From Pontimonas sp. (lineage in GTDB: Bacteria; Actinomycetota; Actinomycetes; Actinomycetales; Microbacteriaceae), in assembly GCA_017857245.1 (NCBI GenBank), contig JAFMDO010000008.1, forward strand, positions 1 through 38,266: a stretch of 38,266 nt of DNA, in the 5' to 3' direction. Below the pieces are notes generated by a model. That model searched no databases. It was not told the origin of the DNA and worked only from the letters and a program-made list of their open reading frames with translations. How positions within the stretch are numbered: the first letter of the stretch is position 1; the number at the start of each line of letters is the position of its first letter. Positions 1 to 38,266 of the stretch are shown here, piece after piece. The position numbers were made by a program, and so were the translations under genes.

Positions 1-188
1 CTTACGGCCTTATCAAGTTTGCGGCTTGCTGCAGTGACAGCGACTACGGCCTTGTCCTTGTCGCCTGCCTTGATGGCTTCACGAGCTTGTCGCACAGAAG
101 TGCGCACTTCGCTGCGGACAGCGCGGTTGCGATCTGTTGCTTTTTGGTTGGTCTTGTTGCGCTTGATTTGCGACTTAATGTTTGCCAC
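1..188 (-). CDS. rpsT: 30S ribosomal protein S20 (bS20), C-terminus cut by window edge
   Basis: Read on the minus strand, the translation begins with a GTG start at 188 and gives [17 protein letters not shown], the classic S20 N-terminus that binds 16S rRNA. About 62 residues are visible; S20 proteins are usually 85-90 residues, so the last third lies left of base 1. The start is supported by an AAAGGAAA-like ribosome binding site about 8 bases upstream. It is divergent from lepA, the usual actinobacterial neighbour. Its upstream region (227-284) holds three small inverted repeats that would fall in the 5' leader; S20 is known to autoregulate in other bacteria, so leader control is plausible but only inferred here. 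Confidence 0.95.
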
Positions 189-226
189 TAAATTTCCTTT
201 TTCGTATGTTGGGCTTAGGGAACATT

Positions 227-284
227 CCTGTGGGACCCCATCAGGGTGAGAATGTGTTCTCAGATCCGGGAGAGAGGGCCCGGA
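227..284. repeat. Three tandem inverted repeats between rpsT and lepA
   Basis: Three small stem-loops stand side by side. At 227-245 CCTG-TGGG pairs with CCCA-CAGG with one bulged T. At 247-262 TGAGAA and TTCTCA form a perfect 6-base-pair stem around TGTG. At 265-284 TCCGGG and CCCGGA form a perfect 6-base-pair stem around an 8-base loop. They lie in the 155-base divergent gap, nearer to the rpsT start. They could be rpsT leader structure or protein binding sites; no function is shown. The rest of the gap has no recognised gene. Confidence 0.5.
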
Positions 285-343
285 AATAAGCAAGCCAAAG
301 CGCAACGATACCAGTTGGATGCGCAGGGTGCCACCGCGTAAGC

Positions 344-2212
344 ATGGGACAATCAACTCACATGACTTCTCACTCTGCTAGCGATATCCAGCCGGCGTCC
401 ACAGATACGTGGCGCCTGCGTAATTTTTGCATCATTGCGCACATCGACCATGGCAAGTCGACTCTTGCCGATCGAATGCTACAGCTCACCGGCGTTGTTG
501 ATGCTCGCCAGATGCGTGAGCAGTATCTCGATCGAATGGATATCGAACGCGAGCGCGGGATCACCATCAAGTCTCAGGCGGTGCGGATGCCCTGGACGGT
601 AGATAACAAGACTCACGCGCTGAACATGATTGATACCCCCGGGCATGTGGACTTCACTTATGAAGTTTCCCGGTCGTTGGCCGCGTGCGAGGGAGCACTT
701 CTTCTCGTGGATGCCGCGCAAGGAATTGAAGCCCAGACCCTAGCCAACCTCTACCTCGCGCTGGAAAACGACCTCACCGTCATTCCGGTGTTAAACAAAA
801 TTGATCTACCCGCAGCGGATCCTGATCGTTACGCCAAAGAGCTGGCCAGTCTGATTGGTGGCTCACCGGAGGACGTATTGCGGGTCAGCGGCAAGACGGG
901 CGCGGGCGTTGCCGAGCTTTTGGATCGGGTGGTGGAAACCATCCCTGCTCCCCGGGGGGATCCCAATGCTCCTGCTCGGGCACTCATCTTTGACTCGGTC
1001 TATGACTCGTATCGAGGGGTGATTACTTATGTGCGCATGGTGGATGGCTCGCTTGCGCCCAAAGAGCGAATCGAGATGATGTCGACCAAGGCCCAGCACG
1101 AGCTATTGGAGATTGGAGTGAGTTCGCCAGAGCCCTCGCCATCCAAAGGGCTTGGGGTTGGCGAGGTGGGATACCTGATCACCGGGGTGAAAGATGTGCG
1201 GCAATCCAAGGTGGGAGATACCGTCACCGGTGTCAAAAACCGCGCCACGCAGTCCCTGCCGGGATATACCGAGCCCAAACCCATGGTCTTTTCCGGACTG
1301 TATCCCCTCGATGGGAGCGACTACCCGGTCCTTCGGGAGGCTCTCGACAAACTGAAACTTTCTGATGCGGCACTCGTCTACGAACCGGAGACATCCGTGG
1401 CCCTGGGTTTTGGGTTCCGTTGCGGATTCTTGGGGCTTCTCCACCTAGAAATTGTCAGTGAGCGACTGGAACGGGAATTTGGTCTCGAGCTCATCGCCAC
1501 AGCACCGTCGGTGGTGTACTCCGTGGAACTCGATGATGGCTCGGAGATTCTGGTGACGAACCCCAGCGAGTTCCCCACCGGCAAGGTAGCGAAAGTATTG
1601 GAACCCGTCGTCAACGCCGCGGTGTTGGCTCCCAAGGACTATGTGGGAGTGATCATGGAATTGTGTCAATCTCGCCGCGGCGTTCTCCAAGGGATGGAAT
1701 ATCTGGGGGAAGACCGGGTCGAGATTCGGTACACCATTCCACTGGGTGAAATTGTCTTCGATTTTTTTGACCAGCTGAAGTCGAAGACGGCAGGGTACGG
1801 CTCGCTCGATTACGAACCCGCGGGTGATGCTGAAGGGGATCTGGTGAAGGTCGATATCTTGCTTCAAGGGGACCGGGTGGATGCCTTCAGCGCGATTGTG
1901 CATCGTGACAATGCCTACTCCTACGGGGTCTTGATGACCCAGCGGCTTCGGGAACTCATTCCCCGCCAACAGTTTGAAGTGCCGATCCAGGCAGCCATTG
2001 GTGCCCGCGTTATTGCCCGAGAAAACATCCGGGCGATGCGCAAAGATGTTCTTGCAAAGTGCTATGGAGGCGACATCACCCGCAAGCGAAAGTTGCTGGA
2101 GAAGCAGAAGGAGGGCAAGAAACGTATGAAAATGGTCGGTCGCGTGGAAGTTCCTCAAGATGCCTTCATCGCCGCCTTGTCCGGTGATGTGGAGAAGAAG
2201 AAAGAAAAGTAA
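344..2212 (+). CDS. lepA: Elongation factor 4 (LepA), ribosomal back-translocase GTPase
   Basis: A 622-residue translational GTPase that binds ribosomes and affects translocation and initiation. The G1 loop AHIDHGKS is at about residues 32-39, the switch motif RERGITIKS at about 69-77, G3 DTPGHVD at about 97-103, G4 NKID at 151-154 and a G5-like SGKTG near 180. The C-terminal domain ends in a lysine-rich tail ([18 protein letters not shown]), as is typical of LepA. The length is about 20 residues above the usual 600 because of a poorly conserved N-terminus. The ATG at 362 is an alternative start, and neither has a strong Shine-Dalgarno sequence. A weak GATACC at 307-312 may be its -10 element. 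The next gene begins four bases after the stop. Confidence 0.97.
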
Positions 2213-2216
2213 ACCG

Positions 2217-2642
2217 ATGGCGCACCCGGTGGCACCTGTTTCGACCTCGCCGACGAGGTCTATAGCCCTGCACCGAATCATCGTCGCCCTCTACGCAATT
2301 TTGAGTCTTGCCGGCCTAGGTCGATCAAGCTTTCAGGTGCTGACTAAGTTCGACCAAGCCCCACTTGCTTATTCTCTTTCCTCCTTTGCCGCGCTGATGT
2401 ATGTTCTTGCTACCCTCGCGATTGCACTCAGTGTGCGAAAAGGTGCACGAGGCGTGGCGATGGTGGCGTTAGGAATTGAGCTGGTGGGAGTAGTCGGAGT
2501 TGGCGCTGTGTCGCTTGTGCGCCCGGAGCTATTTCCCGATGCCACCATTTGGTCCCAGTTTGGTGCCGGTTACGCGTTCATTCCTCTTGTCCTGCCCCTC
2601 GTGGGGTTGTGGTGGCTAGTTCGCCCGAAGGTATCCTCGTGA
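2217..2642 (+). CDS. Small four-helix membrane protein of unknown function
   Basis: A 141-residue protein that I do not recognise as a named family. After a short polar N-terminus there are four hydrophobic stretches at roughly residues 18-38, 50-74, 79-100 and 115-136, with an Arg/Lys-containing turn (SVRKGARG) between the second and third. I chose the ATG at 2217, four bases after the lepA stop, because the longer reading frame from 2160 would run far into lepA. A purine-rich stretch in the lepA tail could serve as ribosome binding site. It overlaps the ribF start by four bases (GTGA), which implies co-translation with ribF. A link to flavin metabolism or to LepA would be guesswork. Confidence 0.75.
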   Translation: MAHPVAPVSTSPTRSIALHRIIVALYAILSLAGLGRSSFQVLTKFDQAPLAYSLSSFAALMYVLATLAIALSVRKGARGVAMVALGIELVGVVGVGAVSLVRPELFPDATIWSQFGAGYAFIPLVLPLVGLWWLVRPKVSS

Positions 2643-3586
2643 GCCCGGTCTCCGTGAATTACGGGCTTGATTCCTTGCCTGGAGATGGCCGCAGGCGGGC
2701 TGTATCGATCGGAAAATTTGATGGTGTCCATCGCGGCCACGTCCAGGTTATTCAGCAGCTCACCGCCATGGCGGGTAAGGCGGAAACCACCGTCATTACC
2801 TTTGACCGCCACCCCCATGCCACGCTGCGCCCAGGCGAGGAACCGCTCCCCATTGTGAGCGAGAGCCAGAAGGTTGAGTTGTTATCCCAAGCGGGTATTG
2901 CCCGCGTGGTGGTGTTGCCCTTTGATGACGAGCTCTCTGCGCTCAGCCACGAAGAATTTTCGAGAATAGTCCTCGCGGAGGGTCTCTCCGCAGCCGTGGT
3001 GCTGGTCGGGGGGGATTTCCGATATGGCCATGGCGGCGAAGGAACTATCGACATGCTGCGACACGAAGGAGAACACTGGGGTTTTCGGGTGGAAGTGGTC
3101 GCCGACGTGTGTCAAGAACAGGGCGAACGGGTTTCTTCCACCATGATTCGAGGCCATATCACCCGCGGCGAAGTGGCTCAGGCTTCTCGATTGCTGGGTC
3201 GCAACCATTCGGTTCGGGGCGAAGTGGGAAGCGGCGCGCAACGGGGCCGAGAATTGGGTTATCCGACAGCTAACCTCGCTCAGCTCTTGGAGGGACTGAT
3301 GCCCGCTGACGGGGTCTATGCCACCGTGGTTACCCATCAGGGTCAGCGATACCCGGCCGCTACCTCGGTAGGTGTGAATCCCACTTTTGGCGAGCTCACC
3401 GAGAGCGTGGTGGAGTCCCATCTGCTCGATGTTTCGCTGGATTTGTATGGCGAGATGATTCGCGTGGAGTTTGTCGAATTCATTCGCGGAATGCAAACTT
3501 TTCCCTCTAGTGTGGAATTGGCCGCGCAAATGAGCGAAGACGAAAAGGTCATTCGCACCATCCTTGCCGGCGCCCTCGAGGCATAG
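2639..3586 (+). CDS. ribF: Bifunctional riboflavin kinase / FAD synthetase
   Basis: A 315-residue enzyme that phosphorylates riboflavin to FMN and adenylates FMN to FAD in the cytosol. The N-terminal nucleotidylyltransferase half shows SIGKFDGVHRGH at about residues 23-34. The C-terminal kinase half shows GRELGYPTANL and SVGVNPTFG. I placed the start at GTG 2639, which overlaps the preceding stop as GTGA and has GAAGG upstream; the open frame extends to 2549, but that part codes for nothing typical of RibF. In many actinobacteria ribF adjoins truB, but here truB is at 9180 and five genes lie between them. Confidence 0.95.
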   Translation: MSPVSVNYGLDSLPGDGRRRAVSIGKFDGVHRGHVQVIQQLTAMAGKAETTVITFDRHPHATLRPGEEPLPIVSESQKVELLSQAGIARVVVLPFDDELSALSHEEFSRIVLAEGLSAAVVLVGGDFRYGHGGEGTIDMLRHEGEHWGFRVEVVADVCQEQGERVSSTMIRGHITRGEVAQASRLLGRNHSVRGEVGSGAQRGRELGYPTANLAQLLEGLMPADGVYATVVTHQGQRYPAATSVGVNPTFGELTESVVESHLLDVSLDLYGEMIRVEFVEFIRGMQTFPSSVELAAQMSEDEKVIRTILAGALEA

Positions 3587-3595
3587 TCTTATCCG
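3584..3595 (+). promoter_or_regulatory. Putative -10 element for a leaderless MFS transcript
   Basis: TAGTCT at 3584-3589 is followed by six bases and then the GTG start at 3596. A transcript starting about seven bases after the -10 would begin at the start codon. The hexamer overlaps the ribF stop codon. The same layout recurs at 4869, 14618, 18659, 22881 and 28263. No good -35 box is visible. Confidence 0.45.
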
Positions 3596-4834
3596 GTGCC
3601 AGAAACCCGTCGCTCCACCATTGTTTTCGCCCTTACCGGGGTCATTCTTCTCGCCCTCGGTATTAGAACCGGGGTGGCGGCGATTGCGCCCTTGGCGCCG
3701 TCGATGGATCTGGATCTGGCAATGGAAGGCTTGCCGCTAGGAATCATTGGCACCATCCCGCCGATTGCTTACGCCTTGGCGGCCTGGTTTGCACCGTGGT
3801 TGGCGCAAAAAGTGGGGCTGGAAACCGCTGCGATTGCTGTGGGAGTGCTTGGTGCACTGGCGCATGTGTGGCGGGGTGTGTCGCCTACCTTTCTGTCCCT
3901 TTTCGCTGCGACAGCAGTGTTGATGGTTGCTGCTGGCGTAGGAAATGTGATTCTCCCTGGCCTTGTAAAGCTCTATGCGCCGCACGCTATTGGCTCGGTC
4001 ACCGCGGCATACGGCACAGCCATGGCTGTTTCCTCTTCTGCTCCGTCCTTCTTCGGAGTGTGGATGGCAGACCTTGCGGGGTGGCGTGTCTCTCTAGGTG
4101 CGTGGGCCATTATCAGCATCGTGGGCGCGATTCCCTGGCTCTTGGTGTTGCCCTTTGCGAAACGTCGCGGCCTGGCTGAAGCAGAGCTTGCAGGCGGCCT
4201 GGCTGCGGGACCACCCAAAGTTTCGTTGTCGAAATCCCCCACAGCGGTCGCGATCATGACTATTTTTGCCGTCTCTGGCGCGATGGCGTACACGTGGTTT
4301 GCGTTATTGCCACAGTTGCTGATTGATGAAGCGGGCATGAGTGTCGAGCAGGCTGCACTAGCGCTGGGAATTTTTACCATTACGGGATTACCGATGTCGC
4401 TCATCATCCCGCCCCTAGCCCACCGGGTGGGGTGGTCGAGTATCCTCACGGGAGTTGCTGTGGCCTGTGGGATGGCGGGAATGGTAGGCCTGCTGATTGC
4501 CCCGACCTTTGCCCCCTACCTCTGGGTCGTTCTCCTAGCATTCGGACCACTGACTTTCCCGTTGGCGCTCACCCTGATTGGCCTTCGAACCGCCAACCAC
4601 CTCTCGGCCTTAGTGCTGAGTGGTTATGTCAACAAGATTGGCTACCTGTTCTCGGCAGCAGGGCCTCTGGTGGTGGGTTTTGTTTTGCAGGTGACGGATT
4701 CGTGGACCGTCAGCGTCCTGTTTTTGATGGCCGTGATCCTGATGGAGGTCCCTGCCATCTGGGTGCTGGCACGAGAGCGGAGCGTGGATGACGAACGGGC
4801 CGAAACGGACGCTTCTGCTCATTTGAGCAACTAA
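3596..4834 (+). CDS. MFS transporter, CynX/NimT-like
   Basis: A 412-residue integral membrane protein with about twelve hydrophobic segments in two halves, separated by a basic loop (FAKRRGLAEAELAGG, about residues 187-201). The N-terminal segment ILLALGIRTGVAAIAPL resembles the cyanate/nitroimidazole (CynX/NimT) branch of the major facilitator superfamily. The GTG start is nine bases after the ribF stop with no Shine-Dalgarno sequence, but a TAGTCT hexamer six bases upstream suggests leaderless expression. The substrate cannot be read from the sequence. The position just upstream of a deoR-deoC-aldehyde dehydrogenase operon suggests import of a nucleoside or sugar, but the family mostly handles small anions and other solutes, so this stays open. 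Confidence 0.85.
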   Translation: MPETRRSTIVFALTGVILLALGIRTGVAAIAPLAPSMDLDLAMEGLPLGIIGTIPPIAYALAAWFAPWLAQKVGLETAAIAVGVLGALAHVWRGVSPTFLSLFAATAVLMVAAGVGNVILPGLVKLYAPHAIGSVTAAYGTAMAVSSSAPSFFGVWMADLAGWRVSLGAWAIISIVGAIPWLLVLPFAKRRGLAEAELAGGLAAGPPKVSLSKSPTAVAIMTIFAVSGAMAYTWFALLPQLLIDEAGMSVEQAALALGIFTITGLPMSLIIPPLAHRVGWSSILTGVAVACGMAGMVGLLIAPTFAPYLWVVLLAFGPLTFPLALTLIGLRTANHLSALVLSGYVNKIGYLFSAAGPLVVGFVLQVTDSWTVSVLFLMAVILMEVPAIWVLARERSVDDERAETDASAHLSN

Positions 4835-4835
4835 G

Positions 4836-4874
4836 GCAACAATTGTTGCGAACGAGGCTTGAGCGTCGTAGCTT
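4836..4874 (+). promoter_or_regulatory. Palindromic operator overlapping the deoR promoter
   Basis: GCAACAATTGTTGC at 4836-4849 is a perfect 14-base palindrome. Its right arm runs into a -35-like TTGCGA (4846-4851), followed by exactly 17 bases and a -10-like TAGCTT (4869-4874). The start codon of the regulator follows six bases later. A repressor bound to the palindrome would block RNA polymerase. SorC-family regulators such as Bacillus DeoR bind palindromic operators, so autoregulation of the whole deo operon is the simplest reading. Confidence 0.6.
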
Positions 4875-4880
4875 GGGGTA

Positions 4881-5849
4881 ATGGTTACGCCCATGGTAGA
4901 CAAAGAACTGCTTGCTGTTCGGGCCGCAGAGCTCTATTACCAAGAAAACAAAACGCAAGATGAAATTGGGGCGCTTCTTCACATCACCCGCTGGAAAGTG
5001 AGCCGCCTGATTGCCCAGGCTCGCGAAGAGGGCATTATCCGTATCGAGATTGTTCACCCGCGCGCACGGCGTTTAGGGCTGGAACACGATGTGTGTGCGG
5101 CCTACGATTTGACCGCTGCAATTGTGGTCCCTCGTGACGTTGAAGATGCCGGCATTCACCACCGAGTAGCGTCGGCGGCTGCGGATTACCTCGTGTCGAT
5201 GCGCCCTTTAACTCACGTGTTGGGCGTGAGCTGGGGTAAGACGCTCCACCTCGTTGCTCAAGCCCTTCCCCAGCGGTGGTGCAACGGAGTGAAAGTCGTT
5301 CAGGTTAACGGTGCTGTGAGCCACAGTCAGTCACCCGGGTTGGCCTCGGCCACCGCGACCATGATCGCAAATAAGGGTCATGGTGATGTCACCCTGCTTC
5401 CTACCCCTGCCATTCTGGAGCGAGAAGAAACCAAACAGGCGATCGAATCTGATCGCTCCATTCGGGGTGTTCTCGCCCACGCGGCCCAGGCAGACACTTA
5501 CCTTTTCAGCGCTGGACCCGCCACCGAAGTGAGCATTCACGTGCAGTCGGGGTATATCAACCACGATGATGTGCAGCGCCTACAGGACAAAGGTGCGGTG
5601 GGGGATGTTCTTGGCCGCTACATCACCCAGGAAGGCAACATCGCCGATACCGAGCTGGATAACCGAACCCTGGGGCTTTCCTTGGAAAGCCTTCGTCAGG
5701 CTCCCCGCAGCATTGCGGTGGTGTCAGGCGCGGATAAACACCAGGTGGCCCTGGCTATTGCCCGCAGCTCGTTGGCCAGTGTAATGATTATGGATGAAGC
5801 CACCGCAACTTTTTTGCTCGACAATCAACCAAAGGACACCACCCCATGA
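4881..5849 (+). CDS. deoR: SorC/DeoR-like transcriptional regulator
   Basis: A 322-residue regulator with an N-terminal helix-turn-helix at about residues 24-47 (TQDEIGALLHITRWKVSRLI), then a SorC-type sugar-phosphate-binding domain to the end (VLGVSWGKTL near 112-121). Bacillus DeoR belongs to this family and is released from DNA by deoxyribose 5-phosphate. Overlap with deoC by four bases (ATGA at 5846-5849) makes the same effector likely here. The ATG at 4881 fits a leaderless start behind TAGCTT; the ATG at 4893 is an alternative. A symbol other than deoR could be used, since only family and context support it. Confidence 0.85.
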   Translation: MVTPMVDKELLAVRAAELYYQENKTQDEIGALLHITRWKVSRLIAQAREEGIIRIEIVHPRARRLGLEHDVCAAYDLTAAIVVPRDVEDAGIHHRVASAAADYLVSMRPLTHVLGVSWGKTLHLVAQALPQRWCNGVKVVQVNGAVSHSQSPGLASATATMIANKGHGDVTLLPTPAILEREETKQAIESDRSIRGVLAHAAQADTYLFSAGPATEVSIHVQSGYINHDDVQRLQDKGAVGDVLGRYITQEGNIADTELDNRTLGLSLESLRQAPRSIAVVSGADKHQVALAIARSSLASVMIMDEATATFLLDNQPKDTTP

Positions 5850-6856
5850 GCACCAGAGTCACCGCACTCGCGCCCACTGATCGGTCTCACTCCGTTCTGG
5901 GCTCCGGGGCAACCGAGAAAGCCCTGACCACCTTCCTCAATGGCATCCCGGGTGTTGACACGGTCGGCGCAGAGGCTCGAGCAGCAGGCTTTGCGACCCG
6001 GTCGATCAAGACCACCTCGAAGATGGCCGGTCTTGACATGATCATGTCGATGGTGGACTTGACGACGTTGGAGGGTGCGGACACCCGCGGCAAGGTGCAC
6101 ACGCTTGCCCAGAAAGCAACTCTGCCTGACCCTTTCGACCCCACAGCCCCGTCGGTGGCAGCGGTGTGTGTCTATGGCGACAAGGTGGCTCAAGTCAGAG
6201 AGTCACTAGGTTCCTGGCACATTTCACATCGAGCGGATGGAATTGCCGTCGCAGCCGTGGCAACCGCGTTCCCGAGCGGTCGGGCTAGCTTGCCAGTCAA
6301 AATTTTGGATACCGAATATGCCGTGTCTGAAGGTGCCGATGAAATCGACATGGTGATCGACCGTGGCGCCTTCCTCTCGGGCTCCTGGGGCTTGGTTTAT
6401 GACCAGATTGTGGCGGTCAAGGAAGCGTGCAGGCGAGGAGATGGCAGCTACGCCCACCTCAAGGTCATTCTGGAAACAGGCGAACTTGCCACCCTTGATA
6501 ACGTCCGTCGAGCCAGCTGGTTGGCGATACTTGCCGGTGCTGATTTCATCAAAACCTCCACCGGAAAAGTTGCGCCCGCGGCAACCTTGCCGGTGACGGT
6601 GACCATGCTCGAAGTCATCCGCGATTGGTATGCGATGACGGGCGAAAAGATCGGCATGAAACCTGCCGGCGGAATCAAGGCGAGCAAAGATGCGCTGCGG
6701 TATTTGGTGGCGGTTGCCGAGACAGTCGGTGAAGACTGGCTCACGCCGGACCTCTTCCGCTTTGGTGCTTCCAGTTTGCTCAACGACGTAGTGATGCAAA
6801 GACAAAAGATGCGAAACGGTCACTACAGTGGCCCCGATTATGTGAGTGTGGACTAA
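5846..6856 (+). CDS. deoC: Deoxyribose-phosphate aldolase
   Basis: A 336-residue class I aldolase that cleaves 2-deoxyribose 5-phosphate into glyceraldehyde 3-phosphate and acetaldehyde, a step in deoxynucleoside catabolism. The Schiff-base lysine lies in DFIKTSTGK (K236), the second active-site lysine in MKPAGGIK (K272), and the acid/base aspartate in DEIDMVI (D168). The protein is of the longer type; short forms are about 220-260 residues, and the extra length is an N-terminal region of about 60 residues. The ATG at 5846 overlaps the regulator stop by four bases and has AAAGGAC upstream. The next gene, an aldehyde dehydrogenase, starts two bases after the stop. Confidence 0.96.
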   Translation: MSTRVTALAPTDRSHSVLGSGATEKALTTFLNGIPGVDTVGAEARAAGFATRSIKTTSKMAGLDMIMSMVDLTTLEGADTRGKVHTLAQKATLPDPFDPTAPSVAAVCVYGDKVAQVRESLGSWHISHRADGIAVAAVATAFPSGRASLPVKILDTEYAVSEGADEIDMVIDRGAFLSGSWGLVYDQIVAVKEACRRGDGSYAHLKVILETGELATLDNVRRASWLAILAGADFIKTSTGKVAPAATLPVTVTMLEVIRDWYAMTGEKIGMKPAGGIKASKDALRYLVAVAETVGEDWLTPDLFRFGASSLLNDVVMQRQKMRNGHYSGPDYVSVD

Positions 6857-6858
6857 AT

Positions 6859-8316
6859 ATGACGTTTTTGGATTATGCCCCAGCGCCAGAATCGACCTCG
6901 ATTCTGAATCTCAAGCCCTCCTACGGGCTCTTCATCGGCGGGAAATTTGTTGACTCCAGCGGGTCAACCTTCGACACCATTTCACCCTCCACCGAGAAGA
7001 AAATCACCACTGTTTCTCACGCCACGGAGGACGATGTTGACCGCGCGGTGAAGGCAGCCCGAGCGGCGTATGACAAGACGTGGTCAAAATTGTCGGGGAG
7101 CGAGAGGGGAAAGTACCTGTTCCGGATTGCCCGGATCATTCAAGAACGGTCTCGCGAACTTGCGGTTGCCGAAACCCTCGACAACGGCAAGCCCATTCGC
7201 GAAACCCGTGATGTGGATCTCCCTCTGGTGGCAGCGTGGTTCTTTTACTACGCAGGCTGGGCCGACAAGCTCGAATATGCAGGGCTTGGACCCAACCCGC
7301 AGGCGCTAGGGGTTGCCGCGCAGATTGTGCCGTGGAATTTCCCGTTGCTGATGCTGGCGTGGAAGATTGCGCCGGCACTCGCTGCGGGAAATACGGTGGT
7401 CTTGAAACCGGCGGAAACAACACCGCTGACCGCTCTGCTTTTTGCAGAAATTTGCCAGCAGGCGGGTTTGCCCGATGGTGTGGTGAACATCATCACCGGA
7501 GCTGGTGCTGCTGGGGCTGCATTGGTGTCCCACCCGGGGATCAACAAGCTTGCTTTCACCGGATCCACTCCGGTGGGGCGCCAGATCGCTTCAACCCTCG
7601 CGGGGACCGGGACAAAAGTCACCCTCGAACTTGGCGGCAAGGGCGCAAATATCATCTTTGATGATGCCGCAATAGACCAAGCAATCGAGGGGATTGTGAG
7701 CGGAATTTTCTTCAACCAGGGCCACGTGTGTTGCGCGGGATCGCGGCTGCTTGTCCAAGAAAACATTCACGATGATGTCGTTCACCGACTTCAGAAGCGC
7801 CTGTCCACCCTGCGCTTAGGTGACCCGCTCGATAAGAACACTGACATTGGCGCTGTTAATTCCAAGGTCCAGCTCGAACGGATCACGGAATTGGTCGGCA
7901 GCGGCGAGGGCGAGGGCGCAACGAGGTGGACCTCCGCGTGTGCGATTCCTGAAAAGGGTTTCTGGTTTGCCCCAACGGTGTTTACCGATGTGCACACCAG
8001 CCACCGCATTGCCCGCGAAGAGATCTTTGGACCTGTTCTCTCAGTGATGACCTTCCGCACCCCCGAGGAGGCTGTTGCGAAAGCAAACAACACCCCCTAC
8101 GGATTGAGTGCCGGAATCTGGACGGAGAAAGCATCGCGCATGCTGGCAATTGCGGACAAGCTTCGTGCCGGTGTGATTTGGGCCAACACGTTCAACAAGT
8201 TTGACCCCGCCAGCCCCTTTGGTGGATACCAAGAATCGGGTTACGGACGCGAAGGAGGCCGTCACGGTCTCGCCGCATACCTGAGCCCCAGCGATCAGAA
8301 AGCAGGGGGAAAATAA
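6859..8316 (+). CDS. NAD(P)-dependent aldehyde dehydrogenase, complete
   Basis: A 485-residue aldehyde dehydrogenase that should oxidise an aldehyde to the acid. All key residues are present: the oxyanion asparagine in PWNFP (N160), the cofactor-binding lysine in VLKPAE (K183), the Rossmann FTGSTPVG (about 233-240), the general base in LELGGK (E257) and the nucleophile in GHVCCAGSR (first cysteine, C291). A position two bases behind deoC suggests that acetaldehyde from the aldolase is the substrate, giving acetate. Only the catalytic type is certain; substrate and NAD/NADP preference are inferred. The stop overlaps the next start by one base (TAATG). Confidence 0.93.
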   Translation: MTFLDYAPAPESTSILNLKPSYGLFIGGKFVDSSGSTFDTISPSTEKKITTVSHATEDDVDRAVKAARAAYDKTWSKLSGSERGKYLFRIARIIQERSRELAVAETLDNGKPIRETRDVDLPLVAAWFFYYAGWADKLEYAGLGPNPQALGVAAQIVPWNFPLLMLAWKIAPALAAGNTVVLKPAETTPLTALLFAEICQQAGLPDGVVNIITGAGAAGAALVSHPGINKLAFTGSTPVGRQIASTLAGTGTKVTLELGGKGANIIFDDAAIDQAIEGIVSGIFFNQGHVCCAGSRLLVQENIHDDVVHRLQKRLSTLRLGDPLDKNTDIGAVNSKVQLERITELVGSGEGEGATRWTSACAIPEKGFWFAPTVFTDVHTSHRIAREEIFGPVLSVMTFRTPEEAVAKANNTPYGLSAGIWTEKASRMLAIADKLRAGVIWANTFNKFDPASPFGGYQESGYGREGGRHGLAAYLSPSDQKAGGK

Positions 8317-9179
8317 TGGCCAGACTCGGTGTTCCCAAGACCTACAAGCTCTACATCGGCGGAAAATTTCCTCGCTCAGAGAGTGGACACACTTTTGAGG
8401 CGAAGACTCCTAAGGGAGAGTTTTTAGCCAACGCAGCATCGGCAAGTCGAAAAGATGCCAGGGATGCCGTTGTGGCAGCACGGGCCGCGTTCCCCGGGTT
8501 CGCAGGGCTCACCGCGTATAACCGCGGCCAGATTCTTTATCGAATCGCCGAGGTGCTGGAGGGCCGACGAGATCAATTTGTGGCGGAGATTCGCGAAAGC
8601 GAAGGTGTCAGCTCTAGGGCTGCGGGCACCCAGGTTGACGCCGCCATTGACACGTGGGTCTGGTACGCCGGTTTTGCGGATAAGTACGCTCAGATAGCCG
8701 GAAACGGTAACCCCGTGTCAGGTCCCTACTTCAACCTCTCCACGCCCGACCCCACCGGGGTCGTAGTGGCCCTAGCTCCACAGGGGGCAACAGGAGAAAG
8801 CCTGTTGGGGCTTAGCGCTGTTCTTGCCCCCATCATTACCAGCGGTAACACCGCGGTCATCCTGTCGCACTTTTCTCAACCGCTATCAGCGATGAGTTTT
8901 GCCGAAGTGCTGGCCACCAGCGATGTTCCCGGCGGTGTCGTTAATATCCTGACCGGTGACCCCTCTGTCATCATGCCGTGGATGGCTTCTCACGCTGACG
9001 TCAATGCTCTGGATCTCGCCGGCGGGAGTGGTTACGAGGCTCTCGGGTGGGAGCAAGCTGCCGCCGAAACGCTCAAGCGTGTCTCCCCTCCGAGGGAGGG
9101 CATCCCTGCACCGGGCTTGGGTCGGATCACTGCGTTTGTCGAAATCAAGACCGTGTGGCATACCAAGGCGCTGGGTTAG
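8316..9179 (+). CDS. Short aldehyde-dehydrogenase-like protein without catalytic domain
   Basis: A 287-residue protein aligning with the first half of the preceding enzyme (KLYIGGKF near 11-18, PTGVVVALAP near 147-156, GGVVNILTGD near 211-220). The active-site features are changed: the PWNFP asparagine motif is replaced by APQGATGE, the KPAE lysine by SHFSQ, FTGS by DLAGGSG, and the catalytic glutamate and cysteine region is absent. The Rossmann-like part runs directly into a short tail (TAFVEIKTVWH). The frame is intact and tightly coupled on both sides (TAATG upstream, truB ATG immediately after the TAG), so it looks like a maintained pseudoenzyme rather than decay. A regulatory or structural partner role for the full enzyme is a hypothesis. 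Confidence 0.8.
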   Translation: MARLGVPKTYKLYIGGKFPRSESGHTFEAKTPKGEFLANAASASRKDARDAVVAARAAFPGFAGLTAYNRGQILYRIAEVLEGRRDQFVAEIRESEGVSSRAAGTQVDAAIDTWVWYAGFADKYAQIAGNGNPVSGPYFNLSTPDPTGVVVALAPQGATGESLLGLSAVLAPIITSGNTAVILSHFSQPLSAMSFAEVLATSDVPGGVVNILTGDPSVIMPWMASHADVNALDLAGGSGYEALGWEQAAAETLKRVSPPREGIPAPGLGRITAFVEIKTVWHTKALG

Positions 9180-10055
9180 ATGATTTCGGGGATAGCCCTG
9201 GTTGATAAAGAGCTGGGTGTTTCCTCCCACCATGTCGTCGCTCAAGCAAGACGAGCGCTGGGGACCAAAAAAATCGGCCACGCGGGAACTCTGGACCCCG
9301 CAGCAACCGGACTGCTCGTATTGGGGGTGGGGCGGGGAACACGTTTATTGACCTTTATTGTGGGGGCCGACAAGACCTATCGCGCCACTATGCGTTTGGG
9401 CTATGCGACCACGACAGATGACGCACAAGGCAGGGCGTTGGAGGCACAAGGGAATCTTTCTCTCTGCACTCCAGAAGCCATCGCCCAGGCGGCCGTGGGG
9501 TTCACGGGCGTGATTGAGCAGGTTCCTTCAAGCTTTAGCGCCATCAAGGTGGATGGAAAAAGGGCCTACGCGCTGGCGCGTGAAGGCAAGGAAGTAACCC
9601 TCAAAGCCCGGCAAGTGACCGTTCATTCCCTGACGGTTGGCCACAGCGTCGCGGGGCAAGGTTTCATCGATGTCGAGCTGGTGGTGGAGTGTTCTTCGGG
9701 GACCTATATCCGTGCGTTGGCCCGCGATATCGGTGCCGTATTGGGGGTGGGCGGTCACTTGGTGGCCCTGACCCGAGACCGGATAGGTCCTTTTAGCGTT
9801 GAGTCAGCATCGCGCGCCGAGGATTTGACTGAGGCGTCGCTGCTCAGCCTGGCCGAGGTGGCCCGCCACATTATGCCTGTGGTGAAGGTTGGCGTCGATG
9901 AAGCCGATGATTTGCGACACGGCCGCGCCGTTGACGCCGAGTCCTGGCCTGCTGATCAACCTCTGGCTGCGCTGGAAGAAGCATCTGGTGAACTTGTTGC
10001 CGTGGTCGAGTCCCGTGCAGGTGCAAGCCGTATCCTGATGGGCGTAGCCAGCTAA
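9180..10055 (+). CDS. truB: tRNA pseudouridine-55 synthase
   Basis: A 291-residue enzyme that makes the T-loop pseudouridine at position 55 of tRNAs. The motif GHAGTLDPAATG (about residues 33-44) carries the catalytic aspartate D39; the N-terminal VDKELGVSSHHVV and the KTYRATMRLG segment are also family hallmarks, and a C-terminal part of about 70 residues resembles the actinobacterial extension. The ATG directly abuts the TAG of the pseudo-aldehyde dehydrogenase, with no room for its own leader, so this tRNA gene appears to be the last or a middle cistron of the deo operon. Confidence 0.95.
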   Translation: MISGIALVDKELGVSSHHVVAQARRALGTKKIGHAGTLDPAATGLLVLGVGRGTRLLTFIVGADKTYRATMRLGYATTTDDAQGRALEAQGNLSLCTPEAIAQAAVGFTGVIEQVPSSFSAIKVDGKRAYALAREGKEVTLKARQVTVHSLTVGHSVAGQGFIDVELVVECSSGTYIRALARDIGAVLGVGGHLVALTRDRIGPFSVESASRAEDLTEASLLSLAEVARHIMPVVKVGVDEADDLRHGRAVDAESWPADQPLAALEEASGELVAVVESRAGASRILMGVAS

Positions 10056-10068
10056 GCAGGAGTGATTC

Positions 10069-10437
10069 GTGATCGAGTGGTTTGTGTGGGCACAAGTAGT
10101 CCTTGCCGCGGGCGCTGGGGTCAGCGCCGTGGTGTTCGCCATTCTCGGCAAAACCCCGAATGATTTCACACTGGGGCCGGTGACCGTGGTGTTGCTGCTT
10201 TTGGTGGTGCAGTTGGGGATGGGAGCCTTTGCGCCCGCGCTGGGGAATTCCCCCACGGGTTCGCTACTGGAATGGTGGATGTATGGCGTTACAGCGGTTC
10301 TGATGGTTCCTGCCGCCATGGTCTGGGCACTCGTGGAGCGCTCAGTCATGTCGAACGTCGTGTTGGGTCTTCTCGCTGGCACTATCGCTGTGATGTTGAC
10401 CAGAATGCACACCATCTGGTTTATCAATGTCTCCTAG
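10069..10437 (+). CDS. Small four-helix membrane protein of unknown function
   Basis: A 122-residue hydrophobic protein with four likely membrane helices at about residues 4-26, 36-56, 68-88 and 93-113. I do not recognise a characterised family. A good AGGAG ribosome binding site sits a few bases before the GTG at 10069. The C-terminus overlaps the hemW start by 11 bases, so the two are probably translated together. The second helix is preceded by KTPNDFTLGP, which may be a useful signature for homologue searches. No function is proposed. Confidence 0.75.
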   Translation: MIEWFVWAQVVLAAGAGVSAVVFAILGKTPNDFTLGPVTVVLLLLVVQLGMGAFAPALGNSPTGSLLEWWMYGVTAVLMVPAAMVWALVERSVMSNVVLGLLAGTIAVMLTRMHTIWFINVS

Positions 10438-11650
10438 CCCTCTTCCCGATGGCGACATTGCACCCGGGGATGGGCTGCTTCCGCCCTCGGTGGCACGGGG
10501 CGCGCAACAGCGAGCCTTTGGCCTCTACATCCACGTCCCTTTTTGCGCGCACCGCTGTGGCTACTGTGATTTCAACACTTACACCGCGGAGGAACATCGC
10601 GGTGTCTCGAGGGATTCCTATCCTGACCACGCCAAAGCCGAAATGGTTCTCGCGGCGCGGGTAATGAAAGAAACCGGTATTGCGCCGAGAAAACTCAACA
10701 CCGTGTTTTTTGGCGGGGGAACCCCGACGCTCTTGGGACCGAAACCTTTGGTCGAACTTCTCCAGCAGGCCAGGGACACCTGGGGCGTGGCGGAAGGCGC
10801 AGATGTGACAGTCGAAGCCAACCCGGACAGCGTCACCGGTGAAGAATTGCAGGCTTTGGCCGACGGGGGCGTCACTCGAGTGTCCTTCGGGGTGCAATCG
10901 GCGAACACTTCGGTATTGGCAGTACTGGATCGGACCCATGACCCTGAAGTGGTCCCTCTTCGGGTGAAGGAAGCCAGGGATGCGGGTCTCGCGGTGTCCT
11001 TAGACCTCATTTACGGTTCGCCCGGAGAAACGCTTGAGATGTGGGAAGAAACGCTGAGCTTCGCGGTGGCCTTAGAGCCCGATCATCTCTCGGCCTATGC
11101 CTTGATTGTGGAACCTGGAACAGCACTTGCTCGACGGATAAGCCGCGGTGAATTGGCGAGCCCCGATGATGACACTCATGCCGACATGTATCTTGCAACG
11201 GAATCGCTGCTGAGCGCTGCGGGCTACGGCTGGTATGAAATTAGCAACTGGGCTCGAAGCCGCGAGCAAGAATCTCAACACAACCGCAGCTACTGGAATT
11301 CCAGTGATTGGTGGGGAGTTGGGCCTGGCGCCCACTCCCACGTGGGCGGGGTGCGCTGGTGGAACGTGAAACACCCCGCGGCATATGCCGATCGTGTGGG
11401 GGCGGGTGCGTCCCCGGCCCATTCGCGGGAAATTTTGACCGCACACGACCAGGCGGTGGAGAAAGTGCTGCTGGGAATTCGCATGCGCGAGGGAATTTCC
11501 CAGGACGATGTTGCAGAGGGCACCTCTGGGTTTATCGCCCAAGCCATTGGCAACGGTTTGCTCGAGGGCAAGGCGGCGCTTGCGGGGAGGTTGGTCCTCA
11601 CCCTTCAGGGCCGACTCGTGGCGGATTACCTTGCGCGGGAGCTCACCTGA
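10427..11650 (+). CDS. hemW: HemW-like radical SAM heme chaperone
   Basis: A 407-residue radical SAM protein. The iron-sulfur motif is HVPFCAHRCGYCDF, with cysteines at about residues 40, 44 and 47, followed by the glycine-rich FFGGGTPTLL typical of the HemN/HemW group. HemW proteins bind heme and are thought to deliver it to haemoproteins; many are annotated as oxygen-independent coproporphyrinogen oxidase, but the position next to the lepA-hrcA-dnaJ housekeeping block fits HemW. The start is ATG 10427, which overlaps the preceding gene by 11 bases; the first 30 residues are poorly conserved, so a later start is conceivable. Confidence 0.9.
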   Translation: MSPSPLPDGDIAPGDGLLPPSVARGAQQRAFGLYIHVPFCAHRCGYCDFNTYTAEEHRGVSRDSYPDHAKAEMVLAARVMKETGIAPRKLNTVFFGGGTPTLLGPKPLVELLQQARDTWGVAEGADVTVEANPDSVTGEELQALADGGVTRVSFGVQSANTSVLAVLDRTHDPEVVPLRVKEARDAGLAVSLDLIYGSPGETLEMWEETLSFAVALEPDHLSAYALIVEPGTALARRISRGELASPDDDTHADMYLATESLLSAAGYGWYEISNWARSREQESQHNRSYWNSSDWWGVGPGAHSHVGGVRWWNVKHPAAYADRVGAGASPAHSREILTAHDQAVEKVLLGIRMREGISQDDVAEGTSGFIAQAIGNGLLEGKAALAGRLVLTLQGRLVADYLARELT

Positions 11651-11673
11651 GTCACTCCCAGAGTCTTCCTCGA

Positions 11674-11705
11674 TACAATTAGCAATCACCCGCAGAGACT
11701 GCTAG
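11674..11705 (+). promoter_or_regulatory. CIRCE operator and -10 box of hrcA
   Basis: TTAGCAATC (11679-11687), a nine-base spacer, then GACTGCTAG (11697-11705) match the CIRCE inverted repeat TTAGCACTC-N9-GAGTGCTAA at 15 of 18 arm positions, with the exact 9-9-9 geometry. A -10-like TACAAT (11674-11679) touches its left arm, so HrcA bound here would cover the transcription start. This is the site through which HrcA represses heat-shock genes, here its own operon. Confidence 0.8.
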
Positions 11706-11722
11706 CGAGGAGGCCGGTCACC

Positions 11723-12757
11723 ATGGTGTCTCAACGCGCCCTCGACGTCTTGAAGGTCATCGTCCAGGATTATGTCGACTCTAAAGAACCTGTGGGGTCA
11801 AAATCGATCGCGGATCGACATGGTTTTGGTGTGTCGGCGGCCACCATCCGCAATGACATGGCGTTGTTGGAGGAAGAAGACCTCATCAGCGCCCCCCACA
11901 CCTCTGCCGGTCGGGTCCCGACCGACAAGGGTTATCGAATGTTTGTGGATCAGCTGGCAGGAGTTCGGCCACTGTCCCTGGGCCAACGAAACGCCATAGA
12001 ACTGTTTTTGCGGGAATCTGCAGACCTCGATGACACCCTCGGTCGAACCGTGCGTCTACTTTCCCAACTGACCAACCAGGTCGCTATTTTGCAGTATCCG
12101 ACTCTCAGCGTTGCCCTCGTGCGTCATGTTGAATTACTTCCCCTGGGTGCCCACAAACTCATGACCGTCTTGATTACCGATAGCGGTTCGGTTGACCAGA
12201 ACATTCTCGAATGCCCCCGCGACATTGACGAGGTTGTCATTGCCGAGCTTCGTGCACAGCTCAACCAGTTGCTGGTGGGCAAGGAGATGGCAGAGGTGGT
12301 GGGTGTCCTCCAGGCCCTGCCAGGATCGGTTTCCCCCGATCGAGCTCCGCTGGTGGCCGGCATTGTGGAGGCTCTCTCCCATGCCGTGGAAGGCCATCGC
12401 ACCGATCGGCTAGTGATGGCGGGCGCAGCCAATTTGGTCCGGGGCGAAGGCGATTTTTCGAGCAGCGTGTACCCCGTCTTGGAAGCCATTGAAGAGCAGG
12501 TCACGCTGCTCAAGCTTTTCACCGAAATGCACTGGGACACCTCGGATGTCCAGGCGAGAATCGGCCGCGAGAACGAAGGGGCGCTTTCTGAAGTAGCCAT
12601 TTTGGCTTCGGCATACCAATCGGGTGGCGAATCCAGCGCCACTTTGGGGGTCGTGGGCCCCACCCGGATGGATTATTCCAACAACATGGCGGCCGTTCGT
12701 GCAGTCGCAGGCTATTTGTCCAGACTTTTGGGTGAAGACGATAAGGAAAGAGCTTAA
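11723..12757 (+). CDS. hrcA: Heat-inducible transcription repressor HrcA
   Basis: A 344-residue repressor that binds CIRCE operators and is inactivated on heat shock. The N-terminal winged helix shows SKEPVGSKSIA, SAATIRNDMALLEEE and the conserved SAGRVPTDKGYR (about residues 61-72); the remainder is the GAF-like HrcA domain. The ATG start has GAGGAGG upstream at 11706-11712. A CIRCE element ends 17 bases before the start, so autoregulation is well supported by the sequence. It is followed by dnaJ after three bases, the usual hrcA-dnaJ2 pair of actinobacteria. Confidence 0.96.
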   Translation: MVSQRALDVLKVIVQDYVDSKEPVGSKSIADRHGFGVSAATIRNDMALLEEEDLISAPHTSAGRVPTDKGYRMFVDQLAGVRPLSLGQRNAIELFLRESADLDDTLGRTVRLLSQLTNQVAILQYPTLSVALVRHVELLPLGAHKLMTVLITDSGSVDQNILECPRDIDEVVIAELRAQLNQLLVGKEMAEVVGVLQALPGSVSPDRAPLVAGIVEALSHAVEGHRTDRLVMAGAANLVRGEGDFSSSVYPVLEAIEEQVTLLKLFTEMHWDTSDVQARIGRENEGALSEVAILASAYQSGGESSATLGVVGPTRMDYSNNMAAVRAVAGYLSRLLGEDDKERA

Positions 12758-12760
12758 TCT

Positions 12761-13855
12761 GTGAGTGTTGACCACTACGAAGTACTGGGTGTGAGCAAGG
12801 ATGCCGACGCGGAAACCATCAAAAAGTCCTATCGAAAGCTCGCCCGTGAGCTCCACCCCGATGTGAACGGCGAGCCTGGAGCGGAAGACCGTTTCAAGCA
12901 GGTTACCCACGCCTACGAGGTTCTCTCAGACCCCGCGCAGCGCGCGTCCTACGACCGCGGTGGTGACCAAGGTTTTGGTGGGTTTGGACCTTTTGGCGAT
13001 ATTTTTGAAAACTTCTTTGGCGGAGGGGGACAGCAGCAGGGGCCACGCTCTCGCAAGGAGCGCGGCCAAGATGCGCTGCTGCGGGTCGATGTTGACCTCA
13101 AAGATGTGATTTTCGGGGTGCAGCGGAGTATTGAGATTGACACGGCTGTGGTGTGTGAAACCTGTGATGGGTCGTGCGCCTCGCCCGGAAGCTCCCCCCG
13201 CTCTTGCGATATCTGTGGCGGATCCGGGTCGCTCAAGCGGACCGTGCGCTCTGTCCTTGGCAACATGGTCACCCAAAGCCCCTGTGGTAGTTGCCGTGGT
13301 TTCGGAGAGGTGATCGATAGCCCCTGTCCTACGTGCGCAGGTCAAGGCCGGGTGCGCGCCACGAGGGCGTTGTCGGTGGATATTCCCGGCGGAATTGAAA
13401 CAGGACAGCGCATTCACCTTCCCGGACAGGGAGAAGTTGGCCACGGCGGTGGGCCAGCGGGCGATCTCTACTTGGAATTCACGATTCGTGGTGACGCAAT
13501 TTACTCCCGCTCCGGCGACGACATTATCGCGACCCTAGAAATTGACGTGATCGATGCCATCGAAGGCCAGATGGTGACTCTCGAAGCACTCGATGGCGAA
13601 GTGTCGGTGACGGTAAAGCCAGGCGCACAAAGCGCTGATGTGATTACCGTGAAAAATCGCGGGGTGACGAAGTTGCGGGGAAATGGGCGCGGCGACCTGC
13701 GTTTTGGTCTTCACGTGATGACGCCCACCAAGCTTTCTTCCAAAGAGTCCGAGCTTGTGGCAAAGCTTCGAGAGCTCCGCAAGCCCGCCGCCCCGTCGCT
13801 GGCGGGTGCCCAACAGGGGATGTTCCATAAATTCCGCGACCGGCTTTTTGGCTAA
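12761..13855 (+). CDS. dnaJ: Chaperone DnaJ (DnaJ2 type)
   Basis: A 364-residue Hsp40 co-chaperone. The J domain carries HPD at residues 32-34, then a Gly/Phe-rich linker (about 67-92), then four zinc motifs with cysteine pairs at about 132/135, 149/152, 175/178 and 189/192, then the C-terminal substrate-binding domain. The first zinc motif is CETCDGSC rather than CxxCxGxG, as is common in DnaJ2 proteins encoded beside hrcA. It stimulates DnaK ATP hydrolysis and holds unfolded clients. The start is GTG 12761, with AAGGAAAG about ten bases upstream. The rsmE ATG follows the stop with no gap. Confidence 0.96.
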   Translation: MSVDHYEVLGVSKDADAETIKKSYRKLARELHPDVNGEPGAEDRFKQVTHAYEVLSDPAQRASYDRGGDQGFGGFGPFGDIFENFFGGGGQQQGPRSRKERGQDALLRVDVDLKDVIFGVQRSIEIDTAVVCETCDGSCASPGSSPRSCDICGGSGSLKRTVRSVLGNMVTQSPCGSCRGFGEVIDSPCPTCAGQGRVRATRALSVDIPGGIETGQRIHLPGQGEVGHGGGPAGDLYLEFTIRGDAIYSRSGDDIIATLEIDVIDAIEGQMVTLEALDGEVSVTVKPGAQSADVITVKNRGVTKLRGNGRGDLRFGLHVMTPTKLSSKESELVAKLRELRKPAAPSLAGAQQGMFHKFRDRLFG

Positions 13856-14590
13856 ATGGCTCATCTCTATTTAGCGGGTGCTGATGAGGGGCTTCACGTT
13901 GGCGACAGCGCCGAGCTCGTCGGGGATGAAGCCCGTCATGCTGTCACGGTGGCTCGACTGGCCGTGGGTGAGTCGATTGCCCTGACCAATGGCCACGGAG
14001 CCATGGCGCAGTGCGTGGTGCTCGAGGCGTCGCCGAAAAAAGTACTCGTTCGAGTCGAGAGTGTGGATCAAATAGCCCCGCTGCGCCCCGAAGTGTGGTT
14101 GGTACAGGCTCTGGCCAAGGGAGACCGCGATGAACGCGCGGTGGAAGCCTGCACAGAACTAGGGGTGGATCGAATTATTCCGTGGCAAGCAGCGCGCAGC
14201 ATTTCGCGGTGGTCAGGCGAGAAAGAAACAAAAGGGCTAGCGCGGTGGGGAAAGATTGCCGCCGAGGCCAGTAAACAATCGCTTCGCGCGTGGGTGCCCC
14301 AGGTTGCCCCGCTTGTCGGGTTGGCGCAACTGTGCGACCTGGCCAGAACCCATCACATGATGCTTCTGGAGCCCACTGCCTCCGCGTCGCTGGCGCAGGG
14401 CCTGAAAGACGCGAGTGGGCCTGTGGTCTTGGTCGTGGGCCCCGAGGGAGGAATCGCTCCATCCGAGCGAGAAGCACTCGAGGCCGCGGGAGCAGTGTCG
14501 GGGTCTGTAGGACCCCTGGTGATGCGCACCTCGAGTGCGGGGATGGCTGGCTTGACCATCGCCAATCACGTCTTAGGACGCTGGGAATGA
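13856..14590 (+). CDS. rsmE: 16S rRNA (uracil-1498-N3)-methyltransferase
   Basis: A 244-residue SPOUT-class methyltransferase that methylates U1498 of 16S rRNA. An N-terminal PUA-like part (GDEARHAVTVARL, about residues 23-35) is followed by the SPOUT knot domain with KGDRDERAVEACTELGV (about 88-104), VVGPEGG (193-199) and a C-terminal RTSSAGMAGL, replacing the more usual RAETA-type motif. The ATG immediately follows the dnaJ stop, so translation is coupled. This is the usual neighbour of dnaJ in actinobacteria. Confidence 0.93.
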   Translation: MAHLYLAGADEGLHVGDSAELVGDEARHAVTVARLAVGESIALTNGHGAMAQCVVLEASPKKVLVRVESVDQIAPLRPEVWLVQALAKGDRDERAVEACTELGVDRIIPWQAARSISRWSGEKETKGLARWGKIAAEASKQSLRAWVPQVAPLVGLAQLCDLARTHHMMLLEPTASASLAQGLKDASGPVVLVVGPEGGIAPSEREALEAAGAVSGSVGPLVMRTSSAGMAGLTIANHVLGRWE

Positions 14591-14617
14591 CTCGCCGCGC
14601 GAGAAAACCCTCCGCTC

Positions 14618-14630
14618 TAGACTGGGGACT
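14618..14630 (+). promoter_or_regulatory. Putative -10 element for a leaderless HIT transcript
   Basis: TAGACT at 14618-14623 is followed by seven bases and the ATG at 14631. The spacing would place the transcription start at or next to the A of the start codon. The intervening GGGGACT could instead act as a weak ribosome binding site on a longer message. Confidence 0.4.
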
Positions 14631-14984
14631 ATGAGCATCGAGAACCCGTCCATTTTCTCGAAGATAATTTCTCGGGAAATCCCCGCAGATATTGTGGCGG
14701 AAACTGACACCTTGATCGCATTCCGGGATGTTGCGCCCCAGGCACCGGTTCACCTTCTCGTTGTGCCCAAATCTGAGCAGTACGCCACGGTTTCCCAGCT
14801 TGCTGCTTCAGATCCGGGATTACTCGCCGAGATGGTCCTCATGGCGCAAAGCCTTGCCACCGAACATGCCCAGGGTGACTACCGACTGGTCTTCAATTCT
14901 GGTGAGAGAGCGGGTCAAACGGTTTTTCATGTTCATGCCCACGTGTTAGCGGGGACCCTGGAAGAGGGCACTCTTGCCGGCTAA
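14631..14984 (+). CDS. HIT-family (HinT-like) nucleotide hydrolase
   Basis: A 117-residue histidine-triad protein. The catalytic HVHAHVLAG places the three histidines at 100, 102 and 104, and the N-terminal FSKIISREIPADIV is typical of the HinT/protein kinase C-interacting branch, which hydrolyses purine nucleoside phosphoramidates. The length is normal for the family. It overlaps phoH by 11 bases and belongs to the conserved rsmE-HIT-phoH-ybeY order. Substrate and physiological role cannot be read from sequence. Confidence 0.92.
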   Translation: MSIENPSIFSKIISREIPADIVAETDTLIAFRDVAPQAPVHLLVVPKSEQYATVSQLAASDPGLLAEMVLMAQSLATEHAQGDYRLVFNSGERAGQTVFHVHAHVLAGTLEEGTLAG

Positions 14985-15966
14985 GCCCTCCGCTCAACCC
15001 CCCAAGATGCTCACGGCCACCCTGGATGATGTCTCCATGGTGGAGGTCCTGGGTGTCAACGACGCGGTCTTGGCCCTGGTGGAAGAACACTTTCCCTCTC
15101 TCGCCATTGCTGTTCGCAGCAATACCATCACCGTTTCAGGTCCCGAGCAGGATGCGCGACGGGCCCTAGATCTTTTGGAAGAAATGGGTCGGGTGGCCCG
15201 GAAAAATTCCGAGCTATCTGCAGAAGACATGATGCGTGCTGCGGTAGCGGCGCAGCAGAGTGGGATGGCTCCGACTAATTTTTTGTCCGAACCAATTCTT
15301 TCCAGCAAGGGCCGCGCACTTCGCCCGAAAACGACGGGACAAAAGAGCTACGTTGACGCGATCGATTCCCACACCATCGTGTTCGGGATTGGTCCTGCAG
15401 GAACGGGTAAAACCTATTTAGCAATGGCCAAAGCCGTCCAGGCGCTGGAGAGGAAAGAGATTGACCGCATCATCTTGACCAGGCCTGCGGTCGAGGCGGG
15501 CGAGCGTTTAGGATTTTTGCCGGGAACCCTGACCGACAAAATTGACCCCTATCTGCGGCCACTCTTCGATGCCCTCCACGAAATGATGGACCCCGAGCTT
15601 GTCCCCAAACTGTTGGCCAGTGGAACGATCGAAGTTGCCCCCCTGGCGTATATGCGTGGACGCACGTTGAATAGGGCCTTCATTATCTTGGACGAGGCCC
15701 AAAATACCTCGCCCGAGCAGATGAAAATGTTCCTCACGCGGCTAGGTTTTGAATCCCGAATGGTCATCACCGGCGATATCACCCAGGTCGATGTGCCCGG
15801 CGGACACAGCGGTCTCAGGCTGGTGGGCGGAATTCTTGAAGATGTTGAGGATATCCACTTTCACTATCTGACCTCCAGTGATGTTGTCCGCCACTCCCTA
15901 GTGTCGGCCATCGTTGAGGCCTATGCCGCCCACGACGCTCGCGAGGTGAACGCCCGTGAGCGTTGA
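14974..15966 (+). CDS. phoH: PhoH-like P-loop ATPase
   Basis: A 330-residue cytoplasmic ATPase. Walker A is GPAGTGKT at about residues 140-147, Walker B is FIILDEAQN, and RMVITGDITQVD forms the helicase-like motif III region. PhoH proteins are associated with RNA metabolism and often sit beside ybeY, as here. I placed the start at TTG 14974, in an 11-base overlap with the HIT gene and with GAGGG upstream; ATG 15007 is an alternative that removes 11 residues. It overlaps ybeY by 11 bases. Confidence 0.93.
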   Translation: MPAKPSAQPPKMLTATLDDVSMVEVLGVNDAVLALVEEHFPSLAIAVRSNTITVSGPEQDARRALDLLEEMGRVARKNSELSAEDMMRAAVAAQQSGMAPTNFLSEPILSSKGRALRPKTTGQKSYVDAIDSHTIVFGIGPAGTGKTYLAMAKAVQALERKEIDRIILTRPAVEAGERLGFLPGTLTDKIDPYLRPLFDALHEMMDPELVPKLLASGTIEVAPLAYMRGRTLNRAFIILDEAQNTSPEQMKMFLTRLGFESRMVITGDITQVDVPGGHSGLRLVGGILEDVEDIHFHYLTSSDVVRHSLVSAIVEAYAAHDAREVNARER

Positions 15967-16420
15967 AGTTAGTAACGAGTCGGGAACCAGCCTCGACGAA
16001 GCGAGCCTTCAACAGGTAGTTCTGTTTGCGATGTCGGGTTTGCGGGTCCACCCCGATGCGGAAGTTGCGGTTGTGCTGGTGGATGAAGCAGCAATGGAAG
16101 AGCTCCATGTGCAGTGGATGGGCGAAACCGGGCCCACCGACGTGTTGAGTTTTCCCATGGACGAATTGCGTCCAGGGCGTGAGGGCGAAGAGGAAGCCGA
16201 AGGGATCCTTGGAGACATTGTGCTGTGTCCCACCGTCGCTGCCGCACAGGCAAACACAGCGGGTCACTCTCTGATGGCTGAGCTGCGCATGCTGACCGTG
16301 CACGGACTACTGCACCTCTTGGGCTTTGACCACGCGGAGCCAGATGAGCAAAAAGAAATGTTTGGCCTGCAAGGCGACATCCTTGCTCGATTCGATGCCT
16401 TGGCAGAGGAACCCGCGTGA
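15956..16420 (+). CDS. ybeY: Endoribonuclease YbeY, rRNA maturation factor
   Basis: A 154-residue zinc-dependent endoribonuclease involved in 16S rRNA 3'-end maturation and ribosome quality control. The zinc site HGLLHLLGFDH puts histidines at 116, 120 and 126; the upstream TDVLSFPMD and GDIVLCP segments are also conserved. The start is GTG 15956 inside the end of phoH. It overlaps the next gene by four bases (GTGA), so phoH-ybeY-CBS-era forms one coupled translational unit. Confidence 0.95.
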   Translation: MSVEVSNESGTSLDEASLQQVVLFAMSGLRVHPDAEVAVVLVDEAAMEELHVQWMGETGPTDVLSFPMDELRPGREGEEEAEGILGDIVLCPTVAAAQANTAGHSLMAELRMLTVHGLLHLLGFDHAEPDEQKEMFGLQGDILARFDALAEEPA

Positions 16421-17736
16421 GTATTGTTTTCCTTCTGATTGCGGTTGCGCTCATTGTGGTGGGTGGGTTGCTTACCGCCATTAGCGCAGCGCTGGGTGTC
16501 GTGGGGCGAAACGACCTACTGGAGGAGGCGGCAACCAAACGCAAACCACAAGCGCTCCACGCCCTTGCTTCCAACATGCCTCCCCACCTCACCGCGGTTC
16601 GCTTCGTTCGTGTGGTGGTCGACACCATTGCGGCCATTTTGATTACCTTGGCCGTCTCTGCGTGGTTTTCACAGTGGTGGGAAGTGTTACTGGTCGCTGG
16701 CGTCATACTGATTGCCGTGTCCTTCGTTGTTGTGGGGTCATCCCCCCGGTCTGTGGGAATTCGGCACGCCAAGGTCATGGTTCGAAACTTCGCCCCGCTG
16801 GTTCGGGGTCTTCGCCTGCTGGTGGGGCCTGTTGCAGAGGGGCTGGTTGTTCTCGGAAATATTGTCACCCCCGGCTCTGGCGGTGCAGCCGTGTTGCGAA
16901 GCGAAGACCAGCTGCGCAACTGGGTGGACGAGGCAGCAGATCAGGACATGTTGGAGGATGAAGACCGAGAACTTATTCACTCCATTTTTGAACTCGGCGA
17001 CACTATTGTTCGGGAGGTCATGGTTGCCCGGACCGACATGATCACGCTCGAGGCGGGCGATTCCCTCGCCGATGCCATGAAGGCCTTTCTTGACACGGGT
17101 GTCTCTCGCATTCCTGTGATCGGCAAAGACAGCGATGACGTCGTAGGGATTTGTTACCTCCGGGATGTTGCCAGAGTGCAACACGAGGCCCCGGCACAAG
17201 CAAAGAAGACGGCCATCTCTTCCCTCGCTAAACCAGCGGTGTTTATTCCCGAAAGTAAAAAGGTCGATGACACGCTCCGGTTTTTGCAACGCGAACAAAA
17301 TCATCTCGCCATGGTGGTCGATGAATACGGCGGCATCGCGGGTTTGGTGACAATGGAAGATTTGATGGAAGAGCTGGTGGGAGAAATCTCTGATGAGTAC
17401 GACGTCGATGTGAAAGAAATCACGGATATTGGACCCGATTCCTACCGTGTGGCAGCGAAATATTCGTTGGACGACCTCGCTGATTTTTACGACATTGATA
17501 TGGATCACGACGATGTCGATACGGTCGGTGGTTTGCTGACCAAACTCATTGGTCGCCTACCCGGTGCTGACTCGAGTGCGGATACCGATGACATCCGCTT
17601 GGTGGCAGAAGCCCCGGAGGGGCGAAACCAAAGAGTGTCGTGGATTCGGGTGTATCCCACGGCGGGGTGGCTCGAGCGCAAGGCGCTGCGTGAGGAAATC
17701 GACCAGGCCCGAACCGGAGAGATCCCCCTGCCATGA
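16417..17736 (+). CDS. CNNM/CBS/CorC-domain membrane protein (hemolysin family)
   Basis: A 439-residue protein. The N-terminal membrane part has about three helices (about 1-22, 66-88, 92-110), then two CBS domains (about 200-325, with DTGVSRIPVIG and MVVDEYGGIAGLVTMEDLMEE) and a CorC_HlyC domain at the C-terminus (about 345-425). Proteins of this build are linked to magnesium or cobalt efflux; the hemolysin label is historical. The membrane part is shorter and more degenerate than usual. Its genomic place between ybeY and era is conserved across actinobacteria. The start is GTG 16417, in a four-base overlap with ybeY; the stop overlaps era by four bases. Confidence 0.9.
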   Translation: MSIVFLLIAVALIVVGGLLTAISAALGVVGRNDLLEEAATKRKPQALHALASNMPPHLTAVRFVRVVVDTIAAILITLAVSAWFSQWWEVLLVAGVILIAVSFVVVGSSPRSVGIRHAKVMVRNFAPLVRGLRLLVGPVAEGLVVLGNIVTPGSGGAAVLRSEDQLRNWVDEAADQDMLEDEDRELIHSIFELGDTIVREVMVARTDMITLEAGDSLADAMKAFLDTGVSRIPVIGKDSDDVVGICYLRDVARVQHEAPAQAKKTAISSLAKPAVFIPESKKVDDTLRFLQREQNHLAMVVDEYGGIAGLVTMEDLMEELVGEISDEYDVDVKEITDIGPDSYRVAAKYSLDDLADFYDIDMDHDDVDTVGGLLTKLIGRLPGADSSADTDDIRLVAEAPEGRNQRVSWIRVYPTAGWLERKALREEIDQARTGEIPLP

Positions 17737-18629
17737 CCGGACCACGAGGGTTTAGCGCAGGGTTCGTCACGTTTGTGGGACGCCCCAATGTGGGCAAGTC
17801 CACGTTGATGAACGCTCTCGTGGGGGACAAGGTGGCGATTACGTCTTCAAAACCCCAAACCACCCGCATGGCCATTCGGGGCATCGTTCATCGCGAGCAC
17901 GGCCAGATCATTATTGTCGATACCCCCGGCGTTCACCGCCCGCGGACTCTTTTGGGCCAACGTCTCAATGATGTTGTCTCCCACACGCTTGGTGAAGTAG
18001 ACATCATCGCGATGTGTGTTCCGGCCACCGAAAAAGTAGGGCCTGGAGATCGTTTTATTGCCCAGAGCATCATGGAATACCCCCGGGCCCTCAAAATCGC
18101 ACTGGTCACCAAGACTGATGCGGCCTCCAACGCGATGATCGCTGAGCGGCTCATGGAAGTTGATGAACTGGGGGACTGGGCGAGCATCATTCCCGTCTCT
18201 GGATTGAAGGGTTCCCAGTTGGATGTGTTGGTAAAGGAACTGCTCGCCCTGCTCCCGGAGTCGGAGGCGTTGTATGACGGCGAGGCCACCACCGAACAAA
18301 GCGAGGAAACCCGGATAGCAGAGCTCATCCGAGAGGCCACCCTGGAGGGTGTCTCGGACGAATTGCCCCATTCGATCGCGGTGACCGTCGATGAAATGAC
18401 CGAGCGTGATGATGGGTTGTTGCATATTTTTGCCAATTTGTGGGTTGAGCGTGACAGCCAAAAAGGCATCATCATTGGTCATCGAGGTTCCAAGCTCAAA
18501 GCAATTGGCAGCGAAGCTAGGGCTGGAATCGAAGAACTGTTGGGCAGGCGGGTGTATCTGGCCCTCCACGTGAAAGTTTCCAAAGAATGGCAACGCGACT
18601 CAAAGAAGCTCGACAAGCTGGGGCTCTAG
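17733..18629 (+). CDS. era: GTPase Era
   Basis: A 298-residue GTPase that binds the 3' end of 16S rRNA during 30S subunit assembly. G1 is GRPNVGKS at residues 16-23, G3 is DTPGV, G4 is TKTD, and the C-terminal KH domain carries GIIIGHRGSKLKAIG. The ATG overlaps the preceding stop by four bases. Length and domain order are standard. It is the last gene of the coupled phoH-ybeY-CBS-era run. Confidence 0.96.
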   Translation: MTGPRGFSAGFVTFVGRPNVGKSTLMNALVGDKVAITSSKPQTTRMAIRGIVHREHGQIIIVDTPGVHRPRTLLGQRLNDVVSHTLGEVDIIAMCVPATEKVGPGDRFIAQSIMEYPRALKIALVTKTDAASNAMIAERLMEVDELGDWASIIPVSGLKGSQLDVLVKELLALLPESEALYDGEATTEQSEETRIAELIREATLEGVSDELPHSIAVTVDEMTERDDGLLHIFANLWVERDSQKGIIIGHRGSKLKAIGSEARAGIEELLGRRVYLALHVKVSKEWQRDSKKLDKLGL

Positions 18630-18658
18630 GTGCCCTTTTATCTCAGAGGGTGGCGTGT

Positions 18659-18670
18659 TAGCCTACAGAG
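18659..18670 (+). promoter_or_regulatory. Putative -10 element for the leuA leader transcript
   Basis: TAGCCT at 18659-18664, then six bases and the GTG of the leader peptide at 18671. The transcript would start at or next to the leader start codon, so the leader peptide itself would be translated from a leaderless message. Confidence 0.45.
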
Positions 18671-20549
<1,879 letters not shown>

Positions 20550-20677
20550 GCGCAACCCTCAGCCATGAGCTTGTGGTTCAGGCCCAGTTTCGCTCTAAGA
20601 GGGGGGGCGACTACCAGAGTGCCCCGATTATCCGCCTGCGGAGCCCACCCTCTTCTCCGACGCTCTCCCGTGTAGCG
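20550..20677. other. Convergent intergenic region leuA / dgcA
   Basis: A 128-base gap between converging genes. It contains complementary blocks (AAGAGGG with CCCTCTT about 50 bases apart; GGGGC with GCCCC; TCCGC with GCGGA) that might form a bidirectional terminator, but no stem with a T-run is clear. I see no reading frame or RNA gene in it. Confidence 0.3.
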
Positions 20678-21655
20678 CTAACCCCACAGCGCGGGAGTTG
20701 GCATGCTCACCCTGGCACCGCTCATATATTCCAGTCCGTCGGGTATGTCTTTTTCCAACAGAAGTGGGCCATCGATGTCCACGACACTGCATAATTGGCC
20801 CACAACATACGAAGGCGCCATCGACAACGATGTCCCGGTCATATTTCCCACCATCACCTCGAGCCCATCCAGCGTCGCTCTGTGTGCAATAGCGAGGGCT
20901 TCGGTGAGCCCCCCACACTTATCAAGTTTGATATTGATGACGTCATATCGGTCCTTGACTCTTTCGTAATCCTCCAGGCCCAAACAGCTCTCATCCCCAC
21001 CCAAAGAGACGGGGGACTGGTAGCCAATCAGGGGCTCATCGTGGCCTCTGGGCAAAGGTTGTTCGATGAAGGACACGCCTAACTCCGCAAGGCCCGGAGT
21101 GTAGGTCACGAGTTCTTCCATCGTCCACCCTTGATTCACGTCAATCACCAGAGTGGCGTGAGGCCGGACCTCCCTGATTGCGCTGATTCGTTCCAGGACC
21201 AACTCGTTATCCAGCTTGATTTTTAGCGCCGGAAAATCTGCCCATTCCCTCGCCTTCGCCGCCATTGCCTCAGGTGTATCAATACCGAGCGTGGCCACCG
21301 TCGTCAGCTCGTGGGGCACGACACCCACAAGTTGCCATATCGATGACCCTGTTTGCTTGCATTCCAGGTCCCACAGGGCACAGTCAAGGGCGTTGCGGGC
21401 CCCGCCAATGGGCAACACGGTAGAGAGCTCTTCACGGGTGATTCCTGCCTCCACTCGAGTGCGAATTGATTCAATGCTTGCGATGAGAGAGCTGGGGGTC
21501 TCTCCCAGGTAGTAGGAACCTGTCCCCTCGCCCCGGCCACACAATCCTTCGTGTTCGAGCGTTACCCACACGCAGTTGAGTTCCCTAAAGGTATAGCCCG
21601 TGATGGAAAACGGCGCAGCAAGCGGGAAGGTTCGCGCTTGAACCGACATTTTCAC
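20678..21655 (-). CDS. dgcA: Enolase-superfamily epimerase, probable N-acetyl-D-glutamate racemase
   Basis: A 325-residue member of the muconate-lactonising/dipeptide-epimerase branch of the enolase superfamily. The catalytic lysine pair is KIK (K145, K147), metal ligands lie in VIDVNQGW (D172), FIEQPL (E198) and GGDES (D221), and the second catalytic lysine in NIKLDKCGG (K246). Alone it could be an L-Ala-D/L-Glu epimerase, but it follows a DUF1611 gene after five bases, the dgcN-dgcA pairing in which DgcA interconverts N-acetyl-D- and N-acetyl-L-glutamate. The start is GTG 21655; ATG 21649 is an alternative. Substrate is inferred from context. Confidence 0.82.
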   Translation of the reverse strand: MKMSVQARTFPLAAPFSITGYTFRELNCVWVTLEHEGLCGRGEGTGSYYLGETPSSLIASIESIRTRVEAGITREELSTVLPIGGARNALDCALWDLECKQTGSSIWQLVGVVPHELTTVATLGIDTPEAMAAKAREWADFPALKIKLDNELVLERISAIREVRPHATLVIDVNQGWTMEELVTYTPGLAELGVSFIEQPLPRGHDEPLIGYQSPVSLGGDESCLGLEDYERVKDRYDVINIKLDKCGGLTEALAIAHRATLDGLEVMVGNMTGTSLSMAPSYVVGQLCSVVDIDGPLLLEKDIPDGLEYMSGARVSMPTPALWG

Positions 21656-21660
21656 GATCG

Positions 21661-22683
21661 TTACCAGGTTGTCAGGGCCGAAACCAACGGTTCCACCCCG
21701 CCATGCAAAGGGTCAACCGCGGGCATCGACCAGCGTTGAGCGAGGCCTTCGAGATAAGGGGCTCTCTCCTCCGGGGCGAGTCCAGAGGTGTTGGAGCTAA
21801 TCCCCAGGCATCGAATTGCCGGGTTTACTCTCTGCGCCATGAGAACGGTGAGCTCAATGACCTCGCCGATGCTCGGCAAGGGAAAGTCCGGCCACCCCGC
21901 CATATGTTCCCTCGTTGCATGAGTACACACGACAAACGCATCGGGCTGTGAGCCGGTGAGCAACCCTGCGGTAACCGCGGAATATCCCGGGTGAAAAAGA
22001 CTGCCCTGTCCTTCGATAACGTCCCAGTGATCGGGGGAACCCGCATCGGGAGAGAGCATCTCGGCGGCACCCGATATGAAATCGGCGACAACGGCATCGA
22101 TGGGGATTCCCGCCCCCGAAATCAGAATTCCTGTTTGGCCACTGGCACGAAAATCAACGTCAAACCCTTGGTGTGACATCTCCTGGGCTAACGCCAAAGA
22201 GGTGTACTTCTTTCCCAGGGCGCAATCTGTTCCCATCGTGAGAAGGCGCTTGCCGGTCCGCTTTTTCCCTGTTCCCACGGGGATTTCTTCGGGTGGAACG
22301 CGAACGTCAATGATGCGGCGGCCAGACTTCTGGGCGGCCTCTTGGAGCTCGGGGATATCTCCCAGGCGTTGGTGCATACCGGCAGCGATATCAAGGCCAA
22401 GCTCCAGGGCTTGACGCAGAATCGTCAGGGTTGCCGGCGGAATGCTGCCACCGATGACAACAACCCCGAGAACCACAGTCTTGGCACCGCGCTGGAGCGC
22501 CTCGCCTAGGGTGACATCGGGAAGCCCCACGTCGACTGTTTCTGGGGTGAATCTAATTTGACCCACGCAGTTAGTGGCATCCCAGTGCGCGATGCCGAGC
22601 CCAGTTTTCGCGTATATGGGGTCCGTCTCATTACCCATTAACAACACAGAGGGCTTGGCAATATCGAGCACTAAAGAACTCAC
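21661..22683 (-). CDS. dgcN: DUF1611 protein, probable D-glutamate N-acetyltransferase
   Basis: About 340 residues. A P-loop-like MGTDCALGKKYTS in the middle, an N-terminal Rossmann-like part (AKTGLGIAHW, VGLPDVTLGEAL) and IEGQGSLFHPGYS in the C-terminal half identify the DUF1611 family. DgcN of this family acetylates D-glutamate as the first step of a D-glutamate degradation route, and DgcA, encoded next, acts on the product. I chose GTG 22683 because a promoter (TTTACA-N17-TAGTTT) occupies the region of the longer TTG start at 22707, which would lie before the transcription start. The pair would recycle D-glutamate, for example from peptidoglycan. Confidence 0.8.
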   Translation of the reverse strand: MSSLVLDIAKPSVLLMGNETDPIYAKTGLGIAHWDATNCVGQIRFTPETVDVGLPDVTLGEALQRGAKTVVLGVVVIGGSIPPATLTILRQALELGLDIAAGMHQRLGDIPELQEAAQKSGRRIIDVRVPPEEIPVGTGKKRTGKRLLTMGTDCALGKKYTSLALAQEMSHQGFDVDFRASGQTGILISGAGIPIDAVVADFISGAAEMLSPDAGSPDHWDVIEGQGSLFHPGYSAVTAGLLTGSQPDAFVVCTHATREHMAGWPDFPLPSIGEVIELTVLMAQRVNPAIRCLGISSNTSGLAPEERAPYLEGLAQRWSMPAVDPLHGGVEPLVSALTTW

Positions 22684-22706
22684 TCTCGGTGGCGGAAGGT
22701 AGTCCA

Positions 22707-22735
22707 AAACTAGCGCAGTGTGAGCGAGGTGTAAA
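22707..22735 (-). promoter_or_regulatory. Promoter of the dgcN-dgcA operon
   Basis: On the minus strand TTTACA (22735-22730) and TAGTTT (22712-22707) are separated by exactly 17 bases, a good sigma-70-type arrangement. Transcription would start near 22700 and the first suitable start codon downstream is GTG 22683. Confidence 0.55.
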
Positions 22736-22799
22736 CGCTCGCCGTGGGCGAGAAATCAACCGGCTGGAGGGACCTTACAATCCCCACAGCAGTACCGCA

Positions 22800-22826
22800 G
22801 GGGAGAGGAGAATTTTTCCAGTCCCC
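22800..22826. repeat. Inverted repeat in the dgcN-recO gap
   Basis: GGGGA (22800-22804) and TCCCC (22822-22826) enclose GGA and TCC, giving an interrupted hairpin with a T-rich centre. It lies in the 209-base divergent region between dgcN and recO, in which no gene is seen. A -10-like TACAAT lies near 22776. Function unknown. Confidence 0.3.
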
Positions 22827-22880
22827 TCCAGACAAAGTCGGACAGAGCGTGCCGCCCAATGAATGCTGGGGTTTACCCGG

Positions 22881-22892
22881 GATACTAGGGGG
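22881..22892 (+). promoter_or_regulatory. Putative -10 element for a leaderless recO transcript
   Basis: GATACT (22881-22886) is followed by six bases and the GTG of recO at 22893, the same spacing as at several other genes in the window. It also helps to choose GTG 22893 over the upstream ATG at 22863. Confidence 0.4.
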
Positions 22893-23639
22893 GTGCCCAC
22901 CTACCGAGACGATGCAATTGTGCTGCGCACACATCTGCTCGGTGAAGCCGACAAGATTGTCACGTTGCTGTGCAAAAAGTCGGGCAAAGTTCGAGCGGTA
23001 GCAAAGGGGGTCCGCAAAACGACAAGTCGTTTTGGCGCCAGGCTTGAGCCCTTTACCGCGGTGGATGTTCAACTCTTTGAGGGGAAAAGCCTCGACATCA
23101 TTCAACAGGCGGACACTATTGGTGCCTATTCCTCGGCGATCAGCCACGACTACGCGAAATACACCTCCGCCATGGTCATGGTGGAGACTGCGGACACATT
23201 GAGCGACCACGATTACCAGCAAGCCCACTACATGCTTCTTCTGGGCGGCCTGCGGTCTTTGGCGCAGGGCGACCACCCCTCTGGGCAGGTTGTGGATAGC
23301 TACCTCCTGCGGGCGCTGGCCCTTGCCGGATGGTCACCGAGTCTGGAAGTGTGTGCCGTCACGGGGGAGCCTGGGGACCACCGCGCCTTCGATGTTTCCC
23401 TCGGTGGCGTGGTGGCCGCGAATATCGCCCCACCGGGAACGCCTCAGTTGACTCCCGGAGCCAAGGAGCTCCTTCAGGCTCTCCTCGCGGGGGAGTGGGA
23501 GGCTGTCGAGAGGGCAGAATCAGGGGTTTCCTCTCAGGTGTCAGGGATTATTGCCGCCTACACCCAGTTCCACCTTGAGCGCCATGTTCGATCCTTCGCC
23601 CACCTTGATCGCAGCGAAAAAACAACGGTGACCCACTGA
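22893..23639 (+). CDS. recO: DNA repair protein RecO
   Basis: A 248-residue protein of the RecFOR pathway that loads RecA on SSB-coated single strands. The N-terminal OB fold begins [25 protein letters not shown], quoted here as [20 protein letters not shown] plus a short tail, which is the standard RecO opening, and the C-terminal helical domain follows. The frame extends up to ATG 22863, but GTG 22893 fits the family start. The usual zinc-binding four-cysteine cluster in the C-terminal domain is reduced to one cysteine ([10 protein letters not shown] near residues 151-160), and the later pair is missing. The stop overlaps the uppS start by one base (TGATG). Confidence 0.92.
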
Positions 23640-24430
23640 TGACTAATTTTCTGCCTCTGAATTGGACAGGGCTTGAGCCACCCGACTTTGACAATTCCAG
23701 AATCCCCCAACACGTTGCTGTGGTGATGGATGGGAATGGGCGCTGGGCAAACGCGCAGGGGTTGCCTCGAATTGAGGGCCACAAAGCCGGAGAGACAGCG
23801 CTTCTCGATGTTGTGGCAGGGGCCTTGCAAGCGGGAGTTAGCCACCTCTCGGTGTATGCCTTCTCGACCGAGAATTGGAACCGATCTCCGGAGGAAGTGA
23901 AATTTCTGATGGGTTTCAACAGGGATGTTTTGCGCCGCAGGCGAGACCAGCTCAATGAGTGGGGTGTGCGCATCAGGTGGTCGGGACGGCGCCCCAAACT
24001 TTGGTCCAGTGTGATTAAGGATCTTGAAACAGCGGAGCAGCTCACCAAGAAGAACACCACGTTGACGCTGACCATGTGTGTGAACTATGGCGGGCGGGCG
24101 GAAATCGTGGATGCCATTCGTCAGATTGCGAGCTCTGTTGCATCAGGATCGGTCACGCCCGGGCGGATTAGCGAAAAAACGGTTGCCCAAAATCTTTACC
24201 TGCCCTCTCAACCCGATGTGGACTTGTTTGTCCGAACCTCGGGTGAGCGGCGGACCAGCAACTTTTTGCTGTGGCAGAGCGCGTATGCGGAAATGGTCTT
24301 CTTGCCCACACTGTGGCCGGATATGACCCGAGTGCAGTTGTGGGAAGCCATTGAGGAGTACCAGCGTCGCACGCGCCGTTTCGGGGGAGCTGTGGACCAG
24401 CCGTCTGGTTCGTCTGAGCCCTCTCGATAG
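23639..24430 (+). CDS. uppS: Polyprenyl diphosphate synthase (cis-prenyltransferase)
   Basis: A 263-residue cis-prenyltransferase that makes the long-chain polyprenyl diphosphate carrier for cell-wall synthesis. The substrate-binding MDGNGRW (D31), [16 protein letters not shown] and [15 protein letters not shown] are all family signatures; the catalytic aspartate and the C-terminal arginine/serine diphosphate-binding motif are intact. Product length cannot be told from sequence. The start overlaps recO by one base, and the order recO-uppS is normal for actinobacteria. Confidence 0.95.
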
Positions 24431-24433
24431 GAT
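24428..24433 (+). promoter_or_regulatory. Putative -10 element upstream of glyS
   Basis: TAGGAT overlaps the uppS stop codon. A transcript starting near 24440 would have a leader of about 40 bases before the GTG of glyS, which has its own AAGGGAG ribosome binding site. No clear -35 box is seen, so read-through from uppS is equally possible. Confidence 0.3.
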
Positions 24434-24478
24434 GGTCAAGAGTTGTTTGGTCTGATTGTTACCTAAGGGAGCTCCGAC

Positions 24479-25864
24479 GTGGCGCCACAAAGCAAGCTTG
24501 ACAGCGTCATTGCGCTCGCCAAACGCCGGGGGTTCGTGTACCAATCCGGTGAAATCTATGGCGGTTCTCGCTCAGCGTGGGATTACGGGCCCCTGGGTGT
24601 AGAACTCAAGGAAAACATCAAGCGCCAGTGGTGGCGAAACATGGTGACTACCCGCGCAGACGTCGTGGGGTTAGATTCGGCGGTTATTTTGCCGACAGCA
24701 GTGTGGAATGCATCTGGCCACGTTGACGTCTTTAGCGATCCTCTGGTCGAGTGTCTTTCCTGCCACAAGCGCTACCGCGCCGACCACTTGTTGGAGGAGT
24801 TCGAAGAAAAGAAGGGTCGGGTTCCCGAGAACGGCCTCGCCGACATCGCCTGCCCGCATTGTGGAAATAAAGGGTCATTTACCGAACCTAAAGAGTTCAG
24901 TGGGCTCCTCAAGACGTATTTGGGACCCGTCGATGATGAAGCAGGGATGCACTACCTGCGCCCCGAAACGGCACAGGGAATTTTTGTCAACTTCAATAAC
25001 GTGGTCCAAACCGCCCGAGTGAAACCACCGTTCGGGATTGCCCAAATTGGCAAGAGTTTCCGCAACGAAATCACCCCGGGAAACTTCATCTTCCGCACCC
25101 GAGAATTTGAGCAGATGGAGATGGAGTTCTTCGTGAAACCCGGCGAAGATGAGACCTGGCACCAGTATTGGATTGACCAGCGGTTTGCCTGGTACACGGG
25201 GCTGGGGATCAACCCGGACAATTTGCGGTTATATGAACACCCCGTGGAAAAACTGTCGCACTATTCCAAGCGCACCGTTGATATTGAATACCGTTTCGGC
25301 TTCCCCTCCGGTGAATTTGGTGAGCTCGAAGGTGTGGCAAATCGGACCGACTTTGACCTTTCCACCCATAGCGAGCACTCCGGCACCGACCTGTCCTATT
25401 TTGACCAGGCCTTGGATGAACGCTGGACTCCCTACGTCATCGAGCCGGCTGCCGGTTTGACCAGGTCGCTGATGGCTTTCTTAGTAGACGCCTATGAAGA
25501 AGACGAAGCTCCGAATGCAAAGGGCGGGGTGGATAAGCGCACCGTTCTGCGCCTGGACCGTCGTCTAGCGCCGACCAAAGTTGCTGTCTTGCCACTGTCT
25601 CGACACGAGGAGCTCTCGCCTCTGGCGCAGAAGATTGCCGATGATCTGCGCAACTACTGGAGCGTGGAATTCGACGATGCCGGCGCGATTGGACGTCGCT
25701 ACCGCAGAGGCGATGAAGTCGGAACCCCCTTTGCCGTGACCGTTGACTTTGAATCCTTGACGGATAACGCCGTCACCATTCGCGAGCGCGACACCATGGC
25801 GCAAGAACGGGTATCGCTGGATAATCTTCAGGGCTATCTCGCACAAGCACTGATCGGCGCGTAG
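24479..25864 (+). CDS. glyS: Glycine-tRNA ligase (dimeric type)
   Basis: A 461-residue class II aminoacyl-tRNA synthetase of the alpha-2 type used by actinobacteria. Motifs include [11 protein letters not shown] near the N-terminus, the inserted cysteine cluster CLSCHKRY / CPHCGNKG (about residues 98-131), [12 protein letters not shown] and [10 protein letters not shown] (motif 2), and the C-terminal anticodon-binding domain after about residue 355 ([18 protein letters not shown]). It attaches glycine to tRNA-Gly. The start is GTG 24479 with AAGGGAG upstream. The next gene, dusB, starts five bases after the stop. Confidence 0.96.
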
Positions 25865-25869
25865 CGGGA

Positions 25870-27024
25870 ATGGAGGTCCAGACTGCCTCAAAGCCCCTAA
25901 GTATCGGGCCTTTGGAGCTTTCTATTCCCGTGGTTTTGGCCCCGATGGCCGGTATCACCAACACTGCTTTTCGCCGGTTGTGCAGGGAGTATGGGGCGGG
26001 GCTGTACGTCTCGGAAATGATCACCTCGCGCGCGTTAGTGGAGCGAACCCCCACCAGCATGCGATTGATTAAGCATCACGAATCAGAAACCCCACGCAGC
26101 ATCCAGCTCTACGGGGTGGACCCCCACACGGTGTCCGAAGCCGTGAAGTTCCTGGTGGATGAGGATCTGTGTGATCACATCGACTTGAACTTTGGGTGCC
26201 CAGTTCCCAAGGTGACCAAGAAAGGCGGGGGAGCCGCGCTTCCCTGGAAAAAGAGCCTGTTTCGCCAGATTGTGGAGGGGGCAGTGAACGCTGCGGGAGA
26301 TATCCCCGTCACCGTAAAAATGCGCAAGGGCATCGATGATTCTCACCTGACTTTCATGGAGGCGGGAAAATCTGCCGAGGGCGCCGGTGTGGCCTCCATC
26401 GCGCTGCATGCCAGAACCGCGTCTCAGTATTATTCCGGTAAAGCGGATTGGGATGCGATTGGTGAACTGAAATCCAGCATTTCGAGCATCCCTGTCTTGG
26501 GCAACGGAGACATTTGGAAGGCGGAGGACGCCCTAGCCATGGCGGCTCAGAGCGATTGTGACGGCGTCGTCGTGGGCCGAGGCTGTCTCGGACGCCCATG
26601 GCTCTTTGGTGACCTTCAAGAGGCCTTTCGTGGCAGCATCAAGCGCTATCAGCCGGGGGTAGCCGAGGTGGCGAAAGCTTTCCGGCGGCACGCGGAGCTT
26701 TTGGTGGAATTTTTTGACGGCCAGGAAGACCGAGCGTGCCGGGATGTGCGCAAACACGTGGCCTGGTACTTCAAGGGCTACCCGGTCGGGGGAGATCTCC
26801 GCGCGCGACTTGCCACAGTGGAATCTCTCGCCCAAATGGATGACTTCCTTGGGGAACTTGATTTTGACGCCCCCTACCCAGGAAATAGTGTGGAAGCACC
26901 CCGCGGCCGCCAAGGATCGGCGAAGAAAACCCACCTGCCGGACCAGTGGTTAGATTCCCAAGAACTCTCCTCCAGCCAGCGCAGTGCGCTCCACCTTGCG
27001 GAAGTGGATTCCAGTGGAGGCTAG
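25870..27024 (+). CDS. dusB: tRNA-dihydrouridine synthase DusB
   Basis: A 384-residue flavoenzyme that reduces uridines in the tRNA D-loop. The FMN-binding barrel shows VVLAPMAGITNTAFR (about residues 21-35), the catalytic cysteine in DLNFGCPVPK (C110), VKMRKGID and VVVGRGCLGRPWLF. The C-terminal helical domain ends with a low-complexity tail of about 40 residues. It starts five bases after glyS and its end overlaps dgt. No sign of truncation. Confidence 0.94.
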   Translation: MEVQTASKPLSIGPLELSIPVVLAPMAGITNTAFRRLCREYGAGLYVSEMITSRALVERTPTSMRLIKHHESETPRSIQLYGVDPHTVSEAVKFLVDEDLCDHIDLNFGCPVPKVTKKGGGAALPWKKSLFRQIVEGAVNAAGDIPVTVKMRKGIDDSHLTFMEAGKSAEGAGVASIALHARTASQYYSGKADWDAIGELKSSISSIPVLGNGDIWKAEDALAMAAQSDCDGVVVGRGCLGRPWLFGDLQEAFRGSIKRYQPGVAEVAKAFRRHAELLVEFFDGQEDRACRDVRKHVAWYFKGYPVGGDLRARLATVESLAQMDDFLGELDFDAPYPGNSVEAPRGRQGSAKKTHLPDQWLDSQELSSSQRSALHLAEVDSSGG

Positions 27025-28216
27025 AGAATACGGAGACGCCGACCGCGAACGTTTTGTTCCCGAAGTTCACTCGTCCTCCCGCAGCGACTTTGCCAGGGAC
27101 CGCGGTCGCCTGCTGCATTCCTCAGCGCTGCGCCGTTTGGCAGCAAAAACCCAGGTGCTTTCGCCCTCGCAGGGTCTGGATTTTGCCAGGAATCGGCTTA
27201 CCCATTCTCTCGAAGTTGCCCAGATCGGGCGGGAATTGGCCTCCCGGCTGGGCCTGAACGCGGACGTGGTAGAAACGGCTTGTCTGGCCCACGACATTGG
27301 TCACCCCCCGTTTGGACATAACGGTGAAAAAGCCCTTTCCGAATGGGCCAGTGATTGCGGTGGGTTCGAAGGCAACGCGCAAACTTTCCGGCTCCTTGTT
27401 CGATTGGAGCCCAAAGTTCTGGACGCCCACGGGGTCTCCCGCGGCCTCAATCTGACCCGAGCCAGCCTGTTGGGCAGCATGAAATACCCCTGGGGTGTTG
27501 AGAGCGCGGTGAGCGACCCTAGCGGGCGTGAAAAATTTGGCGCCTACCCCGATGACGAAGAAGTCTTCTTTTGGGCGAGGCAGGGACACCGGGACCGGGT
27601 TCTCACCGCTGAGGCCCAGGTCATGGACTTTTCTGATGATGTGGCGTATTCCGTTCACGATTTTGAGGACGCAATCGTGAATGGCTATGTCGACCCCCGA
27701 AGCCTGAGCAGTCCCCGCACACGAGCGGACGTCCTGACGGGAATGGGCCCCTGGGTGGGAAACATTCCCACGGCGCACATCGAGGGCGCTTGGGATCGTT
27801 TGGCGAGCGTTTTCGATTCCGTTGCCCTTTATGCCGGCACCCGCAAAGACTTAGGAGTCCTCAAGACGCTCACCAGCACCCTGATCGGCCGTTTTGCGGT
27901 ACAGGCGGAGCTCGAGGGCTCGAGGGTCAATGTTCCTGACGACACCCAGGATGAAATCACCCTGCTCAAGGGTATTGTGGCGATTCATGTGATGTCTCAC
28001 ACCGCACGTCAGGCGCTGTATGTGCATCAGAGAGGGGTGTTGAAATCACTCGCCGAGGCAATGCTGGAAGATCCCACCCACCTGGATACTGTGTTTGCCG
28101 AAGACTTCCTCCTCGCCTCCACGGCAGCACGGCAGAAGCGCGTGGTTGTCGACCAGGTGGCCTCATTGACCGACCAATCAGCTATGGCGCTCTATGAGCG
28201 CCTGGGCTTTGCCTGA
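27014..28216 (+). CDS. dgt: Deoxyguanosinetriphosphate triphosphohydrolase-like protein
   Basis: A 400-residue HD-domain hydrolase that removes triphosphate from dNTPs. The metal-binding residues are in RLTHSLEVAQIGRE (H64) and LAHDIGHPPFGHNGE (H93, D94), with a further aspartate in DFSDDVAYSVHD. I chose GTG 27014 with GGAAG upstream, an 11-base overlap with dusB; the frame extends to GTG 26984, where no ribosome binding site is visible. The family position before dnaG is conserved in this group. Its preferred dNTP is unknown. Confidence 0.92.
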   Translation: MEAREYGDADRERFVPEVHSSSRSDFARDRGRLLHSSALRRLAAKTQVLSPSQGLDFARNRLTHSLEVAQIGRELASRLGLNADVVETACLAHDIGHPPFGHNGEKALSEWASDCGGFEGNAQTFRLLVRLEPKVLDAHGVSRGLNLTRASLLGSMKYPWGVESAVSDPSGREKFGAYPDDEEVFFWARQGHRDRVLTAEAQVMDFSDDVAYSVHDFEDAIVNGYVDPRSLSSPRTRADVLTGMGPWVGNIPTAHIEGAWDRLASVFDSVALYAGTRKDLGVLKTLTSTLIGRFAVQAELEGSRVNVPDDTQDEITLLKGIVAIHVMSHTARQALYVHQRGVLKSLAEAMLEDPTHLDTVFAEDFLLASTAARQKRVVVDQVASLTDQSAMALYERLGFA

Positions 28217-28262
28217 TTTTCCACAGCTTTCTCCTCCTCAGCGCGGTCTCGAGCCGGATAAC

Positions 28263-28274
28263 TAGACTGACCGT
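28263..28274 (+). promoter_or_regulatory. Putative -10 element for a leaderless dnaG transcript
   Basis: TAGACT (28263-28268), six bases, then GTG 28275. The hexamer and spacing match the putative elements at the HIT and leuA leader genes. The same TAGACT occurs upstream of mscS on the minus strand. Confidence 0.45.
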
Positions 28275-30137
28275 GTGGCGGGAAAAATAAAGCGGAGCGA
28301 TATTGACGAGGTTCGCACTCGAATCAATATTGCTGATGTGGTGGGCGATTACGTAGCGCTGAAGTCTGCCGGAGCAGGCTCGATGAAGGGCTTGTGCCCG
28401 TTTCATGATGAGCGTAGCCCCAGCTTTCATGTGCGCCCGCAAGCAGGTTTCTATCATTGCTTTGGGTGTGGGGAGGGCGGCGATGTCTATTCCTTTTTGC
28501 AAAAAATGGACCACCTCAGCTTTCAAGAATCCGTGGAACGCTTGGCAGGAAAGCTCGGATATGCCTTGCATTATGAAGAAGGCGGGCAAGCCCCCGACAC
28601 GAGTAATCGCGCCCGACTGCTCGAAGCCAATGGCGCCGCGGAAAAATATTTCCGAGAGCAACTTCTCACCGCCGAGGCCGAGGTGGGGAGAAAATTCCTC
28701 GGCGAGCGTGGTTTTGACGCTCTTGCCGCCGAAAAGTTCGGGGTCGGATATGCTCCAAACTCTTTCGATTCTTTGTCCAAGTACCTCACTGGCAAGGGCT
28801 TCACCCTTCCCGAGTTGATCGAGGCGGGTCTGCTCTCCCAGGGCGATCGAGGGTCCTACGACCGCTTTCGGGGGCGCCTGGTGTGGCCCATTCGCGATGT
28901 GTCAGGTCAGACGATCGGTTTTGGCGCGAGAAAACTTCGCGACGATGACCAGGGCCCGAAGTACCTCAACACCCCCGAAACTCCGGTCTATCACAAGTCT
29001 CGCGTGTTGTATGGCCTTGATCTTGCCAAAAGGGATATCTCCCGCAACCGTCAAGTGGTCATTGTCGAGGGCTATACCGACGTCATGGCCTGCCATCTTG
29101 CAGGAATTACGACCGCGATCGCCACCTGCGGTACCGCGTTTGGTTCTGATCACATCACGGTGGTGAGGAGGGTGTTGGGTGATTCTGATGACCCCTCCCA
29201 GGGCGCTCGGGGAGAGGTCATCTTCACGTTTGACCCCGATGAGGCTGGTCAAAAAGCTGCCTCCCGCGCGTTTGTCGAAGAATCACGCTTTGTCGCGCAG
29301 ACTTTTGTTGCTGTGCCCCCAGAGGGATTAGACCCGTGTGATGTCCGGATCCAACGCGGTGATGAAGCGCTTCGGGAAGTCATTGCGCTCCGTCGCCCGA
29401 TGTATGAATTCATGATTAGGCAGGTGATGAATTCCTGCGACCTCAATACGGTGGAAGGCCGCGGGCAGGCGCTAAAAATGGCTACTCCGATCGTGGGAAA
29501 AATCCGTGACCGCGTGATTCGCGATGGATACGCCCGGGAGTTGGCCGGGTGGTTGGGGATGAACCCCGATGATGTTGCTCGAGAAATTCGCACCACTGCC
29601 CCCCGCACACCCGCCGCACCACTGCCGATCTCAGGTGATGCCTCCCCCGGGGGGCAAGAAGCCCCGTATCAAATGGCATCGCTCTCGAAGGATCCCGTCA
29701 CTGCACTGGAAAGAGACGGGCTGATGGTGCTTTTGCAGCATCCCGATATCGTGCCGCTAGAGCGCGCAACTGCGGTGCTGGCAACCCAGTACTCCCATGG
29801 TGCGCTGACTCTGGTTCGAGACGCCATGATTTCTGCTCTTGAGTACTACCCCACACCGCAGTGGGTGGCGAAGGTCACGGAGGAAACACCCTCAGCGTTG
29901 TCGACCCTGGTCGGCCAACTCGCTGTGGGACCTCTGCCAGAGCAGGCTCATCAAACCGCCCGGTACTGCGAAGGGGTGACTTCCTCTTTGCTCGACCGCG
30001 AGCTCTTGAGAAAAAAGGCGGAGGTGCTGAGTGCCTTGCAACGCAGTGATCCCACCGGAGACCCGGACAATTATCGCGCCTTGCAAGAATCCCTGGTTCA
30101 CTTGGAACGCGATCGACGAGAACTCAGGGAGGAGTAA
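28275..30137 (+). CDS. dnaG: DNA primase
   Basis: A 620-residue primase that lays RNA primers at the replication fork. The N-terminal zinc ribbon has CPFH (C41, H44) and CFGC (C62, C65); the catalytic core carries the TOPRIM motif VVIVEGYTDVMA and the acidic FTFDPDEAGQKA. The C-terminal third (from about residue 440) is the helicase-interacting region and is variable. GTG 28275 gives MAGKIKRSDID, the expected N-terminus; GTG 28273 is out of frame. The next gene starts two bases after the stop. Confidence 0.97.
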   Translation: MAGKIKRSDIDEVRTRINIADVVGDYVALKSAGAGSMKGLCPFHDERSPSFHVRPQAGFYHCFGCGEGGDVYSFLQKMDHLSFQESVERLAGKLGYALHYEEGGQAPDTSNRARLLEANGAAEKYFREQLLTAEAEVGRKFLGERGFDALAAEKFGVGYAPNSFDSLSKYLTGKGFTLPELIEAGLLSQGDRGSYDRFRGRLVWPIRDVSGQTIGFGARKLRDDDQGPKYLNTPETPVYHKSRVLYGLDLAKRDISRNRQVVIVEGYTDVMACHLAGITTAIATCGTAFGSDHITVVRRVLGDSDDPSQGARGEVIFTFDPDEAGQKAASRAFVEESRFVAQTFVAVPPEGLDPCDVRIQRGDEALREVIALRRPMYEFMIRQVMNSCDLNTVEGRGQALKMATPIVGKIRDRVIRDGYARELAGWLGMNPDDVAREIRTTAPRTPAAPLPISGDASPGGQEAPYQMASLSKDPVTALERDGLMVLLQHPDIVPLERATAVLATQYSHGALTLVRDAMISALEYYPTPQWVAKVTEETPSALSTLVGQLAVGPLPEQAHQTARYCEGVTSSLLDRELLRKKAEVLSALQRSDPTGDPDNYRALQESLVHLERDRRELREE

Positions 30138-30139
30138 AG

Positions 30140-31129
30140 ATGGTTCAACACCGTGAGATTGTTCCCGAGGTGCGCCCCCACCGGGTTCTCACTCCGGGCC
30201 CGCTCTCGCTTGCTCCGGATCCGTCGGAGTTTTTCCTGAGCGCCGCCGCTGGCACGGGCGTGGACATTGTTCCCTTGGGCCCCGATACAACAGGCCTCGT
30301 CTGGCTCAGTGAACAGCGAGCCGACGAGTTGCAGGCCATTCTGGAATCTCACCCCAGCATTCGCTGGGTTCAACTGCCCTGGGCAGGCGTTGACGCTTTT
30401 GCTTCGGTGTTGCTGTCTCTCGCCGCATTACCCGAGGACGCAAGGCCCGTGGTGACCTCCGCCAAAGGTGCCTACTCCGAGCCCGTCGCAGAGCATGCGC
30501 TCGCTCTGCTTTTGGCCTGTCTGCGCGAGCTTCCTCGAAAGGCGAGGGAAGCGAGGTGGCAAGAACATCGATCCGGGCTCTCGCTTTTCGGTCGCCACAT
30601 CGTCATCCTGGGTGCTGGTGGGGTTGCGCGAGCGCTGATGGAGCTGGTCGCACCGTTTCGCCCTCAGATCACCATCGTTCGACGAGGAACCGTGCGTGTT
30701 CCAGGCGCTGGGGAAACCATCACCCCGGATGCCCTGCATACCGCGCTCCCTGCAGCGGATGCCGTCGTGATTGCTGCTGCCGCAACGACAGACACCAGGC
30801 ACATTATTGGCGAGCGTGAATTGGCATTGATGCCGGATCACGCCGTACTGGTGAATATCGCGCGGGGAAGCCTCGTCGACATCGATGCAGTAGTGGGTGC
30901 GCTCGCGGCGGGGACATTGTGGGGGGCGGGCTTAGATGTTATGGATCCCGAACCTTTTCCTGACGATCACCCTATCTGGGAGCACAACCGGGCTGTGATT
31001 ACCTCGCATTCGGCCGATACACCCGAGATGACAAGGCCCTTGTTGGCGGCGCGGATTAGAGCCAATGCCGAGGCCTACGTGGCGGGAGAGCCACTGGTGG
31101 GTGTTGTGGACGTGGAAGCGGGCTACTAG
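30140..31129 (+). CDS. D-isomer-specific 2-hydroxyacid dehydrogenase family protein
   Basis: A 329-residue oxidoreductase. The NAD-binding domain has VILGAGGVARAL (about residues 155-166), in which the third glycine of GxGxxG is alanine. The catalytic triad is in NIARGSLVD (R242), DPEPFPDDHPIW (E271) and VITSHSAD (H290). The substrate domain flanks it at both ends. The substrate could be glyoxylate, hydroxypyruvate or another 2-ketoacid; this cannot be decided. It starts two bases after dnaG and probably shares its message. The last gene before tRNA-Asn. Confidence 0.9.
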   Translation: MVQHREIVPEVRPHRVLTPGPLSLAPDPSEFFLSAAAGTGVDIVPLGPDTTGLVWLSEQRADELQAILESHPSIRWVQLPWAGVDAFASVLLSLAALPEDARPVVTSAKGAYSEPVAEHALALLLACLRELPRKAREARWQEHRSGLSLFGRHIVILGAGGVARALMELVAPFRPQITIVRRGTVRVPGAGETITPDALHTALPAADAVVIAAAATTDTRHIIGERELALMPDHAVLVNIARGSLVDIDAVVGALAAGTLWGAGLDVMDPEPFPDDHPIWEHNRAVITSHSADTPEMTRPLLAARIRANAEAYVAGEPLVGVVDVEAGY

Positions 31130-31189
31130 CCTAGTAATCGAAGGAAGAGGTCCCGAATGCTCTGGTAGCATCGGGGCTTAGCTTCGTAA

Positions 31190-31265
31190 TCCTCGATAGC
31201 TCAATTGGCAGAGCGACCGGCTGTTAACCGGTAGGTTCTTGGTTCAAGTCCAAGTCGAGGAGCCA
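31190..31265 (+). tRNA. tRNA-Asn (anticodon GUU)
   Basis: A full cloverleaf: acceptor TCCTCGA (31190-31196) pairs with TCGAGGA (31255-31261); D arm GCTC/GAGC; anticodon stem ACCGG/CCGGT with loop CTGTTAA, anticodon GTT at 31223-31225; T arm CTTGG/CCAAG with loop TTCAAGT. Discriminator G at 31262 and an encoded CCA at 31263-31265. TAGCAT (31166-31171) or TAGCTT (31179-31184) may be the -10 box. Downstream, GGTGG/CCACC (31268-31285) can form a small hairpin without a T-run. Confidence 0.97.
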
Positions 31266-31323
31266 CAGGTGGGTTGCGCTCCACCCCGCCAATCCCACGT
31301 TCGCACACAATGTTGAGGAGCCC

Positions 31324-32235
31324 ATGGCACGGTTTATTCTTCAGAATGCCTTGTGGCTTGTCCCGACACTATTGGGGATTCTTGTTGTTTCCTGGGGGGC
31401 CCTTGTGTGGGCGTCGCGCGCAAAATCCCCTCGTTCCTCGAGCTCTAGCGCCAGGGAAGAAAACCTGAGCGCCTTCTTGGAAAAATCTGACCTCGAAATG
31501 GTGATCGCCGAACAAGCAGATCGCATGCGCATGATCACTGAAGTGCACGAATCGGCGGCGACAAGCTTGGGGGCGATGATTGCCCAGGCCGAGGGCGCCG
31601 CCTTCACGGCCACTTCTGATCCGCAGGTGGCTTCCAGGGCCGCTAAAGCCCTCGCGGATTCGGCTCGCGCAACTCTCGGCGACGTCAGGCGGGTGGTGAA
31701 CTCGGCGCGCGGTGGCGTGGAGGAGGTTGAAGCGTTACCAAGCCTCGTCTCGATTCACGATCTTTTTTCTGCAATGACAGATTCTGGTGTCGCGGTGTCC
31801 TATGGAGAAACCGGCACTCCTTTTGTGCTGGCGCCAAGTGCTGAACTGGCGGTCTATCGGATCCTCCAGGAGAGCCTCAATAATGTCCGCGCCCACGGAG
31901 GGCCGGGAACGACCGCAAAGATTGGGATGTCGTGGAGCGCACAGGGTCTTCACGTTCGCGTGGATGACGACGGGATCCGCACTCGGCGCCGATTCGCCTC
32001 TGACGAGGGGACCGGCTACACCATCGGGGAGGACCAGGCAGCGCTGGTCGAGACGCTCGATGGTCGGGGAATCAAAGATATGAAACACCGAACAGAAGCG
32101 TTTGGTGGTGTTTTTTCGGCCCACTGGGTTCCCGGTGTTGGTTTCAGCGTTTGCGCAGCGTTTCCTACCCTGAAGTTCCATAACGGTGTCCACGGGGTGG
32201 AGCTTCGTGAGAGCGCCAGCTCCAGCAATGACTGA
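31324..32235 (+). CDS. Orphan NarL-type sensor histidine kinase without sensor domain
   Basis: A 303-residue protein with one N-terminal membrane helix (about residues 7-30), a polar Ser-rich linker, a dimerisation helix with a candidate phosphoacceptor histidine (ITEVHESAATSLGAM, H75), the typical second helix (ALADSARATLGDVRRVV) and an HATPase_c domain with N-box RILQESLNNVRAHG and a degenerate G-box GRGIKDMKHR. The usual HxxD/E pattern around the histidine is HES. There is no extracellular sensor and no response regulator gene nearby. The ATG has GAGGAG upstream. It could sense membrane state or be fed by a partner; kinase activity is not proven by sequence. Confidence 0.8.
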   Translation: MARFILQNALWLVPTLLGILVVSWGALVWASRAKSPRSSSSSAREENLSAFLEKSDLEMVIAEQADRMRMITEVHESAATSLGAMIAQAEGAAFTATSDPQVASRAAKALADSARATLGDVRRVVNSARGGVEEVEALPSLVSIHDLFSAMTDSGVAVSYGETGTPFVLAPSAELAVYRILQESLNNVRAHGGPGTTAKIGMSWSAQGLHVRVDDDGIRTRRRFASDEGTGYTIGEDQAALVETLDGRGIKDMKHRTEAFGGVFSAHWVPGVGFSVCAAFPTLKFHNGVHGVELRESASSSND

Positions 32236-32953
32236 GGGATTCGCCGCTCCTCGACTGCGAAAAGCTCGCGCGCAAGGCTTCCAGGTCGCTTTTGCGGTGT
32301 CGCTCTCTGGGGTATCTTTCGGAGCCTTGTCGGTGGCGTTAGGCTTCACGCTGTGGCAAACCATGGTCTTAAGCCTGGTGATGTTCTCTGGCGCTTCCCA
32401 GTTCGCCTTCATCGGGGTTGTAGCCACGGGGGGGCTTGCTGCTATTCCTGCCGCTATTGCCACCTCGGGGTTACTGGGGGCGAGAAATTCTCTGTATGCG
32501 CTGACCATGTCCCCTATCATCGGGAGAGGTTTTTTTCGCCGGGCACTTGCCGCTCACTTCACGGTGGATGAAACAACGGCAGTCTCCACCGCACAGGAAG
32601 GCCGCCTCCCCTCTCAACACGGTTTTTGGGCCACAGCCTTCTGGCTCTATCTCGGGTGGAATCTGTCCACCCTCGTGGGCGCTCTTGCCGGTGATGCTCT
32701 GGGCGATGTTCAAACCTGGGGCCTGGATGCGGTTGCCGCTGCTGCTTTCCTGGCACTGCTCTGGCCGAGGCTCACCTCCCTTGAGCCCGTGGTTGTTGCG
32801 GTGGCTGCCGCTGCGGTGACGGCGGTGTTGATCCCGGCTGTTCCGGCCGGAATACCGGTGTTATGTGCGGCAGCGGTAGGGATTGCCACCGGTTTCTATC
32901 GCCACCACGTGGCGCCCCATGCCCCCGAGCCTGGCGAAGCGGGTGTTCGATGA
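32228..32953 (+). CDS. azlC: AzlC-family branched-chain amino acid exporter subunit
   Basis: A 241-residue membrane protein with seven to eight hydrophobic segments. SGVSFGALSVALGF, VMFSGASQFAFIGV and GARNSLYALTMSP are AzlC/BrnF family signatures. With AzlD it exports branched-chain amino acids or their analogues. I used ATG 32228, which overlaps the kinase gene by eight bases; GTG 32207 with GGAG just upstream is an alternative start adding seven residues. It overlaps azlD by four bases. Confidence 0.9.
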   Translation: MTEGFAAPRLRKARAQGFQVAFAVSLSGVSFGALSVALGFTLWQTMVLSLVMFSGASQFAFIGVVATGGLAAIPAAIATSGLLGARNSLYALTMSPIIGRGFFRRALAAHFTVDETTAVSTAQEGRLPSQHGFWATAFWLYLGWNLSTLVGALAGDALGDVQTWGLDAVAAAAFLALLWPRLTSLEPVVVAVAAAAVTAVLIPAVPAGIPVLCAAAVGIATGFYRHHVAPHAPEPGEAGVR

Positions 32954-33264
32954 CCGTGTGGCTAGGAATTATTGCCGCTTCCTTACTGGTGTGGGGTTTG
33001 AAAAACTCCGGCTACGTGATTCCGCAACGCCTGGTGGAGGGGGCCTTGATTTCTCGTATTGCCGGCCTCGCCACAGTGGCTTTGCTGGCGTCTTTGGTGG
33101 TGGCGCAAGCCCTTCAAGAAAATGCAAGCCTGGTGGTTGACGCCAGGGTCCCCGCCGTGGGTGTGGCGGCAGCTCTGCTCTATTTCAAGGCGCCGTTTCT
33201 TCTGGTGTTGCTCGCCGCAGGTTTGGTCGCTGGAGGTTTACGTTTCTTCGGTCTGATGGCCTGA
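32950..33264 (+). CDS. azlD: AzlD-family small subunit of branched-chain amino acid exporter
   Basis: A 104-residue membrane protein with four likely helices (about 3-20, 36-55, 65-80, 85-101) and the conserved opening WLGIIAASLLVWGLKNSGY and PFLLVLLAAGLVAGGLR. It pairs with AzlC (BrnE with BrnF in corynebacteria). ATG 32950 overlaps the azlC stop as ATGA. Its last 27 bases are antisense to the end of def, since the two genes converge and overlap (33238-33264). Confidence 0.88.
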   Translation: MTVWLGIIAASLLVWGLKNSGYVIPQRLVEGALISRIAGLATVALLASLVVAQALQENASLVVDARVPAVGVAAALLYFKAPFLLVLLAAGLVAGGLRFFGLMA

Positions 33265-33825
33265 GTTTTCGAAATCATCCACCCCTGGCACCCACGCCAG
33301 GCCAGGTTTCCCCCAGCCCGCCTCGCGGATATCCGCTCGCGCCTGACGGCGCAAGCGGAAACCGAGCCGGTCGATATAGAGATCACCTTGAAGGTGGTCC
33401 CACTCGTGCTGGAAAATTCGCGCCAACCACCCGTGTGCGTCAATGCGCAGGGGTTCCCGGGAGGGGGAGAGACCGGTGAGCACCACTTTTTCTGATCGTC
33501 TGGTGGGATAGCGGAAATCGGGAACCGAAAGACACCCCTCGCTGTCGGCGTCCTCGTCCAGTTTTCCCCGGGGCCTGGATCGCCACAGCGAGGGGTTAAC
33601 GATGGCCCCCTCGTGGAGGACGTGTGAGTCGTCTTCCCACTCCCAGACGAAGACTTGCTTGGCAACCCCAATTTGTGGTGCTGCCAATCCCACACCTGGG
33701 GCCTCGCGCATCGTTTCGATCATGTCGGAGACGAGGGTGGCAAGGTCGTCACCAAAGTCGGTCACGGGTCGTGCCGGGGTGTGAAGGACAGGGTCTCCGG
33801 TGATCCGGATGGCGCGAATGGTCAC
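33238..33825 (-). CDS. def: Peptide deformylase
   Basis: A 195-residue metalloenzyme that removes the N-formyl group from new proteins. The three family motifs are GVGLAAPQIG (about residues 44-53), EGCLSVP (C98) and QHEWDHLQG (H140, E141, H144); the third motif has Trp where Phe is usual (HEFDH). The GTG at 33825 overlaps the mscS stop by four bases (GTGA). The stop lies inside the end of azlD on the other strand. Replacing the longer open frame to 33948 gives the family-standard start. Confidence 0.95.
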   Translation of the reverse strand: MTIRAIRITGDPVLHTPARPVTDFGDDLATLVSDMIETMREAPGVGLAAPQIGVAKQVFVWEWEDDSHVLHEGAIVNPSLWRSRPRGKLDEDADSEGCLSVPDFRYPTRRSEKVVLTGLSPSREPLRIDAHGWLARIFQHEWDHLQGDLYIDRLGFRLRRQARADIREAGWGKPGLAWVPGVDDFENSGHQTEET

Positions 33826-34874
33826 TTCTTGGGAGCAGGGGAGGCCGCGGGGGCATCCAGGCTGACGCGCGTGATGGGGAGGGCATGGGGGTGATTCTTT
33901 TGAATCCAGGTGACCATGTGTTCTCGCACTTCGCAGCGCAGATCCCACTGCTGAGAGGAATCACTGGCAGAAATAAGGAACCGGACCTGCACATATCCGC
34001 CCACGGCGTCCGTGACCAGCACGCTCGAGACTCGGCCGTCAAAGAGCGGGTTTCCTTGGAGGAAAGACTCAAATTCTTTTCTCACCTTGTCCAGGGGAAC
34101 TCTCCAGTCGAGGTCCATATAGACGGTGCCCATGACTTGGGAGGATTTTCTGGTCCAGGTTTCAAAAGAATTGCTGGTGAAGTGGGTGGAAGGAACGATT
34201 AATCGGCGCTCATCCCAGATATGAACGACCACGTAGGACAGCGTGATTTCTCCAATCGTGCCCCATTCGCCTTCGACAACGACGACATCGCCGACACGAA
34301 TAGCGTTACTAAAGGCCAGTTGGATACCGGCAAACAAGTTTCCCAGCACTGCTTGGGCGGCAAGGGCTCCCACGACGCTCAACACGCCCGCAGAAGCCAA
34401 GACACCCGCTCCCAGGGCTTGAACTTGGGGAAACACAAAGAGAGCAAACCCGAGCGCGAGAATGCCAATGATGGCGTTTGCGAGCCGCCGGATCAGGCGA
34501 AGCTGGGTGGCCATGCGCCTGGTTTCCGCATCGCTTTGATCCTCGGACTCAAACTTGTCAATGAATTGGCTCACCGCGAAGTTGACGGCTGCTTGAAGGA
34601 GGAATCCGGCAGAAAGAATCAACGCCACGAGAAAGAGCGGGCTGGTGATGAGCCACCAGCGCTCTCCGGAAAGGTCCACGACCTGAAAACTAAAATGCAG
34701 GGCAACGGTGAGGATGAAGAACCGCAATCGGGGCCGGATGGCGTTATATCCGGGCTGCAGCCACTGAATTCTTCGACCCACGATTCGGACAAAAAGCCAC
34801 ACCCCAAACAGCACGATGAGGGCGATACTGAGTGTTGCTAGTGCAGAAAGTCCAATCGAGACCCATATCTCCAT
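33822..34874 (-). CDS. mscS: MscS-family mechanosensitive ion channel
   Basis: A 350-residue small-conductance mechanosensitive channel protein that opens under osmotic downshift. Four hydrophobic segments (about 3-28, 45-65, 75-100, 130-150) lead into the pore helix with GAGVLASAGVLSVVGALAAQ and then the cytosolic vestibule with NLFAGIQLAFSNAIRVGDVV, IGEITLSYVVVHIWDERRLIVP. The start ATG 34874 has AAGGTGG upstream; a TTG at 34907 would overlap the -10 box and is rejected. Coupled to def by a four-base overlap. Confidence 0.92.
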   Translation of the reverse strand: MEIWVSIGLSALATLSIALIVLFGVWLFVRIVGRRIQWLQPGYNAIRPRLRFFILTVALHFSFQVVDLSGERWWLITSPLFLVALILSAGFLLQAAVNFAVSQFIDKFESEDQSDAETRRMATQLRLIRRLANAIIGILALGFALFVFPQVQALGAGVLASAGVLSVVGALAAQAVLGNLFAGIQLAFSNAIRVGDVVVVEGEWGTIGEITLSYVVVHIWDERRLIVPSTHFTSNSFETWTRKSSQVMGTVYMDLDWRVPLDKVRKEFESFLQGNPLFDGRVSSVLVTDAVGGYVQVRFLISASDSSQQWDLRCEVREHMVTWIQKNHPHALPITRVSLDAPAASPAPKK

Positions 34875-34906
34875 GAAAAACGCCACCTTGCCTGTGTTGG
34901 GTGCCA

Positions 34907-34912
34907 AGTCTA
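34907..34912 (-). promoter_or_regulatory. Putative -10 element for mscS-def
   Basis: TAGACT on the minus strand just below the aap terminator hairpin. Transcription would start near 34900, giving a leader of about 26 bases with an AAGGTGG ribosome binding site before ATG 34874. Same hexamer as at 14618 and 28263. Confidence 0.4.
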
Positions 34913-34914
34913 GG

Positions 34915-34940
34915 GCGGGGGCATTGAGTCATGCCACCGC
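34915..34940 (-). terminator. Hairpin after aapP, probable operon end
   Basis: On the minus strand GCGGTGGCAT and ATGCCCCCGC form a 10-pair stem with one mismatch around GACTCA. It lies five bases after the aapP stop. No T-run follows, so termination may be weak or factor-assisted. Confidence 0.45.
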
Positions 34941-34945
34941 AGCGC

Positions 34946-35731
34946 TTAGAGGATCTGGGAGAGGAATTTCTTGGTGCGTTCTTCCTTGGGGTGGTCAAAA
35001 ATCTCTGTGGGAGTTCCCACTTCGACGATTTCGCCCTCAGCCATGAAGACCACTCGGTCGGCAACTTCTCTTGCAAAGCCCATTTCGTGGGTGACCACGA
35101 CCATGGTCATGCCCTCTTTCGCGAGTTCTTTGATGACATCCAGAACCTCGTTAATCATTTCGGGATCCAGTGCGGAGGTCGGCTCGTCAAAGAGCATCAC
35201 TTTGGGTTTCATGGCAAGTGCCCGAGCAATAGCGACTCGCTGCTGCTGACCGCCCGAGAGTTGGGCGGGGTACTTATCGGCCTGCTCCGGGATCTTTACC
35301 CTGGTCAGAAGCTCGAGCGCGAGAGCTTCTGCCTCTTTTTTGGGCATGCGACGAACCTGCCGCGGCCCCATCGCCACGTTGGTCATGATGGAGAGGTGGG
35401 GGAAAAGATTAAAATTCTGGAACACCATCCCGGTTTCTCGCCGGATCTCCTGAATATTGCGAATGTCGGAGGTCAACTCTGTGCCATCGACGATGATGCG
35501 ACCATCATCGTGCTCCTCGAGTCGGTTGATGCACCGAATCAGGGTGGACTTTCCCGAGCCGGAGGGCCCGATCACGACGACGACCTCTTGCTTGCCGACC
35601 TTGAAATTCACGCCCTTGAGCGCTTCGAAGTCCTTGAACCGCTTATACACGTTGTCCATGACGACAATCGCGTCATCGTCGGTCCTATTGCCGGACATCT
35701 TTGTTGCGTCGGTGAAAACGTCGTTACTCAT
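34946..35731 (-). CDS. aapP: Amino acid ABC transporter ATP-binding protein
   Basis: A 261-residue ATPase with Walker A GPSGSGKS (about residues 55-62), Q-loop [10 protein letters not shown], signature LSGGQQQR, Walker [13 protein letters not shown] and switch histidine VVTHEMG. This is the polar amino acid (GlnQ/AapP) class. The start at 35731 overlaps the aapM stop by four bases; Met at residue 12 is a possible later start. It energises the AapQ-AapM pore at the inner face of the membrane. Confidence 0.93.
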
Positions 35732-36915
35732 CTCTGACCCACTCCCAGCCGTTTCTCGATTCGTTGGCTTTCTCTACTCATCACATAGGACCCCACCCAG
35801 AACAGCAGCGCGACGAAGGCCAATGCCTCATAGATGAGGCCTTGACCCAGGAAGTCCTCCTGTTTGGTAATTGCCGTTCCGACATTCAAAAGGTCCAACA
35901 CATTCAAGGCAACACCAGCGAGCGTGGTGTCTTTGAACAAGCTAATGAACTGCCCAATCTGCGCAGGAATAACGTTGCGCAGCGCCTGGGGGAGTGTCAC
36001 CAAAGAGGTGATCTTGGTGGTGCTTAAGCCGAGTGCTTTGCCAGCTTCGGTTTGTCCCCGAGGGATGGACTGCAGGCCACCGCGCACGATTTCGGCGATA
36101 TAGGCGGCGGTGAAAAGTGTGAAGACGGTCACGGCGCGGAAAATCTTGTCGGGAGCAAGAGCGCTCGGGACAAAGAACTCGAGCGCCACACCAGCGAGCA
36201 GCAACAACACAAACAGCGGTGCGCCTCGAATCAGCTCGATATAGCTGGTCGAAATCAACCGCACGATGGGGAGAGCTGACCGCCGCCCCAGGGCCAGAAG
36301 AACACCCAACGGGAAGCTCAGAACAATACTGATGATCGCGATATAGAAGTTGATTAAGAACCCCTCCCACAGATCCACACTGGCCTGCAACAAGGTTGCC
36401 GAAATCATCGTCAAGGGAGCAACTGCGAGTAAAAGATGCCACACCCACGAGGAAATAGCTCGGAGAGCAACAATCTTTCGCCGCGCCAGCCCTATCAGCT
36501 GCCCCAGCACAATGCTGGCGAGGATCAAGGCGCCGATGATGACGGAAGCAACGTCTCCGGCTAAGGCAATCAGCAGCAACCCTGTGCCAGCAAGTAGGCC
36601 AAATCGTTGCAGAGCGTGCCAAATTCTTACCCCCAGGCTGGGGCGGGTTTCTTTCGTTGAGAGCGAAGAGGCGGCTGCTGCTGCAATCCAGAAGGCCAAG
36701 GCCATGATGGATCCGGTGACCAACCACAAGAGTTCCTCTGGGAAACGACCCACGAGCAAAATCTTCAGGTTCACTTGGATGATCTCCCAGCGCCCCGTGA
36801 CAAAAATAAACTGAGCCAGACCCCAAACAACGTAGAGGGCGAGGGATCCGAAAACTACCGTCAGGAGGGAATCTCCGATGGTTCTAAAGAGGTTTCGCCT
36901 CATCCAGGTCATCAT
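35728..36915 (-). CDS. aapM: General amino acid ABC transporter permease AapM-like
   Basis: A 395-residue permease with extra N-terminal helices before the core. The core carries the EAA-type coupling motif [16 protein letters not shown], preceded by [17 protein letters not shown] and [14 protein letters not shown]. The length and the two-part layout match AapM rather than the short 220-residue permeases. Overlaps aapQ by four bases (ATGA at 36915-36912) and aapP by four. Confidence 0.9.
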
Positions 36916-38075
36916 CGCTCCACCAGCGCAAGTCGGCGATTGACGATATTGACGATGACGCTGGTGATGAGGGAAATCATGAGGTAGACCAGCAGCGTCA
37001 GTGTGAAGGCGGGAACCGCGGGGGACCCATTACCCACCGTGATTTGAGCAATCTGAGTGAGTTCAAAGTAACTAATGGTGGCGCCCAGAGAAGAGTTCTT
37101 AATCAGATTCAAGTACTGGTTTCCCAAAGCGGGCATAGCAATGCGGAAGGCTTGGGGCAAAACGACCAGGCGCATCTTCTGCCCGCCAGAGAGGGCGAGG
37201 GCGTCCGCTGCTTCGCCTTGACCTTTAGCGACGGCTTGAATGGAGCCCCGGACGATCTCGGCGACGTGGGCGCTGGTATACACGACCAGGGTGACGAGCA
37301 AAGCAAAGAATGATGGATCGAGACGGAGCCCACCACTGGTGGCACGGTCATCCACAAACGGTAGGACCCAGTCGTAGCCGAGGATGACCCAGCCACCAAT
37401 CATCAGCACGACAAAGGTAGGCCCTCCCCAGACGAGAGACCGCGCTGGTTTTCCGGTCGAATCAGATACCCGGCCGCGAATTTTCACCACGAGCCAGGTC
37501 ACCACGAGAGCAGTGGCCAGGAGGGACAGAATGATGGCGCCTGACCCTTCGAACCAGGGGATTGCGATTCCGCGGTTGGAAATGACGAAGAGGTCCAGCG
37601 GCAACCAGGCGTCCTCAATGCGCGGGAATGTTTGCAACACCACCGCAAGGTTCATAAAGGTGAGGAGGAGAAGCAGGGGAATGTTGCGAATGAGCTCGAC
37701 ATAAGAGGTTGCCACCAGTCGAACCATGAAGTTTTTCGACAGGCGGGCGATGCCCACGAGAGTGCCGAGAACGGTGGTGAGAAGTATGCCGACAATCGCG
37801 ACCCGAAGAGTGTTGTAAAAGCCCTGAACAAAAGCGTCCCGAACGGGCTGGCTCTGGTTGAGGTCGTTTCCGGGAATAGTAAAGCTGGTGGGATTGTCCA
37901 GGAACCGAAGGTCTGTGGGGATGCTGCTCTTAGCAATATTGGTCTGGTAATTGCTATACAGCCAGTAGATAATCCCCACCACGATGGCGAGGACAAGAAT
38001 TTGGAAGGCCCATCGCAGGACCCGGATGTCGCGCCAGAGCGGCGGCTTGGGGGGTGCGCTTGGGAGGGAACTCAT
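36912..38075 (-). CDS. aapQ: General amino acid ABC transporter permease AapQ-like
   Basis: A 387-residue permease with a long N-terminal region and central periplasmic stretch. The core has SYVELIRNIPLLLLLTF, HVAEIVRGSIQAVAKGQ and the coupling motif GQGEAADALALSGGQKM. It pairs with AapM. The ATG at 38075 is preceded by a perfect GGGAGGG ribosome binding site, but this site sits in a strong hairpin with the first codons. Gene order aapJ-aapQ-aapM-aapP is complete here. Confidence 0.9.
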   Translation of the reverse strand: MSSLPSAPPKPPLWRDIRVLRWAFQILVLAIVVGIIYWLYSNYQTNIAKSSIPTDLRFLDNPTSFTIPGNDLNQSQPVRDAFVQGFYNTLRVAIVGILLTTVLGTLVGIARLSKNFMVRLVATSYVELIRNIPLLLLLTFMNLAVVLQTFPRIEDAWLPLDLFVISNRGIAIPWFEGSGAIILSLLATALVVTWLVVKIRGRVSDSTGKPARSLVWGGPTFVVLMIGGWVILGYDWVLPFVDDRATSGGLRLDPSFFALLVTLVVYTSAHVAEIVRGSIQAVAKGQGEAADALALSGGQKMRLVVLPQAFRIAMPALGNQYLNLIKNSSLGATISYFELTQIAQITVGNGSPAVPAFTLTLLVYLMISLITSVIVNIVNRRLALVER

Positions 38076-38094
38076 TAAAAGTTACCCTCCCAAG
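38059..38094 (-). promoter_or_regulatory. Intercistronic hairpin sequestering the aapQ ribosome binding site
   Basis: On the minus strand CTTGGGAGGG (38094-38085) pairs perfectly with CCCTCCCAAG (38068-38059); AAC/GTT extend it by three pairs after a bulged T. The paired GGGAGGG is the ribosome binding site and the ATG (38075-38073) lies in the loop. Such hairpins between binding protein and permease genes protect the upstream message and lower permease translation. Confidence 0.65.
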
Positions 38095-38120
38095 CTCATA
38101 ACACCTGTGTGACCAGATTA

Positions 38121-38266
38121 TTACCGGTAAGGAGGAGCGTACATCAATCCACCATTGGTCCAGAGCGAGTTAACACCGCGCTCGAGGCCCAAGGGGGTGA
38201 GGTGCGCTGCGAAGATCTCACCGTAGTTACCGACCTGCTTGACCACTTGGTAAGCGAAGTCGGAGG
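38121..38266 (-). CDS. aapJ: Amino acid ABC transporter substrate-binding protein, C-terminus only
   Basis: The last 47 or so residues of a binding protein whose start is beyond base 38266. The visible end contains QVGNYGEIFAAHLTPLGLER and closes with NGGLMYAPPYR, closely resembling the end of AapJ general amino acid binding proteins. It would be exported to the cell surface, where in a Gram-positive actinobacterium it is likely lipid-anchored, though the signal sequence is outside the window. It stops 45 bases before aapQ, with the strong hairpin in between. Confidence 0.88.
   Translation of the reverse strand, partial: SDFAYQVVKQVGNYGEIFAAHLTPLGLERGVNSLWTNGGLMYAPPYR

Follow-up and report, generated by a model that had tools for sequence, protein, structure and literature searches.

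Two adjacent genes in the window, the 38,266-nt stretch of Pontimonas sp. DNA analyzed here, very probably constitute a two-gene form of ALDH16, in which the second product (beta) would serve as a structural pseudo-subunit of a putative alpha-beta acetaldehyde dehydrogenase acting after DeoC. The genes resemble the catalytic and the non-catalytic half of a protein that elsewhere is one chain, the parts predicted to hold an ALDH oligomer together are kept in beta and lacking from the first product (alpha), and they are found side by side, usually with deoC, across Actinomycetota.

Two genes resembling the halves of ALDH16

The window belongs to a genome assembly of 1.28 Mb in 77 contigs, and all of the genes concerned lie on its plus strand. 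An MFS transporter of uncertain operon membership (3596–4834) stands upstream, followed by a SorC/DeoR-type sugar-responsive transcriptional regulator (4881–5849), the likely regulator of the operon, and by deoC (5846–6856), encoding a deoxyribose-phosphate aldolase of 336 aa. The next gene (6859–8316) encodes alpha, a catalytic subunit of the ALDH16 N-terminal type (485 aa), and is followed by the gene for beta (8316–9179), a separate pseudo-ALDH of the ALDH16 C-terminal type (287 aa), and by truB (9180–10055). The beta frame is open throughout from its ATG start, as the sequence-only reading had stated. That reading also took beta to be translationally coupled on both sides, which holds upstream, where the beta ATG overlaps the TAA stop of alpha by one base in a different frame; downstream, the beta stop TAG abuts the truB ATG at 9180 with zero overlap. 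The upstream link is widely conserved; truB lies directly 3′ of beta in only three (L039–L041) of the best 80 named loci, and a functional link to truB was rejected for this reason.

Against the Pfam Aldedh profile, beta matched positions 6–233 of 461, the N-terminal half only (E 3.6e-32). A phmmer search of PDB returned bacterial ALDH16 as its top match (E 1e-48), the best-matching part being residues 498–762 of 6MVR (domain i-Evalue 4.5e-37), with only 1.1e-10 for the first half of the same entry. The best PDB match of alpha was 6MVR residues 11–478 (E 7.8e-164), followed by the next protein at 1.8e-128. In terms of ALDH16, beta was thus identified as the C-terminal pseudo-domain and alpha as the catalytic N-terminal one. 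In NCBIfam, no row among the 25 best for either protein reached its cut-off. Entry 6MVR, like 6MVS, 6MVT and 6MVU, presumably represents the Loktanella protein LsALDH16. The order of the halves is the same in both systems, the difference being that bacterial ALDH16 (6MVR) is a single chain of 767 residues whereas the window carries two genes in different frames with one shared base. The earlier statement that no known role could be attached to beta has therefore been superseded, since beta has a homolog of solved structure in the ALDH16 C-terminal domain. A further partial Aldedh match is present in the genome of the window (G000:C40:86173-87015), covering profile positions 32–299 within a 480-residue open frame.

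An AlphaFold2 model of beta built from 40 sequences (mean pLDDT 88.6) gave the ALDH16 entries 6mvs, 6mvu and 6mvr as the first three rows in Foldseek. In VIA-align the ALDH16 entries (Z 35.5–35.6) tied by fold with many other ALDHs (best 36.0), so the assignment of beta to ALDH16 rests on its sequence. Residues 5–287 of the model spanned residues 15–498 of ALDH2, with 270 aligned (8dr9, VIA-align), and the final residues (about 273–284) corresponded to the C-terminus of classical ALDHs. Because beta aligns both to the NAD half and to the C-terminal end, the missing catalytic domain, about 200 residues long, lies internally. The catalytic domain is absent, as the sequence-only reading had it, but the protein does not break off behind the NAD-binding half: the loss is internal and the C-terminal end is retained.

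In an alignment of 46 alpha and 46 beta rows, N160, K183, E257 and C291 of alpha were present in all 46 alpha rows, and the catalytic residue was found in none of the 46 beta rows at any of the four columns, the Cys column being a gap in every one. The loss of the oxyanion Asn, the cofactor Lys, the catalytic Glu and the Cys domain, read previously from this one sequence, is thereby extended to the whole set. The C-terminal halves of single-chain homologs likewise had none of these four catalytic residues in any of 18 rows. Beta hence lacks the catalytic Cys, Glu and oxyanion Asn of active classical ALDHs and resembles the second half of ALDH16, being a pseudo-ALDH without catalytic domain that is nearest to the ALDH16 C-domain (by sequence, given the VIA-align tie). 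Alpha in turn resembles the first half, being nearer to ALDH16 than to other ALDHs and keeping the Asn, Lys, Glu and Cys.

Animal ALDH16A1, a member of the same family, is described as a pseudoenzyme (PMC10650815, PMC8160307). By that description, the whole animal protein is without the catalytic triad, whereas in the window this is true only of the separate second half. As for classical ALDHs (ALDH2, ALDH1 and BADH type), beta shares their fold in the NAD half as well as at the C-terminus and alpha is a full ALDH, the difference being that classical enzymes hold active site and oligomerization hairpin within one chain (7/7 rows).

Oligomerization parts of alpha and beta

To compare the oligomerization-domain hairpin, residues between two anchors were counted in an alignment of the 46 alpha, 46 beta, 18 fused N-terminal, 18 fused C-terminal and 7 classical ALDH rows. 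The stretch comprised 35 residues in all 46 beta rows (in the window, beta residues 119–155, positions 8670–8780), 32 in all 18 fused C halves and 33–38 in all seven classical ALDHs, so counted. In alpha it was shortened to 24–26 residues in 45 of 46 rows (in the window, alpha residues 133–158, positions 7255–7332, where by this count the hairpin is absent), and fused N halves had 22–24 (18/18). The exceptional alpha row (L236) has 33 residues, attributable to a loop insertion.

The C-terminal strand is distributed in the same way. Beta residues 273–284 (9132–9167), which align with the classical ALDH C-terminal end, carry an ExKTxW motif; when full ORFs were examined, 40 of the 46 beta rows had a motif of this type (39 of 46 when rows ended at BLAST ends), and the remaining six terminate in a TVWH-containing variant. 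A related motif, [EQR]xK[TN]xW, mostly QVKNxW, is present in all 18 fused C halves. An EVKTV-like strand was found in none of 159 alpha C-terminal tails, of which 115 stop 9–19 residues past a SGxGREGG-type motif; these tails were taken as the first pattern match per locus in 159 of 160 loci, and a few may belong to other ALDHs. In the model of alpha (pLDDT 72.4, with much of the C-terminal third below 50), the hairpin stretch contains no long pair of strands; as this model is only moderate, the absence of hairpin and strand from alpha is argued from the alignments.

Sequence and structure prediction thus indicate that alpha and beta are complementary, with beta contributing a Rossmann half, the hairpin and the C-terminal strand and alpha the full active site. 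The same division, a first half without hairpin and end strand and a second half with both, is a feature of ALDH16. The two proteins of the window were classified as a split variant of ALDH16 rather than a single-chain member, since the three other ALDH16 features examined (the first half, the second half and this division of parts) were found and the single polypeptide was not: the halves are two ORFs in different frames, and they are split in 80/80 named loci and in 81/81 phylum loci with alpha.

The LsALDH16 dimer mimics the classical ALDH tetramer (PMC8160307). From this arrangement together with the complementary anatomy, we infer a unit of the same kind, built here from alpha and beta as two chains. 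They would be co-translated and paired as alpha-beta, probably as alpha2-beta2, with beta replacing the second protomer of the classical dimer and providing the oligomerization arm missing from alpha, the part played by the C-terminal domain in single-chain ALDH16.

The N-terminus of alpha (window positions 6859–6910) includes a YAPAPES peptide that is invariant in 31/31 aligned alphas, and four fused plasmid proteins start with MEYGP[AS]PE. By pattern count, an N-terminal PAPE motif is uneven across the locus sets (74/80, 17/83, 8/15 and 4/7). The YAPAPES segment might serve as a tail for docking or wrapping.

Selection on beta and its pairing with alpha

A short ALDH without catalytic residues invites the explanation that beta is a decaying pseudogene, left by a recent deletion of the catalytic domain from a second ALDH copy, and in one genome of the same genus (G001) the gene indeed lies in two overlapping frames. 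Nevertheless, beta was matched in 17 of 18 same-genus genomes and was full-length (286–287 aa) in 15 of them; in G007 it is broken by contig ends, and in G003 (86% complete) no beta match was found within this set. The full-length copies sit in open frames of only 294–373 aa, so a full ALDH does not take the place of beta, and full-length orthologs pointing to a recent deletion were not found at this place among the same-genus matches; a recent in-lineage deletion was rejected accordingly. The same truncated form recurs across Actinomycetota. In a pairwise NG86 analysis, the five beta pairs with dS ≤1.25 gave omega values of 0.031, 0.077, 0.041, 0.034 and 0.047, and among the 22 pairs listed, more diverged, near-saturated ones (dS >1.3) reached about 0.2. 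The dN/dS test that the sequence-only reading had proposed thus returned purifying selection. Beta is under purifying selection and is not decaying, and the pseudogene explanation, to which we give almost no credence, was rejected both for this selection and for the conserved truncated form.

The pairing of beta with alpha was followed through 396 genomes of Actinomycetota, scoring only the top candidates per genome. Beta matches fell into two score groups, at least 299 bits versus at most 140. Beta was present in 84 genomes and alpha (E 1e-190 or better) in 82, both together in 81, alpha only in one (G172) and beta only in three (G248, G304 and G324); the alpha match of G172 begins at a contig end, and in G248, G304 and G324 there are partial alphas, likewise at contig ends. 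In one family (f19), all 14 listed genomes are without beta and without alpha, a sharp family-level absence, and the single beta match in this family (G272) has an ordinary-ALDH score.

Gene order was equally constant. In the best 80 of 573 confirmed stretches (the named loci), alpha lay upstream in a separate frame in 80/80, at a gap of −5 to 203 nt, and deoC was present in 78, the other two (L041 and L055) terminating at contig ends. Flanks were also read for every one of the remaining 83 beta genomes in the phylum sample: alpha was upstream in 81, always split, deoC stood no more than about 5.5 kb away in 76, and the seven loci without deoC (five) or without alpha (two) have less than 1 kb of contig upstream and lie at contig ends. 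This search for short ALDHs beside deoC and a full ALDH, which had been suggested as a check, found that arrangement in most of these loci. Tight alpha-beta coupling is not universal, as the spacing is 235–2120 nt in 5/81 phylum loci, and in one of the 81 (L239) the alpha frame appears broken. Three loci (L214, L221 and L223) have a similar small ORF of about 77 residues (MAxxRKAxGALATGAVAxGAGAVGALxIGRLAxGQ...) between alpha and beta, just 5′ of beta.

Fused relatives, deoC and the proposed pathway

Single-chain relatives were found outside Actinomycetota. Seven Pseudomonadota plasmid loci (L148–L153 and L155), selected among the best 40 of 753 records, carry the fused gene without exception, with deoC immediately upstream in each; L154, on an actinomycete replicon, is split, with deoC. 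Among 151 genomes of the phylum of G435, presumably Armatimonadota since the G435 record bears the title Fimbriimonadaceae, 16 matched, at 17 places, 15 fused and two split. Fifteen places were read with flanks, leaving out G527 (a near-copy of G520) and contig C134 of G435; 14 were fused and one split, and deoC was found in 12, the stretch read being without it in 3/15. G454 has the split form in this phylum. Fused ORFs measure 772–798 aa in four translated plasmid proteins, and the open frames of 15 from the phylum of G435 measure 766–852. These fused proteins (plasmid and L158–L172) are alike to the pair of the window in having the same halves, the same missing and kept oligomerization parts (18 rows) and usually a nearby deoC, and differ in being a single ORF and in standing on a separate side of the tree. 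In both the N-half and the C-half tree, which have very long outgroup branches and from which the outgroup rows L033 and L034 (probably wrong-frame ORFs) were left out, split (46 rows) and fused (18 rows) forms fell on opposite sides, with one change in each tree. Path lengths of the two halves correlated at r 0.95 over all 64 rows (2016 pairs) and at 0.84 over the 1035 split-only pairs.

Split operons of the Actinomycetota kind also appear in records titled Fimbriimonadaceae (L049, G435 C134), Rubrivirga (L090, G433) and Acidobacteria (L042, G434). The phylum drawn for G433 gives the same places as that of the window, and a fused copy is present in G435 as well, which together suggest wrong titles or contaminated bins for these three; in particular, the split gene on C134 may be a binning contaminant, given the fused copy of G435.

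The rates and the fused chains bear on a rival reading in which beta is no stoichiometric structural subunit but a free regulator or decoy, for instance a sensor of NAD or aldehyde that acts on alpha or on transcription. Beta retains a Rossmann-type half, and its evolution along the tree is about twice as rapid as that of alpha (mean path 1.90 vs 0.83 among split rows), as would fit a less constrained role. The parts that it keeps are, however, oligomerization parts complementing those missing from alpha, and fused homologs carry both halves in a single chain and therefore at a 1:1 ratio, which makes a free regulator improbable. The suggestion that beta might stabilize or scaffold the enzyme encoded upstream is instead the best reading of its co-occurrence with alpha, its purifying selection and the complementary structural parts.

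Gene context points to the pathway, since deoC adjoins ALDH16 genes in three phyla. DeoC produces acetaldehyde and glyceraldehyde-3-phosphate (PMC6365646), which makes acetaldehyde the likely substrate of alpha-beta. DeoC would release acetaldehyde from 2-deoxyribose-5-phosphate, the alpha-beta complex would oxidize it to acetate, and the acetate would then be activated by acetyl-CoA synthetase. The window's own genome encodes acetyl-CoA synthetase, but PF01676 (deoB type) and PF07831 (pyrimidine phosphorylase) had no match in it at E 0.001, a point against this pathway. The family model matches the DeoC of the window only from residue 67 of 336 aa, which indicates a long N-terminal extension, and the deoC product beside the fused ALDH16 at L148 is likewise long (335 aa).

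Aldolase-dehydrogenase complexes such as DmpFG raise the idea of beta as a dock that joins DeoC to alpha, with channelling of acetaldehyde between them. The closeness of deoC to ALDH16 genes in 76/83 Actinomycetota loci, 12/15 loci of the phylum of G435 and 7/7 Pseudomonadota plasmid loci would agree with such a role, but co-regulation of one pathway accounts for adjacency, the closest relative of beta belongs to the ALDH chain as one of its domains, and in the phylum of G435 deoC was not found nearby in three loci and lies on the opposite strand in another (L283). We consider channelling highly unlikely and retain the structural pseudo-subunit as the explanation of beta.

A separate, apparently obligate gene for the pseudo-subunit and the link of ALDH16 with deoC in three phyla both look new. 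None of the literature matches listed, whose coverage did not extend to the main ALDH16 structure paper, described a split ALDH16 or tied ALDH16 to deoC or deoxyribose. Read from the raw genome, beta would be a decayed or unexplained ALDH; as part of a split ALDH16 it acquires a defined partner. The repeated deoC link in three phyla offers a candidate pathway and substrate for ALDH16. As the pseudo-half is a gene of its own, the role of a catalytically dead ALDH domain becomes directly testable: it can be deleted, swapped or titrated, whereas a single-chain ALDH16 requires cutting the protein. More speculatively, and with considerable doubt, ALDH16 could be by ancestry an acetaldehyde dehydrogenase of the DeoC pathway, with the Actinomycetota form an obligate alpha2-beta2 enzyme having a separately encoded pseudoenzyme subunit, and the pseudo-half may then also position DeoC for acetaldehyde transfer. 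If this is true, the catalytically dead ALDH16A1 of animals would have descended from a deoxyribose-catabolic enzyme.
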